Of a DNA stretch of 64,000 nucleotides, positions 1 to 64,000 are shown one piece after another. A program made the translations under genes and the position numbers. The notes below the pieces were generated by a model. It ran no database searches. It was not told the DNA's origin and saw only the letters and a list, made by a program, of their open reading frames with translations. Source of the stretch: Thermoanaerobacteraceae bacterium (GTDB lineage Bacteria; Bacillota; JADQBR01); the NCBI GenBank assembly GCA_017656305.1, contig JACDOG010000006.1:1-64000 (forward strand). The letters run 5' to 3'. Position 1 is the first letter of the stretch; each line of letters begins with the position of its first letter.

Positions 1-10
1 AAAAATATTA

Positions 11-39
11 ACAGCAGCCCTAGAGGCTGCTGTATTTTT
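11..39 (+). terminator. Rho-independent terminator of an upstream gene outside the window
   Basis: A 9-bp stem (11-19 with 25-33, ACAGCAGCC/GGCTGCTGT), a 5-base loop and then A plus five T. The gene it ends lies left of the window. The T-run is followed at once by the first base of the group II intron, the preferred integration site of group IIC introns. Confidence 0.85.
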
Positions 40-548
40 GTGTGCCCGGCATGTCTGCTGAGCCGATGGGTTGAAAGAAACCCTGTCACCTAACCAGCGG
101 GAAGACAATCCGTAGGCAAGGGCGTCGCCGGTAACGGCGGGGTCTGAAGGAAGCCGAAGGGGGAACTTGGAATAGCCAACTGCAAAGGACTATTTAAAGA
201 ACTAATGCAGTGGATACGCCGAAGGATTAGGATGAAGAGAATGAGAGAGTGGAAAAGCTGGAAACAACTGCACAAAGCATTAAGAAGGCGGGGTTACAAA
301 GGAGAATTTGAGAAAATTTCCGTAAGCAGATGGCGAAACTCTAAAAGTCCACTGGTTCACCTAGCCCTGCCGAACAAGTGGTTCGATGAGATTGGTCTAA
401 TCAATCTCGAAACATATGCTGTCGGTATTTTGCATTACTTCAGAGAGAAGTAACTGAGGTTTACCAGGAGCCGTATACGAGATCCGTATGTACGGTTCTG
501 TGAGAAGAACGAAGTCGGGAAGTTATTCCCGACTTCTACCTACTCGAT
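40..548 (+). mobile_element. Internally deleted group II intron (class C type)
   Basis: The element begins with the group II 5' signature GTGTG at position 40, directly after a terminator T-run. It ends with a recognisable domain V (468-501, opening GAGCCGTA with the AGC triad and closing TACGGTTCT) and a domain VI hairpin (511-534, GAAGTCGGGAA paired with TTCCCGACTTC) followed by TACCTACTCGAT, which contains the probable branch adenosine and an AY-type 3' end. The body between is much too short: about 510 bases against roughly 1.8-2 kb for intact class C introns. Only the first 120 or so bases of domain I are left before the sequence jumps into the last part of the intron-encoded protein. 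Domains II and III, the reverse transcriptase and part of domain I are therefore missing. The exact 3' boundary is uncertain by one or two bases. Self-splicing looks unlikely, but mobilisation in trans cannot be judged. Confidence 0.82.
163..453 (+). pseudogene. C-terminal maturase (domain X) fragment of a group II intron-encoded protein
   Basis: The reading frame is open from 148 (in-frame stop at 145-147) to the TAA at 451-453. From about 163 it matches the end of group II intron maturases: a WIRRRIRM segment, a basic linker, then a SRWRNSKSPLVHLALPNKWF-like segment and the GLINLETY tail. The reverse transcriptase palm and fingers are absent. An ATG at 205 could in principle start an 82-residue basic protein, but it has no good ribosome binding site and lies inside the maturase homology, so this is most likely a dead remnant left by an internal deletion that joined domain I to the end of the coding region. 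Confidence 0.75.
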
Positions 549-618
549 TGTGTGATTGTGACACCCGGTAATAAGTTGGTATTAAACGAAAAAAATGCTT
601 GTGGTTCATGTGGGAAAA

Positions 619-1365
619 CTACAATCCCAGCAGTTTGCGTATTTTTTTACTCTGAGACCGGCTGACCGGTACCTCGCTTTTTTCTTTGTCATCTACCGTT
701 AAAACCAGAGTGCCGTTGTAAAGTGGTATGACCTCCCGGGCTTTTCTGATATTGACCAAATAGGAACGGTGGCAGCGCTGAAAGAGATGCGGGTTTAAGC
801 GCTGTTCCAGTTCTTTCAATGTAAAGCGGGTCAAGTATTTTTCCGAAGCTGTCTTAATGTAAGTGTAATCATTGCTGGCATAGACAAATACAATGTCCTG
901 TTCTTCCAGCAGGATGGTCTTGCCTTTGTGTTCTACCGGAATCAGCCCCAGGGGTGCTTTGTTTTGGTCGCCTCTTTCGTTCTTGGGCCTGGTCGCTTCT
1001 ACAAGGTGGAAAACTTTTTGTAAAGCTTTGTCCAGTCGTTTGGGGTCGACTGGTTTTAGAATGTAGTCAATGGCATTTACCTTGAACGCCTCCAGGGCGA
1101 ATTCTTCATGGGCAGTAACAAAAATGACATAAGGAGAGTTTTTGCTGTCCTGTAAGGTTTTGCTAAGCTCTAAACCACTGCTTCCGGGCATATTGATGTC
1201 CAGGAAGAGAATGGTGTAATCCAAGGCTTTAATCAGTTCCATGGCTTCGATAGCATTTGTGGCTTCTCCTATCACCTGTAAATTATCATATTTGCTTAAG
1301 TAATGGCGCAGCTCTTTGCGAGCGGGGTACTCGTCATCTACAATCAAAACCTTCAGTTTTTCCAC
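619..1365 (-). CDS. LytTR-family response regulator
   Basis: A 248-residue two-component response regulator. The receiver domain (about 1-120) has the acidic pair at D10/D11, phospho-acceptor D56 in LFLDINMPG, T84 and K104 in the LKP motif. The LytTR DNA-binding domain (about 140-245) has the family's RCHRSYLVN segment. Regulators of this class (LytR, AgrA, VirR, YehT types) usually act with an LytS/YehU-type or AgrC-type kinase; no kinase gene is in the window, so the partner is either left of the edge or unlinked. The start is GTG, chosen because AAGGAGG lies about 8 bases upstream. It diverges from the GerMN lipoprotein gene. Its targets cannot be read from the sequence; cell-wall or transport functions would be typical for the family. 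Confidence 0.9.
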   Translation of the reverse strand: MEKLKVLIVDDEYPARKELRHYLSKYDNLQVIGEATNAIEAMELIKALDYTILFLDINMPGSSGLELSKTLQDSKNSPYVIFVTAHEEFALEAFKVNAIDYILKPVDPKRLDKALQKVFHLVEATRPKNERGDQNKAPLGLIPVEHKGKTILLEEQDIVFVYASNDYTYIKTASEKYLTRFTLKELEQRLNPHLFQRCHRSYLVNIRKAREVIPLYNGTLVLTVDDKEKSEVPVSRSQSKKIRKLLGL

Positions 1366-1693
1366 GGGCCTACCCTCCTTAGGGTTACTATTAAAAATAT
1401 TTTGATAATTATCGAAAAATTCCTGCTATTTGACTGCCAATTTTTCACTGGCCTAAAAAATTTTACCGCTTACCCTGATGATTTCCCCACTGGCAAGTAA
1501 TTGTTTCAGTCTTTGGAAAACTGTTATATATAATTATTATTTTACAGGTTGTTTCATGTTGCCGGTAGTAATAAAATGCAGCAACTACCCTAATGTAAAA
1601 TTTTACCATAAGGGCGAAAAATTAGTAATAATTCTACGGCCAACTTTATATGATTAATTGAAAAAGACATCTGAAAAAGGAGGAGAAAGGAAA
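1366..1693. other. Divergent AT-rich intergenic region with a candidate operator palindrome
   Basis: About 330 bases between two divergent genes, with no open reading frame that looks real. It contains a near-perfect palindrome around 1400-1418 (core GATAATTATC, flanked by TTT and AAA), closer to the response regulator gene. A weak promoter-like pair for the rightward gene is TTGTTT at 1501-1506 and TTATAT at 1524-1529 with 17 bases between. The palindrome would suit a dimeric repressor or the regulator itself, but LytTR proteins usually bind direct repeats, so its owner is unknown. Confidence 0.35.
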
Positions 1694-2323
1694 ATGGCTG
1701 TTTTCATAAGAAGTCAGCTAAAATTGTTAGTAGTGCTGCTGCTAATGGTCATGTTAGTTACTACTGCCGGCTGCGGGATAGTTGACCGGATGCTGTCATT
1801 TAAAGACCAGGAAGCCGCTGAGCCGGAAGAACCTTCTGTCGAGCTGCCCCAGGAACCGGCTGTCGACCAGTCCGAACCCAATACGGAGTATCTTGGTGAG
1901 ACCACTGATATTACCCTGTACTTTGCTGACCCCACGGGCGAAGGTTTGGTACCGGTACAGAGAACCATTCCCAAGGTGGAAGGAATAGCCAGGGCGACAA
2001 TGAATGAATTAATTAAAGGCCCTGCGCTGGATTCCGATTTGGTGGCAACTATCCCCGAGGGTACTCAGCTCAAAGACATTAATGTAAAGGATAACGGTCT
2101 CTGTATTGTGGATTTCAGCAGTGAACTGGTTGATAATCACCTGGGTGGCAGTACGGCAGAAAGATTGACAGTTTATTCCATTGTCAATACCCTGACTCAG
2201 TTTCCCACGGTGGATGAAGTTCAGATACTGGTGGACGGAAAGCATGTGGAGAGTATTGCTGGCCATGTCAACGTTTCCCAGGCCATGGCCCCCAATAAAG
2301 ATATCATTATCAATCAGAAATAA
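1694..2323 (+). CDS. GerMN-domain lipoprotein
   Basis: A 209-residue lipoprotein. The start ATG at 1694 follows AAGGAGG by about 10 bases; an in-frame TTG at 1658 lies upstream but has no such site. Residues 6-26 form a hydrophobic signal segment ending in the lipobox TTAGC, so C27 should be acylated and the mature protein anchored outside the membrane. An acidic, proline-rich linker (about 35-60) leads to a GerMN domain (about 70-205; ITLYF..., ATMNELIKGP, VDFSSELV and a C-terminal VQILVDGK strand). GerMN domains occur in GerM, which is needed for sporulation and germination in Bacillus, and in lipoproteins found next to cell-wall amidases. The next gene is such an amidase, but a terminator lies between them, so the two are probably transcribed separately or only partly together. 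Confidence 0.88.
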   Translation: MAVFIRSQLKLLVVLLLMVMLVTTAGCGIVDRMLSFKDQEAAEPEEPSVELPQEPAVDQSEPNTEYLGETTDITLYFADPTGEGLVPVQRTIPKVEGIARATMNELIKGPALDSDLVATIPEGTQLKDINVKDNGLCIVDFSSELVDNHLGGSTAERLTVYSIVNTLTQFPTVDEVQILVDGKHVESIAGHVNVSQAMAPNKDIIINQK

Positions 2324-2331
2324 AACCTGCG

Positions 2332-2365
2332 GCACCGGAACGGTTTTCCGGTGCTTTGTCTTTTA
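2332..2365 (+). terminator. Rho-independent terminator after the GerMN gene
   Basis: Stem GCACCGGAA (2332-2340) with TTCCGGTGC (2346-2354), 5-base loop, then a T-rich tail. It lies just before the amidase gene and may act as an attenuator between the two. Confidence 0.75.
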
Positions 2366-2466
2366 TATCCATATTTTACCTCAGCTTCTTCTTGCTTCAT
2401 ATGCAGGAAATTCGACGCCAAAAAAGAAATGTAACAAATATCAGACAATATTTTGGGGGGTTTCCT

Positions 2467-4932
2467 GTGAGGAGATTGCTGAGGATTAATGTGATTACAG
2501 TCACAATCCTTTTGTTATACATATTATCGCTGCCCGCGGCGTTTGCCCAAACTGCAACCGTCACCGGAAGTGTGGTTAATGTACGCAGCGGCCCGTCGGT
2601 AGACAATTTAAAGATTGGTGTGGTTACCGAAGGGTATCAACTGGAGGTTTTGGAAGAAAGAAACAACTGGTACAAGGTACGCTTTGCCCAAGATCGTGTT
2701 GGCTGGATTTATAAAGAATTGTTGCAGTTAAATGAAGACACGGGTGCAAAATGGATCAAAATAACCGGTTCGGTAGTTAACGTGCGCAGCGGGCCATCCA
2801 CTACATACGGCGTCATTGACCAGGTGAAAAACGGTGAACGGTACCCTGTCACTGATAAACAGGGTGACTGGCTGAAAATCCGGCTGGATAACAAGAAATA
2901 TGGCTGGATAGCCGGGTGGCTGGCGGAAACAACCGTGCCGCCGGGGGAGGCGGATAGCCAGACTGCCGCCGGTACCGGTGAGGAACCCATAGGCGTAGTG
3001 GTTGTTGGCGGTTCTGTGGTTAACGTGCGCCTGCAGCCCGGTTTGGATAGCCCTGTTATCAGCCGGGTGGTTAGGGGAACCAGGTTAACTGCTCTCGGAA
3101 CGGTAAATGGCTGGTACAAGGTGAAACTGAAGGATGGCCGTTCCGGTTATCTGGCCGGATGGTTAGCCGAGCTGCACCGGGAAAACCCGGCAGAACAGCT
3201 GCAGGGTAGAAATGCAAAACTTACCCACGTGAAAGTAAACGGTAGTGTGGTGAACGTCCGCCAGGCGCCCGAACTTGGCAGCCCGGTGGTTGCCCAGGTA
3301 CGGCAGGGGGAGAAGTATGCCGTAGTTGACCGGAAAGGCAACTGGGTGCTGATTAAGCTGGACGGACAACAGGGCTATATAGCCTCCTGGCTGGTTGACT
3401 TAATTTATTCAACCGACTATCAAGAGGAAAGCGAACCTGCCGCCGGTGCTCCCACTGACAATTCTCCGGATGCCGGTAAATATGTGAAGCGGGAGGATAT
3501 TGCCGTTATAGACGGCAGTGTGGTTAATGTACGCTCAGGTCCGGGTATTGGCAATTCTCGGATTGCCCAGGTCAGGGAAGGGGAAAAGTACCCGCTGCTG
3601 AAAAAGGAAAACGGCTGGTATCAAATCCGGCTGTCTGATGGTAAAACCGGTTGGATAGCGGGCTGGCTGGCCAAGGAAACCACGCGGGCAGTTTATACGG
3701 GACCGGATGGGGATACGGAGCAGGGTAGCAGTGGCAATACGGGAACCGGTCAAGGAGACGGTAAGACGGCAGCCGGCAAGGAGAAACTCTTTGTGGTGAA
3801 ACATGATATGCCGCTTTACTACGGCCCCGATAGAAGGTTTCCCAAAGTTACTACTATTGCCGAAGGTGATACCGTACTGCTGCTGGCAGAAAAGGGAGAC
3901 TGGTATGAAGTCAGGTTAGATAACGGAATTACCGGGTGGCTGGAACGCCGCTCGGTGGCTGACAGGGGTAGTGTGGACCGCACCGCTCAAGAACAGGATA
4001 CAGGAAAAGAAATTATTGCAACTGACGGTGTTTATGAGGTATCGGTGACGGATGATGGTGAGGAACTGGTAATTGCCCTGAAGGCAAACTCGGTTATCAA
4101 TTACGACTTGATGCAGTTACAGGACCCGCTCCGCCTGGTAATCGACCTGCACGGGCAGACTTTGGCCGTTCCGGAGCCGCAACGGGAAATGCTTGTTGGT
4201 TCCGAGGTTGTTAAAAGGATACGGCTGGGACAGTTTGAACAGGATACGGTGCGTGTGGTATTGGATCTCAAGAGTAACGTCCAGTATGATTTGGCCAGTG
4301 CAAATGATGGGAAAACATTGCTGGTCACGGTAAATCCGCCCAACCTGGCGGGTAAAGTGATTGTGATTGACCCGGGCCACGGCAGCATCACTCCCTGGGG
4401 TAAGTCAGACCCGGGAGCTATTGGTTTTAACGGCACCCGTGAGCGGGACGTGGTACTGGCTATTTCCAGGAAGCTGGCTTCCATGCTGCAGCGTACAGGT
4501 GCGGAAGTAATCATGACTCGCAACGGGGATGCTACTCTCAGTTTGGAAGACAGGGCATGGATTGCCAACAGGAATAATGCGGATGTATTTTTAAGTATTC
4601 ATGCCAACAGTTCACCCAGCCGGTTGCAGCGGGGGTCTGCCACCTATTTTTACGCGCCTTATGGTTCGGCGCTGGCCGGACAGCGTGGGAAACGGTACCG
4701 TCTGGCCCGGTTAATACAGGATGAACTGGTTAGTGCTGCGGGAACCACAGACCTGGGGGTTAAAGAGGAAAACTTTTCAGTATTGCGTAATACAAATGTT
4801 CCCTCGGTGCTGGTGGAAACTGCCTTCATTTCTCATCCCGAGGAGGAAATGCTCCTGCGCAACCCACAGTTTCAGGAGAAAGTAGCGCGGGGCATAGCCC
4901 GCGGTGTGGAAAGGTACTTGCTGGGGAACTGA
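2467..4932 (+). CDS. N-acetylmuramoyl-L-alanine amidase with six SH3-type repeats
   Basis: An 821-residue exported peptidoglycan amidase. The GTG at 2467 is taken as start: it follows a G-run by about 6 bases and opens a clean signal peptide ending LPAAFA before QT. Longer upstream in-frame starts would put about 37 charged residues before the signal. Domain order: five bacterial SH3 repeats, each opening GSVVNVR, plus a sixth, more divergent one (VVKHDMPLYYGP), together about residues 27-500; then an AMIN domain (about 530-630) and a C-terminal Amidase_3 domain. The zinc ligands and catalytic glutamates of that family are visible: DPGHG, the E of RERDVV, SIHANSS and VETAF. The SH3 repeats and AMIN domain bind the wall, and the amidase cuts the bond between muramic acid and L-alanine. 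Likely roles are cell separation or sporulation lysis; which one cannot be told from sequence. Confidence 0.93.
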   Translation: MRRLLRINVITVTILLLYILSLPAAFAQTATVTGSVVNVRSGPSVDNLKIGVVTEGYQLEVLEERNNWYKVRFAQDRVGWIYKELLQLNEDTGAKWIKITGSVVNVRSGPSTTYGVIDQVKNGERYPVTDKQGDWLKIRLDNKKYGWIAGWLAETTVPPGEADSQTAAGTGEEPIGVVVVGGSVVNVRLQPGLDSPVISRVVRGTRLTALGTVNGWYKVKLKDGRSGYLAGWLAELHRENPAEQLQGRNAKLTHVKVNGSVVNVRQAPELGSPVVAQVRQGEKYAVVDRKGNWVLIKLDGQQGYIASWLVDLIYSTDYQEESEPAAGAPTDNSPDAGKYVKREDIAVIDGSVVNVRSGPGIGNSRIAQVREGEKYPLLKKENGWYQIRLSDGKTGWIAGWLAKETTRAVYTGPDGDTEQGSSGNTGTGQGDGKTAAGKEKLFVVKHDMPLYYGPDRRFPKVTTIAEGDTVLLLAEKGDWYEVRLDNGITGWLERRSVADRGSVDRTAQEQDTGKEIIATDGVYEVSVTDDGEELVIALKANSVINYDLMQLQDPLRLVIDLHGQTLAVPEPQREMLVGSEVVKRIRLGQFEQDTVRVVLDLKSNVQYDLASANDGKTLLVTVNPPNLAGKVIVIDPGHGSITPWGKSDPGAIGFNGTRERDVVLAISRKLASMLQRTGAEVIMTRNGDATLSLEDRAWIANRNNADVFLSIHANSSPSRLQRGSATYFYAPYGSALAGQRGKRYRLARLIQDELVSAAGTTDLGVKEENFSVLRNTNVPSVLVETAFISHPEEEMLLRNPQFQEKVARGIARGVERYLLGN

Positions 4933-4952
4933 CGGCAGAGATATGCCTGCTT

Positions 4953-4982
4953 ACTCTACCTTAAACGGTAGAGTTTTTTTTT
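4953..4982 (+). terminator. Rho-independent terminator after the amidase gene
   Basis: Stem ACTCTACC (4953-4960) with GGTAGAGT (4967-4974), 6-base loop, then nine T. Confidence 0.88.
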
Positions 4983-5030
4983 AACCTGCTGTGGCAAAAC
5001 GGATATTGTTCGCTGTTTCTTAATATAAAA

Positions 5031-5046
5031 AGCGAAAAATTTCGCT
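5031..5046. promoter_or_regulatory. Short palindrome upstream of the sulfur-transport genes (possible operator)
   Basis: AGCGAAA at 5031-5037 and its complement TTTCGCT at 5040-5046, two bases apart, in the leader of the YeeE/YedE operon. It has the size of a repressor site; no factor can be named. It could also be chance in AT-rich DNA. Confidence 0.3.
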
Positions 5047-5111
5047 ATGGTTACACTTTCTAAAAGGTTATTCGTCCAGTTTGTCGAATAAAGCAAAGTG
5101 GAGTGAGAGAT

Positions 5112-5636
5112 ATGCGAAAAATAATTGTGAAATTATTAACAAGCGACTGGCCCTACTGGGTTGGCGGTGTCGGTATTGCCGTAATTAATATAGGTTTGCT
5201 GGCTTTAACAGGCAAGCCATGGGGAATAACCACCACCGTAACCCTGTGGGGCTTCAAGTTGGCAAACATTATTGGCGTCAGGTTGGAAAATGTTGAGGCT
5301 TTTCGCGAATACCTGACACGGCTGGCTGACTTTAATTTCTGGTACGGCGGCAACCTGTTAAATGTTGGTCTAATATTTGGCGTGCTGGTTTCCGCTATCA
5401 TATCAAGAGAGTTTCGTTTTAAAAAAATAACCGGCAAGCGGCAGGTCTACCTGGCTTTACTCGGCGGCTTGTTGATGGGATACGGGGCGCGCCTGGCTTC
5501 GGGCTGCAACGTGGGGGCGCTTGTGGGCGGCATATCGTCCCTGTCGTTCCACGGCTGGCTTTTTCTGATATTTGCCCTGGGGGGAGCCTGGGTCGGCTGC
5601 CAGATTATGTATGTGCTTTTGAGGAGGGTTATGTGA
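5112..5636 (+). CDS. YeeE/YedE (TsuA-like) sulfur transporter, first half
   Basis: A 174-residue integral membrane protein with about four hydrophobic segments, matching the N-terminal type of split YeeE/YedE family proteins. The conserved GYGARLASGCNVG segment carries the cysteine that in TsuA (YeeE) helps pass thiosulfate through the membrane. ATG at 5112 is chosen because GGAG lies 8 bases before it; the in-frame GTG at 5103 overlaps that site. The next gene encodes the second half and starts two bases after this stop, followed by tusA, so the three form one operon for uptake and relay of a sulfur species (thiosulfate is the known substrate of TsuA; a selenium-linked role is known for some relatives). 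Substrate is inferred from family and neighbours. Confidence 0.85.
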   Translation: MRKIIVKLLTSDWPYWVGGVGIAVINIGLLALTGKPWGITTTVTLWGFKLANIIGVRLENVEAFREYLTRLADFNFWYGGNLLNVGLIFGVLVSAIISREFRFKKITGKRQVYLALLGGLLMGYGARLASGCNVGALVGGISSLSFHGWLFLIFALGGAWVGCQIMYVLLRRVM

Positions 5637-5637
5637 A

Positions 5638-6240
5638 GTGAAGCGAAAAATATTGACCCTGCTGTTGCTGGTGACCTTTATCATAATACTTGTAATTGCC
5701 TGGGAACATGGCAGTTCATTATACTGGGCGGCCGGAGTCTTGTTGGGATTTATTTTGCACCGTTGTCGGTTTTGTTTTGCCGCGGCGTTCAGGGACCTGA
5801 TAATGTTTCGTGACGGTTCCGTTACTCGTGCCGTGATAATTTCGCTAGCCATATCAACGGTGGGGTTTGCATTGCTGCAGTACTATTCCGGCTTAACCGG
5901 AAGTGATGTGCCCGGAAACATTGAAGCTGTAGGTGTTAATACCATGGCCGGTGCATTTTTGTTCGGAATTGGCATGGTGATTGCCGGATGTTGTGCCTGT
6001 AGTTTTCTCATGCGCCTGGGAGAAGGTTTTATATTATTTTTGTTTGTTCTAATAGGCATGCTGCCCGGTTCTCTTTTGGGCTTGCTGCACAGGCAGTGGT
6101 GGGAAAGTATCTGGTCCCACCCGCCCGTTTATTTTCCCGATTATCTGGGGTGGGGAATTACTGTTGTTGTGCAACTGTTGACATTGATGGGTCTTTACTT
6201 GATTGTCAGACGGTGGGAAAAGACGGAAAGGGGGATTTAA
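5638..6240 (+). CDS. YeeE/YedE (TsuA-like) sulfur transporter, second half
   Basis: A 200-residue membrane protein with about five hydrophobic segments. It has the family cysteine patterns HRCRFCFAAAFRD (about residues 40-52) and AGCCACSFLMRLGEG (about 119-133). Full-length YeeE proteins of about 350 residues carry both halves; here they are separate genes that together give about 374 residues. The GTG start at 5638 has GAGGAGGG about 10 bases upstream, inside the end of the first gene. The tight spacing argues for co-translation and a heteromeric transporter. The genes are a natural split form, not a frameshift, because each has its own ribosome binding site. Confidence 0.85.
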   Translation: MKRKILTLLLLVTFIIILVIAWEHGSSLYWAAGVLLGFILHRCRFCFAAAFRDLIMFRDGSVTRAVIISLAISTVGFALLQYYSGLTGSDVPGNIEAVGVNTMAGAFLFGIGMVIAGCCACSFLMRLGEGFILFLFVLIGMLPGSLLGLLHRQWWESIWSHPPVYFPDYLGWGITVVVQLLTLMGLYLIVRRWEKTERGI

Positions 6241-6241
6241 A

Positions 6242-6472
6242 ATGGGAAAGAAATATGTCCTGGATGTCTTAGGAGAAGTTTGCCCAGTGCCGCTGTTCAA
6301 GACCAAGGAAAAGGTCACCAGGGAACTGTCTTCTGGTGATACTTTACTTGTGGAAACGGATTTTCCGCGGGCGGTGCGCAATATTATTGACTGGTCGGAG
6401 AAACACGGGCATCATGTAAAAGTGATTGAAATTGACGAAGCCTGCTGGCAGGTACAGGTGACAAAAAAATAG
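6242..6472 (+). CDS. TusA/SirA-family sulfur carrier protein
   Basis: A 76-residue cytoplasmic protein of the TusA (SirA, YeeD) family. It has the family's CPxP motif (C14-P-V-P17) preceded by the LDVLGEV strand; C14 is the residue that carries the persulfide. The ATG at 6242 has GGGGGAT about 6 bases before it and starts one base after the preceding stop. In YeeE-YeeD systems the TusA-like partner is needed for thiosulfate uptake, so this protein most likely accepts or activates sulfur brought in by the two transporter halves. Confidence 0.9.
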   Translation: MGKKYVLDVLGEVCPVPLFKTKEKVTRELSSGDTLLVETDFPRAVRNIIDWSEKHGHHVKVIEIDEACWQVQVTKK

Positions 6473-6485
6473 CTGCAAAAAGCGA

Positions 6486-6524
6486 CAAAGTGCAACACCG
6501 GCAAAACCGGGTTGCACTTTTTTA
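6486..6524. terminator. Terminator between convergent tusA and the LysR gene
   Basis: A long stem made of AAGTGCAAC/GTTGCACTT around CCGG/CCGG, followed on the plus strand by six T. It sits between convergent genes and may serve both, though the tail on the minus strand is weaker. Confidence 0.85.
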
Positions 6525-7430
6525 TCAGCAAAATGCGGGGTCATCGGGGCAAAGAAAGCGGATAAATCGGTGTGCTAGTGGTGATAAATATTTGTCTTTG
6601 GGATAAATAAGTTGAAAGGAGATATCAAGGTCGTTAAACTCTTCCAACTCAATGGCCCTCAAGGTGTTGCGGCGCAATTCTTTCTGCACCGCCAGGTTGC
6701 AGCATATGGAGATCCCCTTGCCGGATTCAACCAGGGACTTTAAGGCAGCGGTGCTGCCCAGCTCGCTGACAATATTCAGGTCTCTGATGTCCATGGATAA
6801 TTCTTTTAACTTTTCTTCAAATATTTTGCGAACGCCAGAACCTTCAGCCGGTATCATTAGGGGTATCTCTTTTAATTTCTCAAAGGAAATCTTGTCCTGA
6901 TTTGCCCAGGCGTTATCCGGACTTGTGATTAGGATAATTTTATCTATAGCCACGTGTTTGGTAATTAATTCGGGATGTTGCACGCTGCCTTCTATAATAG
7001 CAATATCAATCTTGTTTTCCAGCAGTTTATCCACTATTTCCTGAAGGTTTAAAATTTCCAGCTTTATGTTGGCCTTGGGGTATTTTTCCTTAAACGTCCA
7101 AATGGTACAGGGAATGGCAAAGTCGCCCACCGTAGAGGTAGCACCGATTACCAGCTTTGTTTCCTTATTGCTCAGCAGTTCGTCTAGTTCTCTTTCCATA
7201 TTTTCAAACTGTTGGAGAATTTTTCTGGCGTGCTTATATACTATTTGACCTGCTTCGGTAAGCACTATCCCACGCCCAGTGCGTTCAAAAAGTTTTACAT
7301 TTAAATAAGACTCTAGATTCTGCATCTGGGCACTGACGGCAGGCTGGGTTAAATGCATTATGTTTGCTGCCGTGGAAAACTTTTCAACTTTGGCTACCAG
7401 GCAGAACAATTCCAGTGTTGACAGGTTCAT
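6525..7430 (-). CDS. LysR-family transcriptional regulator
   Basis: A 301-residue LysR-type regulator. The winged helix-turn-helix (about 1-65) has the typical FSTAANIMHLTQPAVSAQMQ pattern, followed by the linker helix and a periplasmic-binding-protein-like effector domain (about 90-295, GATSTVGDFAIP to the SPLAHRF end). The protein resembles the CysB/CbbR-like branch often annotated as selenium- or sulfur-related, though the effector cannot be deduced. It converges with the sulfur-transport operon and diverges from the split-Soret cytochrome gene, which is its most likely target. ATG start with AGAGGG upstream and a strong sigma-A promoter. Confidence 0.92.
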   Translation of the reverse strand: MNLSTLELFCLVAKVEKFSTAANIMHLTQPAVSAQMQNLESYLNVKLFERTGRGIVLTEAGQIVYKHARKILQQFENMERELDELLSNKETKLVIGATSTVGDFAIPCTIWTFKEKYPKANIKLEILNLQEIVDKLLENKIDIAIIEGSVQHPELITKHVAIDKIILITSPDNAWANQDKISFEKLKEIPLMIPAEGSGVRKIFEEKLKELSMDIRDLNIVSELGSTAALKSLVESGKGISICCNLAVQKELRRNTLRAIELEEFNDLDISFQLIYPKDKYLSPLAHRFIRFLCPDDPAFC

Positions 7431-7467
7431 AAAATTATCCCTCTTAAAACGATGATATTTAACTCTT

Positions 7468-7495
7468 ATTATAACTAGGGATAAAATACTGTCAA
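7468..7495 (-). promoter_or_regulatory. Sigma-A promoter of the LysR gene
   Basis: On the minus strand TTGACA (7495-7490), a 16-base spacer and TATAAT (7473-7468), both hexamers matching consensus; the ATG is about 38 bases downstream. Confidence 0.8.
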
Positions 7496-7734
7496 GAAAG
7501 CTGCAAAGGTACTGGCGAGAAAGTTACAAAAGTCCCGTAACCGCAGTCTTTTCTTGAAAACCCTAATCTAAAAAACCATATATTTCCTTTTCATAAAAAA
7601 CCATTAACCAGATATAAAATATCCTTTACCAATATAAACAGGATTAACAGTGACCATATAAAAAATTTATAGGTGAACTGGTTGAGGTGTGGGGGTACCT
7701 AAACTTATATTTAAATTTTAATGGAGGTGCTAAA
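7496..7734. other. Divergent intergenic region between the LysR and cytochrome genes
   Basis: About 240 AT-rich bases with no convincing gene. A possible rightward promoter is TTGAAA at 7554-7559 with TATATT at 7579-7584 (19-base spacer, so weak). The region between the two promoters is where a LysR regulator would normally bind; no clear T-N11-A palindrome stands out. Confidence 0.35.
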
Positions 7735-8604
7735 ATGATGAAAAGCAAACTGGAAGTGAAAAATGTAACAAGGAGACAGTTTTTATGTGATGCCGGCAAG
7801 ATTGCTGCCGGGGCGGCCGTAGGATTGGGAAGTCTGGGTTTGGTAGGCTGTTCTACGACTGTAGCAGCGCCAGCCAAAGAAAAAGAAGGCGAAAAAGAAC
7901 AGACTGCCGCAACCGCAACAAATGCCAAGGTTGAATTTCCTGCAGCGCCGTGGCCGTACAAAAAGCTGGATCCGGAAGTGGTAAGAAAAGCCGGGTTTGA
8001 TGCCTACAAGCGTGGCCTGCACTGTATGGGAGGTTCTTTTGCTGCAATAATTGAGACTCTAGCCAAGGAAGTAGGTTATCCCTATGAGGCTATACCGGTA
8101 GAACAGTTTGCGTACTACGGTGCCGGAGGCGTCATGGGTTGGGCTACCTTGTGCGGTGCAGCAAATGGTTCAAGCATGGCAATCAACCTGATTCTAGGGA
8201 AAGACCACGAAAAGTTGGGGGCAGCAATTAATGAGGTTTTAGGTTATTATTCTACGACCAAGCTTCCTACAGCACAGAGTAACCAGTTTGGGGAATTTAA
8301 GAACCAGGCGCAAAGTGTGGCGGGAAACCCTCTGTGCCATGCTTCGGTCACTAATTGGTGTAAGGCTTCCGGGAAGAAATCCTTCTCCAAGGAAAGAGCG
8401 GAACGCTGTGCTAAATTAACCGGTGACATTGCAGCAAAAGCTGTGGAAGTGCTGAACCAGATAGCTGACAGCAGCTTCACACCGGTATATCAAGCTCCCG
8501 AGGCAATTACAGACTGTGGTAGCTGCCATACCAAGGGTGGTGCTATCGAAAATTCCCGCGGTAAGATGGATTGCCTTACCTGCCATGATGACCATAGAAA
8601 ATAA
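7735..8604 (+). CDS. Tat-exported split-Soret-type cytochrome (C_GCAxxG_C_C family) with two CxxCH motifs
   Basis: A 289-residue exported redox protein. The ATG at 7735 follows GGAGGT by 6 bases. The N-terminus has a twin-arginine signal (T-R13-R14-Q-F-L then a hydrophobic stretch to about 38) ending in LVGC, so C39 may be lipid-modified. The core (about 80-245) is the C_GCAxxG_C_C fold, here with C97, C140 in TLCGAANGSS, C201, C209 and C225. The C-terminus adds two c-type heme sites, C261-G-S-C-H265 and C280-L-T-C-H284. This layout matches split-Soret cytochrome c of Desulfovibrio, a dimer with stacked hemes. Heme attachment should happen outside the membrane, consistent with export. The electron partner is unknown. 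A LysR gene diverges from it; nothing follows within the transcript before the terminator. Confidence 0.85.
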   Translation: MMKSKLEVKNVTRRQFLCDAGKIAAGAAVGLGSLGLVGCSTTVAAPAKEKEGEKEQTAATATNAKVEFPAAPWPYKKLDPEVVRKAGFDAYKRGLHCMGGSFAAIIETLAKEVGYPYEAIPVEQFAYYGAGGVMGWATLCGAANGSSMAINLILGKDHEKLGAAINEVLGYYSTTKLPTAQSNQFGEFKNQAQSVAGNPLCHASVTNWCKASGKKSFSKERAERCAKLTGDIAAKAVEVLNQIADSSFTPVYQAPEAITDCGSCHTKGGAIENSRGKMDCLTCHDDHRK

Positions 8605-8669
8605 ATTTGTAAAAAATTAGGGCTTTTAAAAAGCCCAATCAAAAAATATCCTATCCACAATCTCCACCG

Positions 8670-8712
8670 TGCCCTGCAGCAAGTGCCCGCTGCAGGGCAT
8701 TTTATGTTTTTA
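8670..8712 (+). terminator. Rho-independent terminator after the cytochrome gene
   Basis: Stem TGCCCTGCAG (8670-8679) with CTGCAGGGCA (8690-8699), 10-base loop, then a T-rich tail. A second hairpin (GGGCTTT...AAAGCCC, 8620-8636) without a T-run lies upstream and probably protects the mRNA end. Confidence 0.85.
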
Positions 8713-9024
8713 AGGATTTTGCGAATAACAGTTCCACTTTGGAAAAGATCAAGATTTTGGAAGTGTGTTGCCCGTTTTTAGATGTAATTTAATATTTTAC
8801 TGTGTGACCAAAGCATATTTGGTTTCTTAGCAGCGCCCAAAAGTTATGTTTGGCGTGGTTGTTGATTTTTCAGTTTTCAAAATTGTCATTTTGCAATGCA
8901 AAAGGTTTGTTTTGTAATAAACACTGCTTCTGTAATTATAAACCTAATTATCGGTAAAGTAAACCTTAAGATCAAGAATGTTAGTAACTTGTTTCGCAGC
9001 AAAAAATAGGCGAGTTTCCTGAAG
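8713..9024. other. Intergenic region with no gene seen
   Basis: About 310 AT-rich bases between a terminator and a promoter. No open frame with a ribosome binding site, no clear repeat and no folded element stand out on either strand. Confidence 0.5.
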
Positions 9025-9053
9025 TTGACACCCTTTTATGCCGTTGATACAAT
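9025..9053 (+). promoter_or_regulatory. Sigma-A promoter of the UPF0316 gene
   Basis: TTGACA (9025-9030), 17-base spacer, TACAAT (9048-9053); one mismatch to consensus. The ATG is at 9089, giving a leader of about 30 bases. Confidence 0.85.
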
Positions 9054-9088
9054 GAGTATCAGATACTTGGTAAAGGCGGGGAATCCCG

Positions 9089-9610
9089 ATGGAAGTACTA
9101 ATTGGATACTTTTTTATTTTTTTTGCCAGGGTGATGGATGTTTCCCTGTTTACCGTCAGGACTCTGATGGTAGTTCGCGGGCAGCGGCTTTTCGCTGCCT
9201 TAATCGGTTTTTTTGAAACCGTTATTTATATTGTGGCTTTAAAATATGTTGTGGACCAATTGGACAACGTCTGGAGCCTGATGTTTTATGCTCTGGGTTT
9301 TTCTACGGGAAATGTTGTGGGAAGCTGGATTGAGGAAAAGTTGGCTATTGGTAATCTGACGGTTCAGGTGATTACCCAGACAAGGCCACTGGAACTGACT
9401 GCCAAATTGAGACGTGAGGGATACGGTGTTACCGTTGTAGAAGGGCAGGGTAGGGATGGCCTGCGCTATATTTTAAACATTCACTTACCACGCAGGAGTT
9501 TAAATAAATTAATGGAAAAAATAGACCAGTGGGATGTGAAGGCTTTTGTAACAGTTTTTGACACCCGGGCCATAAAAGGAGGCATTGTTTTTAACCGTAA
9601 GGGTAAATAG
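9089..9610 (+). CDS. UPF0316 membrane protein (DUF5698/DUF2179)
   Basis: A 173-residue protein of the UPF0316 family. Residues about 4-85 hold three hydrophobic segments with the family pattern ARVMDVSLFTVRTLMVVRG and FFETVIYIVALKYVV. Residues about 90-170 form a soluble DUF2179-type (YitT C-terminal-like) domain. The function is not established; DUF2179 domains resemble small-ligand or regulatory domains. The gene has its own promoter and a weak terminator, so it stands alone before murI. Confidence 0.88.
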   Translation: MEVLIGYFFIFFARVMDVSLFTVRTLMVVRGQRLFAALIGFFETVIYIVALKYVVDQLDNVWSLMFYALGFSTGNVVGSWIEEKLAIGNLTVQVITQTRPLELTAKLRREGYGVTVVEGQGRDGLRYILNIHLPRRSLNKLMEKIDQWDVKAFVTVFDTRAIKGGIVFNRKGK

Positions 9611-9670
9611 GCAACATTTATTACTGTGCTTCATATATTCTTAGTATGTACTAAAATTTAATATTGCTAA

Positions 9671-9700
9671 AGAGTGGTTAGACGGCGGGCCACTCTTTTA
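9671..9700 (+). terminator. Probable weak terminator
   Basis: Stem AGAGTGG (9671-9677) with CCACTCT (9690-9696), 12-base loop, only four T at the end. Confidence 0.5.
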
Positions 9701-9797
9701 ACAGTTAAATAGAGGAATAGGAAAACCTGTAATGTGTAATCTATTGTTAGAAACTATTGCCATAAATTAAGAGTGTTTAAGGTAGGTGTGATATCAG

Positions 9798-10604
9798 TTG
9801 ACAGGATATTGCCCTATCGGGGTCTTTGACTCCGGTGTGGGAGGTTTAACAGTAGCCAGGGAAATTTTGAAACGTGTGCCTGAAGGGAAAATCATTTACT
9901 TTGGCGATACGGCTCATGTGCCATATGGAGGCCGCAGCAGTAAGGAACTGATAAACTTTGCCGATAAAATCTGCCAGTTTCTTTTGGAGCAGGGTGCCGA
10001 AGTGATTGTGGATGCTTGCAACAGTACTTCTGCTGTGGCACTAGACTTTTTACAGCGGAAATACCCGGTGCCCATTATCGGGGTTATTGAACCAGGAGTT
10101 GCTGCTGCCGTATCCCGGACAAAAAATGGTCGCATTGGTGTCATAGCCACTGAGGCGACTATCAACAGCGGTGCCCATAAAAAGGCTGTGGAAAAACTGG
10201 GGCTGGATATAACGGTAATAGGCCAGGCCTGCCCGCTTTTTGTGCCGCTAGTAGAAGAGGGTAAAGTGCAGTCCTGGGAGGCGCTTGAAGCGGCACAGAA
10301 GTACCTGAAACCCTTGCAGCAGGCAGACATTGATACTTTGATTTTGGGCTGTACCCATTACCCGTTTTTAGTTCCTGTCTTGCAAAAAGTGCTTGGACCG
10401 CATGTAGTTCTGGTGGATCCGGCAGTGGAAACTGTCTGCTGCCTGCAAAAGGTGGTTGAGGAGTTGCCGAATCGTAATTGGACCGGCCCTCACAAATATT
10501 TTGTCAGCGGTGATCCTGCGGCTTTCAAACGGGTCGGCAGCATGTTGTTGGAAACTTACAGCTTGCCGGAAGTGGAAAAGGTTGTGCTGGACTGGGGTGA
10601 TTAA
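9798..10604 (+). CDS. murI: Glutamate racemase
   Basis: A 268-residue racemase that interconverts L- and D-glutamate for peptidoglycan. The catalytic cysteines are C74 (DACNSTSA) and C185 (LGCTHYPF), and the N-terminal FDSGVGGLT loop carries D11. Length is normal. The start is TTG at 9798, supported by a GGTAGGTG ribosome binding site and by alignment of the N-terminal strand with the family. It is the first gene of a run that continues almost without gaps to the phosphoesterase gene ending at 16473; the next start is three bases after its stop. Confidence 0.95.
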   Translation: MTGYCPIGVFDSGVGGLTVAREILKRVPEGKIIYFGDTAHVPYGGRSSKELINFADKICQFLLEQGAEVIVDACNSTSAVALDFLQRKYPVPIIGVIEPGVAAAVSRTKNGRIGVIATEATINSGAHKKAVEKLGLDITVIGQACPLFVPLVEEGKVQSWEALEAAQKYLKPLQQADIDTLILGCTHYPFLVPVLQKVLGPHVVLVDPAVETVCCLQKVVEELPNRNWTGPHKYFVSGDPAAFKRVGSMLLETYSLPEVEKVVLDWGD

Positions 10605-10606
10605 AA

Positions 10607-12058
10607 TTGGAACTTAGCCATCATAAATGGTCGGAAGAATTTTTTAATCAGGAAAGAAAACAGGTGCTGTCCCAATGGCCAACAGGGCAGGAAGTACAGC
10701 TGGACGAAGCCTTTCGCTTTCACAGGCAGCTTCCGGAGGAAAAAAACATGCATGCTGTTCTTGCCAAATCCCGCGTTCGCCCGCTAATCCAACCACGCGG
10801 TGGACGAGCCCTTTTGGAACAGCAACTCTCCCTCATGCGGTACCTGGCGGAGGAAGGTCAGGCGGACCTTTTGACAATTACCATTGACGGTTTGACCCGT
10901 GAACAGCAGTATCAAAAGCTGCAGGAAGAACTGGAATACTGTCACAGGAGCGGCAAAGATACGCTCAACGGCTTCCCGGTGGTTAATTACGGGGTGGACG
11001 GCTGCCGGCAGTTGGTTAATGCTGTTGATAGGCCGGTTCAGGTGCGCCATGCGGCAATTGATGGGCGTTTACTGGCGGAAATAGCAGTGGCCGGGGGGAT
11101 TACTTCACTGGAAGGTGGTGGCCTCAGCGCCAATATTCCTTATTTAAGAGATTATGATCCCGAACTGTCGCTGCGCCACTGGCAGTACGTGGACCGGTTG
11201 CTGGGAAAATACCAGGAGGCCGGCATAACTATCAACAGGGAACCTTTTGGCGCCTTGACAGGGGCTTTGGTACCACCTTGTATCAGTCATGCTGTAGGTA
11301 TTATAGAGGCTTTACTGGCGGCTTTTCAGGGCGTAGCCAGTGTTACCCTGAGCTACGGGCAGTGCGGTAATTTGATGCAAGACGTAGCGGCCATACATAC
11401 TTTGCCCGTTTTAGCACAAAAATATTTACAGCAATTTAACCTGACCCGGGTCAGCATCACCACCGCGTTTCACCAGTGGATGGGTGGTTTTCCCCATGAT
11501 ACGCACCGGGCTTACGGGATTATCGGCTGGGCAGGAGCTACTGCTGCGCTGGCCCGGGCCGATAAGGTTCTGGTGAAGACACCGCATGAAGCCTTGGGTC
11601 ATCCCAATGAAGAGACTATCAGTGCAGGTCTCAAAACTACGCTGCAGGTAATCAACATGGCTTCGCAGCAGCCGTTGCCGGAAAATGCTGTTCTGGCGGA
11701 AGAAAAAGCGTTAATTATACGGGAAACGGAAAGCATTTTGGATGCGGTTATTGCCCTGGGCGACGGCGACGTGGCCCGCGGAACGGTGGAAGCGCTTAAA
11801 AAGGGTGTTTTGGACGTTCCTTTCGCCCCAAGCAAGTATAATGCCGGACGAGTTTTGCCGGCAAGGGATGTAAACGGGGCGGTGCGTTTTTTGGACTGCG
11901 GAAATTTACCTTTTGACCGGGAGATTAAGGAATTTCACCGGGAAAAGATTGCCCAGCGCGGCAGGGAGGAAGGGCGGGAACCTTCCTTCCAAATGGTTAT
12001 CGATGATATTTCTGCTATTAGCAAGGGAATGTTGCTGGGAAAAGGAACCCTTAATTAA
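10607..12058 (+). CDS. glmE: Glutamate mutase (methylaspartate mutase) epsilon subunit-like protein
   Basis: A 483-residue protein with the same length and near-collinear sequence as GlmE/MutE of Clostridium cochlearium, which forms the TIM-barrel half of the coenzyme B12-dependent enzyme that turns L-glutamate into 3-methylaspartate. The three substrate-binding arginines are kept (R64, R98 and R147, equivalent to R66, R100 and R149), as are E169 (E171), Y179 (Y181), K324 and E328 (K326, E330). Position 175 is alanine where the studied enzyme has Tyr177. The cobalamin-binding sigma subunit (GlmS/MutS) and GlmL, which normally flank glmE, are absent here. TTG start at 10607 with GGGGTGAT upstream. 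Its neighbours are murI and dehydratase-like genes, so it probably handles glutamate or a related acid, but whether it is an active mutase depends on an unlinked partner. Confidence 0.88.
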   Translation: MELSHHKWSEEFFNQERKQVLSQWPTGQEVQLDEAFRFHRQLPEEKNMHAVLAKSRVRPLIQPRGGRALLEQQLSLMRYLAEEGQADLLTITIDGLTREQQYQKLQEELEYCHRSGKDTLNGFPVVNYGVDGCRQLVNAVDRPVQVRHAAIDGRLLAEIAVAGGITSLEGGGLSANIPYLRDYDPELSLRHWQYVDRLLGKYQEAGITINREPFGALTGALVPPCISHAVGIIEALLAAFQGVASVTLSYGQCGNLMQDVAAIHTLPVLAQKYLQQFNLTRVSITTAFHQWMGGFPHDTHRAYGIIGWAGATAALARADKVLVKTPHEALGHPNEETISAGLKTTLQVINMASQQPLPENAVLAEEKALIIRETESILDAVIALGDGDVARGTVEALKKGVLDVPFAPSKYNAGRVLPARDVNGAVRFLDCGNLPFDREIKEFHREKIAQRGREEGREPSFQMVIDDISAISKGMLLGKGTLN

Positions 12059-12087
12059 AATTTTTATCAAAATTGGAGTTGTTTGTA

Positions 12088-13065
12088 ATGCGAAAAGTAG
12101 GGATTACCACCACCATACCGGTAGAGGTTTTATTTGCGGCGCAGGCGGTGCCCGTGGACTTGAACAATATTTTTATTACCCATGCTGAGGCCAAAAGGCT
12201 GGTGGAAGTTGCGGAAATTGCCGGTTACCCGCGCAATGTCTGCGGCTGGATTAAAGGACTTTACGGCACCGTCCTGGAAGATGAAACTATTAAAGAGGTT
12301 ATTGCAGTAACCCAAGGTGACTGTACCAACACCCATGCTTTGATGGAAACCCTGGAACTGGTGGGCATCAAAACCATTCCCTTTTCCTTTCCCTTTGACA
12401 GAGATGAAGACCTGATGCGTGCGCAGATAGAAAAATTGATGAAATATTTTCAGGTCGGCTGGTCAGAGGTGAAACAGGCTAAAGAGAGACTGGACCGGGT
12501 CCGGCGGTTGGTATGGGAAATAGACCGGCTAACTTGGGAGGAAGGTAAGGTGACGGGATTTGAAAATCACCTTTACCAGGTAAGCTGCAGTGATTTTGAA
12601 GGGGATATTGACGCTTTCGCGGCTAAAGTGCGCGGGTTTCTGGAAGAAGTCAAACAAAGAGAGCCCATGTCTCAAAAGATTAGATTGGGATTTATTGGTG
12701 TGCCGCCGATTGTTACGGACCTTTACGATTATATTGAGAGTATCGGTGCCCGCGTGGTCTTCAATGAAATTCAGAGACAGTTTTCCATGCCTTTTGATAC
12801 GGATGACCTGGTGGAACAGTACTTATTATATACATATCCCTACCACGTTGAGCGGCGGATAGAGGATATCAACAAGCAGGTGGCAGTGAGGGACATTGAC
12901 GGCCTGGTACACTACACCCAGAGTTTTTGTTTTCGCCAGATTGAAGACCTGATTATGCGTAGAAAGATCAAAGTTCCCATCTTGACTCTGGAAGGGGATA
13001 CCCCGGGTAAGCTGGATGCGCGCAGTAAAATGCGCTTGGACAGTTTTGTGGAAATGTTGAGGTGA
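12088..13065 (+). CDS. 2-hydroxyacyl-CoA dehydratase D-component-like protein (HgdB/BcrC fold)
   Basis: A 325-residue cytoplasmic protein of the 2-hydroxyglutaryl-CoA dehydratase subunit family. Three cysteines at spacing typical of the [4Fe-4S] ligands of this fold are C52 (NVCGWIKG), C79 (TQGDCTN) and C281 (QSFCFRQ). It is shorter than the usual 375-435 residues and there is only one such subunit, whereas the enzyme of glutamate fermentation is an HgdA-HgdB heterodimer. ATG at 12088 has GGAG 9 bases upstream. The activator gene follows directly. Single-subunit plus activator pairs occur widely in anaerobes and their substrates are mostly unknown, so a specific reaction should not be assumed. 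Confidence 0.85.
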   Translation: MRKVGITTTIPVEVLFAAQAVPVDLNNIFITHAEAKRLVEVAEIAGYPRNVCGWIKGLYGTVLEDETIKEVIAVTQGDCTNTHALMETLELVGIKTIPFSFPFDRDEDLMRAQIEKLMKYFQVGWSEVKQAKERLDRVRRLVWEIDRLTWEEGKVTGFENHLYQVSCSDFEGDIDAFAAKVRGFLEEVKQREPMSQKIRLGFIGVPPIVTDLYDYIESIGARVVFNEIQRQFSMPFDTDDLVEQYLLYTYPYHVERRIEDINKQVAVRDIDGLVHYTQSFCFRQIEDLIMRRKIKVPILTLEGDTPGKLDARSKMRLDSFVEMLR

Positions 13066-13070
13066 GCGGT

Positions 13071-13832
13071 ATGCTTTGCGGTATGGATTTGGGCAGTCGT
13101 TACGTGAAGGTGGCCCTGATGGAAAATGATGAGATTACAGGTACATACCAGTTTGATACCATTGAATTTTACCGCAAGTACGGCAGGAAAGAAAATGATG
13201 AACTAAGAGTTGATTTTGCCGCTTTAGGTCTGCCAGTTGCGGAAAAACTGGTGTCCACCGGTTACGGGCGCCTGACTGTGAAAATTGCCGGCGGGGAGAC
13301 AATTCCCGAGTTGAAGGCACATATGTTGGGTGCCATGTATCAAACGGGAAAGGAGAACTTTACTCTGCTGGACCTAGGCGGGCAGGACACCAAGATTATC
13401 CAGGTTATGAACGGCAAGATGGTTGACTTTATTACCAATGATAAGTGTGCTGCCAGCTCCGGGCGGTATCTGGAAAACATGGCGAAAGTGCTGGGGATTA
13501 CCCTGGATGAATTGAGCCGTTATTACCAGGAGCCGGTGGACCTATCCTCCACATGTGCTGTCTTCGGTGAAAGTGAGTTGATCGGCAAAATTGTCGAGGG
13601 TTACAGCATTGACACGCTGGCGGCCGGTGTCAACTATACCATTTTTAGAAGGGTAAGACCCATGCTTTTGAAAATGCTGACTGAGCCCGTTATTTTTACC
13701 GGCGGGGTTGCCCGTAATGAAGCGTTAAAGACCATTATTGAAAAGGAGCTGTCTGTGGAAGTTATTGTGCCTCCTAAACCCCAGTTGAACGGGGCTATCG
13801 GCTGCTGTGTCTACGCCGGTGAAGCTCTATGA
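13071..13832 (+). CDS. 2-hydroxyacyl-CoA dehydratase activator-like ATPase (HgdC/BadF family)
   Basis: A 253-residue ASKHA-fold ATPase. Phosphate-binding motifs are GMDLGSRY at the N-terminus and LDLGGQDTK at about 100-108; two cysteines, C126 (NDKCAASSGR) and C162 (STCAVFGESE), are in the positions that hold the [4Fe-4S] cluster at the dimer interface of HgdC. The family uses ATP to push one electron into the dehydratase. ATG at 13071 is chosen because GAGGTGA (13059-13065) is its ribosome binding site; the in-frame GTG at 13062 lies inside that site. It is coupled to the preceding dehydratase-like gene and overlaps the next gene by four bases. Confidence 0.92.
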   Translation: MLCGMDLGSRYVKVALMENDEITGTYQFDTIEFYRKYGRKENDELRVDFAALGLPVAEKLVSTGYGRLTVKIAGGETIPELKAHMLGAMYQTGKENFTLLDLGGQDTKIIQVMNGKMVDFITNDKCAASSGRYLENMAKVLGITLDELSRYYQEPVDLSSTCAVFGESELIGKIVEGYSIDTLAAGVNYTIFRRVRPMLLKMLTEPVIFTGGVARNEALKTIIEKELSVEVIVPPKPQLNGAIGCCVYAGEAL

Positions 13833-14566
13833 AGTTGACGGTATTGGGCTGCTGGGCGCCGTATGCACGGGCAAACGGAGCCTGTTCCGGTTACCTGGTC
13901 CAGGGCGAGGAAACAAATTTGCTGCTGGACTGCGGCAACGGTGTTTTTGGCAAACTGCAGGAAGCGGTGGATTTTCGCAAATTGGATGCGGTGATTATAT
14001 CCCACTTGCACCCGGACCATTTTGCCGACCTGTTTTCCTTGCGGCACGCGCTAAAGGGAAGTTTCTGGGACGGCAGCAGGGACGCTAAGCTGGACCTGTA
14101 CCTGCCCGGTGAAGAAACCGAGTACAGTTTTCTTTTGCAAAAATTTTCCGATGCCTTTAACATTTACTATACAGAGCAGTTTACAAATGTGGAAATTGGG
14201 GAATTTAAAGTCAGCTTTTTCTCCACCGTACACCTTTTGCCATGCTGGGGTTCCGTGGTGCGGGGAAGTACGGGTACATTGGTCTACTCTGCAGACACGG
14301 CATGGGATGACCGTTACCGGCAAATCTGGCAGGGTGCAGATTTGCTGCTGTGTGAGGCCAGTGGCCTGGAAAAAGATAGGGAGTATGCCCGGGGAGCCCA
14401 TTTAACGGCCGGGCAAGCCGGACAGCTTGCCGCTGCGGCAGCCGTGAAACGCCTGTTACTGACGCATTTTTATCCTGAATATGATTTGGCTGTTCTCAAG
14501 CAGGAAGCTGCCCGGTACTATCAAGAAGTGGAATTGGTCCATGAAGGAGCAGGTTATTTTGTTTAA
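13829..14566 (+). CDS. Metallo-beta-lactamase-fold hydrolase (YhfI-like)
   Basis: A 245-residue soluble MBL-fold protein. The metal motif is H59-x-H61-x-D63-H64; further ligands are H136 (STVHLLP), D157 (YSADTAW) and the histidine of LLLTHFYPE. The general build (tRNase Z-like, no extra domain) matches YhfI-type hydrolases of unknown substrate. It starts in an ATGA overlap with the activator gene, so translation is coupled, and precedes rph by 45 bases. Phosphodiester or ester hydrolysis is likely; nothing in the sequence gives the substrate. Confidence 0.88.
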   Translation: MKLTVLGCWAPYARANGACSGYLVQGEETNLLLDCGNGVFGKLQEAVDFRKLDAVIISHLHPDHFADLFSLRHALKGSFWDGSRDAKLDLYLPGEETEYSFLLQKFSDAFNIYYTEQFTNVEIGEFKVSFFSTVHLLPCWGSVVRGSTGTLVYSADTAWDDRYRQIWQGADLLLCEASGLEKDREYARGAHLTAGQAGQLAAAAAVKRLLLTHFYPEYDLAVLKQEAARYYQEVELVHEGAGYFV

Positions 14567-14611
14567 AGTTTAGGGAAAGATTCAACTTCGTAAAGGGGAG
14601 GTTTTCAGGTA

Positions 14612-15361
14612 ATGGCCAGACAGGACGGCAGGTCTAATGACCAGATTAGACCTGTTAAAATTACGCGCAATTTTACCAAATATGCGGAAGGTTCAGTGTT
14701 GATTGAAACAGGTGAGACCAAAGTGATCTGTACCGCTTCCGTGGAGGAAAAGGTGCCCGCATGGTTAAAAGGAGGGGGGCAGGGCTGGGTAACCGCCGAG
14801 TATTCCATGCTGCCCAGGGCTACCGAGGTGCGCAATGTCAGGGAAGCAGCCAAGGGGAAAATCGGTGGCAGGACCCAGGAGATTCAGCGGCTGATTGGGC
14901 GTAGCTTGCGGTCGGTTGTGGCCCTGGACAAGCTGGGTGAAAGAACAATCTGGTTGGACTGTGACGTACTGCAGGCTGACGGTGGAACCAGAACAGCCAG
15001 TATTACGGGGGCCTTTGTTGCCTTGGTGGATGCCCTGGTCAAACTGCAGGAAGCGGAATTGATTGAAGAATTACCGGTTACGGATTTTATTGCTGCCACC
15101 AGCGTCGGAATTATAAACGGTGAGGTAATGGTGGATTTGAATTACGGGGAGGATTCCCAGGCGCAGGTAGATATGAATTTGGTCATGACTGGTAGCGGTA
15201 ATTTTGTTGAGATACAGGGTACGGCTGAAGGCAGTCCCTTTAACGAAGCGGAATTTCAGGATATGCTGCGCTTGGGCAAGCAGGGAGTTCAGCAGTTGAT
15301 AAACATTCAAAAGGAAGTGCTGGGTGACATGGCCCAAAAAATCGGGGTGGTTGAAACATAA
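14612..15361 (+). CDS. rph: Ribonuclease PH
   Basis: A 249-residue phosphorolytic 3' exoribonuclease that trims tRNA 3' ends. Family segments are easy to see: RPVKI at the start, [28 protein letters not shown] and [14 protein letters not shown]. Length is normal. ATG at 14612 follows GGGGAGG. Its stop overlaps the start of rdgB (TAATG), a pairing common in Firmicutes. The tRNA genes here already encode CCA, so its role would be precursor trimming. Confidence 0.96.
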
Positions 15362-15960
15362 TGCGTATTTTATTAGCCAGTGGTAATAAAGATAAACTCA
15401 AGGAGTTTTCTCAGCTAATGCCCCGCGGTGTTGAGGTGCTTTCTTTGGTCGATTTTCCCGGCCATCCCGCTTTAATAGAGGATGGCCAAAGTTTTGCAGA
15501 AAATGCACTGAAAAAAGCGCGCACCATGTGCGAGTACACCGGCCTGCTAACAATTGCCGATGATTCCGGGTTGGAAGTGGATTACCTGGATGGAGCACCG
15601 GGTATCTATTCAGCCCGGTTTGCCGGTGAGCCAAAGAGTGACCGGCGCAACAATAAGAAATTGCTTCAACTGCTGGCGGGTGTACCCTGGGAAAAACGTA
15701 CGGCCCGGTTTGTCTGCGCCCTGGCAATTGTTGACCCGGGCGGAGAGGAGCATGTGGTACTCGGTACCTGTGAAGGCTATATTCTGGAGGAACCCAGGGG
15801 TACTGGCGGATTTGGCTATGACCCGTTGTTTTATTACCCCCCATTTAAAAAATCTTTTGCCGAGCTGGATACGGAACAAAAAAACCAAGTCAGTCACCGG
15901 TCTAGGGCTTTTGCCAAAGGGTCTGCCGTGTTAAAATCCATTTTGGCAAACCGGTCTTAG
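15361..15960 (+). CDS. rdgB: XTP/dITP (non-canonical purine NTP) pyrophosphatase
   Basis: A 199-residue HAM1/RdgB-family enzyme that hydrolyses dITP and XTP to monophosphates and so keeps deaminated purines out of nucleic acids. Motifs: SGNKDKLKEF near the N-terminus, ADDSGLEVD, YSARFAG, GFGYDPLFY and SHRSRAFAK. The ATG shares a base with the rph stop, showing translational coupling. Confidence 0.96.
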   Translation: MRILLASGNKDKLKEFSQLMPRGVEVLSLVDFPGHPALIEDGQSFAENALKKARTMCEYTGLLTIADDSGLEVDYLDGAPGIYSARFAGEPKSDRRNNKKLLQLLAGVPWEKRTARFVCALAIVDPGGEEHVVLGTCEGYILEEPRGTGGFGYDPLFYYPPFKKSFAELDTEQKNQVSHRSRAFAKGSAVLKSILANRS

Positions 15961-15999
15961 AAAACAGGTGATTACGTGATTGAGGGGAAGTGTTCGTCA

Positions 16000-16473
16000 A
16001 TGCGCTTAGGTGTCGTCAGCGACAGCCACAAGGATATTGAGGCACTAAAACGTGCGCTGAAAAACATGGGTCCGGTTGACATGCTCTTACATGCCGGTGA
16101 TATGTATTCCGATGTCAAAATGGTGAAAAACTTGTTAGAGACCGGCGAAATTTATTCCGTGGTGGGAAACTGTGACCTGGACAGGCAGCCTGGCGAACAG
16201 CTGATAACAGTGTTTGGTTACAAACTTTATTTGACCCACGGGCACCTGCACGGTGTAAAATACCGTTTGGACAAATTAGTGTACCATGCCGAAGAAATAG
16301 GCGCCGACGTTGTTGTTTTCGGGCACACGCATGTTCCGTACCGGCAGTACTGGGGAGATATTTTACTTTTCAACCCCGGCAGTGTCAGCCGCCCGCGAGG
16401 CGTCAGGCAGGCCAGCTATGGAATAATCGAAATTATCGATAGTACGATCCAGGCAAAAATCTATTATTTTTGA
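16000..16473 (+). CDS. YfcE/MJ0936-family metallophosphoesterase
   Basis: A 157-residue calcineurin-like phosphodiesterase. Metal-binding motifs are VSDSHKD, LLHAGDMY, VVGNCDLD, LTHGHLHGV and VVFGHTHVPY. Family members split model phosphodiesters and are also known as YfcE. The start is ambiguous: ATG at 16000 fits the first beta strand (MRLGVVSDSH) and has AGGGGA about 11 bases upstream; an in-frame GTG at 15976 would add eight residues and has AGGTGA just before it. It is the last gene of the murI-to-phosphoesterase run, in the usual Clostridia order rph-rdgB-yfcE. Confidence 0.92.
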   Translation: MRLGVVSDSHKDIEALKRALKNMGPVDMLLHAGDMYSDVKMVKNLLETGEIYSVVGNCDLDRQPGEQLITVFGYKLYLTHGHLHGVKYRLDKLVYHAEEIGADVVVFGHTHVPYRQYWGDILLFNPGSVSRPRGVRQASYGIIEIIDSTIQAKIYYF

Positions 16474-16495
16474 GGGTAATTTTATAAAAATATAT

Positions 16496-16524
16496 TTGTA
16501 CTTTTCCAAAGGATATGTTATACT
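16496..16524 (+). promoter_or_regulatory. Upstream promoter of the tRNA cluster
   Basis: TTGTAC (16496-16501), 17-base spacer, TATACT (16519-16524). Confidence 0.6.
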
Positions 16525-16587
16525 ATTGCATGCTCAAGAGAGTTAATTATTTTGCAGCAGTACTCGGTAAAATGGCAATAATTTCTT

Positions 16588-16616
16588 TTGACTCTGCATG
16601 AGATTTATGTTACACT
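16588..16616 (+). promoter_or_regulatory. Proximal promoter of the tRNA cluster
   Basis: TTGACT (16588-16593), 17-base spacer, TACACT (16611-16616), 24 bases before the first tRNA. Confidence 0.72.
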
Positions 16617-16639
16617 ATATCTTGTCGATTTTGAGGTGT

Positions 16640-16713
16640 GCGGGTGTAGCTCAGTGGTAGAGCCCTGGCCTTCCAAGCCAGTCGCGAGGGTTCGATTCCC
16701 TTCACCCGCTCCA
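16640..16713 (+). tRNA. tRNA-Gly (anticodon TCC)
   Basis: Acceptor stem GCGGGTG/CACCCGC, anticodon stem CTGGC/GCCAG around loop CTTCCAA, GTTCGATTC T-loop, discriminator T and encoded CCA. Confidence 0.97.
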
Positions 16714-16720
16714 TATTTAT

Positions 16721-16797
<77 letters not shown>

Positions 16798-16836
16798 TCA
16801 CACGGCATTTAATAGCAGTTTCTGATTATTTTATGT

Positions 16837-16914
16837 GGTGGGTGTAGCTCAGCTGGTTAGAGCGCCAGATTGTGGCTCTGGAGGTCGTGGGTTCAAATCC
16901 CATCACTCACCCCA
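16837..16914 (+). tRNA. tRNA-His (anticodon GTG)
   Basis: Acceptor GTGGGTG/CACTCAC with one G-T pair, anticodon stem CCAGA/TCTGG around TTGTGGC, encoded CCA. The G at 16837 is the extra G-1 of tRNA-His and pairs with discriminator C16911. Confidence 0.97.
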
Positions 16915-16968
16915 TTTATTTGTCCTACTTGACAAATGGCAGGACATTTGCTAGATTAATAATGCCGC

Positions 16969-17043
16969 TGGGGCGTAGCCAAGCGGTAAGGCAGCGGACT
17001 TTGGATCCGCCATTCGTAGGTTCGAATCCTGCCGCCCCAGCCA
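16969..17043 (+). tRNA. tRNA-Gln (anticodon TTG)
   Basis: Acceptor TGGGGCG/CGCCCCA, anticodon stem GCGGA/TCCGC around CTTTGGA, GTTCGAATC T-loop, encoded CCA. Confidence 0.97.
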
Positions 17044-17047
17044 GTAT

Positions 17048-17123
17048 GAGCCATTAGCTCAGCTGGAAGAGCACCTGACTTTTAATCAGGGTGTCCCAGG
17101 TTCGAGTCCTGGATGGCTCACCA
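17048..17123 (+). tRNA. tRNA-Lys (anticodon TTT)
   Basis: Acceptor GAGCCAT/ATGGCTC, anticodon stem CCTGA/TCAGG around CTTTTAA, GTTCGAGTC T-loop, discriminator A and encoded CCA. Confidence 0.97.
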
Positions 17124-17124
17124 T

Positions 17125-17159
17125 AGTAAATGTAGGAGGATCATCCTCCTGCATTTACT
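17125..17159. repeat. Near-perfect inverted repeat inside the tRNA operon
   Basis: Arms 17125-17141 and 17143-17159 (AGTAAATGTAGGAGGAT and its complement with one T-G wobble) meet almost without a loop, between tRNA-Lys and tRNA-Leu. There is no T-run, so it is not a standard terminator; a processing hairpin is plausible. The arms happen to contain AGGAGG and CCTCCT. Confidence 0.8.
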
Positions 17160-17176
17160 CTAATTTGCTGTATTGC

Positions 17177-17261
17177 GCGGGAGTGGCGGAATTGGCAGAC
17201 GCACCAGATTTAGGATCTGGCGGGTAATACCGTGGGGGTTCAAGTCCCTTCTCCCGCACCA
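17177..17261 (+). tRNA. tRNA-Leu (anticodon TAG)
   Basis: Class II tRNA with a long variable arm (GGGTAATACCGT region). Acceptor GCGGGAG/CTCCCGC, anticodon stem CCAGA/TCTGG around TTTAGGA, encoded CCA. Confidence 0.97.
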
Positions 17262-17267
17262 GGATGC

Positions 17268-17342
17268 GCGGGTGTAACTCAGTGGTAGAGTGCGACCTTG
17301 CCAAGGTCGAAGTCGAGGGTTCGAATCCCTTCACCCGCTCCA
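17268..17342 (+). tRNA. tRNA-Gly (anticodon GCC)
   Basis: Acceptor GCGGGTG/CACCCGC, anticodon stem CGACC/GGTCG around TTGCCAA, GTTCGAATC T-loop, encoded CCA. It shares its acceptor stem with the first tRNA-Gly of the cluster. Confidence 0.97.
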
Positions 17343-17422
17343 GTTTAATTTTTTTTATCCTTTACAAGTTTATCTTTGCGGGAGAATGCAAGTAGGCAGT
17401 TAGCAATAAAAGGTGGTTTATA

Positions 17423-17468
17423 GAAAACCTCGGCACTAGGGTGAATATACCCACCGAGGTTTTCTTTT
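17423..17468 (+). terminator. Terminator of the tRNA operon
   Basis: Stem GAAAACCTCGG (17423-17433) with CCGAGGTTTTC (17454-17464), followed by TTTT. Confidence 0.85.
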
Positions 17469-17594
17469 AACATATTTATTTAATTTTACATATTTTGCTG
17501 TCTAACTTACATAATTTTGCAGATGCCTTAGCCTATGTGCAGGAAATATGTATTTTTTACCGAAATGGTACTAATGAGCATTTGCTTCATAGGC

Positions 17595-17600
17595 TATAAT
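17595..17600 (+). promoter_or_regulatory. Probable -10 box of the tig promoter
   Basis: A perfect TATAAT 53 bases before the tig ATG. No good -35 hexamer is seen at 16-18 bases, so the promoter is only partly supported. No CtsR or CIRCE operator is visible upstream of tig-clpP-clpX. Confidence 0.45.
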
Positions 17601-17652
17601 AACGGCAGATGTAGTTAGGCACACTAAATTTTTAGAATGAGGAGGAGCATAA

Positions 17653-19032
17653 ATGAAAGCAACCGTGGAAAAGATAGAGAAGAACCGGGTCGCATTACAG
17701 GTGGAAGTAGATGCGGATGTTATGGCATCGGCAATGCATAAGGCTTACAAGAAGCTGGTTAAGCAGGTGAATATTCCCGGTTTCCGAAAAGGGAAAGCGC
17801 CTCGTAAGATCCTGGAAAATTACATAGGAACTGGTCCGCTCTTGGAAGAAGCTATTGAGAATGTTGTACCCAATGCTTACCTGGAGGCTATTGAGGAAAC
17901 TAAGATTGAGCCCGTGGACCAGCCAAGCATTGAAATGGTCCAGGTAGATGAAGGTAAACCGTTAATTTTTAAAGCAACTGTAGACGTTAAGCCGGAAGTA
18001 AAGCTGGGTGAATACAAGGGTGTCGAAGCACCTAAAGCGGAACCGGAAATTACCGAAGAGGATGTTGAAGAGCATCTCAAGATGCTGCAGCAGCGTTATG
18101 CTAAGCTGGTGGTACTGGACAAAGCAGAGCCGGCTCAGGAAGAGGATACTGTTATCATCGATTTTGAAGGCTTTATGGACGGCGAGCCTTTTGAAGGTGG
18201 TAAAGGAGAGGATTTCCCGTTAGTACTGGGTTCAGGTACCTTTATTCCGGGCTTTGAGGAACAATTAATCGGAGTGAAAACTGAGGAGGAAAGAGAGGTC
18301 AAGGTTACCTTCCCGGAAGATTACCAGGTGGAACATTTGGCGGGCAAGGAAGCTATTTTCAAGGTAAAGGTCAAGGAAATCAAGCGGAAGGAATTGTCCC
18401 CCATTGATGATGAATTCGCCAAAGACGTCAGCGAATTTGAGACTTTGAAGGAATTAAAAGAGGACATCAGGAATAAACTGAAAACAACCGCTGAAGAACA
18501 AAGTCAGAACCTGTTCCGTCAGGCGGTCATCAACAAAGTAGTGGATGCGGCTGAGGTTGATGTTCCGGAATCCATGATCTCACGGCGCTTGGAAGCCCTG
18601 GTGGACAATTTTTCCCAGCGCCTGCAGCAGCAGGGAATGACATTGGAGCAGTACCTGGAATATACTAAATCATCACTGAAGGATTTCAAGGAGCAGTATC
18701 GTCCGGAAGCTGAGCGCAGCGTTAAAACTGATTTGGTTTTGGAAGCTGTGGCCAAGGCTGAAGGAATTGAAGCAACCGAAGAAGACCTGGACGCTGAAAT
18801 TGAAAAGCTGGCGAAACTGTATCGTCAAGACGTAAAGACCGTGAAAGCCACCTTGGCGGCTCAAGATAGTTTAGATACTTTAAAATATGGTATAATGTTA
18901 GATAAGGCTTCTGACTTTTTAGTGGAAAATGCCGTGCCGGTTAAAGCCGAGGAAGCAGAAGAAGCCGGCGATGGCACTGAGGGCGCAGGTACTGAGGATA
19001 CTAAAAAAGAAACTGCTGAGGCAACTGAATAG
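17653..19032 (+). CDS. tig: Trigger factor (ribosome-associated chaperone)
   Basis: A 459-residue trigger factor. The ribosome-binding domain (about 1-115) has the signature GFRKGKAPRKILE; the FKBP-type prolyl isomerase domain (about 155-245) has DTVIIDFEGFMDGE and FIPGFEEQLIG; the C-terminal chaperone arms fill the rest. The acidic, alanine-rich tail after about 430 is longer than usual. It binds nascent chains at the ribosome exit. ATG at 17653 follows GAGGAGG. Followed by clpP and clpX, the order seen in most Firmicutes and Proteobacteria. Confidence 0.97.
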   Translation: MKATVEKIEKNRVALQVEVDADVMASAMHKAYKKLVKQVNIPGFRKGKAPRKILENYIGTGPLLEEAIENVVPNAYLEAIEETKIEPVDQPSIEMVQVDEGKPLIFKATVDVKPEVKLGEYKGVEAPKAEPEITEEDVEEHLKMLQQRYAKLVVLDKAEPAQEEDTVIIDFEGFMDGEPFEGGKGEDFPLVLGSGTFIPGFEEQLIGVKTEEEREVKVTFPEDYQVEHLAGKEAIFKVKVKEIKRKELSPIDDEFAKDVSEFETLKELKEDIRNKLKTTAEEQSQNLFRQAVINKVVDAAEVDVPESMISRRLEALVDNFSQRLQQQGMTLEQYLEYTKSSLKDFKEQYRPEAERSVKTDLVLEAVAKAEGIEATEEDLDAEIEKLAKLYRQDVKTVKATLAAQDSLDTLKYGIMLDKASDFLVENAVPVKAEEAEEAGDGTEGAGTEDTKKETAEATE

Positions 19033-19057
19033 ATAATTTGAAAAAGAGGTGGGGAAT

Positions 19058-19657
19058 ATGTCTACTCTGGTTCCAATGGTCGTTGAGCAAACCAACAGAG
19101 GGGAACGTGCTTTTGATATATATTCCCGGTTGCTTAAGGACCGCATTATCTTTCTTGGCAGTGCCATTGACGATAATGTTGCTAATTTGGTGATTGCGCA
19201 GCTTTTATTCCTGGAAGCTGAAGACCCGAAAAAGGACATTCACCTGTATATAAACAGCCCGGGAGGATCCATTACCGCCGGCATGGCAATTTACGATACC
19301 ATGCAGTACATCAAGCCTGATGTATCTACCATCTGTGTTGGACTGGCGGCCAGTATGGGAGCGTTCTTGCTGGCAGCCGGAGCCAAAGGAAAGAGATATG
19401 CTTTACCTAATAGTGAGGTAATGATACACCAACCTATGGGTGGTACTCAAGGGCAGGCTGTTGATATCGAGATTCATACCAAGCGGATTCTGAAAATAAA
19501 GGATAAACTCAATAAAATCTTGTCCGATGTTACAGGGAAGCCGCTGGAACAGATTGAAAAGGATACCGACAGGGACAAATTCTTCAGTGCAGAAGAGGCA
19601 AAAGAGTACGGACTTGTAGACGAAGTTATTTCACAGAACTGGACAGCTAAGAAATAA
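19058..19657 (+). CDS. clpP: ATP-dependent Clp protease proteolytic subunit
   Basis: A 199-residue serine protease subunit that forms the tetradecameric chamber used by ClpX and ClpC. The catalytic triad is S99 (GLAASMGAF), H124 (MIHQPMGG) and D173 (TDRDKFF). ATG at 19058 follows GAGGTGGGG; the GTG at 19049 lies inside that site. The short N-terminal propeptide is normal. Confidence 0.97.
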
Positions 19658-19689
19658 GCCTGCCAAATAACTTACAGCGGGGTGAAATA

Positions 19690-20946
19690 ATGTATAAATA
19701 CACCGACGACAAAGGGCAACTGAAATGCTCCTTTTGCGGCAAGCTACAAGACCAGGTCAAGAAGCTTGTTGCAGGACCGGGAGTATATATATGTGATGAA
19801 TGCATTGAACTATGTAACGAGATAATAGAAGAGGAGCTGAACGAAGATTTAGGTCTGGATATGGGCGATATTCCCAAGCCGAAAGAGATACGGGAAATTC
19901 TGGACCAGTATGTCATCGGGCAGGAAGATGCAAAGAAAGCGCTTTCAGTTGCGGTATACAATCATTACAAGCGCATCAACATGGGAACCAAAATAGACGA
20001 TGTGGAACTGCAGAAGAGCAACATTCTCATGCTGGGTCCTACTGGAAGCGGTAAGACGCTGGCAGCCCAAACCCTGGCTCGCATCCTTAATGTGCCCTTT
20101 GCCATCGCCGATGCTACTTCTTTAACAGAGGCTGGTTATGTCGGTGAAGACGTTGAAAATATTCTGCTCAAGCTGATACAGGCGGCAGACTATGACGTTG
20201 AGAAAGCGGAGAAGGGTATTGTCTACATTGACGAAATAGATAAGGTTGCGCGCAAGTCCGAAAACCCGTCCATCACCAGGGACGTCTCCGGTGAGGGTGT
20301 ACAGCAGGCGCTGTTAAAAATTCTAGAAGGGACTATTGCCAGTGTGCCGCCTCAGGGAGGACGAAAGCACCCGCACCAGGAGTTTATCCAGCTGGATACA
20401 AGTAATATTCTCTTTATCTGCGGTGGTGCCTTTGACGGGATAGAAAAGATCATCCAAAACCGTATTGGTAAGAAGACCATGGGTTTTGGTGCTGACATCA
20501 AAAGCAAGGACGATATGGAAATAGGCCAGATCTTAAAGCAGATTCTGCCCACGGACCTGCTGCGGTACGGTTTGATACCGGAGTTTGTGGGCCGGCTGCC
20601 GGTGATTGTGACCTTGGATGCACTGGACGAAGAGGCGTTGGTACGTATTCTCACCGAACCTCGCAACGCACTGGTGAAACAATATCAGAAGCTATTTGAA
20701 ATGGACGGTGTGACTCTGGAATTTGAGGATGAAGCTTTGACTGCCATTGCCCAAAAGGCCATTAAAAGGGATACTGGTGCTCGCGGCCTGAGGGCTATAC
20801 TCGAGGAAATAATGCTGGATGTTATGTATGACATTCCGTCACGGGCCGATGTTACCAAGTGCATCATCACTAAAGGGGTCATAGAAGGAAAAGAACAGCC
20901 CATAATCATCACGGAAGAGAAGGATAAAAAAGAGGAGACGGCATAA
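19690..20946 (+). CDS. clpX: ATP-dependent Clp protease ATP-binding subunit ClpX
   Basis: A 418-residue AAA+ unfoldase. The N-terminal zinc-binding domain has C13, C16, C35 and C38. Walker A is GPTGSGKT (116-123), Walker B is IVYIDEIDK, and the ClpP-binding IGF-type loop appears as [12 protein letters not shown] at 19690 follows GGGGTGA. Its strong terminator separates it from lonB. Confidence 0.97.
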
Positions 20947-20947
20947 A

Positions 20948-20980
20948 AGTTGCGGGTTTTCTGCCCGCAGCTTTTTTGTT
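20948..20980 (+). terminator. Terminator after clpX
   Basis: Stem AGTTGCGGG (20948-20956) with CCCGCAGCT (20964-20972), then six T. Confidence 0.87.
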
Positions 20981-21073
20981 GTTTAATTCTGTATTATTGC
21001 CAGCTTAGAAATTGTGACCGGAATTGGGAAAAAAGGGGCATAAAAATAGTCCTCCTGGTAATACTAACTGCAA

Positions 21074-21177
21074 ATCCGGCACTCAGTTATAGAGAACGCT
21101 GGGGGTTAAATACTTTATTTTGCCAATTAACGGTTGAAATGAAGTTTTGCAATCGACCCCATTGCTGAGTGCCGGAT
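21074..21177. repeat. 104-base element bounded by 13-bp inverted repeats in the lonB leader
   Basis: ATCCGGCACTCAG (21074-21086) and its exact complement CTGAGTGCCGGAT (21165-21177). Inside, TGGGG and CCCCA can extend the pairing. The right arm ends 33 bases before the lonB ATG. It may be a folded leader RNA or a small mobile-element remnant; no flanking duplication was seen. The half-sites contain GCACTC/GAGTGC as in CIRCE, but the 78-base gap rules out a CIRCE operator. Confidence 0.6.
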
Positions 21178-21209
21178 GCTAGAGGAAGCTTAAAAGGAGG
21201 ACGTTGCTT

Positions 21210-22913
21210 ATGATGAACTATGGTTCGGGCTTGGGAAGCTTTTTAGGTTTTGTACAAATATTTTTTGCCGTCGTTATAGGATTATATTTTTGGAATCTGT
21301 TGCGGAACCAGCATACCAATAAAATTGCCGTGGAAAAAGAAACCAGAAAAGAGCTGGAAAAACTGGAGAAACTGCGGAAAGTTTCCCTGTCTGAACCGCT
21401 GTCCGAAAAAACACGTCCTACCAGTTTCGATGAGATTATCGGGCAGGAACAGGGTTTAAAAGGTTTGCGAGCAGCGCTGTGCGGTCCTAACCCGCAGCAT
21501 GTCATTATCTACGGTCCCCCGGGGGTTGGAAAAACTGCGGCGGCGCGCTTGGTACTGGAAGAAGCAAAAAAGTCAGAGCACAGTCCTTTTGGTCCTGATG
21601 CCAAGTTTGTTGAGCTGGACGGGGCTACGGCCAGGTTTGATGAACGTGGCATTGCCGACCCTTTGATTGGCTCGGTACATGACCCCATATATCAGGGGGC
21701 GGGCCCGCTGGGAATGGCCGGTATTCCGCAGCCCAAACCCGGTGCGGTCACCAAAGCGCACGGCGGTGTGTTGTTTATAGACGAAATAGGTGAATTGCAC
21801 CCGATACAGATTAACAAGTTGCTGAAGGTACTGGAAGACCGCAAGGTGCTGCTGGAAAGTTCTTATTACAGCTCCGAAGATACCAACATTCCCAAACATA
21901 TTCACGACATTTTCCAAAATGGCCTGCCGGCTGATTTTCGTATGGTAGCGGCCACAACGCGTATGCCGCATGAAATACCGCCGGCTATCCGTTCGCGCTG
22001 TTTGGAAATTTTCTTTAGGGGACTGTTGCCCGAGGAAATTGGTATTATTGCCAGAAACGCGGCCAATAAAGTGAACTTTGGTATTCAGGACAAGGCGGTA
22101 GAGGTGGTGCAGAAGTATGCCACCAACGGGAGAGAAGCAGTCAATATTATTCAAATTGCCGCTGGCCTCGCATTAAACCAGGGGGAAAAGGAAATTACCG
22201 CCAGCCACGTGGAATGGGTGGTTAACACCGGGCAGTATTCGCCCAGGCCGGATAAAAAGATACCGGAGGAGGCGGAAGTTGGCCTAGTCAACGGCCTGGC
22301 TGTTTACGGGCCCAATATGGGTCTATTAACTGAGCTGGAAGCCAACGTCATTGCTGCGCCCAAAGGAAAGGGCAACATTATTATTACCGGTGTTGTGGAA
22401 GAAGAGGAAATAGGCAGCCAGGGAAGAAAGATGCGCCGTAAGAGCATGGCAAAAGGTTCGGTGGAAAATGTGTTAACAGTGCTGCGGCGCAATCTGAATG
22501 TCGATCCCCGGGATTATGACATCCATGTCAACTTCGTCGGTTCGGCAGCACCTGCAGACGGGCCTTCGGCCGGTGTTACCATTGCCACGGCCATTTACTC
22601 TGCCATTACCGGTATTCCGGTAGATAATACTGTGGCCATGACCGGGGAGGTGTCCATTCGCGGTGTAGTGAAGCCGGTGGGCGGTATTGTAGCAAAGATA
22701 GAGGCAGCCCGCCAGGCCGGGGTGAAAAAGGTTATTATCCCCAAAGAAAACTGGCAGGAAATGTTTAAGCAGTTTAAGGATATTGAGATTGTGCCTGTGG
22801 AGCGCCTGGAGGAAGTCATGGAGCATGCCTTGGTGGGCGGATTTAAAACGCTGCCGAAGAAATTTCAACTGCCGCAAGTGGACGTTTTGAATGCTTCGCA
22901 ACAGTCGGTCTAA
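21210..22913 (+). CDS. lonB: ATP-dependent protease LonB (membrane-anchored, sporulation type)
   Basis: A 567-residue LonB-type protease. One membrane segment near the N-terminus (about 11-28) replaces the Lon substrate domain. An AAA+ module follows with [10 protein letters not shown] and LFIDEIGEL, and the C-terminal Lon protease domain has the catalytic serine in DGPSAGVTIAT and the lysine in GGIVAKIEAARQ. In Bacillus LonB is made in the forespore and lies next to lonA and clpX, as here. ATG at 21210 is 9 bases from AAGGAGG; the TTG at 21204 is too close to it. The 104-base inverted-repeat element upstream may matter for its expression. Confidence 0.93.
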   Translation: MMNYGSGLGSFLGFVQIFFAVVIGLYFWNLLRNQHTNKIAVEKETRKELEKLEKLRKVSLSEPLSEKTRPTSFDEIIGQEQGLKGLRAALCGPNPQHVIIYGPPGVGKTAAARLVLEEAKKSEHSPFGPDAKFVELDGATARFDERGIADPLIGSVHDPIYQGAGPLGMAGIPQPKPGAVTKAHGGVLFIDEIGELHPIQINKLLKVLEDRKVLLESSYYSSEDTNIPKHIHDIFQNGLPADFRMVAATTRMPHEIPPAIRSRCLEIFFRGLLPEEIGIIARNAANKVNFGIQDKAVEVVQKYATNGREAVNIIQIAAGLALNQGEKEITASHVEWVVNTGQYSPRPDKKIPEEAEVGLVNGLAVYGPNMGLLTELEANVIAAPKGKGNIIITGVVEEEEIGSQGRKMRRKSMAKGSVENVLTVLRRNLNVDPRDYDIHVNFVGSAAPADGPSAGVTIATAIYSAITGIPVDNTVAMTGEVSIRGVVKPVGGIVAKIEAARQAGVKKVIIPKENWQEMFKQFKDIEIVPVERLEEVMEHALVGGFKTLPKKFQLPQVDVLNASQQSV

Positions 22914-22976
22914 ATCCGCCACTATGTTAACCTAAGTCTTCTTTTTTACAATTAGCAAGTTTGTTTAACCACCTGG

Positions 22977-23008
22977 AGCTCCTAAATATGCTTTTAGGAG
23001 CTTTTTTT
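22977..23008 (+). terminator. Terminator after lonB
   Basis: Stem AGCTCCTAAA (22977-22986) with TTTAGGAGCT (22993-23002), 6-base loop, seven T. Confidence 0.9.
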
Positions 23009-23009
23009 A

Positions 23010-23038
23010 TTGGAGAAAATATGTTATCATAGCATAAT
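23010..23038 (+). promoter_or_regulatory. Probable lon promoter
   Basis: TTGGAG (23010-23015), 17-base spacer, CATAAT (23033-23038), directly after the lonB terminator. Confidence 0.55.
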
Positions 23039-23214
23039 CGAACGAGGACTTCATAGTTTCAGGAGTGGAAGTGCTGGTGCAATGGCGGTTATTCTATTAA
23101 AATGCACAAGGGAGGATTTGCTCATACGTGACTAGAATATTTAAGTAATACCGGGTAGGAATATATTGACTGGCTGTAAGAAAAAATAGATATATCAGCT
23201 TTGGAGGTGAAGAC

Positions 23215-25551
23215 ATGAGTGAACAGGGATTGCGGGAAATACCCTTGTTGCCGTTACGCGGCGTTTTAGTATTTCCGTATATGGTAATTCACTTGGATGT
23301 GGGTCGTGAACGTTCGGTGGCTGCCATTGATGAAGCCATGCTCCACGATGATCGGGAAATATTCCTGGTGATGCAAAAAGAAGCGCAGACAGATGAGCCG
23401 GATGAGGATGACATTTATACTGTCGGTACTGTTGCCCAGATTAAGCAGTTGTTGAAGTTGCCTGGCGGTACCATCAGGGTACTGGTAGAGGGTTTATATA
23501 GAGCTAAAATAATCAGCTATGAGGAAAAGGAACCATACATAAAGGTCACTGTGGAACCGCAGGAGGAGTCGGTGGAAAAGACTCCGGAAATTGAAGCTTT
23601 AATGCGCAACTTGATTGATAAATTTGAGCACTATGTCAAGATCAGCAAAAAGATTTCCCCGGAAACGGTTGTGTCGGTGGTGACGCTGGAGGATCCAGGG
23701 CGCCTGGCTGACGTGGTGGCTTCCCATCTGATTCTGAAACTGACCGACAAGCAGAAAATTCTGGAGGCGGTTGATGTCGGCGAACGTCTGGAACTGCTCT
23801 GCAACTTGCTTGCTAAAGAGATGGAAATAATGGAATTGGAGCGCAAGATTAACATGCGTGTGCGCAGGCAGATGGAGAAGACCCAGAAGGAATATTATCT
23901 CCGGGAGCAGTTGAAGGCTATTCAAAAAGAACTGGGTGAAGGTGATGAGCGCACGGCGGAAGCGGAGGAATTTCGGGAGCAAATTGAAAAGGCAAAACTC
24001 CCCAAAGAAGTGAAGAAAAAGGCGCTAAAAGAAGTAGAGCGGCTGGAAAAGATGCCCTCGCAGGTTGCCGAGGCCACAGTGGTGCGGAATTATCTGGAAT
24101 GGCTTCTGGCGCTGCCCTGGAGTAAGCAGACCAAGGATAGACTGGATATTAAGGTGGCCGAGGAAATTTTGGATGAAGACCATTATGGTCTGAGAGAGGT
24201 CAAGGACCGTATTCTGGAATACCTGGCTGTGAGGAAACTGGCAAAGAAGCTCAAGGGTCCCATTCTTTGCTTTGTGGGGCCTCCGGGCGTGGGAAAAACT
24301 TCGCTGGCAAAATCTATTGCCCGTTCATTAAAGAGGAAATTTGTCCGCGTTTCCCTGGGCGGAGTGCGTGATGAGGCGGAAATTCGCGGGCACCGGCGCA
24401 CCTACGTGGGAGCCATGCCCGGGCGCATTATTCAAGGGCTGCGCCAGGCTGGCTCCAGAAACCCGGTATTCCTGCTGGATGAAATTGACAAGATGAGTAT
24501 GGACTTCCGGGGAGACCCGTCGGCTGCACTGCTGGAAGTGCTGGATCCCGAGCAGAATCATACTTTTAGCGACCACTACATTGAAGAGAGTTTTGACCTG
24601 TCCCAGGTACTGTTTATCACCACGGCCAATGTGCAGTATAATATTCCGCGTCCCCTGCTGGACAGGATGGAAGTGATCAATATTCCCGGTTATACCGAGT
24701 ATGATAAACTACAGATCGGCGAAAAATACCTGCTGCCCAAACAGCGTGAAGAACACGGCTTGAAGCCGGAGCAGCTGACCATTTCAGAAAACGCCATGCG
24801 CAGAATCATCAGGGGATATACCCGGGAGTCCGGGGTGCGCAACCTGGAGCGGCAGATCGGCACCATCTGCAGAAAGGTGGCTCGGGATATTGTGGCCGGC
24901 GATATAAAAACGGCCCTGGTCACGGCAAAGAATGTGGAAAAGTACTTGGGTACACCTAAATACCGCTATGGTACGGCGGAGAAAAAGGATGTGGTGGGAG
25001 TTGCTACTGGCCTGGCGTGGACTCAGGTTGGCGGTGATGTACTCAGTGTGGAAGTAATTGTTTTAAACGGAAAAGGCCAGCTTACCTTGACAGGAAAGTT
25101 GGGCGACGTGATGAAAGAATCCGCTCAAGCCAGTTTCAGCTATGTGCGTTCTAAGGTGAAGGAATTAGGTATCCCGGAAGATTTTCATGAGAAAAACGAT
25201 ATCCACATTCACGTGCCCGAAGGGGCCATTCCCAAAGACGGTCCTTCGGCGGGGATTACCATGGCAACGGCTCTAGCTTCCAGTCTGTCGGGCAAACCGG
25301 TGCGTCGAGATGTTGCCATGACCGGTGAAATAACGCTTCGTGGGCGCGTGTTGCCTGTTGGTGGCATTAAGGAAAAGATTCTTGCGGCGCACAGGGCGGG
25401 TATTAAGACTGTGATTTTACCCAAGGAAAACAAGAGACAGCTGGAAGAAGTGCCGCTCAGTGTGAAGCGTAAACTGAATTTCGTTCTTGTGGAACATATG
25501 GATGAAGTAATACGTGAGGCGTTGGTGGATAATGGAGATCAAAAAAGCTGA
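23215..25551 (+). CDS. lon: ATP-dependent protease La (LonA)
   Basis: A 778-residue Lon protease. The N-terminal LAN substrate domain (about 8-205) is followed by a coiled-coil helical region, an AAA+ module with [13 protein letters not shown] and [10 protein letters not shown], and the C-terminal protease domain with the serine in [13 protein letters not shown] and the lysine in [14 protein letters not shown]. It degrades damaged and regulatory proteins in the cytoplasm. ATG at 23215 follows TTGGAGGTGA. Its last 20 bases overlap the start of engB. Confidence 0.97.
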
Positions 25552-26122
25552 GTTTGTCACCAGCGGTGTGAAAATGAGCCAGTACCCGCAGGGACCGTTG
25601 CCGGAAGTGGCTTTTGCCGGGCGTTCCAATGTGGGCAAGTCCTCCCTGCTGAACAAGCTGGTGCGCCGGAAAAAGTTGGCTCGGGTCAGTAAACAGCCGG
25701 GCCGCACGCGAACCATAAACTTTTTTCGCGTCAATGACCAGTTTCATCTGGTAGACTTGCCTGGTTACGGCTTTGCTCGGGTGCCTGCCAGCGTCAAGCG
25801 GCAGTGGGGCAGGATGATTGAGGAATATCTCAGCAAGCGTGAACAGTTGCGCGGCGTGGTGCTGCTGCTGGATATCCGCCACAAACCCACGGTGGATGAT
25901 CAACAGATGGTGGAGTGGCTGGTGGCCAGCAAAGTGCCGACTATATTTGTCGCCACCAAGGCGGATAAAATAAGCCGCGGCAAGCGACAGAAACATCTAT
26001 CCGTGATTAGAAAAACCCTGGAACTGCCGCCGGACCAGCCTGTGATTGCATTTTCCGCCGAAACCGGGGAAGGGAAGGATGTGTTATTATCCGGTATCGA
26101 AAGGTTAATAAATTCGGATTAA
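25532..26122 (+). CDS. engB: Ribosome biogenesis GTP-binding protein EngB/YsxC
   Basis: A 196-residue TRAFAC-class GTPase needed for 50S subunit assembly. G1 is [11 protein letters not shown]3 is DLPGYGFA and G4 is TKADK; the switch segment GRTRTINFF is typical. ATG at 25532 lies inside the end of lon with GGTGGAT as its ribosome binding site, so the two are translationally coupled, the usual lon-ysxC order. Confidence 0.96.
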
Positions 26123-26126
26123 AGGG

Positions 26127-26166
26127 AAAACCCGCTGACGGCAAAAAGCACCGGCGGGTTTTTTGT
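26127..26166 (+). terminator. Terminator after engB
   Basis: AAACCCGC (26127-26134) pairs with GCGGGTTT (26154-26161) around an imperfect inner stem, followed by a T-run. Confidence 0.75.
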
Positions 26167-26290
26167 TAAACATTTTTTCAGGAATCTTCAGGTATCGCCC
26201 GATTTTACCCGGTAGCGCATGCAATCTTTCCTTTTCCTTTATTTCTGAAAATAGTGTTTGGAATAGAACTGAAGTGGAGCATTACTTGCA

Positions 26291-26318
26291 AAAAAACAGC
26301 AGCCTGAGCTGCTGTTTT
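26291..26318 (-). terminator. Terminator of the DMT transporter gene
   Basis: Stem AAAACAGCAGC (26293-26303) with GCTGCTGTTTT (26308-26318) and a 4-base loop. The A-run at 26291-26296 gives the T-tail on the minus strand. Confidence 0.8.
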
Positions 26319-26360
26319 ACATGACATTTTGGTAAGACGCTTGTTAAACTGTTTATGGTT

Positions 26361-27236
26361 TTATTGACTTTTTAGTTCGGCCAGCAGCATGCCGGTAAGG
26401 ACCAGCACGCTACCGGTGATATCCCTGGGAGTCATGGTTTCCGAAAGAAGCAGTACGGCAAAAATAGCGGCAAATACCGGTTCCATGGAAAAAATAATAG
26501 CCGTGCGTGTTGCGGTGGTAAATTTCTGTGCCCAGTTTTGAATTAAATATGCCAGGGCCGTTGCGGGAATAGCCGTGATAAGTAGAGCAATAACTACATT
26601 AAGGGAAAATACGACCGGCTGGCGTTCCAAAGCAACGGCAAAAAGGCCGCTTAAGAAGGCAACTGTACCTATCTGTGCGGTCACCAGCATTAGCGTGTCA
26701 TAGAGCGGGCTAAAACGTCCCACCAGCACTATGTGCAGGGCAAAACTTACCGCGCAGAAAAAAACCAGCAGGTCACCGGTATTAATTTGCAAGGGAAACT
26801 GCAATGACAGAAATCCCAGTCCGAGAGCGGCTGATATTGCGCCCAGCAGAGCATACGGAGTAGGTGATTCTTTTAATAATATTGTAGTAAAAATGGGTAC
26901 AAGAACTACCGATAGACCCGTAATAAAGCCTGCGTTGGAGGCGGTTGTGTATTGCAGACCGATGGTTTGAAAGGAATAACCGGCAAATAGGACAGTGCCG
27001 ATAATTGCTCCTGTTGTGACTAGCTTTTTCGAAAAATTTCTACCGCGTCCTTTAAGAAACAGTGTCATAAAAATAAAGGCGATGGTGAAACGAATGGCGT
27101 TGAAGGTAAAGGGTTTGATATCAATTAGGGCGTTTTTTACTGTGACAAATGTTAATCCCCAAACCAAAGCGACCATTGAGAGCAAAAAGTCTGCGGTAAG
27201 CTGTTTGGTTTCTGTTTTTGCTTGTGGTTTTGGCAT
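26361..27236 (-). CDS. EamA/DMT-superfamily transporter
   Basis: A 291-residue inner-membrane protein with ten predicted hydrophobic segments in two EamA repeats (about 15-140 and 150-288). Family landmarks are ALVWGLTFV near the N-terminus, FNAIRFTIAF, GLQYTTASNAGFIT and FSMEPVFAAIFA. Relatives export amino acids or other metabolites; the substrate is not readable. ATG start with AAGGACGG upstream. Monocistronic and convergent with engB. Confidence 0.9.
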   Translation of the reverse strand: MPKPQAKTETKQLTADFLLSMVALVWGLTFVTVKNALIDIKPFTFNAIRFTIAFIFMTLFLKGRGRNFSKKLVTTGAIIGTVLFAGYSFQTIGLQYTTASNAGFITGLSVVLVPIFTTILLKESPTPYALLGAISAALGLGFLSLQFPLQINTGDLLVFFCAVSFALHIVLVGRFSPLYDTLMLVTAQIGTVAFLSGLFAVALERQPVVFSLNVVIALLITAIPATALAYLIQNWAQKFTTATRTAIIFSMEPVFAAIFAVLLLSETMTPRDITGSVLVLTGMLLAELKSQ

Positions 27237-27261
27237 TTTAATTCCGTCCTTTTAATAGAAA

Positions 27262-27290
27262 TTAATAAAAACACTTTTTTATTTTGGCAA
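27262..27290 (-). promoter_or_regulatory. Probable promoter of the DMT transporter gene
   Basis: On the minus strand TTGCCA (27290-27285), 17-base spacer, TATTAA (27267-27262), 26 bases before the ATG. Confidence 0.5.
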
Positions 27291-27321
27291 ATGTTGTATA
27301 TAGAGTCAAGATTTAATGACA

Positions 27322-27354
27322 AATTCACATCGAGAACCGTCCCCGATGTGAATT
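27322..27354. repeat. Palindromic element with a GAACCGTCCC-type loop
   Basis: Arms AATTCACATCG (27322-27332) and CGATGTGAATT (27344-27354), perfect over 11 bp, enclose AGAACCGTCCC. The hairpin ends directly at the GGAGGT ribosome binding site of the next gene, so it could influence its translation. The loop motif recalls dispersed intergenic palindromes of Clostridia (recollection, not a search). Confidence 0.7.
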
Positions 27355-27366
27355 GGAGGTGGGAGT

Positions 27367-27792
27367 TTGCGCAGGGTAAATGTTAAGGCGGTGGCAAAAG
27401 GGATTGCTTGCGGGCTGGCGGTGTTGTTGGCCGGTTACAGCATCCTGCTTTTGTGGGTGCTGTACGGGGCCCGGGAGGTTTATTACCTGACATTTTACAT
27501 CAAGCTCCTTTTCTTTACTGCTCTGGCTGTTGCCGGACTGGTAGGGGGTATGACGGCAGGCTGGCAGGGATGGCGGCATGGCGGCTGGATTGGCATGACC
27601 GTTTCGCTGGCAACCGTTTTTTTCTGGGGACTGTTGATTCCCGAACAGGTGTACTCGCTGACCAGCGTAATTGGGAAGTTGGCGTACGGCGCGTTTCTTG
27701 GCGGGGCCGCGGCGGTATGCGGTGTCAACCTTGCCTTTGTGCAGCGCAGACGGCGGTTTAACAAGAGGATTAAAAAGAATTCAATTTATTAA
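27367..27792 (+). CDS. Small four-helix membrane protein (TIGR04086-like)
   Basis: A 141-residue integral membrane protein with about four hydrophobic segments (roughly 10-35, 42-62, 70-90, 98-122) and a strongly basic C-terminus (RRRRFNKRIKK). The layout resembles the TIGR04086 family of Firmicutes, but I am not sure of the assignment. The TTG start at 27367 has GGAGGTGG about 6 bases upstream. It stands between the transporter and meaB without obvious partners. No function is known. Confidence 0.65.
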   Translation: MRRVNVKAVAKGIACGLAVLLAGYSILLLWVLYGAREVYYLTFYIKLLFFTALAVAGLVGGMTAGWQGWRHGGWIGMTVSLATVFFWGLLIPEQVYSLTSVIGKLAYGAFLGGAAAVCGVNLAFVQRRRRFNKRIKKNSIY

Positions 27793-27910
27793 AACATTTC
27801 TGAAAAAAATAAAAAGGAAAATATAGCAGTAAATAGAATACTATATAGTTAATTGGTGGAATAATTTTTAAGCTTTATTCCAGAAAAATCTGTGGTTAGG
27901 GGTGTAGTAA

Positions 27911-28849
27911 ATGAAATTGGCAGAAGATTTGCTTGCCGGCAACCGCCGTGCTTTGGCCAAGGCCATCACAGTAGTGGAAAACGGAACAGAGGGAAAAAAG
28001 GAGCTGCTGGCTAAGATATACCCGCATACTGGCAATGCCTACGTTGTTGGCATTACCGGGTCACCGGGTGCGGGAAAAAGCTCACTGGTAGACAGGTTGA
28101 CAGAGCATATTAGAAAACATTATGGCCTTACAGTAGGGATTATTGCTGTGGATCCCACCAGCCCTTTCAGCGGTGGTGCGCTGCTGGGAGACCGGATTCG
28201 CATGCAGGACCACGTGCTGGATGAAGGTGTGTTTATCCGCAGTATGGGTACCCGGGGCAGTTTGGGAGGATTGTCCCGTGCCACCAAAGAGGTAATCAAG
28301 GTGCTGGATGCTTCCGGCATGGACATTATCCTGGTGGAAACGGTGGGTGTGGGCCAGTCAGAGCTTGACATCATGAATGCCGCCGATACCACGGTTGTGG
28401 TCCTGACGCCCGGTGCCGGGGATATCATTCAGACACTGAAAGCGGGTATTATGGAAATTGCCGATGTATTTGCTGTCAACAAGGCGGACCTGGAAGGGGC
28501 GGACCGTACCGTAACCGAGGTGGAGTCCATGCTTGAGCTGGATAAGGAGCGTGACTGGACACCTCCGGTTGTTCCGGTGATATCACTGCACAACAAGGGG
28601 CTGGATCAGTTGTATCAGGCTATTTTAAAGCACAAGGAATATTTAACTGAAAGCGGCCAACTGGCGGTACATCGGCAGCAGCGATTGAAATCGGAAGTTG
28701 TGGAAGTGGTGCTGGAGCAGTTGAAGCAGAAGATTACCAGGGAATTCAAGGAATCCGGAAACTTTGAAGAGACTTTGGAAAAGGTGGTTAAGCGGGAAAT
28801 TGACCCTTACCAGGCTTCCGAGGTTATTTTAGGTGCGTTGATAAGATAG
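27911..28849 (+). CDS. meaB: MeaB/ArgK-family GTPase (B12-mutase chaperone)
   Basis: A 312-residue G3E-family GTPase. Walker A is GSPGAGKSS, then VDPTSPFSGGALLGDRIRM, the ETVGVGQSE switch and the NKAD specificity motif. MeaB protects and loads adenosylcobalamin-dependent methylmalonyl-CoA mutase and relatives such as isobutyryl-CoA mutase. No mutase gene is adjacent, so its client is unlinked; the glutamate mutase-like gene at 10607 is another B12-type protein in this window but from a class not known to use MeaB. ATG start at 27911. Confidence 0.9.
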   Translation: MKLAEDLLAGNRRALAKAITVVENGTEGKKELLAKIYPHTGNAYVVGITGSPGAGKSSLVDRLTEHIRKHYGLTVGIIAVDPTSPFSGGALLGDRIRMQDHVLDEGVFIRSMGTRGSLGGLSRATKEVIKVLDASGMDIILVETVGVGQSELDIMNAADTTVVVLTPGAGDIIQTLKAGIMEIADVFAVNKADLEGADRTVTEVESMLELDKERDWTPPVVPVISLHNKGLDQLYQAILKHKEYLTESGQLAVHRQQRLKSEVVEVVLEQLKQKITREFKESGNFEETLEKVVKREIDPYQASEVILGALIR

Positions 28850-28899
28850 AAGTCAGAAGACAGAATAGGGTATATGCTGGCTTCCGGCTTCTGTATTCT
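28848..28899. repeat. Intergenic palindromic repeat (CTTCTGTATTCT type)
   Basis: AGAAGTCAGAAG (28848-28859) pairs with CTTCTGTATTCT (28888-28899) at 10 of 12 positions. The right arm is identical to 43832-43843 in the palindrome after rodA, so these are two copies of one dispersed element. Confidence 0.65.
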
Positions 28900-28920
28900 T
28901 TACGATAAGGAGGACTTAAG

Positions 28921-29367
28921 GTGAGTGAGGAATTGGCGCTTGCAGCCAGGAATATGGCGGGAGACTATTTTAGACAGGGTTACAATTGTGCCGAGGCCAT
29001 ATTTTTAACCTTTAACGAGCTTTTATCCTTGAATATGGACCGGGAGCTGGTCCGGCTGACCAGCGGTTTAGGAGGGGGCTTGGGCCACGCCGGCTGTGCC
29101 TGCGGTGCCCTGATCGGCTCCGTGCTGGTGCTGGGTGCTCTCAAAGGCAGGACCACTACCGACCTGAATGAAAGAGATGTTATTTACGCCCTGTCCCGTA
29201 AATTTCACGACAGGTTTGAAGAAAGATTTGGCGCTACCTGTTGTCACGCTTTGAATACCTACCCTTATGACAGCAGGGAACACCTGAAGAACTGTCTGAA
29301 GATCACGGGCAATACCGGGAAATTGTTGATGGATTTCCTGCGGGAGGAAGGGCTGGTAACCGGTTAA
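28921..29367 (+). CDS. C_GCAxxG_C_C family redox-type protein
   Basis: A 148-residue soluble protein of the C_GCAxxG_C_C family. Conserved positions: YNCAEAI (C near residue 21), the GCACGALIG motif, the vicinal CC of GATCCHALN and the cysteine of LKNCLKITG. No signal peptide and no heme motif, unlike the exported relative at 7735. The family is assumed to be redox-active and is common in anaerobes; some members are selenoproteins, but no in-frame TGA is needed here. GTG at 28921 follows AAGGAGG. It lies between meaB and the valS leader. Confidence 0.85.
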   Translation: MSEELALAARNMAGDYFRQGYNCAEAIFLTFNELLSLNMDRELVRLTSGLGGGLGHAGCACGALIGSVLVLGALKGRTTTDLNERDVIYALSRKFHDRFEERFGATCCHALNTYPYDSREHLKNCLKITGNTGKLLMDFLREEGLVTG

Positions 29368-29378
29368 ACCGCAGTTAC

Positions 29379-29407
29379 TTGACAGGGGCGTGCAATATCG
29401 ATAGAAT
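29379..29407 (+). promoter_or_regulatory. Sigma-A promoter of the valS T-box leader
   Basis: TTGACA (29379-29384), 17-base spacer, TAGAAT (29402-29407). Confidence 0.85.
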
Positions 29408-29413
29408 ATTGCT

Positions 29414-29705
29414 TGAATATGCGAGAAATGAGAATAAAAAGAAAAAATGGTGAAGGGGAGTAGTATCCGGCACATCGCCGCAAGAGAGGGAAACCCGCAG
29501 GCTGAAAGGTTTCCTCGGAGAGAGGTCGGAGAAGTCGCCCTGGAATTGCCTTGCTGAAAGGTCAGTAGGTAAGGCCGGTTGACCGCCGTTAATGGTTTCG
29601 AGAGTAGCTGTCGGTTGGCAGTTGTACGGAGTGTGGCAGCTAAACTAAGGTGGTACCGCGGAAGCAAAGCTCTTTCGTCCTTAACCGGATGGAAGGGTTT
29701 TTTTG
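29414..29705 (+). ncRNA. T-box leader upstream of valS
   Basis: The T-box core AAGGTGGTACCGCGG is at 29647-29661. It is followed by a terminator stem (29670-29680 with 29687-29697, two G-T pairs) and seven T; the T-box bases can form the competing antiterminator. The likely specifier triplet is GTC at 29534-29536, a valine codon, in the same GAA-NNN-G setting as the leucine specifier of the leuS leader. Uncharged tRNA-Val should promote read-through into valS. The 5' limit is set from the promoter. Confidence 0.9.
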
Positions 29706-29808
29706 ATTTTAAGGTAACTTATATAGACATACTAGCAGTAATGGACCGTGTTTCCAGCCATTTTTCAAAGTTATGACAAAGCTTAAGTAACCAAGGAAGG
29801 TGAAAAAT

Positions 29809-32457
29809 ATGACAGCGGAAAATTTAAGCAAAACCTATGATCCGAAGCAGGTTGAGCAAAAGTGGTATCAAAAGTGGGAGGAAAATGGTTACTTTCAGGC
29901 TACGGTGGATCAAGATAAGGAATGCTTTTCTATTGTCATGCCGCCGCCAAATGTAACTGGTTCGTTACACCTGGGACATGCCCTGGACAACACGCTGCAG
30001 GACATACTGACTCGCTGGCGGCGCATGCAGGGTTACAATACTTTGTGGCTGCCGGGGACGGACCATGCCGGTATCGCTACCCAGGCGAAAGTGGAGGAAC
30101 AGCTGGCCAAGGAAGGTCTGTCCAAGTATAATTTGGGTCGGGAAAAGTTTTTAGAGCGGGTTTGGGATTGGAAACACCAGTACGGCAACCGTATTACTAG
30201 GCAACTGCGTATGCTGGGGGCTTCCTGTGACTGGAGCAGGGAACGGTTTACCTTGGACGAGGGTTGCTCCCGGGCTGTGCGCGAGGTATTCGTCAGGCTG
30301 TACGAAAAGGGCCTGATTTACCGGGGCGACTACATAATTAACTGGTGCCCCAAGTGCCAGACCACCATTTCCGATATTGAAGTAGAGCATCAGGAAAAGG
30401 CGGGCAGCCTGTGGCACATCAAGTACCCGTTGAAGGACAGTGACCGCTACGTGGTAGTGGCCACCACACGGCCCGAAACCATGCTGGGTGACACGGCTGT
30501 AGCTGTACATCCCAAGGATGAACGCTACCAGGATATTATCGGCAAGACGGTAATCTTGCCCATTGTGGGTCGGGAAATACCCGTTATTGCCGACGAATTT
30601 GTAGACCCGGAATTTGGTTCAGGTGCCGTCAAGGTTACGCCTGCCCATGACCCCAACGACTTTGAGATGGGCAAGCGGCATAACCTGGAAGAAATCGTGG
30701 TTATTGATAAAAAGGCCAAAATGACCGAGGCCGCCGGAAAGTACCAGGGCATGGACCGGTACGAGTGCCGGGAAATTCTAGTGCAGGACCTTATGGACCA
30801 GGGATACCTGGTGGATACCGAGGAACACCAGCACGCCGTGGGCCATTGCTACCGCTGTGGTACCGTGATTGAACCGCTGGTTTCCAAGCAGTGGTTTGTG
30901 AAGATGGAGCCGCTGGCAAAACCGGCTATCAGGGCTGTTGATGACGGCAGGATTCGTTTTGTACCCGAGCGGTTTACCAAAATTTACAAGGGTTGGCTGG
31001 AAAACATCAGGGACTGGTGTATTTCTCGCCAGCTGTGGTGGGGGCACCGGATACCCGTCTGGTACTGCCAGGACTGCGGGGAGGTTATTTGCGCCATAGA
31101 AGACCCGGATAAGTGTACCAGGTGCGACAGTGACAATCTGAAACAGGATCCGGATGTGCTGGATACCTGGTTTAGTTCGGGGCTATGGCCTTTTTCCACC
31201 ATGGGCTGGCCCGATGACACCGAAGACTTGAAGAACTTCTACCCCACCTCGGTACTGGTTACCGGCAGGGATATCATTTTCTTCTGGGTTGCGCGGATGA
31301 TATTCATGGCCCTGGAGTTTATGGAGGAAGTGCCTTTTAGGGATGTGTTCATCCACGGTTTGGTGTTGGATGCCCAGGGGCGGAAGATGAGCAAGTCGCT
31401 GGGTAACGGTGTGGACCCCATTGAAGTAATCGAGCAGTACGGGGCCGACACGCTGCGGTTCATGCTGATTACCGGCAATACCCCGGGTAATGACCTGCGC
31501 TTCCACTTTGAACGTTTGGAGGGCACGCGTAACTTTGCCAACAAGATTTGGAATGCGGCCCGGTTTGTGATTATGAACCTGGATGGCGAAAGGGATATTA
31601 ACGAGGAGAAATTGCACTATACGCTGGCAGACCGCTGGATTATTTCCCGGTTTAACCGCACGGCAAAAAAGGTCACCCAGTTACTGGAAAAATATGAACT
31701 GGATGAAGCCGCGCGCCTGCTTTATGACTTCATCTGGAGCGAGTTCTGTGACTGGTACATTGAATTGGCCAAGTCCAGGTTGTACGGGGAAGACCTACAG
31801 GGTAAGCGGACCGCGCAGCACGTATTGCGCACGGTGCTGAGCGATACCATGAAGCTGCTGCACCCGTTTATGCCATTTATCACCGAGGAGATTTGGCAGA
31901 AGTTGAACCCCGGTCAGGAAACAATATTGCTCAGCCGCTGGCCCGAAGGTGATGTGGCGCTGATTGATGCGGACCAGGAACGGCAGATGGAGATTGTCAT
32001 GGGTGTTATTAAAGGTATCCGCAATATCCGTGGTGAAATGAACGTGGCGCCCGGGAAAAAGGCACGGGTGGTACTGGTGGCTGGTTCGCAGCAGGTGCGG
32101 CAGGTGCTGGAGGAAAGCAAGAATTATCTGGATAACCTGGCCAATGCCCACCCGGTGGAAATCCACGAGACGCTGGATAATCCGCCGGAACAGGCAGCTA
32201 CTGCCGTGGAAAGCGGTGTGGAAATATTTATGCCGCTCAAGGGTCTGATTGACTTTGACAAGGAAAAGGCTCGGTTGGAGAAGGAACTGGCCAATCTGGA
32301 AAAAGAATTGGCGAGAATCAACAAAAAGCTTGCAAACCCCAATTTCCTGGAGAGAGCGCCGCAGGAAGTGGTAAACAAGGAAAAACAAAAGCAGGAGGAA
32401 TATACGGCCAAGAAACAGGCCTTACAGGCGAGGTTGCAATTAATTCAAAAGGACTAA
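29809..32457 (+). CDS. valS: Valine--tRNA ligase
   Basis: An 882-residue class I aminoacyl-tRNA synthetase. The HIGH motif is in [12 protein letters not shown] and the KMSKS motif in [11 protein letters not shown]; the editing domain lies between, with the [12 protein letters not shown] segment. Zinc-type cysteines occur in CPKCQTT and near CQDCGEV. The C-terminal 65 residues form the ValS coiled coil. ATG at 29809 is about 8 bases after AAGGAAGGTG; the GTG at 29800 overlaps that site. It is controlled by the T-box and followed closely by folC, a common pairing. Confidence 0.97.
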
Positions 32458-32471
32458 GGAGAAATGATGCC

Positions 32472-33776
32472 ATGAACTACCAGGAAGCACTGCAATTTTT
32501 GCGCGAACTTACCAAATTCGGCATGAATTTCGGTCTGGATAGAATCAAGACCCTGCTGGGTTTGCTTGGTAACCCGGAGCGGAACTTGCAGGTGATTCAT
32601 ATCGGTGGTACCAACGGCAAGGGTTCCGTGGCCGCCATGGTCAGCAGCATTCTGCAGGCCGAAGGAAAAAGAGTGGGGACGTTTACGTCCCCACATCTTG
32701 ATAGTTACCGGGAACGCATTCGCATTAACGGCGAAATGATTCCCGAGGAAGACGTGGCGCGGCTGCTGACGGAAATCCGGCCGCTGCTGGAACAAATGGT
32801 TGCAGCGGGCCACGAGCATCCTACGGAGTTTGAGATCAACACCGCCCTGGCCTTGCTGTATTTCAGCAGGAAGCAGGTGGACCTGGCGGTAGTTGAGGTT
32901 GGGCTAGGAGGGCTTATTGATTCCACAAATGTGGTGCATCCCCTGGTAACCGTGATTACTAACGTGGGAATGGACCATATGGACTATTTGGGGAATACTA
33001 TTGAAGAGATAACCAGAATAAAAGCGGGTATTATAAAGGAAAATACCATTGTTATTACCGGTGCGACCAAGCCGCAGGTACTGCGGATACTGGAGGAAAA
33101 ATGTGCTGAAAAAGGCGTTCCGCTTGTCAAGGTGGGACAGGATGTCAGGTACGAATATACTGCCGCCGGCCTAGCGGGTCAGGAATTTACCGTCAGGACA
33201 CCCGACCGGGAATACCCGTCCTTAAAGATTCCCTTGCTGGGACGGCACCAGGTTGTTAATGCCTCGGTTGCCGTGGCGGCAGTGGAGGCACTGCGGCAGC
33301 AGGGTGTGGCTGTCAGTGACCGGGCGCTTCGTGAAGGCTTGAGCAGAACCGAGTGGCCTGCCAGACTGGAATTAATAGAAGGTGAGCCGCCGGTACTGGT
33401 GGATGCTGCGCACAATTATGATGGAGCGGCTGCACTAGCGGAAGCACTCAAGGAATATTTTGCGGATAAAAAAATAGTGCTGTTAATCGGTATGCTGGCT
33501 GATAAGGAACGAGAAAAAGTGCTGAGTCTCCTGGCGCCCCTGGCCGAGGCAATAGTCGTTACTCGGCCCAACAGCCCGCGTGCCGGAGACTGGGAACAAC
33601 TGGCAGTGGAGGCCCGGCGGTACCTGGATACTGTGACGGTAGAGCCGGAAATACACCGGGCAGTTGAACGGGCTTGTGAATTTGCTGCCGACATTGAAGA
33701 CGGTCTGGTATGCATCACCGGTTCTTTTTACATGGTGGCAGAAGCGCGCCAGGCGGTACGTGCAAAAAGGACATAA
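32472..33776 (+). CDS. folC: Folylpolyglutamate synthase / dihydrofolate synthase
   Basis: A 434-residue Mur-ligase-like enzyme that adds glutamate to folates and possibly also makes dihydrofolate. The P-loop is IGGTNGKGSVAAM, followed by FTSPHLDSYRERI and the second-domain motif HNYDGAAALAEAL. ATG at 32472 with an AGGAGAA site; 14 bases after valS. A perfect 10-bp inverted repeat (32673-32694) lies inside the codons for VGTFTSPH. Confidence 0.95.
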   Translation: MNYQEALQFLRELTKFGMNFGLDRIKTLLGLLGNPERNLQVIHIGGTNGKGSVAAMVSSILQAEGKRVGTFTSPHLDSYRERIRINGEMIPEEDVARLLTEIRPLLEQMVAAGHEHPTEFEINTALALLYFSRKQVDLAVVEVGLGGLIDSTNVVHPLVTVITNVGMDHMDYLGNTIEEITRIKAGIIKENTIVITGATKPQVLRILEEKCAEKGVPLVKVGQDVRYEYTAAGLAGQEFTVRTPDREYPSLKIPLLGRHQVVNASVAVAAVEALRQQGVAVSDRALREGLSRTEWPARLELIEGEPPVLVDAAHNYDGAAALAEALKEYFADKKIVLLIGMLADKEREKVLSLLAPLAEAIVVTRPNSPRAGDWEQLAVEARRYLDTVTVEPEIHRAVERACEFAADIEDGLVCITGSFYMVAEARQAVRAKRT

Positions 33777-33953
33777 TAAAAAGTATTTTCCAAGAAATCT
33801 CTCGTAATGGTTGCAGGTGATTGCTTTTTAGTGCAGAATATAGACAGATAGTGGGCTTTATTATTTTTTATCATAATTAGTGATTTTTCTCACGAGGAAG
33901 GACACATAGAAAGAAAGTTTTTATCCGTTTTAATTGTTAAGGGGGTTAGGTAG

Positions 33954-34598
33954 ATGAAAACTTTGAAGATACCTGAGGCAACCATTATCCGCCTTTCGGT
34001 TTACTCCCGCTACTTGTCGCAGGTAGACCAGAAGGGAGTTGTGACTATTTCCTCAGGTGAAATAGCGGAAGGTGTGGGGGTAAGTCCGGCGCAGGTTCGG
34101 AAGGACCTGGCTTATTTTGGGGAATTTGGTACCCGTGGTGTCGGGTACAATGTAAAGGACCTGCACCGGCATATCATGAAGATACTGGGTCTGAACAGCG
34201 AATGGCCTACCATTGTCGTGGGCGCCGGTAATTTGGGTACTGCCCTGTGTATGTACCGCGGCTTCCGCGAGCGCGGCTTTCAAATTGTGGCGGTTTTTGA
34301 TAATGACCCCGCCAAAATTGGGGAAAACATAAACGAAGTGACTGTCTACGGTCTGGATAAGCTGGCCGAAATTGTGGAAAAAGAGGATGTGAAAATCGGT
34401 ATTATTGCAGTTCCCGCCGATTACGCCCAGGAAGTGGCCAACCAGCTGGTGGATGCGGGAGTAAATGCTATCTTGAACTTTGCACCGAAAGTGATTAATG
34501 TGCCTGACGGGGTGGAACTGCGTAACGTGGACCTGACGGTGAACCTGGAGATTTTGACCTTTAACCTGGGTACACAAAAACGTAACAGTCAGCCGTAA
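33954..34598 (+). CDS. rex: Redox-sensing transcriptional repressor Rex
   Basis: A 214-residue repressor that senses the NADH/NAD+ ratio. The N-terminal winged helix (about 1-75) has [20 protein letters not shown] and [14 protein letters not shown]; the Rossmann domain has the dinucleotide loop [11 protein letters not shown]; the C-terminal helix supports dimerisation. ATG at 33954 after GGGGGTTAGG. Upstream, ATTGTTAAG at about 33932-33940 resembles half of a Rex operator (TTGTTAA), so autoregulation is possible but only weakly supported. Rex usually controls fermentation and alternative-respiration genes. Confidence 0.96.
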
Positions 34599-34601
34599 TA
34601 T

Positions 34602-34630
34602 AAAGACGTCTTCTGGAGACGTCTTTTTTT
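34602..34630 (+). terminator. Terminator after rex
   Basis: Stem AAAGACGTCT (34602-34611) with AGACGTCTTT (34617-34626), then T-run. Confidence 0.9.
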
Positions 34631-34646
34631 CTAGTGGAATTTGGCA

Positions 34647-34652
34647 TATAAT
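34647..34652 (+). promoter_or_regulatory. Probable -10 box of the maf promoter
   Basis: Perfect TATAAT 45 bases before maf. At 17 bases upstream there is only the T-run of the rex terminator (TTTTTT), a poor -35. Confidence 0.4.
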
Positions 34653-34696
34653 AACAAATGTGTCACAATTAGACTCAAACTATAGGGGAGGTAACC

Positions 34697-35278
34697 ATGA
34701 ACATCATTCTTGCTTCGCAGTCTCCACGCCGCAGGCAGTTGCTGAAACAGCTGGGACTGGAATTTGCAGTGGCCGTCAGCAGTATCGAAGAGACCATAAA
34801 GGACGGTGAAAATATCGAAGAACAGGTGAAACGGCTGGCCTTGAGTAAAGTGGAGGATGTCAGCAAAAGATTTACGCACGGTGTAATCATCGGGGCAGAT
34901 ACACTGGTTGTTTTGCATGGAAAACCCCTGGGTAAGCCCCGCACTGTCGAAGAAGCAAGAAATATGCTGCAGATGCTCAACGGCAGCAGGCACCAGGTGC
35001 TTACCGGTGTGGTTGTGAAGGAACTTCCTTCAGGCAGGACTTTGGTTGACTGTGTTACCACCAACGTTACCTTCAGGCACTTGACGGATGAGGAAATTGA
35101 GGGGTATCTAAGTTCCGGGGAGTATAGCGATAAGGCAGGAGCTTATGCCATTCAGGGGTTAGGCGCAGCCATGGTTAAGGAAATAGAGGGTTGTTATTTC
35201 AATGTTGTCGGCCTGCCTTTGGCAAGGCTAACGGAAATGTTAAAGGAAGTGGATGTGGATGTGCTTGGGAGGGGATGA
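34697..35278 (+). CDS. maf: Maf-family nucleoside triphosphate pyrophosphatase
   Basis: A 193-residue Maf protein. The N-terminal ILASQSPRRRQLL motif, GADTLVV, GKPRTVEEARNML and the YAIQGLGAAMVKEIEGCYFNV-type end are all family signatures. Enzymes of this group hydrolyse dTTP/UTP or modified nucleotides and affect division. ATG with GGGGAGG upstream. It is followed by radC with only four bases between, as in Bacillus (maf-radC-mreB). Confidence 0.95.
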   Translation: MNIILASQSPRRRQLLKQLGLEFAVAVSSIEETIKDGENIEEQVKRLALSKVEDVSKRFTHGVIIGADTLVVLHGKPLGKPRTVEEARNMLQMLNGSRHQVLTGVVVKELPSGRTLVDCVTTNVTFRHLTDEEIEGYLSSGEYSDKAGAYAIQGLGAAMVKEIEGCYFNVVGLPLARLTEMLKEVDVDVLGRG

Positions 35279-35282
35279 CAAG

Positions 35283-35996
35283 GTGATAAGGGAAACGGCA
35301 GTTGATTACCGGTTGACCATTAAGGAACTTCCGGTTTCCAGCAGGCCGCGGGAACGGCTGGTGGACTTGGGACCCGAAGGGCTTTACGATGCCGAACTGC
35401 TTGCCATTATTTTGGTATCTGGCACCAGGCAGGAAACGGCTCTGGATCTGGCAAACCGGCTCCTGAGTGAGTTTGGCGGGTTGAAGGGCTTGCTTGACGT
35501 CAGTGTGGAAGAGCTGGTGGCGGTCAGCGGTATTGGCATTGCCAAAGCCTGCCAGGTAAAGGCTGCTCTGGAACTGGCGAAACGAGTCATGACATGGCGG
35601 GAGGATGCACTGCCGGTAATTAAATCACCTGCAGACGTGGCCGCACTGGTTTTGGAACAAATGCGGCACCTGGATAGGGAGCATTTTCGCGCTCTGTGCT
35701 TGGATACCAAGAACAGGGTGATAGCGGTGGAGAATATTTCGGTGGGCAGTTTGAATGCTTCCATAGTTCACCCGCGGGAGGTATTTAAAAGTGCCATCAG
35801 GCGCAGTGCCGCGGCGCTGATTCTGGTACATAACCACCCCAGCGGTGATACCAGGCCCAGCAAGGAGGACGTAGAGGTGACAAGGCGCCTGCAGGAAGCG
35901 GGTAAGCTGCTGGGTATCAGTGTGCTGGACCACATCATAATAGGAGACGGGAAGTACTTGAGCATGCGTGAAAGAGAATTGTTATTATTTACATGA
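35283..35996 (+). CDS. radC: RadC-family JAB domain protein
   Basis: A 237-residue protein with an N-terminal helix-hairpin-helix region (VEELVAVSGIGIAKACQ, about 78-95) and a C-terminal JAMM/MPN+ metalloprotease-like domain with the ligands HNHPSG and the aspartate of SKED. The role in DNA repair once claimed for RadC is doubtful, and no substrate is established. GTG at 35283 is chosen because GGGAGGGG is about 8 bases upstream; longer in-frame starts would fall inside maf. Confidence 0.93.
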   Translation: MIRETAVDYRLTIKELPVSSRPRERLVDLGPEGLYDAELLAIILVSGTRQETALDLANRLLSEFGGLKGLLDVSVEELVAVSGIGIAKACQVKAALELAKRVMTWREDALPVIKSPADVAALVLEQMRHLDREHFRALCLDTKNRVIAVENISVGSLNASIVHPREVFKSAIRRSAAALILVHNHPSGDTRPSKEDVEVTRRLQEAGKLLGISVLDHIIIGDGKYLSMRERELLLFT

Positions 35997-36050
35997 TGAT
36001 TTATTTTGAAAAAGCCGGTTGACGCACAGACTAATTAGCAAATGTTTCCC

Positions 36051-36080
36051 TTGATAGCTTTTTTCGCGGTATACTATAAT
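36051..36080 (+). promoter_or_regulatory. Promoter of the mreBCD operon
   Basis: TTGATA (36051-36056), 18-base spacer, TATAAT (36075-36080). Confidence 0.7.
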
Positions 36081-36159
36081 ATTTCTATACGGCAAGAAAT
36101 GTTTGCAGATTGCTGCGATTGTTGTTGCTAACACGCATGTTAGGGAAGGAGATAGGGAA

Positions 36160-37203
36160 ATGATATTTGCCAAAGATTTAGGTATAGATTTGGGTACCGC
36201 GAATACTCTTGTTTACGTGAAGGGCAAGGGAATAGTTTTGCGCGAACCCTCGGTGGTGGCTATCCAGCGGGATACAGGCGAGGTTTTGGCTGTGGGGGAA
36301 GAAGCGAAGAAAATGATTGGCCGGACTCCCGGAAACATTGTTGCCATTCGGCCAATGAAGGATGGAGTTATTGCTGATTTTGACATTACGCAGAACATGC
36401 TGCGCTACTTTATTTACAAGGCACTGAAACGTAACAAGTTTTTGGTGCGCCCTAGGGTTGTGGTGTGTATTCCTTCCGGAGTGACCGCCGTTGAGGAACG
36501 AGCTGTCAGAGAAGCGGCGCTGCAGGCAGGAGCCAAGGAAGCATATTTGATTGAAGAACCCATGGCGGCAGCTATTGGTGCCGGTTTGCCGGTGCATGAG
36601 CCTACGGGCAACATGGTGGTGGATATCGGCGGCGGAACCACCGAAGTTGCTATCATTTCCTTAGGCGGCATTGTCACCAGCAAGTCCATCCGCGTTGGCG
36701 GCGATGAAATGGACGATGCCATTATTCAGCATGTGAAGCGGAAATATAATCTGATGATCGGGGACCGTACCGCAGAGGATATCAAGATTACCATCGGTGC
36801 GGCTTATTTTGACCAGACGGAGGAAGGGGAAAAACGGCGCCAGGCGTGTTACAACGTGAGAGGCCGTGACCTGGTATCGGGACTGCCGAAAACCGTCAGT
36901 ATCAACGCGGAGGAAATTCATGAAGCATTAAACGAACCGGTAACGAGTATTTTGGATGCTATCAAGATTACCCTGGAAAAGACTCCGCCGGAACTGGCGG
37001 CGGACATTATGGACCGTGGTATTGTTATGGCCGGCGGTGGTTCGCTGTTATGGGGTTTGGACCGGCTGGTCAGTGAAGAAACGGGAATGCCCGTGCATTT
37101 GGCTGAGGAACCGCTGGCGGCGGTAGCTAAAGGGACCGGACAAGTTTTGGAGAATATTGAGGTATTAAAGCGAGTGCTGATTCCGACAAAAAAGAAGGCC
37201 TAA
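36160..37203 (+). CDS. mreB: Rod shape-determining protein MreB
   Basis: A 347-residue bacterial actin. Phosphate loops are [13 protein letters not shown] and [15 protein letters not shown]; the adenosine motif is [13 protein letters not shown]. It polymerises under the membrane and directs lateral wall synthesis with MreC, MreD, PBP2 and RodA, all encoded downstream. The ATG at 36160 follows AAGGAGAT by 7 bases; upstream in-frame starts would add 19 residues not found in the family. Confidence 0.97.
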
Positions 37204-37208
37204 CAGTC

Positions 37209-37308
37209 GAAGTGAGAAGTGTGATGTTGGAAGTGCGTACAGCAGAAGTTTTTGGTTTGAGCCAAAAACTACATTAAATCGCACCTCGAACTTCGCACCT
37301 CTTACCTT
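37209..37308. repeat. Large imperfect palindrome between mreB and mreC
   Basis: Arms 37209-37237 and 37280-37308 pair at 24 of 29 positions (five of these checked as mismatches, a few G-T). Inside them AGTTTTTGG (37247-37255) pairs perfectly with CCAAAAACT (37262-37270). It is a nested hairpin of about 100 bases with no coding capacity, of the GAAGTGAGAAGTG type. Confidence 0.75.
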
Positions 37309-37330
37309 GATTATGGAGAGGTGATGCCGG

Positions 37331-38161
37331 TTGGCCCGTTTGCCCAAAAAATCCTTTTGGGGAATTTTAGTGTTAGTAGGGCTAATGCTTTTTACCATGA
37401 AGTTGACGGACATTAATCGTACTAACCTGACCCCGCCGGAAAGATTGTTAAGGGATATGTTGGCCCCGCTGCAAAGCGGGGTTATGGCCGTTACGACGAA
37501 AGTTTCCGATGTGGTTTCCGGTGTTACCAAATACAAAGAAACCAGTCTGAAGTACCAGGAACTCAAGGAACAGGTGGGAAAATTAAAGGCGCAGTTAAAT
37601 CAAATGGAAGAATACCGGATGGAAAATTTGCGTCTGAGAAAGCTGCTTGATATGAAACAGTCCCTTGGTTCTGAGTGGAACCTGGTGGCAGCTTCCGTCA
37701 TTGCCCGGGATGCCAGTAACTGGTATCATACCGTTACCGTTAACCGCGGCACTGAGCATGGTATTGCAAGAGATATGCCGGTAATCAATCACCAGGGACT
37801 TGTGGGACGGGTTATCGCAGTGACGAGAAATACTGCCGAAGTACTGCTGCTGATGGACCCCGAGGGAGCCGCAGGTGGCCTGATTCAGGAGACGCGAACT
37901 CCCGGTATCGTGGAAGGAACGGGACACGAGCAGCAGTTGCGGCTGGTACACCTTGCACATGATGCCCAGGTGGAAAAAAACCAGGTGGTTGTAACTTCCG
38001 GTTTGGGTGATATCTTTCCTAAAGGATTGAGAATCGGTTATATAACCGGTTCGGAAGTTGCAGCCAACGGGCTGGTTAAACAAGCATTTATTCGTCCTTT
38101 TGTGGATTTTGACCGGCTGGAAGAGGTGCTTATAATTACCGGCAACAGGGAGGGACCGTAA
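37331..38161 (+). CDS. mreC: Rod shape-determining protein MreC
   Basis: A 276-residue bitopic protein: one membrane helix near 9-23, a coiled coil (about 70-108, starting YKETSLKYQELKEQ) and the beta-barrel extracellular domain with GLVGRVI and TSGLGDIFPKGLRIG. TTG start at 37331 with GGAGAGGTGA upstream. It links MreB inside to PBP2 outside. Overlaps mreD by one base. Confidence 0.95.
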   Translation: MARLPKKSFWGILVLVGLMLFTMKLTDINRTNLTPPERLLRDMLAPLQSGVMAVTTKVSDVVSGVTKYKETSLKYQELKEQVGKLKAQLNQMEEYRMENLRLRKLLDMKQSLGSEWNLVAASVIARDASNWYHTVTVNRGTEHGIARDMPVINHQGLVGRVIAVTRNTAEVLLLMDPEGAAGGLIQETRTPGIVEGTGHEQQLRLVHLAHDAQVEKNQVVVTSGLGDIFPKGLRIGYITGSEVAANGLVKQAFIRPFVDFDRLEEVLIITGNREGP

Positions 38162-38685
38162 TGCAGATCATTGGTCCCGCCGCTCTATTGCTGGTATCTC
38201 TGGTAATGGAAAGTACGGTGCTGGAAAGTTTAAAGATTTTCGGCGTGAAACCTGATCTGGTCCTGGTTTGGGTAGTGCTGCTGGCTTTGGTCTGGGGGCC
38301 CCGGCGTGGTGCTGTTGTGGGTTTCCTGTTCGGTTTTGTGGAAGACCTTTTCTTTGCCAAGTATATCGGTGTTAACGCTCTGGTCAAGATGGCTGTGGGG
38401 TTTATTATCGGCCTGGGTGAAGGCAGGTTGGTAAAGGAAAACATAATTGTTCCCGTTATTGCCGTTATAACCGGCAGTTTGGTCTTTTGGCTTTCTACTC
38501 TGGTGTTGGACTTTTACCTGGGCAGGTTGTTAAACTTCGATCTTTCCATCCTGCTGGCCAGCTTTTTGTATAACAGCGTTGTTGCCTTAGTATCATACAG
38601 GCAGTTTTACAAATTGGGTACCAATGGCGAGACAAAAGTTGAAGTTCCGGTGATGGAGGGAGCCAGGTGGACAAAAAGGGGTTAA
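38161..38685 (+). CDS. mreD: Rod shape-determining protein MreD
   Basis: A 174-residue membrane protein with about five hydrophobic segments and the family stretch GPRRGAVVGFLFGFVEDLF. The ATG overlaps the mreC stop (TAATG), and its end overlaps the start of the PBP2 gene by 19 bases, so the four genes are translationally coupled. Confidence 0.93.
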   Translation: MQIIGPAALLLVSLVMESTVLESLKIFGVKPDLVLVWVVLLALVWGPRRGAVVGFLFGFVEDLFFAKYIGVNALVKMAVGFIIGLGEGRLVKENIIVPVIAVITGSLVFWLSTLVLDFYLGRLLNFDLSILLASFLYNSVVALVSYRQFYKLGTNGETKVEVPVMEGARWTKRG

Positions 38686-40712
38686 AGAAAAGGTTAAAGA
38701 TTTTTTTGACATTGCTGTCCGTTGCTTTTATTATCCTGGTCATTCGCCTCTTTTACCTGCAGGTTGTCATGGCCAGCCAGTGGGAGATGGTTTCGGAAAA
38801 AAATACCTTGCGTACGCTCTACATTCCGGCCAGGCGCGGGGATATCGTGACTAGTGACGGAAAAGTGCTGGCTACTTCCAAACCGGTATTTACCGTTTCC
38901 ATTATGGCCGGAATTCCTGAAAGGGAATTATCGCAGGTGGCCGGGAAACTAGCGGTAATTTTAAATGATAAAGAGATCACTGCCGAAAGTATCGTTCGGA
39001 CTGTGCAGAATCACAGCCGCAAGTTTGAGCCGGTGGAAATTAAAAGGTTGGTTCCCGGCGAGCCGGGTACCTGGGAAATCATCACCCGCATTGAAGAACA
39101 CCGCCGAGACCTGCCCGGGGTGGTCATCAAGGAAGAACCAATGCGATATTATCCCGAGCAGACTTTGGCCGGTCACCTGCTGGGGTACATTGGACAGATT
39201 AACAAGGAGGAGCTGGAGGCGAGAAAAGAGGATAACTACGGCTTTAATGACAAGATCGGCAAAACGGGGTTAGAGCGTGTTTTTGAACTGATTAATGTCG
39301 GTGGCGAGCGGGTAGGACTGCGCGGCAAAAGAGGCCTTTACCAGGTGGAGGTGGATGCTAAAAACCGTATCGTTAAGGATTTGGGCATCATCATACCACC
39401 CACTCCTGGCTACAATCTGGAATTGACCATAGATTTCGACTTGCAGAAAGCCATGGAACAGGCTATGGATGAGGTCATTCAGGGTTTGGATAATCCCAAG
39501 GCCAAAGCTGCCGGCGCGGTGGTGCTGGATGTCAATACCGGTGCTATCCTGGCGCTTGCCAGCAGGCCGGTTATCAATCCCAATGATTTTGTAGACGGTA
39601 CCATTAATGAAAAGAAGGACTATTATTTTGGTTCGGAAAGGGAAAGCCCCCTCTTTAACCGCGCGGTGCAGGGGCGCTATCCCCCGGGGTCCACATTTAA
39701 GCCGATTACTGCCATGGCGGCTCTGGCATCCGGCAAGGTTGACCCCAAAGACACGGTCTACTGTTCCGGGGCGTACTGGCGTCCGCCTTATATCAAGTGC
39801 TGGGACGCTCACGGCATAGTGGACTTTTACCGGGCCATGGCTGTTTCCTGCAACACTTATTTTCAAGATGTAGCCCATAAGGCAGGTATTGACCAGTTAA
39901 TCCGCGTGGCCAAAGAGTTTGGCCTGGGTCAGCCTCTGGACGTCCTTGGGATTACCGGAGAAACCAAAGGACTACTGCCCACTCCCCAGTGGAAGAAAGA
40001 ATTAAATTCTATCATTATTAACCGGGAATTTGAGAAGAAAAAGAAGGATTTAGAGCAAAAGTACGCTTCTAAACTGGCGGAAGCGAAAACATTTGAAGAA
40101 AGAGAAAAAATTCTGGAGGAAAAGGAACGGGAACTGAAGCTGCTGGAGACGGAAAAAAGGATAAAATACAACTTTAACACCAAGTGGCAGAATTTTGACA
40201 CTTATAATACGGCTATCGGGCAGGGTTCCAACAGCTACACCATGTTAGAACTGGCCAATTATACAGCTACACTGGCCAACGGTGGCAAACGCTGGCGCCC
40301 GTACCTGGTGAAAAACATCAGGGATTCCGAAGGTAACGTTATTAAAAGCAATGAACCAGAACTCTTGAATAGAGTTTCGGTATCCCAAGAGGTCATGGAA
40401 AAAACCAGGCAGGCAATGCTGCGTGTCACCCGTCCGGGTGGGACCGCATATTCCCTGTTTCGGGATTTTCCCAAGGAAATAACTGTTGGCGCAAAAACCG
40501 GTACTGCCCAGACAGGCAGGGAAGGAGACGATTCAGACAAAGATTTTCATGGCGTGTTCATAGCTTTTGCGCCGGCAGATAACCCGCAAGTTGCCTTTGC
40601 TGGCATTGTGGAATACGGTGAGCACGGCAGTACCTCCGCGGGTAAAATAGCCAGGGCTGTTTTTCGAGAGTACTTCGGTTTAATTGAAGGACAAGATGCA
40701 AATAGCCGGTAA
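38667..40712 (+). CDS. mrdA: Penicillin-binding protein 2 (elongation transpeptidase) with a coiled-coil insertion
   Basis: A 681-residue class B PBP: short cytoplasmic end, one membrane helix (about 10-33), dimerisation domain (about 50-230) and transpeptidase domain. Catalytic motifs are S342-T-F-K345, S394-C-N396 and K610-T-G612. GTG start at 38667 after GGAGGGAG, inside the end of mreD. Between the SCN and KTG motifs, residues about 453-500 are a highly charged helical segment (EKKKKDLEQKY and further E/K-rich heptads) that canonical PBP2 lacks; it reads as a surface coiled coil. The protein should crosslink lateral wall with RodA. Confidence 0.95.
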   Translation: MDKKGLKKRLKIFLTLLSVAFIILVIRLFYLQVVMASQWEMVSEKNTLRTLYIPARRGDIVTSDGKVLATSKPVFTVSIMAGIPERELSQVAGKLAVILNDKEITAESIVRTVQNHSRKFEPVEIKRLVPGEPGTWEIITRIEEHRRDLPGVVIKEEPMRYYPEQTLAGHLLGYIGQINKEELEARKEDNYGFNDKIGKTGLERVFELINVGGERVGLRGKRGLYQVEVDAKNRIVKDLGIIIPPTPGYNLELTIDFDLQKAMEQAMDEVIQGLDNPKAKAAGAVVLDVNTGAILALASRPVINPNDFVDGTINEKKDYYFGSERESPLFNRAVQGRYPPGSTFKPITAMAALASGKVDPKDTVYCSGAYWRPPYIKCWDAHGIVDFYRAMAVSCNTYFQDVAHKAGIDQLIRVAKEFGLGQPLDVLGITGETKGLLPTPQWKKELNSIIINREFEKKKKDLEQKYASKLAEAKTFEEREKILEEKERELKLLETEKRIKYNFNTKWQNFDTYNTAIGQGSNSYTMLELANYTATLANGGKRWRPYLVKNIRDSEGNVIKSNEPELLNRVSVSQEVMEKTRQAMLRVTRPGGTAYSLFRDFPKEITVGAKTGTAQTGREGDDSDKDFHGVFIAFAPADNPQVAFAGIVEYGEHGSTSAGKIARAVFREYFGLIEGQDANSR

Positions 40713-40741
40713 CCCATAACAAAAATGTCGCTTTATGTAGT

Positions 40742-40771
40742 AAAACGAGGGAAAAAAAGCCCTCGTTTTTT
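40742..40771 (+). terminator. Terminator after the PBP2 gene
   Basis: Stem AAAACGAGGG (40742-40751) with CCCTCGTTTT (40760-40769), then T-run. Confidence 0.88.
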
Positions 40772-40905
40772 AACTGTAAGAAGCAGGATTTGGTTATATC
40801 TTGTAGAAACTTAACATTGCTATATCCGTTGGTACTTTTAGTAACATGCCAACGCTGAAATATGCCAATAAATGATTTGGGGTGTGGCAAATCAGGGGGT
40901 AAGTT

Positions 40906-41340
40906 ATGCCAGATAAAACATTTGCTTCCAGAATAGAAGAGGATGTCAAGCAGGAAGAGCAGCATGCCCACCCTCCGACAGATGATATGCCAACAATACT
41001 CATAAAGAAAACCATGAGGTCGGGGCAAAGTGTGCGCTACCCTGGTCATGTGGTAGTACTGGGAGATGTCAATCCCGGAGCAGAGATTATTGCGGGGGGT
41101 AATATAGTTGTTATGGGCTTTTTAAGGGGCGTAGCCCATGCCGGAGCTTCCGGAAATGAGGATGTGGTGGTGGCAGCATTTCGGCTGCAGCCGACACAGC
41201 TGCGTATTGCGCACCACATTACCAGGGCTCCGGATGAAGAAAAGGATACCATTCCGGATCACCCGGAATTAGCGCGAATAAAGGACGGTGTAGTTGTTAT
41301 AGAACGCTATGAACCTGGTGAAACCTTAAAGAAATATTAA
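40906..41340 (+). CDS. minC: Septum site-determining protein MinC, C-terminal domain only
   Basis: A 144-residue protein. Residues about 30-140 form the MinC C-terminal beta-helix domain, with TMRSGQSVRYPGHVVVLGDV, NPGAEIIAGGNIVVMG and GVAHAGASG as in the family; this part dimerises and binds MinD. The N-terminal MinC domain (about 100 residues, which antagonises FtsZ assembly) is missing: the first 28 residues are hydrophilic and unrelated. Only about 135 noncoding bases separate the gene from the PBP2 terminator, and no frame there encodes the missing part. ATG with GGGGGT upstream, so this is not an obvious truncation by mutation. minD and minE follow. Confidence 0.88.
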   Translation: MPDKTFASRIEEDVKQEEQHAHPPTDDMPTILIKKTMRSGQSVRYPGHVVVLGDVNPGAEIIAGGNIVVMGFLRGVAHAGASGNEDVVVAAFRLQPTQLRIAHHITRAPDEEKDTIPDHPELARIKDGVVVIERYEPGETLKKY

Positions 41341-41369
41341 TAATTATTCCTACATGAGGAGGCAATTCT

Positions 41370-42170
41370 ATGGGAGAAGTTATTGTAGTTACCTCCGGTA
41401 AGGGAGGAGTCGGTAAAACCACCACTACTGCCAATATCGGGACAGGCTTGGCTGCACTGGGTAAAAAAGTTGTGCTGGTAGACACCGACATTGGACTGCG
41501 GAACCTGGATGTTGTCTTGGGTTTGGAAAATCGCATCGTATACGATATTGTAGATGTGACAGAAGGAAACTGCCGATTAAAGCAGGCACTAATTAAGGAC
41601 AAAAGATTTGATGACCGGTTGTTTCTGCTCCCGGCGGCACAGACAAAGGATAAAACGGCAATCAGCGAGCAGCAGATGAAGGACCTGTGTGCGACTCTCA
41701 AACAGGATTTCGACTTTGTCATTATTGACTGTCCGGCAGGTATTGAGCAGGGTTTTAAGAATGCCATTGCCGGTGCGGAAAAATCTCTGGTTGTGACCAC
41801 ACCGGAAGTGGCTGCCGTGCGAGATGCTGACCGTATCATTGGACTGTTGGAAGCCGCAGAGCTGCCCGAACCGCAGTTGATTATCAACCGCATTCGCCCG
41901 GCTATGGTCAAACAGGGAGATATGATGGATATAGATGACATGATTGATATTTTGGCAGTAAACCTGCTGGGAGTTGTACCCGAAGATGAAAAAATTGTCG
42001 TCTCCACTAACAAAGGTGAACCGGCGGTTTTAGACCAGGAGTCTCGAGCAGGCGAAGCATACCGCAATATTTCCAGGCGTCTGACCGGTGAAGAAGTGCC
42101 GCTGATGAATTTGGAGGTTAACGAAAACCTGGTAAGTCGTTTGAAAAAACTCTTTGGTTTCGGCAAGTAG
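41370..42170 (+). CDS. minD: Septum site-determining ATPase MinD
   Basis: A 266-residue deviant Walker A ATPase: GKGGVGKTTTT at the N-terminus, DTDIGLRNLD, and the FVIIDCPAGIEQG switch. The last residues (LVSRLKKLFGFGK) form the amphipathic membrane-targeting helix. It recruits MinC to the membrane and is displaced by MinE. ATG after GAGGAGG, 29 bases after minC. Confidence 0.97.
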   Translation: MGEVIVVTSGKGGVGKTTTTANIGTGLAALGKKVVLVDTDIGLRNLDVVLGLENRIVYDIVDVTEGNCRLKQALIKDKRFDDRLFLLPAAQTKDKTAISEQQMKDLCATLKQDFDFVIIDCPAGIEQGFKNAIAGAEKSLVVTTPEVAAVRDADRIIGLLEAAELPEPQLIINRIRPAMVKQGDMMDIDDMIDILAVNLLGVVPEDEKIVVSTNKGEPAVLDQESRAGEAYRNISRRLTGEEVPLMNLEVNENLVSRLKKLFGFGK

Positions 42171-42191
42171 ATAAGAGGGGGGGTTAGCGGC

Positions 42192-42464
42192 TTGTTTGAT
42201 TTTTTACAGAATATACTGGGCAAGGAGAAAAATACCAGTAAAAATGTGGCCAAAGAAAGGTTGAGACTGGTACTCGTTCATGACCGCTCCAATGTTTCGC
42301 CTCACATTCTGGAAGCATTGAAAGAAGATATGATAAAAGTGATTTCCAATTATATGGAAATAGATGAAGAGGCTTTGGAAGTAAGTCTCAGCAATGAGGA
42401 AGATTCTGTGGCCTTGGTTGCCAATATACCAATTTTAAAGATGAAGCGTAATTACCAGGGTTAG
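42192..42464 (+). CDS. minE: Cell division topological specificity factor MinE
   Basis: A 90-residue MinE: N-terminal membrane/MinD-contact segment (MFDFLQNILG, then AKERLRLVLVHDR) and C-terminal dimerisation domain (EALKEDMIKVISNYMEID). TTG start at 42192 after a run of G. Together with MinD it can oscillate, so this bacterium uses MinE-type rather than DivIVA-only placement. Confidence 0.95.
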   Translation: MFDFLQNILGKEKNTSKNVAKERLRLVLVHDRSNVSPHILEALKEDMIKVISNYMEIDEEALEVSLSNEEDSVALVANIPILKMKRNYQG

Positions 42465-42466
42465 CC

Positions 42467-42497
42467 GCATCCTGCCGTCAGGATGCTTATTTTTTTG
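42467..42497 (+). terminator. Terminator after minE
   Basis: Stem GCATCCTG (42467-42474) with CAGGATGC (42479-42486), 4-base loop, T-rich tail. Confidence 0.88.
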
Positions 42498-42554
42498 TTT
42501 ATGTTTACCACCGGCACTTGGGGATGTTTGCTTTAACCAAGCTTTGAGATGCGG

Positions 42555-42560
42555 TATAAT
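42555..42560 (+). promoter_or_regulatory. -10 box of a probable rodA promoter
   Basis: Perfect TATAAT about 70 bases before rodA. The -35 candidate at 17 bases (TTTAAC, 42532-42537) is weak. Confidence 0.45.
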
Positions 42561-42628
42561 AGGAATGACATACGGCTTTAAAGAACGGAGAGGACGCTTA
42601 CTGGCGGTTGATTATTGGGGGAGTGGGA

Positions 42629-43768
42629 ATGCGACTAAAATACTTGCAAAAACTGGATTTCCCACTACTGGGCTCATTGGCGGTTATTTTGATAATGAGC
42701 CTTTTGGTACTACGCAGTGCTTCGGCCAGTATTACCAGCAACCCGTCATATTTTGTCAACAAACAGGCTGTTTGGATAATTATCGGCACCTGTGCCATGA
42801 TTGCTACCATGACGGTCAACTACACGCAGTTTGCCAGGTACAGCAAGGCGCTATACGTGCTAAATCTGATACTGCTGGTGCTGGTGCTTATTCCCGGTGT
42901 CGGAACCGAAGTCAACGGTGCTACCAGCTGGATTAAACTGGGTTTTTTCAGTATTCAGCCGGCGGAGTTTTCCAAGATACTAATTATTATTACCTTCGCT
43001 AACTTTCTGGTGGCTCGGCAGGGGCAGCTTAATACTTTGAAAGACCTGGTGCCCTGTTTTATTCATTTTGCTATACCGCTGGCATTGATACTGAAGCAGC
43101 CGGACCTGGGCTCCGGCCTGGTTTTTCTAGCCATTATGTTCGGTATGTTGCTGGTGGGCGGTGCCCGGCTGGGGCTGCTGCTGGGCATTGTCGTTACCGG
43201 TCTTGGTGGTGCGATCGGTGCGGTTTTTTTGCATTTAAAGTTTGGCCTGCCGCTTCCCATTAAGCAGTACCAGTTAATGCGGCTGATTGTGTTTTTGGAT
43301 CCCTATGCCGACGGTTACGGCGGCAGGGGTGCTGGCTACAATATTATCCAGTCCCTGGCTGCCGTGGGGTCGGGTAAGTTATGGGGACAGGGACTGGGCA
43401 AGGGTTCTCAGGTACAGTTAAACTTTCTTCCGGAACACCACACGGATTTTATCTTTTCTGTAGTGGGAGAGGAATTGGGCTTTGTCGGTGCCGTGTTTTT
43501 ACTGAGCATGTATTTTATCCTGCTATACCGGTGCTTGAAAATTGCCTTTAAGGCCAAGGATACTTTTGGTGCGTTAATTGTTGCTGGTGTAGTTTCCATG
43601 TTTACCTACCACATAATCCAAAACGTGGGTATGGCCATCGGTATTATGCCCATTACGGGAATTCCGCTGCCCATGTTCAGTTACGGCGGCAGTTCCATGC
43701 TGGCCAACCTGATTGCCATTGGGCTGGTACTCAACGTCAACCTGCACCGCAAAAAAATAATGTTTTAA
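42629..43768 (+). CDS. rodA: Rod shape-determining SEDS glycosyltransferase RodA
   Basis: A 379-residue polytopic membrane protein of the SEDS family, the partner of PBP2. About ten hydrophobic segments; conserved segments include GATSWIKLGFFSIQPAEFSK, KQPDLGSGLV, the loop NFLPEHHTDFIFSVVGEELG and the C-terminal MFSYGGSSML. It polymerises glycan strands from lipid II. The ATG at 42629 (after GGGGGAGTGGG) fits the family start; a TTG at 42608 would add seven residues. Confidence 0.94.
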   Translation: MRLKYLQKLDFPLLGSLAVILIMSLLVLRSASASITSNPSYFVNKQAVWIIIGTCAMIATMTVNYTQFARYSKALYVLNLILLVLVLIPGVGTEVNGATSWIKLGFFSIQPAEFSKILIIITFANFLVARQGQLNTLKDLVPCFIHFAIPLALILKQPDLGSGLVFLAIMFGMLLVGGARLGLLLGIVVTGLGGAIGAVFLHLKFGLPLPIKQYQLMRLIVFLDPYADGYGGRGAGYNIIQSLAAVGSGKLWGQGLGKGSQVQLNFLPEHHTDFIFSVVGEELGFVGAVFLLSMYFILLYRCLKIAFKAKDTFGALIVAGVVSMFTYHIIQNVGMAIGIMPITGIPLPMFSYGGSSMLANLIAIGLVLNVNLHRKKIMF

Positions 43769-43770
43769 TT

Positions 43771-43844
43771 TAGAATTTCAGGAGTCAGCAGTAACGATTC
43801 GGAATTTGGTAAGCAATCATTGCTATTCTGTCTTCTGTATTCTA
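43771..43844. repeat. Intergenic palindromic repeat after rodA (CTTCTGTATTCT type)
   Basis: TAGAAT (43771-43776) pairs with ATTCTA (43839-43844), with further partial pairing inside. CTTCTGTATTCT at 43832-43843 is identical to 28888-28899. Confidence 0.6.
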
Positions 43845-43873
43845 GAAAATACGTTACAACAATCCGGACAGGT

Positions 43874-43967
43874 CTCTCATGGCTAATGGTAACAAGGAGG
43901 AACCATTAGGCCGAGCGGCAAGCAGAACGAGGCGACCATGAGGCTGGAGGCGGGGCGAACCAGAGAG
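43874..43967 (+). other. Candidate structured RNA in the leader of the SpoIVFA-like gene
   Basis: The 347 bases between rodA and the next gene hold the palindrome above and this foldable stretch. CTCATGG (43876-43882) pairs with CCATGAG (43936-43942); inside, CTAATGGT (43883-43890) pairs perfectly with ACCATTAG (43902-43909), leaving a loop that shows AAGGAGG. CTGG/CCAG (43944-43947 with 43960-43963) forms a third stem, and CTCTC/GAGAG (43874-43878 with 43963-43967) could compete with the first. I cannot match it to a known riboswitch class. The rest of the interval shows no convincing gene. Confidence 0.4.
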
Positions 43968-44115
43968 GGAAAACATATCTGCGTACACTACCTGCCGTAT
44001 CTGATACATGGTGGGGATTAATGAAGAGCTAATAAGGGGTTGTTAAATTTAGGAATAATCTCCTGCCGGCATTAATATAATTTTAGCGATAATGCATGTC
44101 CTTTGAGGTGATTAA

Positions 44116-44766
44116 ATGAAGTTAAGGAGATTATTCCGGAAACGTTTTACGAAAAACTTTGCCCCTGCACGGAGCATCCCGCGAAAGCCCGGGGCGGCAA
44201 AGAAGAGAAGCAAGCTGTTGAGGGCCTTGGGCCTGGTAATCATGTTGCTGGGGCTGCTCCAGGTTTCTCACCCGTCGGTACGCGGTATTCAAAAACAGAC
44301 TGTCAAGCTGCTGACCTCCCCGGATGTGGACTGGACGCCCCTACTGAACAACTGGGTGACCTCCGGCATCTGGCAGGATAGCTTTGAAAAACATGTGTTC
44401 AATCAAACTGCACCGGAAATAATGGAGCTTCCCGTATCCGGTAAAATAGAGCGTCCTTTTAGTGCGGCTGAAAATCATTACGGCATAGATATTTTCACAA
44501 AGGAAGGTGCTCTGGTTAAAGCGTCCCTGGCTGGTGAGGTGATACCGTTTAGTTCTGGCCCCTCTGACAGGGCGGTGGCACTGCGGCACAGCAACAACCG
44601 GGTGACCATCTATTCGGGATTGAAAAACATCACCGTAGAAATTGGCCAGAAGGTGCCGCAGGGCAAGGTGCTGGGAATTGCCGAGAAGATGCTGCATTTT
44701 GAGGTGCGCGTTGACAACCGGCCGGTTGATCCCCTGCCGTACCTGTCGGCAGCGGAAAGACTGTAG
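44116..44766 (+). CDS. SpoIVFA-like M23-domain protein with a degenerate metal site
   Basis: A 216-residue bitopic protein: basic N-terminus (1-35), one membrane helix (about 36-53), extracytoplasmic linker and a C-terminal M23/LytM-type domain (about 105-210). The H121-x-x-x-D125 motif is present, but the second metal motif HxH reads M192-L-H194, so one ligand is lost and peptidase activity is doubtful. In Bacillus the similar SpoIVFA sits near minCD and partners the SpoIVFB protease that activates pro-sigma-K; here SpoIVFB does not follow. ATG after TTTGAGGTGA. It may be a scaffold in sporulation or a wall-binding protein. Confidence 0.75.
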   Translation: MKLRRLFRKRFTKNFAPARSIPRKPGAAKKRSKLLRALGLVIMLLGLLQVSHPSVRGIQKQTVKLLTSPDVDWTPLLNNWVTSGIWQDSFEKHVFNQTAPEIMELPVSGKIERPFSAAENHYGIDIFTKEGALVKASLAGEVIPFSSGPSDRAVALRHSNNRVTIYSGLKNITVEIGQKVPQGKVLGIAEKMLHFEVRVDNRPVDPLPYLSAAERL

Positions 44767-44858
44767 CGGCAAACCGGATACTGGTTTGCATGGTTAAATC
44801 GCCGCTTCTTCATATCCACCTACTATTTTTTAGTGTTAGCCTGCTGTTAAATAGTGTT

Positions 44859-44888
44859 AATTGCCCTATCCCGGGCAATTTCTTTTTA
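44859..44888 (+). terminator. Terminator after the SpoIVFA-like gene
   Basis: Stem AATTGCCC (44859-44866) with GGGCAATT (44873-44880), then TCTTTTT. Confidence 0.82.
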
Positions 44889-44993
44889 TCTTTAGAGAGC
44901 TAAAAGGAAAATACTGCCTTCTTGTTGAAATTTATAAAGAAGGCAATAATAATATAGATACGAATATATTTTTTAAATATTAGGAGGCATTCT

Positions 44994-46868
44994 ATGCAGC
45001 AGTATATTCGTGACAGAATTTTACCAACCGTGCAAAAACCTGCCAGGTACATGGGCAATGAATGGAATATAGTCAAGAAATCTTGGGAAGATGTCAAAGT
45101 AAAAATGGCATTTGCTTTTCCCGATGTCTATGAAGTGGGTATGTCCCATTTAGGCCTGCAGATTTTATACGGCCTGGTAAATGAACAGCCGGATTTTCTG
45201 TTGGAACGGGTATTTGCGCCGTGGGTGGATATGGAGGAAAGACTGAGAAAAAAGGAAATTCCGTTGTTTTCTCTGGAATCCTACCACCCGCTTAAGGATT
45301 TTCACGTTATCGGCTTTACGCTTCAGTATGAAATGAGCTATACCAATATATTAAATATGTTAAATATGGCACAACTGCCGCTGCTCAGTGAAGAGAGGCC
45401 TCACGGGCCCCTGGTTATCGGCGGCGGTCCCTGTGCCGTAAACCCTGAACCGCTGGCGCCGTTTTTTGACTGCTTTTTGCTGGGCGATAGTGAAGAGATG
45501 CTGCTGGAAGTTTTAGAGGTGGTAGGCAAATATGTTGAGGGAGAAGGTAAGGTTCGAAAAGAACCGTTATTGAAAGAGCTGGCCGGTATTCAGGGGGTGT
45601 ATGTACCGTCCTTTTACCGGGTGCAGTACAGGGAAGACGGTACAGTGGACAACGTTACACCGGTCAACGAGGCTGCACCGGAAAGAGTGAAGCGGCGTGT
45701 GTTGGACGACCTGGACCGGTCCTATTTTCCGGTGAAGCCCATTGTGCCTTACACGGAAGTGGTTCACGACCGGATGATGCTGGAGGTAATGCGGGGCTGT
45801 ACCAGGGGGTGCCGCTTTTGCCAGGCGGGAATGGTTTACCGCCCGGTCAGGGAGCGCAGGATGGAAACGCTCCTGAAACAGGCTGAAGAGCTGGTAGCCC
45901 ATACGGGGCATGAAGAAATATCCCTGACCTCTTTAAGCACGGCCGATTACTCCTGCGTACGGCCTTTGATTAGCACGCTGCTGGATACGTACCAGGACCG
46001 GGGCATCAACGTGGCCTTGCCTTCGCTGCGGGTGGATGCTTTTTCCGTGGATTTGGCTCGGGAAGTGCAGAAAGTGAGAAAAAGCGGCCTTACTTTTGCC
46101 CCGGAGGCCGGGAGCCAGAGGCTGCGCGATGTCATCAACAAGAATGTCCGGGAAGAGGATTTGCTATCTGCCGTAACCGGGGCATTTAAGGCCGGGTGGA
46201 CCGGTATTAAGCTCTATTTCATGATTGGGTTGCCCACGGAAACGGAGGGAGATTTGCTGGAAATTGCCCGCCTGGCCAAGGAAGTGCTGGCCATCGGGCG
46301 GAGGGAACTGAAGGAACAGGGTAAAAAAGCAAAACCAACGGTTACTGTCAGCGTTTCTTCTTTTGTCCCCAAAGCACACACGCCTTTTCAATTTGAACCG
46401 CAGGATGACCGTCAGGTATTAAAGGAGAAACAGGAGCTGCTGGCCCGGCATCTTCGCGAAAAAGGCCTAAAATTTAAGTGGCACAACCGGGAAATGAGTT
46501 TTTTGGAAGCCGTCTTTGCCCGGGGCAGCAGGAAACTGGCCGGGACGATTTTGGCGGCATGGAAAAACGGCTGCCGGTTTGACAGCTGGGAAGAACATTT
46601 TAATTTTGACAGGTGGCAGGCTGCCTTTGAGCAGACTGGTGTGAATCCGGATTTCTTTGCCAACAGAAGGGTAGATTATGATGAAGTGCTGCCGTGGGAC
46701 CACATTGATGTAGGTGTCAGCAAGCGCTATCTTATCAAGGAACACCGGCGTGCCATAGAAGAAAGCACCACCAGTGACTGTCGGTGGGATGGCTGTACTG
46801 GCTGTGCCATTTGCCAGCGTTTTGGTGTGGATAATCGGCTGTGGGGTGAGCGGCATGCAACTGATTAG
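44994..46868 (+). CDS. B12-binding-type radical SAM protein (TIGR03960 family)
   Basis: A 624-residue protein. The N-terminal B12-binding-like domain (about 35-180) leads to a radical SAM domain with cluster ligands C269, C273 and C276 (MRGCTRGCRFC). The C-terminus has another cysteine group (C596, C601, C604, C607) that may hold a second cluster. The family is always coupled with the DUF2344 protein that follows, here overlapping by 14 bases, and often with rng-rplU-rpmA. The reaction is not established; a modification of ribosomal components or RNA has been suggested by context only. ATG after TAGGAGG. Confidence 0.9.
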   Translation: MQQYIRDRILPTVQKPARYMGNEWNIVKKSWEDVKVKMAFAFPDVYEVGMSHLGLQILYGLVNEQPDFLLERVFAPWVDMEERLRKKEIPLFSLESYHPLKDFHVIGFTLQYEMSYTNILNMLNMAQLPLLSEERPHGPLVIGGGPCAVNPEPLAPFFDCFLLGDSEEMLLEVLEVVGKYVEGEGKVRKEPLLKELAGIQGVYVPSFYRVQYREDGTVDNVTPVNEAAPERVKRRVLDDLDRSYFPVKPIVPYTEVVHDRMMLEVMRGCTRGCRFCQAGMVYRPVRERRMETLLKQAEELVAHTGHEEISLTSLSTADYSCVRPLISTLLDTYQDRGINVALPSLRVDAFSVDLAREVQKVRKSGLTFAPEAGSQRLRDVINKNVREEDLLSAVTGAFKAGWTGIKLYFMIGLPTETEGDLLEIARLAKEVLAIGRRELKEQGKKAKPTVTVSVSSFVPKAHTPFQFEPQDDRQVLKEKQELLARHLREKGLKFKWHNREMSFLEAVFARGSRKLAGTILAAWKNGCRFDSWEEHFNFDRWQAAFEQTGVNPDFFANRRVDYDEVLPWDHIDVGVSKRYLIKEHRRAIEESTTSDCRWDGCTGCAICQRFGVDNRLWGERHATD

Positions 46869-47544
46869 AATTAAGTTTGCCAAAGGTGAAGAACTGCGAT
46901 TTTTATCGCATCTGGATTTGATGCGCACCGTGCAGCGAATTTTCCGGCGGGCCCGACTGCCCCTGGCCTATTCTCAGGGGTTTAACCCGCACCCGAAAAT
47001 AGCCTACTCGCCGGCGTTGCCCGTAGGAGTGACCAGCGACACTGAGTACCTGGATGTAGAGCTGGCGGAAAAGCTGCAGCTGCGGGAAATCAAAAAGAAA
47101 CTAGTTGAGCAGTCGCCGCCCGGATTGGAAATAAAGGAACTGGTGGAAATTAAACCGGAAGCAAGGGCGTTAAATGTGGTAATAAATCGTGCCGAGTATG
47201 AGGTCCGGGGTGACATAAATATTTCCCGGGACCAGTGTGCCGCTTGCCTGGAAAAACTGCTGGCAAAACGGGAAATTTTAGTGAAGAAAACCACCAAAAA
47301 AGGAATGAAAGAGAAAAATATCCGCCCGGGAATTTTTAATCTTGAGTGTGCGGAAGACCAATCCGGACCGTACCTGAAAATGCTAGTGCTAGCCGGAAGC
47401 CTGGGCAATGTGCGGCCGGAACAGGTGCTGGAAGCTATTGACAAGGAATGTGCCCTGCGGGTTGATACACCCCGTATAAAACGCACGGGTTTGTACATAT
47501 TTGACGGGGAACGGTACTTGTCCCCGCTAGCTGAAGGTTGTTAA
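46855..47544 (+). CDS. DUF2344 / TIGR03936 family protein
   Basis: A 229-residue protein starting at ATG 46855, inside the end of the radical SAM gene, with GGGGTGAG as ribosome binding site. Family landmarks are LRFLSHLDLMRTVQR and YSQGFNPHPKIAYSPALPVG near the N-terminus. It is the constant partner of TIGR03960 proteins (in some species the two are fused). Function unknown; translational coupling argues for a complex. Confidence 0.9.
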   Translation: MQLIRIKFAKGEELRFLSHLDLMRTVQRIFRRARLPLAYSQGFNPHPKIAYSPALPVGVTSDTEYLDVELAEKLQLREIKKKLVEQSPPGLEIKELVEIKPEARALNVVINRAEYEVRGDINISRDQCAACLEKLLAKREILVKKTTKKGMKEKNIRPGIFNLECAEDQSGPYLKMLVLAGSLGNVRPEQVLEAIDKECALRVDTPRIKRTGLYIFDGERYLSPLAEGC

Positions 47545-47557
47545 GGAGTGGAAGTGG

Positions 47558-49243
47558 ATGTATAAGGAAATCATTGTCCACGTTGATGACCAGGAGACCA
47601 CAGTAGCACTGCTGGAGGATCAACGTGTGGCGGAAGTTTATCTGGAACGCTCGTTGAGCCAGCGTTTGGTGGGAAATATTTACAAAGGTAAGGTGGAAAA
47701 TGTCCTGCCGGGCATGCAGGCGGCATTCGTAGATATTGGCCTGGAGAAAAACGCTTTTCTATATGTGGAGGATGCTATCAGACAGGACCAGCAAAAACAA
47801 CTGGGCAGTGATAAATTGACCATAAGTGATGTGGTTAAGCAGGGGCAGGAAATTATCGTGCAGATTGTTAAGGAACCGATCGGAACCAAAGGAGCACGGG
47901 TGACGCGCAATATTACCCTGCCCGGACGCAACGTGGTGCTCATGCCCACGGTGAGTTACGTGGGTATATCCCGACGTATTGCAAACGAAGGGGAACGGGA
48001 ACGCCTGCGGCAGCTGGCGGAAGAGATCAAGCCCGACGACATGGGGGTAATTGTACGTACGGTTGCTGATGGGATCAGTGCCGAGGAAATGGCCGAGGAT
48101 ATTGAAACCCTGGTAACTTTGTGGAAGCAGATTCAAATCAAGGCAGCACGAACTCCGGCACCCAATATAATCCACAAGGACCTGGAGCTTATCCAGCGAA
48201 TCTTGCGAGACCTATTTACCGAGGATGTGGACCGGTTCCTGGTTAATTCCCCGCTGACTTACGAGAAAGTAATGGAAGCCTTATCGTTCATTGCTCCCGA
48301 GTTAAAGAATAAAGTGAGTCTGGTGCGTGAGGAAAACCTGCTGGAAAAATACAATGTACGTCAGGAATTAACCCGGGCCCTGGAACGAAAGGTGTGGCTG
48401 AAATGCGGGGGTTACATCATTATTGACCAGATGGAGGCCCTGACTGCCATTGATGTCAATACTGGAAAATACGTGGGCAGCTGCAACCTTGAGGATACTG
48501 TTTTAAAAACCAACCTGGAAGCAGCGGTGGAGATAGCCCGCCAGATACGCCTGCGTAATATTGGCGGCATCATTGTCATTGATTTTATCGACATGTCGCA
48601 GCAGGAACACTGGGACCAGGTTTTACAGGCCCTGGAAGAGGAACTGAAACATGATAAGATGCGCACTAATGTTCTGGGATTAACCCAACTGTGCCTGGTG
48701 GAACTGACCAGGAAAAAGGTGCGGCAGAGCCTGAAAAGCATTATGCAGAAAGACTGTCCCTATTGTAACGGTGATGGGAAAGTGCTGTCTGAGGATACCG
48801 TCAGCCTGCGTGCGTACCGCGACATTTTGGACATGGCCGAGCGCACGCAGGCCCCGGCAATTTCTGTTACGGCACATCCGCTGGTGGCAGCACATTTGAT
48901 TGGCAGTGGGGGCAGCGCTTTGCGGGCTTTGGAAGAGGAAACGGGAAAACAGATTTTGATTACAGGCAGGGAAGAGATGCATATTGAAGATGTCGAGATC
49001 AGGACGGTTTATGACCATGCCGAAATAGAAAGATTGGCATTGCCTGTGAAGGAAGGCGAGGTTTACACGGTAAAAGTGGAAGAACCGCATATGGGTAATC
49101 CTTTTGACGGCGTCGGGCGGGTGAACGGCTTTGTCATCGACGTGGAAGGCGGCGGCCCTCTGGTCGGCCAGGAAGTAGACGTAAAAATCAACAGGGTATT
49201 TCGCACCTATGCGCGGGCGGAAGTGATAAATGGCAAACGTTAG
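47558..49243 (+). CDS. rng: Ribonuclease G/E family protein with C-terminal TRAM domain
   Basis: A 561-residue endoribonuclease of the RNase E/G family. The N-terminal S1 domain (about 37-120) is followed by the catalytic region with the metal-binding aspartates in ALTAIDVNTGKYVG and IIVIDFIDM, and the zinc-link motif CPYCNGDG. The C-terminus (about 500-558, EGEVYTVKVEEPH to the basic end) is a TRAM-type RNA-binding domain, as in many Clostridia. It acts in rRNA maturation and mRNA decay. ATG after AAGGAGTGG; it precedes rplU. Confidence 0.95.
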   Translation: MYKEIIVHVDDQETTVALLEDQRVAEVYLERSLSQRLVGNIYKGKVENVLPGMQAAFVDIGLEKNAFLYVEDAIRQDQQKQLGSDKLTISDVVKQGQEIIVQIVKEPIGTKGARVTRNITLPGRNVVLMPTVSYVGISRRIANEGERERLRQLAEEIKPDDMGVIVRTVADGISAEEMAEDIETLVTLWKQIQIKAARTPAPNIIHKDLELIQRILRDLFTEDVDRFLVNSPLTYEKVMEALSFIAPELKNKVSLVREENLLEKYNVRQELTRALERKVWLKCGGYIIIDQMEALTAIDVNTGKYVGSCNLEDTVLKTNLEAAVEIARQIRLRNIGGIIVIDFIDMSQQEHWDQVLQALEEELKHDKMRTNVLGLTQLCLVELTRKKVRQSLKSIMQKDCPYCNGDGKVLSEDTVSLRAYRDILDMAERTQAPAISVTAHPLVAAHLIGSGGSALRALEEETGKQILITGREEMHIEDVEIRTVYDHAEIERLALPVKEGEVYTVKVEEPHMGNPFDGVGRVNGFVIDVEGGGPLVGQEVDVKINRVFRTYARAEVINGKR

Positions 49244-49260
49244 AATAGATTACGCACTTC

Positions 49261-49290
49261 TTGACAATGGTACTGTTTTTTTGATAAACT
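49261..49290 (+). promoter_or_regulatory. Promoter of the rplU operon
   Basis: TTGACA (49261-49266), 18-base spacer, TAAACT (49285-49290). Confidence 0.75.
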
Positions 49291-49296
49291 TTATGG

Positions 49297-49375
49297 TTGT
49301 AAGTGTTCGTTTTAAAACCGCTCGATAAAGGTTTAAACCACAGTTTATGTGTACCTTTTATCGGCGAGTCTTTGA
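49297..49375 (+). ncRNA. L21 leader (ribosomal protein leader)
   Basis: A long hairpin before rplU: CTCGATAAAGGT (49321-49332) pairs with ACCTTTTATCG...CGAG (49353-49368) with a small bulge. Position and shape match the Firmicutes L21 leader, thought to let L21 (or its operon partners) control its own synthesis. Limits are approximate. Confidence 0.75.
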
Positions 49376-49393
49376 CGAGGAGGTGTGGCAGTG

Positions 49394-49705
49394 ATGTATG
49401 CAATTATTGAGACAGGTGGTAAGCAGTATCGAGTTAGCGAGGGCGATGTAATTTTTGTGGAAAAGCTGGACGCGCAGGAAGGAGACGTAGTGGAAGTAGA
49501 CCGCGTGCTGGCTGTAAAAAAGGATGACGGTTTGAAAATCGGTACTCCTGTTGTGGAAAATGCCAAGGTTTCCTTAAAAGTTGAAAAACAGGGTAAAGGT
49601 AAGAAAATTATCGTATTTAAGTACAAACCCAAGAAAAACTACCGCCGTAAGCAGGGACACCGTCAGCCTTACACCAAGGTAAGGGTAGAAAAAATTGAGG
49701 CCTAG
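49394..49705 (+). CDS. rplU: 50S ribosomal protein L21
   Basis: A 103-residue ribosomal protein: [18 protein letters not shown] start, and the C-terminal [19 protein letters not shown]-type RNA-binding end. ATG at 49394 is 8 bases after GAGGAGGTG; the GTG at 49385 is part of that site. First gene of rplU-prp-rpmA. Confidence 0.98.
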
Positions 49706-49707
49706 TG

Positions 49708-50040
49708 ATGATTGAGGTAAGGTTTTTCACTGACAGGGAAGGTAGCATTACTTCCTTTTCCGTAGAAGGGCATGCTGGCTATGCCGAACACGGTAAGGAT
49801 ATCGTGTGTGCTGCGGTATCTGCTATCACCCAAACTGCTGTTCTGGGTTTGGAAGAATATGCAGGTATCGCACCGGAAGTGATACAAAAAAAGGGTAAGC
49901 TTTACTGCAAACTTCCTGAAGACCTGACATGTGAACAGAGAAAGGCTTCGGAAGCTATTTTAAAAACCTGTTACCTGGGAATTGTAGCGACGCGGGAAAG
50001 TTACTCCCGGTACCTAACCGTGGAAGTTGTTAAGAGTTAG
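49708..50040 (+). CDS. prp: Ribosomal-processing cysteine protease Prp (YsxB)
   Basis: A 110-residue cysteine protease that removes the N-terminal extension of L27 in Firmicutes. The catalytic pair is H22 ([11 protein letters not shown]) and C34 ([10 protein letters not shown]), the same numbering as in the Staphylococcus enzyme. ATG at 49708 (or GTG 49705) directly after rplU. Its substrate, L27 with the uncut extension, is encoded by the next gene. Confidence 0.95.
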
Positions 50041-50051
50041 GAGGTGGAATT

Positions 50052-50345
50052 ATGAGAAGAATGGACCTGCAGTTGTTTGCGCATAAAAAAGGTGTTGGTA
50101 GTTCCAAGAATGGCCGTGACAGTGAATCAAAAAGGCTGGGTGTGAAGCGTGGCGACGGCCAGTTTGTTAAGAGCGGTAACATCATCATGCGCCAGCGCGG
50201 CACCAAAATTCACCCTGGTCTCAATGTTGGCATCGGTAAGGATGATACGCTGTTTGCTCTGGTAGATGGCTATGTAAAATTTGAAGCTAAAGGCAAGACA
50301 AAAAAGCAAGTCAGTGTCGTACCGGTAACTGAAGCAGTTAGTTAA
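50052..50345 (+). CDS. rpmA: 50S ribosomal protein L27 with a Prp-cleavable N-terminus
   Basis: A 97-residue L27. It begins with a nine-residue extension ending LQLF, followed by [15 protein letters not shown]; Prp cuts between F9 and A10 so that the mature N-terminus can reach the peptidyl transferase centre. The rest is standard L27. ATG after TAGGAGGTGG. Confidence 0.98.
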
Positions 50346-50354
50346 TGGAAGTAG

Positions 50355-50382
50355 CCTCCTGGTGTTACACCAGGGGGTTTTT
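50355..50382 (+). terminator. Terminator after rpmA
   Basis: Ten-pair stem CCTCCTGGTG (50355-50364) with CACCAGGGGG (50368-50377), 3-base loop, then five T. It may only partly stop transcription into the Spo0B-like gene. Confidence 0.85.
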
Positions 50383-50442
50383 ACATGTGATTGGCGGGTT
50401 TTGCTCTGTTACAGGAACGTTAGGATTAAGGGGGCTTTTCGC

Positions 50443-50973
50443 ATGGACAAGCTGACTGCCCAGTGCATGAAGGTGATTCGCGGGCAAAAACACGACTTTC
50501 TTAACCACCTGCAGGTCATTTTCGGTTTGTTGCAGCTAGGGAAGAGTGACAAAGCGCTGCAGTATGTCAAGAAAACCATAGCCACCGTGCGGGCCAAAGG
50601 CGTGACCACAGTCTTGGAAGACAGGGACCTGGCGTTTTACCTCACGCTACTGGCCCAGGAAGCGGCTCAGTTTGCAGTGGACTGGCAGGTTGAGTTGGAA
50701 GAAGGTGCTGCAGGCCTTTTGCTGCCCGAAAGTACAACCACGGCACTTTACAGCCTGCTTTGGGCGGTGCTGGAACAGTTGGGTGAAGTGACCAAACAGG
50801 GGCAGAAGGCAGCAGTAACAGTACAGCTGCCGGCGGCCGGAAAGGAAAAACGTAAACTTGTCGTGACGGTGGTGCCGGCAGTACTGCAGGAGGAAAAGTG
50901 CCCGGAGTTGGAGGTTTTAAACGGGCGTGTCCAAAAACAGGAATCTCGGGTTCAGCTGGTTGTGTCGGTTTAG
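50443..50973 (+). CDS. Spo0B-like sporulation phosphotransferase
   Basis: A 176-residue protein. The N-terminal helical hairpin (about 8-60) is a SpoOB_a-type domain with the phospho-accepting histidine H17 in RGQKHDFLNHLQVIFGLLQL; the rest has a weak histidine-kinase-like fold without visible ATP motifs, as in Spo0B. The position between rpmA and obg is exactly that of spo0B in Bacillus, where it passes phosphate from Spo0F to Spo0A. Many Clostridia are said to lack a true Spo0B, so orthology rests on domain plus synteny. ATG at 50443 after AAGGGGG. Confidence 0.8.
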   Translation: MDKLTAQCMKVIRGQKHDFLNHLQVIFGLLQLGKSDKALQYVKKTIATVRAKGVTTVLEDRDLAFYLTLLAQEAAQFAVDWQVELEEGAAGLLLPESTTTALYSLLWAVLEQLGEVTKQGQKAAVTVQLPAAGKEKRKLVVTVVPAVLQEEKCPELEVLNGRVQKQESRVQLVVSV

Positions 50974-51052
50974 TTTGTCGAATGTTTCAATGCCCGCAGA
51001 CAGTGTTGGGCATAATAGAAATACGAGTGCGACAACTGGAAAAGTAAGGTGA

Positions 51053-52342
<1,290 letters not shown>

Positions 52343-52367
52343 CACGGTTAGCATAGTTAGTTAAATT

Positions 52368-52376
52368 ATGTTATAA
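52368..52376 (+). promoter_or_regulatory. Extended -10 promoter of proBA
   Basis: TGTTATAAT (TGN plus perfect TATAAT at 52371-52376), about 30 bases before proB; no clear -35, as is usual for extended -10 promoters. Confidence 0.6.
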
Positions 52377-52406
52377 TGTTTTCAATCTTATTTAGGGATG
52401 ATGCTT

Positions 52407-53531
52407 ATGGAGCGTAAGTGGTTAGCCGATGCCCGGCGGATAGTGGTAAAAGTGGGAACTCGGATAATTACTCACGAAACAGGTAAGTTGAATCTCGGGC
52501 GCATTGATAGGTTTGTCAGGGAAATAGCTGATTTGCTCAACAGTGGCCGGGAGATAATACTGGTAAGTTCCGGCGCCGTGGGAGCCGGGATGGGAAAGCT
52601 TGGTCTGAAACAAAAACCTAACACCATACCCGAAAAACAGGCCGTAGCCGCTGTCGGACAGGGGCTGTTGATGCATATTTATGAAAAGCTGTTTGCCGAG
52701 TACGGGTATGTGGTGGCCCAGGTGCTGCTGACTCGCGAGGATATGAGCGAACGGCGCCGTTATCTTAATGCCAGAAATGCACTGTTTAAACTGCTTAACT
52801 TCGGGGTTGTTCCCATTATCAATGAGAATGACACCATTGCGGTGGAGGAAATCCGGCTGGGCGACAACGATACCTTATCCGCCCTGGTAGCGGGGCTTGT
52901 GGATGCGGAGTTGCTGGTACTGTTATCCGATATTGATGGCCTGTATACTGCCAATCCCCGGGAAAACAGTGATGCCGAGCTGATAGAAGTGGTGGAGGAA
53001 ATAACCCCGGAGATTGAACAGCTGGCCGGGGGTGCTGGCAGCAAGGTAGGAACCGGGGGTATGGTGACCAAGCTGCAGGCGGCACGTATTGCCACCAACT
53101 CCGGTATTCCCATGGTGATTGCGGACGGCAAAAACCCGGGGGTATTGCGCCGGGTAATAGCAGGGGAAAAATGCGGTACCTTGTTTATACCGCAGGAAAA
53201 CAAGTTGCATGCAAGGAAAAGATGGATTGCCTTTAATTCCGATACCCACGGGTCGATAACCGTGGATCAAGGGGCCTATCGGGCCATAAAGGAACACGGA
53301 AAGAGCCTCCTGCCTATTGGAGTGATTTCCGTGGGAGGCTTTTTCGAACCGGGTAATGTGGTGCGTATTTTATCACCGGACGGCGAGGAGTTTGCCCGGG
53401 GCATTACCAATTATTCTTCGGAAGAATTGGACAAGATAAAAGGGAAAAAGAGTGGGGATATCGAACATATATTAGGCTATAAGGACTATGACGAAGTGGT
53501 ACACAGGGATAACCTGGCGTTGCGTTCTTAA
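52407..53531 (+). CDS. proB: Glutamate 5-kinase
   Basis: A 374-residue amino-acid kinase with a C-terminal PUA domain (about 280-365). Motifs: RIVVKVGTRI, ILVSSGAVGAG, INENDTIAVEEIRLGDNDTL and GTGGMVTKLQAA. It phosphorylates glutamate in proline synthesis. Three in-frame ATGs (52398, 52401, 52407) are possible; 52407 has the best spacing from AGGG. proA follows. Confidence 0.96.
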   Translation: MERKWLADARRIVVKVGTRIITHETGKLNLGRIDRFVREIADLLNSGREIILVSSGAVGAGMGKLGLKQKPNTIPEKQAVAAVGQGLLMHIYEKLFAEYGYVVAQVLLTREDMSERRRYLNARNALFKLLNFGVVPIINENDTIAVEEIRLGDNDTLSALVAGLVDAELLVLLSDIDGLYTANPRENSDAELIEVVEEITPEIEQLAGGAGSKVGTGGMVTKLQAARIATNSGIPMVIADGKNPGVLRRVIAGEKCGTLFIPQENKLHARKRWIAFNSDTHGSITVDQGAYRAIKEHGKSLLPIGVISVGGFFEPGNVVRILSPDGEEFARGITNYSSEELDKIKGKKSGDIEHILGYKDYDEVVHRDNLALRS

Positions 53532-53596
53532 ATCAATAGAAACCGGTGGCCGGAGGCTGGATGTCTCTGGTTCATTTTTGAAGGAGGTCATGGGTT

Positions 53597-54850
53597 ATGA
53601 TCAGGGAAGAGGTCTTGAAAAAGGGGAAAGCTGCGCAGCAGGCTGCAAAGCGGCTGGCAGTACTGGATACCAATATCAAGAATGAAGCGCTGCATAAAAT
53701 GGCTCAGGCTATTGTCCAAAAGTCGGCTGAAATATTGCGGGCCAATGAAAAGGATATGGAAAACGGGAAAAAGAACGGTCTGTCCCAGGCCATGTTGGAC
53801 CGACTGCTTTTGACCGAAGACCGCCTGGAAGATATGGCTGAGGGCTTGCGCGCCCTGGCAGCCCTGCCTGACCCTGTTGGCAGGGTGGAAGGTATTTGGA
53901 AACGGCCCAACGGTCTGGAAGTGGGACGGGTGAGAGTACCTCTCGGTGTCATTGGTATGATTTACGAATCCCGCCCCAATGTCACTGTTGATGCGGCGGG
54001 GCTGTGCCTCAAGACCGGAAATGCCGTGTTGTTGCGTGGCGGCTCAGAAGCTTTTCATTCCAACCAGGCACTGACTTGGGTCATTGCTCACGCGGCCCAG
54101 ACGGCCGGTGTGCCCGAGGGAGCAATTCAACTGGTAGAAACTACCGACAGAGAAGCGGTTGAGGTTATGCTGACCATGAACCAGTATTTGGATGTGCTGA
54201 TCCCGCGGGGAGGAGCCGGTTTAATTCAACACGTGGTCAACAATGCTACCGTACCGGTAATTGAAACCGGTGTCGGTAACTGCCACACTTACGTTGACAA
54301 AGACGCCGATTTGGACAAGGCCTTGGATATTGCCATCAATGCCAAAGTCCAGCGTCCTGGGGTCTGCAATGCTATGGAAACCTTGCTGGTGCATCGCGAT
54401 GTGGCGCCGGACTTCCTGCCCAGGTTTTATGATAAGATCAGCCAGTTTGATGTGGAACTCAGGGGATGTGAAGAATCTCGGAAAATTGTTCCCGAAATGA
54501 AGGCTGCCACCGAGGAAGACTGGGCTACGGAATACTTGGACTTGATATTGGCGGTGAAAGTGGTCGGAAGCACAGAGGAAGCCATTGACCACATCCATAC
54601 TTACGGCACCAAGCACTCTGAAGCCATCATAACGGAAAACTACACCACGGCACGCAAATTCCTGCAGACTGTGGATGCTGCCGCCGTCTATGTCAATGCC
54701 TCCACACGGTTTACCGACGGCTACGAGTTCGGCTTTGGTGCCGAAATCGGTATCAGCACGCAAAAACTGCATGCCCGCGGCCCTATGGGCCCCGAGCAGT
54801 TGACAACCTTCAAGTACCTGATATATGGTAATGGTGAAATACGGGAATAA
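53597..54850 (+). CDS. proA: Gamma-glutamyl phosphate reductase
   Basis: A 417-residue NADPH-dependent enzyme of the aldehyde dehydrogenase superfamily, second step of proline synthesis. The catalytic cysteine lies in RPGVCNAMETLLVH; other landmarks are GVIGMIYESRPNVT and the C-terminal GPMGPEQLTTFKYLI. ATG at 53597 after AAGGAGGT. Confidence 0.97.
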   Translation: MIREEVLKKGKAAQQAAKRLAVLDTNIKNEALHKMAQAIVQKSAEILRANEKDMENGKKNGLSQAMLDRLLLTEDRLEDMAEGLRALAALPDPVGRVEGIWKRPNGLEVGRVRVPLGVIGMIYESRPNVTVDAAGLCLKTGNAVLLRGGSEAFHSNQALTWVIAHAAQTAGVPEGAIQLVETTDREAVEVMLTMNQYLDVLIPRGGAGLIQHVVNNATVPVIETGVGNCHTYVDKDADLDKALDIAINAKVQRPGVCNAMETLLVHRDVAPDFLPRFYDKISQFDVELRGCEESRKIVPEMKAATEEDWATEYLDLILAVKVVGSTEEAIDHIHTYGTKHSEAIITENYTTARKFLQTVDAAAVYVNASTRFTDGYEFGFGAEIGISTQKLHARGPMGPEQLTTFKYLIYGNGEIRE

Positions 54851-54873
54851 GAGGAAAGGTTATTCCTCTTTTT
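54850..54873 (+). terminator. Terminator after proA
   Basis: Stem AGAGGAA (54850-54856) with TTCCTCT (54863-54869), then T-run. It overlaps the last codons of the small gene on the other strand. Confidence 0.75.
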
Positions 54874-55006
54874 CCCCGGGGTTTTCTATATTAAGGGAAA
54901 AGTTTTCATTTTTCATGGCGGTGAGTTCCCTGGCGAACTCATATTTTTCTTCAAGGTTTACATCATCCAGTGGTGGATTTTTTCTGCGTGTTTTTCTTGC
55001 AACCAT
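54860..55006 (-). CDS. Small charged protein of 48 residues, function unknown
   Basis: A short gene on the minus strand in the gap between proA and nadD. ATG (complement of 55004-55006) is preceded by AAAGGGGGTG at good spacing; the frame runs 48 codons to TAA at 54862-54860. The product starts MVARKTRRKNPPLDDVNLEE (basic then acidic), continues with KYEFARELTAMKNEN and ends in GEKEE. No membrane segment, cysteine or known motif. It uses ordinary codons and is convergent with proA. I do not recognise it; the ribosome binding site and balanced composition argue that it is real. Confidence 0.6.
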   Translation of the reverse strand: MVARKTRRKNPPLDDVNLEEKYEFARELTAMKNENFSLNIENPGEKEE

Positions 55007-55107
55007 TGCAGACACCCCCTTTTAGATGATAGTCTGTGTAGAAACAGGTTTCTTTACTAACAACGCCGCAAATTGATTCATATTGTAAAATAAGCGGGGG
55101 ACTGTTT

Positions 55108-55737
55108 ATGTCGGAGAGTAATAAAAATATCAAACGCCTGGGGATTATGGGAGGTACTTTTGACCCTATTCACTACGGTCACCTGGTTACGGCCGAAGAA
55201 GCGCGGGGGCGGTTTAACCTGGATAAAGTGGTCTTTGTACCTTCCGGGAAACCTCCCCACAAAAAAGGGTACCGGGTTACCGAGGCCCGGCACCGTTATC
55301 TGATGACAATCCTGGCCGTGGCTACCAACCCTTACTTTGAAGTGTCACGGGTGGAAATAGACAGAAGCGGCTATTCGTATACGGTGGATACGGTTAACCA
55401 GTTTTATGAGCACTTTGATGATGTAGAACTATACTTTATTACCGGTGCAGATGCCATTTTGGAGATTTTGACCTGGAAAAACGTGGAGGAGCTGTTGAGC
55501 AAGACCAACTTTATTGCGGCCACCCGGCCGGGAATAGAGCTGACACAACTGGACGAAGTTGTGAAAAAGCTTCCTGTTCCCGCTTATGATGTTATTCATC
55601 CCTTGGAAGTTCCGGCTATGGCCATATCTTCCACTGATATCCGCAGCAGGGTGGCGGAGAAAAGGTCTATCAAGTATTTGCTGCCCGAAGCGGTGGAGCA
55701 TTATATTTATAAAAACAGGCTGTATGTAGAAGACTGA
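55108..55737 (+). CDS. nadD: Nicotinate-nucleotide adenylyltransferase
   Basis: A 209-residue nucleotidyltransferase of NAD synthesis. HxGH-type motif in [12 protein letters not shown], the substrate segment PSGKPPHKK and the C-terminal [10 protein letters not shown] motif. ATG after GGGGGA. First of nadD-yqeK-rsfS. Confidence 0.97.
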
Positions 55738-55755
55738 TAATGCTATTTAAAGGAA

Positions 55756-56349
55756 GTGTTGCCTCTGGTTAACAGGAAAGCTCACGAACTGGTTGCTTTA
55801 TATATAAATAAGCAAAGGCGGGAACACGCCTTGCGCGTAGCCCAAACAGCTAGAGACTTGGCGGCACGGTATGCTTTGGATGAGGATAAAGCCTATGTAG
55901 CGGGTATACTACATGATATAGCGCGTGATTATTCACCGGGGGAACTGCTTGCTAAGGCTGCACAGTACGGTATTACGGTAGGTATTTGGGAAAAGTACCA
56001 GCCGGTGGTGCTTCACGGCCCGGTTGCCGCGGCAATTGCCGAAAGGGACCTAGGTATAAGGGATCGGGAAATACTGGAAGCAGTCAGCGTTCACACCCTA
56101 GGGTCGGCTGACATGTCCCCGGTAGCCAAGGTAGTTTACCTGGCGGATATTATCGAACCGGGTCGGCGGTTTGCAGAAGCGGAACATTTGCGGCAGCTGG
56201 CAGAGGAAGATTTGGACCGGGCGGTTCTGGGTGCCATGGATGGCACCATAACGTACTTAATTCACCGGAGGCTGGTAGTGCATCCGCAAACTATTGAGGC
56301 ACGAAACAAACTGCTGGTACAACAAACCGAGAAGGAGGATGGGATTTGA
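55756..56349 (+). CDS. yqeK: YqeK-type HD-domain hydrolase (symmetrical Ap4A hydrolase family)
   Basis: A 197-residue HD-domain phosphohydrolase. Metal ligands: H of REHALRV, HD of GILHDIARD, H of VVLHGPVAAA and VSVHTLGSADM. YqeK enzymes cut diadenosine tetraphosphate symmetrically into two ADP. The start is uncertain: GTG 55756 lies very close to AAGGA, TTG 55759 slightly better. Its stop overlaps the rsfS start. Confidence 0.92.
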   Translation: MLPLVNRKAHELVALYINKQRREHALRVAQTARDLAARYALDEDKAYVAGILHDIARDYSPGELLAKAAQYGITVGIWEKYQPVVLHGPVAAAIAERDLGIRDREILEAVSVHTLGSADMSPVAKVVYLADIIEPGRRFAEAEHLRQLAEEDLDRAVLGAMDGTITYLIHRRLVVHPQTIEARNKLLVQQTEKEDGI

Positions 56350-56702
56350 CAAACAGCCGGGTTCTAGCTGAGAAAATTGCTCAGGCGGCAAGTGAGAAGA
56401 AAGGCAAAAATATTGTGTTTTTAAACATGCAGGAAGTATCATTGATTACGGACTACTTCGTAATTATCAGCGGAAACTCTACCACCCAGGTCAAGGCTAT
56501 TGCCGACAACATTTTAAAGCAGCTCAGAGAGGAGGGCATTACTCTCCTAAGCCGGGAGGGCTACAAGGAAGGCCAGTGGGTGCTGTTGGACTACGGTAGT
56601 GTAGTGGTTCACGTTTTCCTGGAAGAGCAGCGGCAGTTTTACGATTTGGAACGCCTGTGGGGTGACGCTGTTGCGGAAGTTTACCAGGATACTTCCAATT
56701 GA
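56346..56702 (+). CDS. rsfS: Ribosomal silencing factor RsfS
   Basis: A 118-residue RsfS (YbeB/Iojap) protein that binds L14 and blocks subunit joining in poor conditions. Landmarks: SLITDYFVIISGNSTTQVKA, EGYKEGQWVLLDYGSVVVHV and the ERLWGDA end. TTG start at 56346 after AAGGAGGATG; it overlaps yqeK by four bases. Confidence 0.96.
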   Translation: MTNSRVLAEKIAQAASEKKGKNIVFLNMQEVSLITDYFVIISGNSTTQVKAIADNILKQLREEGITLLSREGYKEGQWVLLDYGSVVVHVFLEEQRQFYDLERLWGDAVAEVYQDTSN

Positions 56703-56759
56703 GATATTAAATTGGATAAAATGGAGGATTTTTTGGGGTACTGTCGAATAGATACGCTG

Positions 56760-57025
56760 GAAGTACCGCAATGTTAATACTGGAAGGAAAGGCGATGCAC
56801 GGAAGTAGTAGGCTGATATCCAGGCTCAGAGAGCTGCTGGGTGGTGCAAAGCAGTGCTGGATTAGGTCGAACTCGTCCGGAAGCTGTGGCGGTGAACCCG
56901 GAGTAACCGCTGCCGGCTGGAAACAGCCGTTACCGCTACGAGTGGGTAATTTATTACCAATGTGGGTGGTACCGCGGGAGTATATCCTCTCGTCCCTGGT
57001 GAAACAATGGGGATGAGAGGTTTTG
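56760..57025 (+). ncRNA. T-box leader upstream of leuS
   Basis: T-box core TGGGTGGTACCGCGGG at about 56963-56978, then a terminator stem (CCTCTCGTCCC 56986-56996 with GGGATGAGAGG 57010-57020) and a short T-run. The specifier loop shows CTC at 56872-56874, a leucine codon, in GAACTCGTCC. Uncharged tRNA-Leu should allow read-through into leuS. The 5' end is approximate; no clear promoter was found. Confidence 0.9.
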
Positions 57026-57074
57026 TAATTTTTGGTATAATTGATATTATTATTATGGAGGAAGGTGAGTTTAT

Positions 57075-59558
57075 ATGGAAGAACGGTATAATTTTAAAGA
57101 CATCGAACCCAAATGGCAGCAGTACTGGGAAGAAAACAAGCTGTACAAAGTTTCGGAGGATAAGGATGAAGCAGACAAGTACTACTGCCTGGAAATGTTC
57201 CCCTACCCGTCAGGCAATTTACATATGGGTCACGTCAGGAATTATTCCATAGGTGATGTGGTAGCGCGGTTTAAAACAATGCAGGGTAAGAACGTGCTGC
57301 ACCCCATGGGATGGGATGCCTTTGGTCTGCCGGCGGAAAACGCCGCCATTAAACACGGGGTTCACCCGGCCAAATGGACTGCGGATAACATAGCCAACAT
57401 GCGACGGCAGTTAAAATCAATGGGCATCAGTTATGACTGGGACAGGGAAGTGGCTACCTGCTATCCCGATTATTATAAATGGACGCAGTGGCTGTTCCTG
57501 CATCTCTATCACAAGGGCCTGGCTTACAAAAAGTACTCGGCTGTCAACTGGTGTCCTTCCTGTGCAACGGTGCTGGCCAATGAGCAGGTGATTGACGGTG
57601 CCTGTGAACGCTGTGAGACCACTGTGGTTAAGAAGGATTTGGAACAGTGGTTTTTCAAGATTACCGATTATGCCGACCGGCTGCTGCAGGATCTGGAGAA
57701 GCTTCCCGGCTGGCCGGAAAAGGTAAAAATTATGCAGAAAAACTGGATTGGCAAGAGTACCGGTGCGGAAATCGATATGATTGTGGAAAAGACCGGGGAA
57801 AAAATACCGGTATTCACTACCCGCCACGACACCATCTACGGTGTTACCTACATGGTGTTGGCTCCGGAGCACCCGCTGGTGGAGGAGCTGACCAGGGGCA
57901 CCGAATACGAGCAGCCGGTTAAGGAATTTGTGGAAAAGGTCAGAGCCATGGATGTCATGGACCGTACTGCTGCTGACATGGAAAAAGAGGGTATCTTTAT
58001 CGGAGCATATGCTGTTAACCCGGTGAACAATGAAAAAATTCCCATCTGGATTGCCAATTACGTGCTGATGGAATACGGTACCGGTGCCGTTATGGGTGTA
58101 CCGGCTCACGATCAGCGTGACCTGGATTTTGCCAGGAAATATAACCTGCCGGTACGGGTGGTGATTCAGCCCGAGGGCGAAGAACTGCCTCCCGGAGACC
58201 AACTGGAAGAAGCTTATGCCGGACCTGGCATCATGGTGAATTCAGGGCCCTTTACCGGCCTCCCCAACAAGGAAGGCCAGGAGAAAGTAGCGGATTTTTT
58301 GGAAGAAAAGGGTATTGGCCGGCGGCAGGTGAACTTCCGCCTGCGGGACTGGCTCATTTCCCGCCAGAGATACTGGGGTGCTCCCATCCCTATTGTCTAC
58401 TGTGATGACTGCGGGACTGTGCCGGTACCGGAAGAAGACCTGCCGGTAATACTCCCCACGGATGTGAAATTTAGGCCGACAGGCGAATCACCGCTGAAGA
58501 CATCCGAGGAATTTTTGAAAACTACCTGTCCCAAGTGCGGCAAAGAAGCGCGGCGGGAAACTGATACCATGGATACCTTTGTCTGTTCATCCTGGTACTT
58601 CCTGCGCTACACAAGCCCCAAAGACGACAGGCAGGCATTTGATAGGGAAAGGGCAAATTACTGGATGAACGTGGACCAGTACATTGGCGGTGTAGAACAT
58701 GCTATTTTACACCTGATGTATGCCCGTTTCTTTACAAAAGTACTTTACGATTCCGGTTTGATAGATTACGACGAGCCTTTTGCAAACCTGCTCACCCAGG
58801 GGATGGTGCTGAAAGACGGCGGCAAGATGTCCAAGTCAAAGGGCAACGTGGTCAGCCCCGAGGAAATCATTGACAGGTACGGTGCTGATACTGCCCGGCT
58901 GTTTATTCTGTTTGCCGCTCCGCCGGAAAGGGATCTGGAGTGGAGTGACAAGGGAGTGGAAGGCTGCTTCCGCTTTCTGAACCGGGTTTGGCGCCTGGTT
59001 TACAGTTATCATGACCGGGTAGCCGGTTTGGAGCCTGCCGTTCAGGTAAACGATGCTGCCGACAAGGAATTGTGGCGGCTGACTAACGAGACCATTAAGA
59101 AGGTCACCGAGGACATCGGTGAGCGGTTTAACTTCAACACCGCCATCAGTGCTATCATGGAGCTGGTCAACGGCATTCAAAGCTATCGCGAGCAGGCTAA
59201 GGGCGAGGGGAACCTGCCGTTAGTAAAAGAGGTACTGCAAAAAATGTTGCTCCTGCTGGCGCCGTTTGCCCCGCATATTTCGGAAGAATTGTGGCATAAC
59301 ATCGGCAATACGGAAAGTGTCCACAGGCAGGAGTGGCCCGGCTACGACCCGCAGGCACTGGTGCGGGATGAAATTACCATTGTGGTTCAGGTGAACGGCA
59401 AGGTAAGAGACAGGATTGATATTCCTGCGGATCTTGACCGGAACGGCATGATTGAAGCTGTCATGAAGCAGGAAAGAGTGCAGAAATGGGTTGCAGGAAA
59501 GGAAATTGTCAAAACCGTTGCGGTACCGAAAAAGCTTGTGAATATAGTGGTAAAATGA
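57075..59558 (+). CDS. leuS: Leucine--tRNA ligase
   Basis: An 827-residue class I synthetase. HIGH motif as [18 protein letters not shown] motif in [15 protein letters not shown]1 editing domain with the [19 protein letters not shown] segment (written [10 protein letters not shown] in this protein) and a zinc-type group CPSCATV/CERCETT. ATG after TGGAGGAAGGTG. Ends before a strong terminator. Confidence 0.97.
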
Positions 59559-59582
59559 AAATATGACGGATGGTACCGGTCG

Positions 59583-59618
59583 AACCTTGCAGCTTGTTGC
59601 TGCAGGGTTTTGCATTTT
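59583..59618 (+). terminator. Terminator after leuS
   Basis: Stem AACCTTGCAGC (59583-59593) with GCTGCAGGGTT (59599-59609), 5-base loop, interrupted T-run. Confidence 0.8.
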
Positions 59619-59679
59619 CGTGATATTGTAAATTACGGTCAAAGGTGGTGCAATATCTACGGGGGAGGAGGTGACATTA

Positions 59680-59949
59680 ATGCAGGATTTTATTAATTTT
59701 AATAAGATGATTACCCCCGCAATCATTAAGATCATATTTTGGATTGGCGTTGGCTTATCGGTACTAATGGGTTTGGGGCAAATCCTGGCTGGTTTGAGCA
59801 TGCGTTTTGGCGGCGGCTTGCAGGTTTTTATAGGACTGGGCACGCTTTTGGTTGGCCCGCTGTTTACCAGGGTGTACTGTGAAATACTAATTGTCCTGTT
59901 TAAAATGCATGAAACATTACAGCAGATCAATAAGAAGCTGGACAACTAG
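59680..59949 (+). CDS. DUF4282-type small membrane protein
   Basis: An 89-residue protein with two membrane segments (about 13-38 and 48-66) separated by a glycine-rich turn, and a C-terminal amphipathic helix (EILIVLFKMHETLQQINKKL), the DUF4282 layout. Function unknown. ATG at 59680 is 8 bases after GGAGGTGA. Single gene between two terminators. Confidence 0.82.
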   Translation: MQDFINFNKMITPAIIKIIFWIGVGLSVLMGLGQILAGLSMRFGGGLQVFIGLGTLLVGPLFTRVYCEILIVLFKMHETLQQINKKLDN

Positions 59950-59957
59950 CGCTACAT

Positions 59958-59985
59958 AAAAAGCCTCGAGTTTTCGAGGCTTTTT
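59958..59985. terminator. Bidirectional terminator
   Basis: AAAAAGCCTCGA (59958-59969) and TCGAGGCTTTTT (59974-59985) around a 4-base loop; T-runs on both strands. It ends the DUF4282 gene and the convergent deaminase-like gene. Confidence 0.9.
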
Positions 59986-60004
59986 ATTATTATGTGAGGC
60001 CGGC

Positions 60005-61759
60005 TCATGTCAGCTTTACGGGCCTTACGTGTACCGTGCCTGTTTTTACTTCCAGAATCCCGTCTGTGGTTATGCGCACTTCGGGAAGATGGTCCGTATT
60101 AAAGAAGAGCAGTGTGTACAGCAGGTCATTAAAGTGATAACCGGCGGCAGTGATTTTATCCGCAACTTGTTGCAGTTTCCGCAAAATAGCCTCCGGTTTT
60201 TCACGGCTAATTTTACCGGCCATCGGTAAAGGCAGTTCTGCCGTAACGTGCCGGTCGTCTGCTACCACTATGCCGCCCTGTAGCTGTAGTGCCCGCTGGG
60301 CGGCAAGAGCCATGGCCCTGCGGCTGCTGCCCACTACCAGGTAGTCGCCGGACATGTTAAATGTGGATGCCAGCCCTTTGAGCTGCGGTGAAAAATTGCG
60401 CAGCAGGCCGGTCACAATCCATTCACCTGTTTTGCTGAGAAGGGAAATATAAAGCAGTTCCTTTTCGACAAGCCAGCGGTCAAGGTCCGTATCGGGAATC
60501 TTTTCCCAGGTCAGCTCCGTGATTACTGCATTTTTCAAGTTGATGACCGGCCAGGGACCCGGCTTAGTTTTGTGCAGTCTGTAGGTATCGGGGCTGCCGG
60601 CAATACTTTCGGAAAGCCCGGTAGTTGTCTCTGGCAGCGTGTTCCATGGGAAGGAAGGGAAATCTTCTGTCAGCTTTCCGTTTTTAACAACAACATCTCC
60701 CTTGACTATTACCGTATCCGGCTGGAAGTTTTTTAGATCGGGAAGCAGCAGTATGTCTGCCTTGCGGCCAGGCGCAATGCCTCCGATTTCCGTATCAAGA
60801 CCAAAATAGGTAGCCGGGTTGATAGTGGCCAGCTGTATGGCGGTAACGGGGTCAACCCCTTTTTGTACCAGCAGCCTGAGAATGCCGTCTGTGTAACCGT
60901 GCCGGGCTGCATAAAGCGGGGTGGTGCTATCCGTGGTCAGCATGATTCTGGAAGTATCGGCCTTCTTTTCTGTGATCAGCCCTGCTAATTCTAGGATGTC
61001 TGGGCGCAGCGAGTTGTGACGCAATATGGTCCAGAGGCCCAGGCGCAAGCGGTGCAGTGCCTGCTCTGCTGTTATGGGCTCGTGGCATGCGGTTATGCCA
61101 CCGGCTACCAGGGCATTCAGTTTTTCATAAGAGGCTCCTGCCGTATGCCCGTCGATACGTATGTTACAGTTTTTGGCCAGCTGGATTTTTTTCAGTGCTT
61201 CTTCCTGTCCGGTGTAGACCTGAAACCACCGGCTCATTTCCCCTATGGAAAGAACTTTTGGATGGCTGAATAACCGCTCCAGGTGTTCCAAAGAAAATAA
61301 CTCCGGGTCTCGGCATTCGCCGGACTGCGGAAAAGCCCTGACCAGCCAGTAAAAATTAAAAGGCAGGCTGTTGGCCAATTCCATGAAATCAATGAAGAAG
61401 TCCAGTCCCCATGCCGTATAAGGCAGCAGATTTTCCCCCATCATGGCGGTGGTGCCGTGGGGCAGCATCAGTCCGGCCAGGGAATACGGGTCAAAGATGC
61501 TCCAGGGGTGACCGTGAGGTTCAATAAAGCCGGGACAGAGAAAGTAGCCGTTCGCTTTAATTATTCGGGTGCCGGCTCCCTGCTTTTTTCTTTCCGTTCC
61601 TACATACGCAATGCGTCCTTGATAGACTGCCACATCCGCCTGGTAAATTTCCCCGCTGTAAACGTTGATGAGCCTGCCGCCGGTAATTATCATGTCTGCC
61701 GCTCTTTCCCCGCGGGACACTTCCATGAGCTCTTTGGTACTCGTGAGACCTTTTAGCAA
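60005..61759 (-). CDS. Divergent adenine deaminase-family amidohydrolase
   Basis: A 584-residue protein collinear with adenine deaminase (Ade): composite-domain start (DMIITGGRLINVYSGEI), metal-dependent TIM barrel and the C-terminal Ade domain (about 400-580). The metal HxH is H82-G-H84 in PGFIEPHGHPWS, where typical Ade has AHVHIESS; E174, H205 (DGHTAG), H226 (CHEP) and D277 (LTTDST) are in place, but the usual TDD reads TDS. These changes suggest an altered active site or substrate, perhaps not adenine. TTG start with GGAGGTG about 8 bases upstream on the minus strand. Monocistronic, ended by a bidirectional terminator. Confidence 0.85.
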   Translation of the reverse strand: MLKGLTSTKELMEVSRGERAADMIITGGRLINVYSGEIYQADVAVYQGRIAYVGTERKKQGAGTRIIKANGYFLCPGFIEPHGHPWSIFDPYSLAGLMLPHGTTAMMGENLLPYTAWGLDFFIDFMELANSLPFNFYWLVRAFPQSGECRDPELFSLEHLERLFSHPKVLSIGEMSRWFQVYTGQEEALKKIQLAKNCNIRIDGHTAGASYEKLNALVAGGITACHEPITAEQALHRLRLGLWTILRHNSLRPDILELAGLITEKKADTSRIMLTTDSTTPLYAARHGYTDGILRLLVQKGVDPVTAIQLATINPATYFGLDTEIGGIAPGRKADILLLPDLKNFQPDTVIVKGDVVVKNGKLTEDFPSFPWNTLPETTTGLSESIAGSPDTYRLHKTKPGPWPVINLKNAVITELTWEKIPDTDLDRWLVEKELLYISLLSKTGEWIVTGLLRNFSPQLKGLASTFNMSGDYLVVGSSRRAMALAAQRALQLQGGIVVADDRHVTAELPLPMAGKISREKPEAILRKLQQVADKITAAGYHFNDLLYTLLFFNTDHLPEVRITTDGILEVKTGTVHVRPVKLT

Positions 61760-61943
61760 GAGATAACACCTCCAGTGCTAAGTTGGACATTCCATTTTAG
61801 GGCGGGATTTTCCTGCCTCTCCATGGCAAAACCTGTAAATCAAAAGTTAATCAGTATACAGCAATTTTTCCGGTAAAATTTATGCTGTTGAAAAAAGGAA
61901 AAAGATGTATTTTTGTGGAAATAATTGCACCGAGGTGAGGCTC

Positions 61944-62531
61944 ATGGAAGATAAGCGCGTGCAGTATGCTCTCTTAATCTTATTACTGGCACTAGTTGTT
62001 GGTGCGGCTATCAAGCTGGTGACCCCTAACCAACCCGTTGTCATTCAGGAGACCCAGGGCAAAATGGATACTGCCGACGGGCAGCCTGCTGAAAGGGATA
62101 AGGAAATAGCTATTCACGTGGTAGGTGCTGTCAAATACCCGGGTGTCTATTACCTGCAGTCGGGAAACCGGGTAATAGATGCTGTCAATCTTGCCAAGCC
62201 CCTGCCCGAAGCGGATATCAATCGCCTGCCCCTGGCAAAAAAGGTTGTTGACGGTCAGACTATCCAGGTTCCCCGTATAGGCGATAACTTTGGTGAGAGT
62301 GCGCAAACTGCGGGAAAGGATGCTAAGCAGCCGGAATCGGGTAAAATAAGTATTAATAATGCCAACCAGAAACAACTGGAAACTCTCCCGGGAATAGGGG
62401 AGGTCTATGCAAAGCGGATTATTGAATATCGGGAAACTCATGGAGGCTTTAAAACATTGGAAGAGCTGAAAGAGGTTTCCGGTATTGGTGACAAGACCTT
62501 TGAAAAATTGAAGGATTTGATAACTCTTTAA
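61944..62531 (+). CDS. comEA: Competence protein ComEA
   Basis: A 195-residue DNA receptor for transformation: N-terminal membrane anchor (about 8-26), SLBB domain (about 55-115, IHVVGAVKYPGVYYL) and a C-terminal double helix-hairpin-helix (NNANQKQLETLPGIGEVYAK and VSGIGDKTFEKL). ATG at 61944 after GAGGTGAGG. comEC lies two genes downstream, separated by a thiamine-binding-type gene. Confidence 0.94.
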   Translation: MEDKRVQYALLILLLALVVGAAIKLVTPNQPVVIQETQGKMDTADGQPAERDKEIAIHVVGAVKYPGVYYLQSGNRVIDAVNLAKPLPEADINRLPLAKKVVDGQTIQVPRIGDNFGESAQTAGKDAKQPESGKISINNANQKQLETLPGIGEVYAKRIIEYRETHGGFKTLEELKEVSGIGDKTFEKLKDLITL

Positions 62532-62564
62532 TTGACTTACCACTTGCATGGAGGTGTTAAATTT

Positions 62565-62870
62565 ATGGCAGTAGCTGAAGTAACGGTGGTTCCCATCGGT
62601 ACGGCAAGTCCTTCAATCAGCAAGTATGTGGCGGAATGTCACAAAGTACTGGAGCAAGCCGAGGGCATTAAGTACCAGCTGACGCCCATGGGGACTATCA
62701 TTGAGGGAGATGTGGACGATATTCTGGCAGTGGTCAGGAAAATGCATGAAGTTCCCTTTGACAGGGGGGCACAGCGAGTATCCACAACATTGAAAATAGA
62801 CGAAAGACGAGACAAGGAACTGACCATGTCCGGGAAAGTGGAGTCCGTGGAGCAAAAGCTGCGCAAATAA
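62565..62870 (+). CDS. MTH1187/YkoF-type thiamine-binding family protein (DUF77)
   Basis: A 101-residue protein of the MTH1187 (YqgV, DUF77) family: [33 protein letters not shown] and the KIDERRDKE end. Members bind thiamine-like ligands as oligomers; the biological role is not settled. ATG at 62565 after GGAGGTG. Placed between comEA and comEC, probably by operon convenience. Confidence 0.9.
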
Positions 62871-62892
62871 GTGCCGGGAAAGTGTGGTTGGC

Positions 62893-64000
62893 GTGATAGA
62901 GCGGCGTCCGTTGGTTTTTGCTGCTGGTTGCATGTTGCTGGGAATGGCATTGGCCCCACTGGCAGATGTAAAATTTTTGGCCGTGGGGCTGGCCTTGATT
63001 CTGCTCCCGGCAGTTTATCCAATACAAAAATATCTAAAAATTTCACTTGTCCAGGTCAGCATGCTACTGGGCTTTTTTGTTATAGGCTTATTATGGGTGC
63101 AGCTGGCCCTGCATACCAGCCCGGTTACCAGCAGTTTTGCTGGCCAGAAAGTGACTCTGATGGGAAAGGTAATTAAGAGCACGGAATACGATAACCGTGA
63201 TGAGATAGTTCTCAAAGCCGGTCAACTGCAAGCTGCGGGCACGCGCATATTGCTGAATGAAAAAGTGCTGGTAGTTTTTTACAACCGGCGCCGGGCCTAT
63301 TTACCTGGTGACCGAGTAAAAGTTACCGGAAAAGTGATCTTGCCGACAAGCGGTGGCAATATCGGCGAATTCAATTACCGCGCGTACCTGCGTCGGCAGG
63401 GGATTTTCAGCCGGCTTGTGGCAGAGGACAGTGAATTGATGCAAACCGGTGGGTTTTCTTTCAGCCGTGTCACAGCCATGTTTAAGCGGCAGACCGTAAA
63501 TAATTTTTTCCGGGTCCTGACCGGGAAACAGGCGGCGGTTGTCACAGGTGTGCTGCTGGGTGATAAGCAATATCTTGAGCGCAAACATGAAGAACTTTAT
63601 AAAGACCTGGGAGTAATGCATGTCTTTGCGGTCAGCGGCATGCATGTGGGGTTTGTGGCTTCCGCGATACTGGGTCTGTGTCATGTAATGCGGCTGCCCG
63701 GTGCCCCCCGTTTTTTCCTGACTGTTTGTGGACTGGTTCTCTATGCCGGGCTGGCCGGGTTCAGTGCTTCCGTGGTCCGGGCCACCATTATGACAGCTGT
63801 CGGGTTGGGTGCCTATTTCGTGGACCGGCGCAAGGATTTTTATAACGCGCTGGCCCTTGCTGCATTGGCCTGGCTGGTATGGCATCCTCTAGCGTTGTTT
63901 GATGCCGGGTTTCAGCTTTCGTTTGCTGCTGCCTTCAGCATCTACTATCTGTATCCCCTTGGAGACAGGCTGCTTTCCTTCCTGCCGTCCTGGCGCGGCG
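62893..64000 (+). CDS. comEC: Competence protein ComEC/Rec2 (N-terminal part, runs off the window)
   Basis: The open frame continues to the right edge without a stop; about 369 codons are visible. Two membrane segments at the start, then the DUF4131 region (about 70-180) and the Competence domain from about 200, with VMHVFAVSGMHVGFVAS and the GFSASVVRATIM stretch. It should form the channel that brings single-stranded DNA through the membrane. GTG at 62893 is taken as start; an in-frame GTG at 62884 is possible. The C-terminal metallo-beta-lactamase domain, if present, lies outside. Confidence 0.93.
   Translation, partial: MIERRPLVFAAGCMLLGMALAPLADVKFLAVGLALILLPAVYPIQKYLKISLVQVSMLLGFFVIGLLWVQLALHTSPVTSSFAGQKVTLMGKVIKSTEYDNRDEIVLKAGQLQAAGTRILLNEKVLVVFYNRRRAYLPGDRVKVTGKVILPTSGGNIGEFNYRAYLRRQGIFSRLVAEDSELMQTGGFSFSRVTAMFKRQTVNNFFRVLTGKQAAVVTGVLLGDKQYLERKHEELYKDLGVMHVFAVSGMHVGFVASAILGLCHVMRLPGAPRFFLTVCGLVLYAGLAGFSASVVRATIMTAVGLGAYFVDRRKDFYNALALAALAWLVWHPLALFDAGFQLSFAAAFSIYYLYPLGDRLLSFLPSWRG

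Follow-up and report, generated by a model that had tools for sequence, protein, structure and literature searches.

The lone glmE gene of a Thermoanaerobacteraceae bacterium, found in the window analysed here (the whole 64,000-nucleotide stretch of contig JACDOG010000006.1), is best read as encoding a repurposed, cobalamin-free GlmE in which the binding of glutamate or a close analogue has probably persisted. We put the probability of this reading, in which we infer the biochemical role, at roughly 0.58. In the known two-part B12 enzyme, GlmE is one of two obligatory halves.

That a GlmE-like protein of normal length shares one operon with murI, an HgdB-like gene and an HgdC-like gene, as had been proposed from the sequence alone, is borne out by a full-length match to the glutamate mutase GlmE model TIGR01503 and by the tight, co-directional packing of the genes. 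According to the open reading frames and the Pfam and TIGRFAM profiles, a one-strand run extends from murI through glmE, the HgdB-like, HgdC-like and metallo-beta-lactamase-fold genes, and rph and rdgB to a yfcE-like gene, with the following features:

9025..9053, plus strand: promoter-like site TTGACA-17-TACAAT with an extended -10 (consensus scan, 11 of 12 matches), preceding the probable operon
9089..9610, plus strand: DUF5698/DUF2179 protein (Pfam), opening the probable operon
9798..10604, plus strand: murI, glutamate racemase (TIGR00067, 236 bits, over the cut-off)
10607..12058, plus strand: orphan glmE, glutamate mutase epsilon-subunit barrel of 483 aa (TIGR01503)
12073..13065, plus strand: HgdB-like single-subunit HGD-D family protein (PF06050, 138.5 bits)
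13062..13832, plus strand: HgdC-like ATPase of the acyl-CoA dehydratase activase family (TIGR00241, 200 bits against a cut-off of 125; phmmer to 4eht, E 8e-41)
13829..14566, plus strand: metallo-beta-lactamase-fold hydrolase, conserved operon member (Pfam, synteny)
14612..15361, plus strand: rph, ribonuclease PH, conserved downstream neighbour (sequence, synteny)
15361..15960, plus strand: rdgB/XTP pyrophosphatase-like, conserved downstream neighbour (sequence, synteny)
15976..16473, plus strand: yfcE-like metallophosphoesterase, conserved downstream neighbour (sequence, synteny)

The TTG start of glmE follows the murI stop by 2 nt, and a whole-genome search found murI to be the sole clear glutamate racemase gene of the genome. 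A DUF5698/DUF2179 gene also lies upstream of murI or of a GntR gene in several other loci with an orphan glmE. Elsewhere in the window, at 5103-6472, inspection by eye of the list of open reading frames showed a TusA/SirA-like protein coming after two YeeE/YedE-like membrane proteins.

The protein itself covers the whole length of TIGR01503 at 636.9 bits (cut-off 390.1), aligns end to end with GlmE of Clostridium cochlearium (1cb7_B) at 51% identity (phmmer E 4e-164), and its AlphaFold model (pLDDT 88.9) superposes on 1cb7_B with a TM score of 0.96. It thus has the same full-length barrel as the C. cochlearium glutamate mutase GlmES (methylaspartate mutase; PDB 1cb7/6h9e), and the presumed glutamate and deoxyadenosine contacts are likewise retained; it differs in the replacement of Y177 and five more invariant mouth residues, and its genome lacks GlmS, GlmL and methylaspartate ammonia-lyase (MAL).

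This genome (G000) is a draft of 62 contigs that is 99.95% complete. The absence of GlmS, which the sequence-only reading had claimed, was upheld by genome-wide searches with PF02310 and TIGR01501, which rule out a hidden copy: nothing exceeded the TIGR01501 cut-off, and none of the six proteins with a B12-binding domain is GlmS (two are methylmalonyl-CoA-mutase-type small subunits, two radical SAM proteins and two fused, aminomutase-like proteins of about 600 residues). No glmS/mutS or glmL was found, the GlmL/MutL reactivase search of the whole genome giving only a match that is below threshold and lies in an unrelated frame, and the genome search for MAL gave no true match, so that GlmL or MAL elsewhere in the genome is likewise ruled out. 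The observations named beforehand as speaking against a novel role, namely glmS with MAL elsewhere in the genome and a gene group unconserved in relatives, were looked for; the genome has neither gene, and the group recurs in relatives.

The two B12-binding proteins of about 600 residues form a separate subject. Located at G000:C2:154106 and C3:191626 (L089:8026-9897 and L090:8594-10402), they carry the B12-binding domain at the N-terminus, followed by a part without family assignment, and are each accompanied by a P-loop protein, a GidA-like FAD protein, a RidA-family protein and a possible PLP enzyme; the P-loop neighbour in L090 is an aminomutase reactivase of the KamB type (226.6 bits with NF052386, over the cut-off). 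Similar frames occur in G001, G002 and G113, and these loci resemble an undescribed B12 aminomutase system.

GlmE without a local GlmS was found in all three sampled genomes of the window's class and in 11 others, giving 14 orphans; as the class sample was limited to three genomes, the out-of-sample test of the residues discussed below used further canonical genes instead. GlmS over the cut-off was absent genome-wide from all ten orphan genomes tested (G000, G001, G002, G112, G023, G053, G066, G081, G091 and G104), and the same TIGR01501 search detected it in four of four genomes with canonical loci; for G076, G035, G238 and G260, its absence was established at the locus. MAL was missing from 13 of the 14 orphan genomes, the exception being G112, which has it away from the locus. 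Six core orphans (the window, G001, G002, G112, G076 and G035) form one clade with an SH-aLRT of 99. A single clade of all 14 was unrejected (AU p 0.83), the constrained tree scoring 10 log units above the best one from the free search; the placement of the longer-branched orphans (G081, G091, G053 and family f22) with the core clade may be affected by their long branches. All 14 may be one family. No description of GlmE without GlmS was found in the searched literature, which was largely open-access.

Family f22 (L136, L140, L141, L176 and L177) comprises very divergent GlmE-derived proteins of 405-505 aa in the gene order DUF2179-GntR-glmE-Ploop-rph, with no murI at the locus; most presumed catalytic residues have been lost, yet the proteins are conserved among themselves.

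The changes that set the orphans apart were mapped against 92 canonical, GlmS-partnered GlmEs, in which about 126-127 positions (C. cochlearium numbering) are identical throughout. Single orphans depart from these at 13-18 positions, with 18 in the window and 13 in the G112 protein, the core orphan nearest to the canonical ones. In control lineages, Bacteroidota, Spirochaetota and Chloroflexota among them, the changes number only 0-6; these lineages are from other phyla and without the shift, which speaks against chance divergence. Six positions invariant in the 92 differ in every one of the six core orphans, namely A67, N102, T152, Y177, P218 and N340, which in the window read G67, Q102, A152, A177, A218 and I340; the canonical residues at all six were kept in 27 of 27 further full-length canonical GlmEs from outside the defining set. 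L354 is also changed in every core orphan, but it is variable in two later canonical proteins. In the AlphaFold model, all six positions lie either in loops that follow barrel strands or where the next helix begins, and the active-site face has a modest but significant excess of changes (Fisher p 0.015-0.03). In the characterised enzyme, cobalamin and GlmS contact this face.

The pocket residues have fared differently in the core clade. R66, R100, R149, E171, Y181, K326 and E330, presumably the residues that contact glutamate and deoxyadenosine in the C. cochlearium structures, are all identical in the window protein and kept in the other core orphans, L175 with R326 being the exception. Most presumed glutamate contacts are lost in the five distant orphans of family f22 and in L137, and partly in L139; glutamate binding therefore cannot be a role that every orphan shares. 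A new invariant, catalytic-looking residue shared by the orphans was searched for and none was found, so that no new chemistry is visible. A further set of GlmE-like proteins, L173, L174 and L178 (G318, G090), has a GlmS neighbour, with position 171 occupied by P or A and position 177 by W or D; these are probably B12 mutases for another substrate.

A repurposed mutase barrel, one of the possibilities raised by the sequence-only reading, is well supported by the genome-wide loss of GlmS, the conservation of the orphan in relatives, purifying selection and the shifted residues at the barrel mouth. Of the glutamate fermentation genes glmS-glmL-glmE-mal, only glmE is left in the window, within the conserved murI-[glm]-hgdB-hgdC-mbl-rph-rdgB-yfcE operon of these Bacillota. 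Without GlmS, nothing would carry adenosylcobalamin into the barrel, the altered mouth would be freed from having to accept it, and GlmE would therefore no longer be a radical mutase. Given that the presumed contacts to glutamate persist, its most likely function would be that of a cobalamin-free binder of glutamate or a near analogue, with sensor, accessory protein or non-radical enzyme as candidate roles; it may cooperate with the translationally adjacent MurI. The more specific proposition, that the GlmE of this clade is anciently repurposed and B12-independent and has put its old glutamate pocket to a new use (glutamate sensing, association with MurI or a non-radical enzyme), is advanced tentatively, at a little less than even odds.

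Two alternatives have to be weighed against a cobalamin-free binder. GlmE may still be a B12 mutase, perhaps for another substrate, that borrows its B12-binding subunit from another mutase. K326 and E330 are indeed kept, altered-pocket GlmE-like proteins with a retained GlmS do exist (L173, L178), and G000 encodes two stand-alone small B12 subunits; however, both of these adjoin their own methylmalonyl-CoA-mutase-type large subunits, no stand-alone B12 subunit is seen in the orphan-bearing G104, GlmL, the reactivase, is missing as well, and it is the mouth, the side meeting cobalamin and GlmS, at which the invariant positions have changed. A borrowed subunit is accordingly considered unlikely.

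The other alternative is that the gene is a decaying remnant, a functionless glmE left from a lost glutamate fermentation cassette and held in a co-transcribed housekeeping operon. The loss of glmS, glmL and mal would fit such a relic, as would the more distant orphans without the pocket and the finding that orphan GlmE evolves somewhat faster, relative to neighbour genes, than canonical GlmE does; from this faster relative rate it follows that some relaxation or adaptation has occurred. Nevertheless, the frames are long and uninterrupted in all 14 orphans compared, which come from six families, and selection on the orphan GlmE is purifying: between the window and G001, which belong to different genera, pN is 0.18 against a saturated pS of 0.87, as is also seen for HgdB, HgdC and Rph. 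Moreover, families f1 and f34 share the same substitutions while the presumed glutamate contacts stay fixed, and a relic should lose residues at random. Decay is thus an improbable account of this gene.

The sequence-only reading had also suspected an undescribed pathway joining GlmE to the HgdB-like and HgdC-like proteins, and had considered it unusual for the methylaspartate and 2-hydroxyglutarate routes to share an operon. Neither idea withstood the comparison with relatives. In this part of the Bacillota, glm genes commonly have HgdBC-like neighbours, and any action of the HgdB-like protein on 2-hydroxyglutarate is conjectural. In Desulforamulus, Carboxydocella, Desulfosporosinus and others, the same slot reads murI-glmS-glmL-glmE-mal-hgdB-hgdC-mbl-(...)-rph-rdgB-yfcE, some of them missing one or another flanking gene; the window shares with the methylaspartate-pathway operon of Desulforamulus and Carboxydocella this position before hgdB-hgdC-mbl but lacks three of its four glm-pathway genes (glmS, glmL and mal). 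The short order murI-glmE-hgdB-hgdC-(mbl)-rph, with glmE beside HgdBC and no glmS, recurs in G001, G002 and G076, and other relatives (L195-L197, L199, L204, L207 and L208) have murI-hgdB-hgdC-(mbl)-rph with no glm gene whatsoever. As the operon exists without them, the glm genes are a module within it, and HgdBC belongs to the operon. In the Halobacteroidaceae, MurI and GlmS are apparently fused into one frame of about 410 residues adjoining glmL and glmE (L034:3414, L077:5324 and L080:4485).

That GlmE, HgdB, HgdC and MurI jointly form an undescribed glutamate pathway is consequently very unlikely. The tight co-directional operon and the reunion of the same four genes in three other genomes speak for it, but many genomes have HgdBC in this slot and no GlmE (the window's type of HgdB was found in 30 of 120 relatives, half of which, 15 of 30, are without GlmE), orphan GlmE occurs without adjacent HgdBC (L134, L175 and L136-L141) and without adjacent MurI, and any link between the HgdB-like protein and glutamate is hypothetical. 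The presence of HgdBC in the operon with or without glm removes the reason for a joint pathway; the shared operon is inherited gene order, and HgdB/HgdC is a neighbour of GlmE and not its partner.

The HgdB-like protein is, as judged from its sequence, an uncharacterised member of the HGD-D family with its own activase. Comparison with relatives places its true start probably at ATG 12088 and not at TTG 12073, and its three invariant cysteines are residues 57, 84 and 286. Its model matches 2-hydroxyisocaproyl-CoA dehydratase, the double-cubane cluster protein DCCP and BzdN/BzdO-type benzoyl-CoA reductase subunits, with TM scores of 0.77-0.80 to HadC/DCCP/BzdO at 13-20% identity. The HGD-D fold, the three invariant cysteines and an adjacent HgdC-type ATPase are held in common with the 2-hydroxyacyl-CoA dehydratases (HgdAB and HadBC, with the activators HgdC/HadI), the domain and the activator both being over their cut-offs (PF06050 and TIGR00241), whereas the window operon has one HGD-D gene instead of two and the identity over the structural match is 15-17%. 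A single HGD-D subunit with an HgdC-type ATPase is also the arrangement of DCCP and DCCP-R (structural match 7yzm, 19% identity), but the window protein is about 90 residues shorter and its score of 50.7 bits falls far below the 350 needed for NF040772, so that its assignment as a double-cubane protein was rejected.

Finally, a misassembly or annotation artefact that removed glmS-glmL-mal from the contig, conceivable for a draft in 62 pieces, deserves practically no credence, being already refuted: two other genera, of which one is represented by a single-contig genome (G002), share the arrangement, and their genomes have no GlmS or MAL anywhere.

A practical caution follows for annotation, since the TIGR01503 equivalog labels genomes that lack the pathway as carriers of methylaspartate mutase. 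For the family itself, a conserved barrel-only lineage with a changed cofactor face and an intact glutamate pocket constitutes a natural experiment on what such a barrel does without cobalamin.
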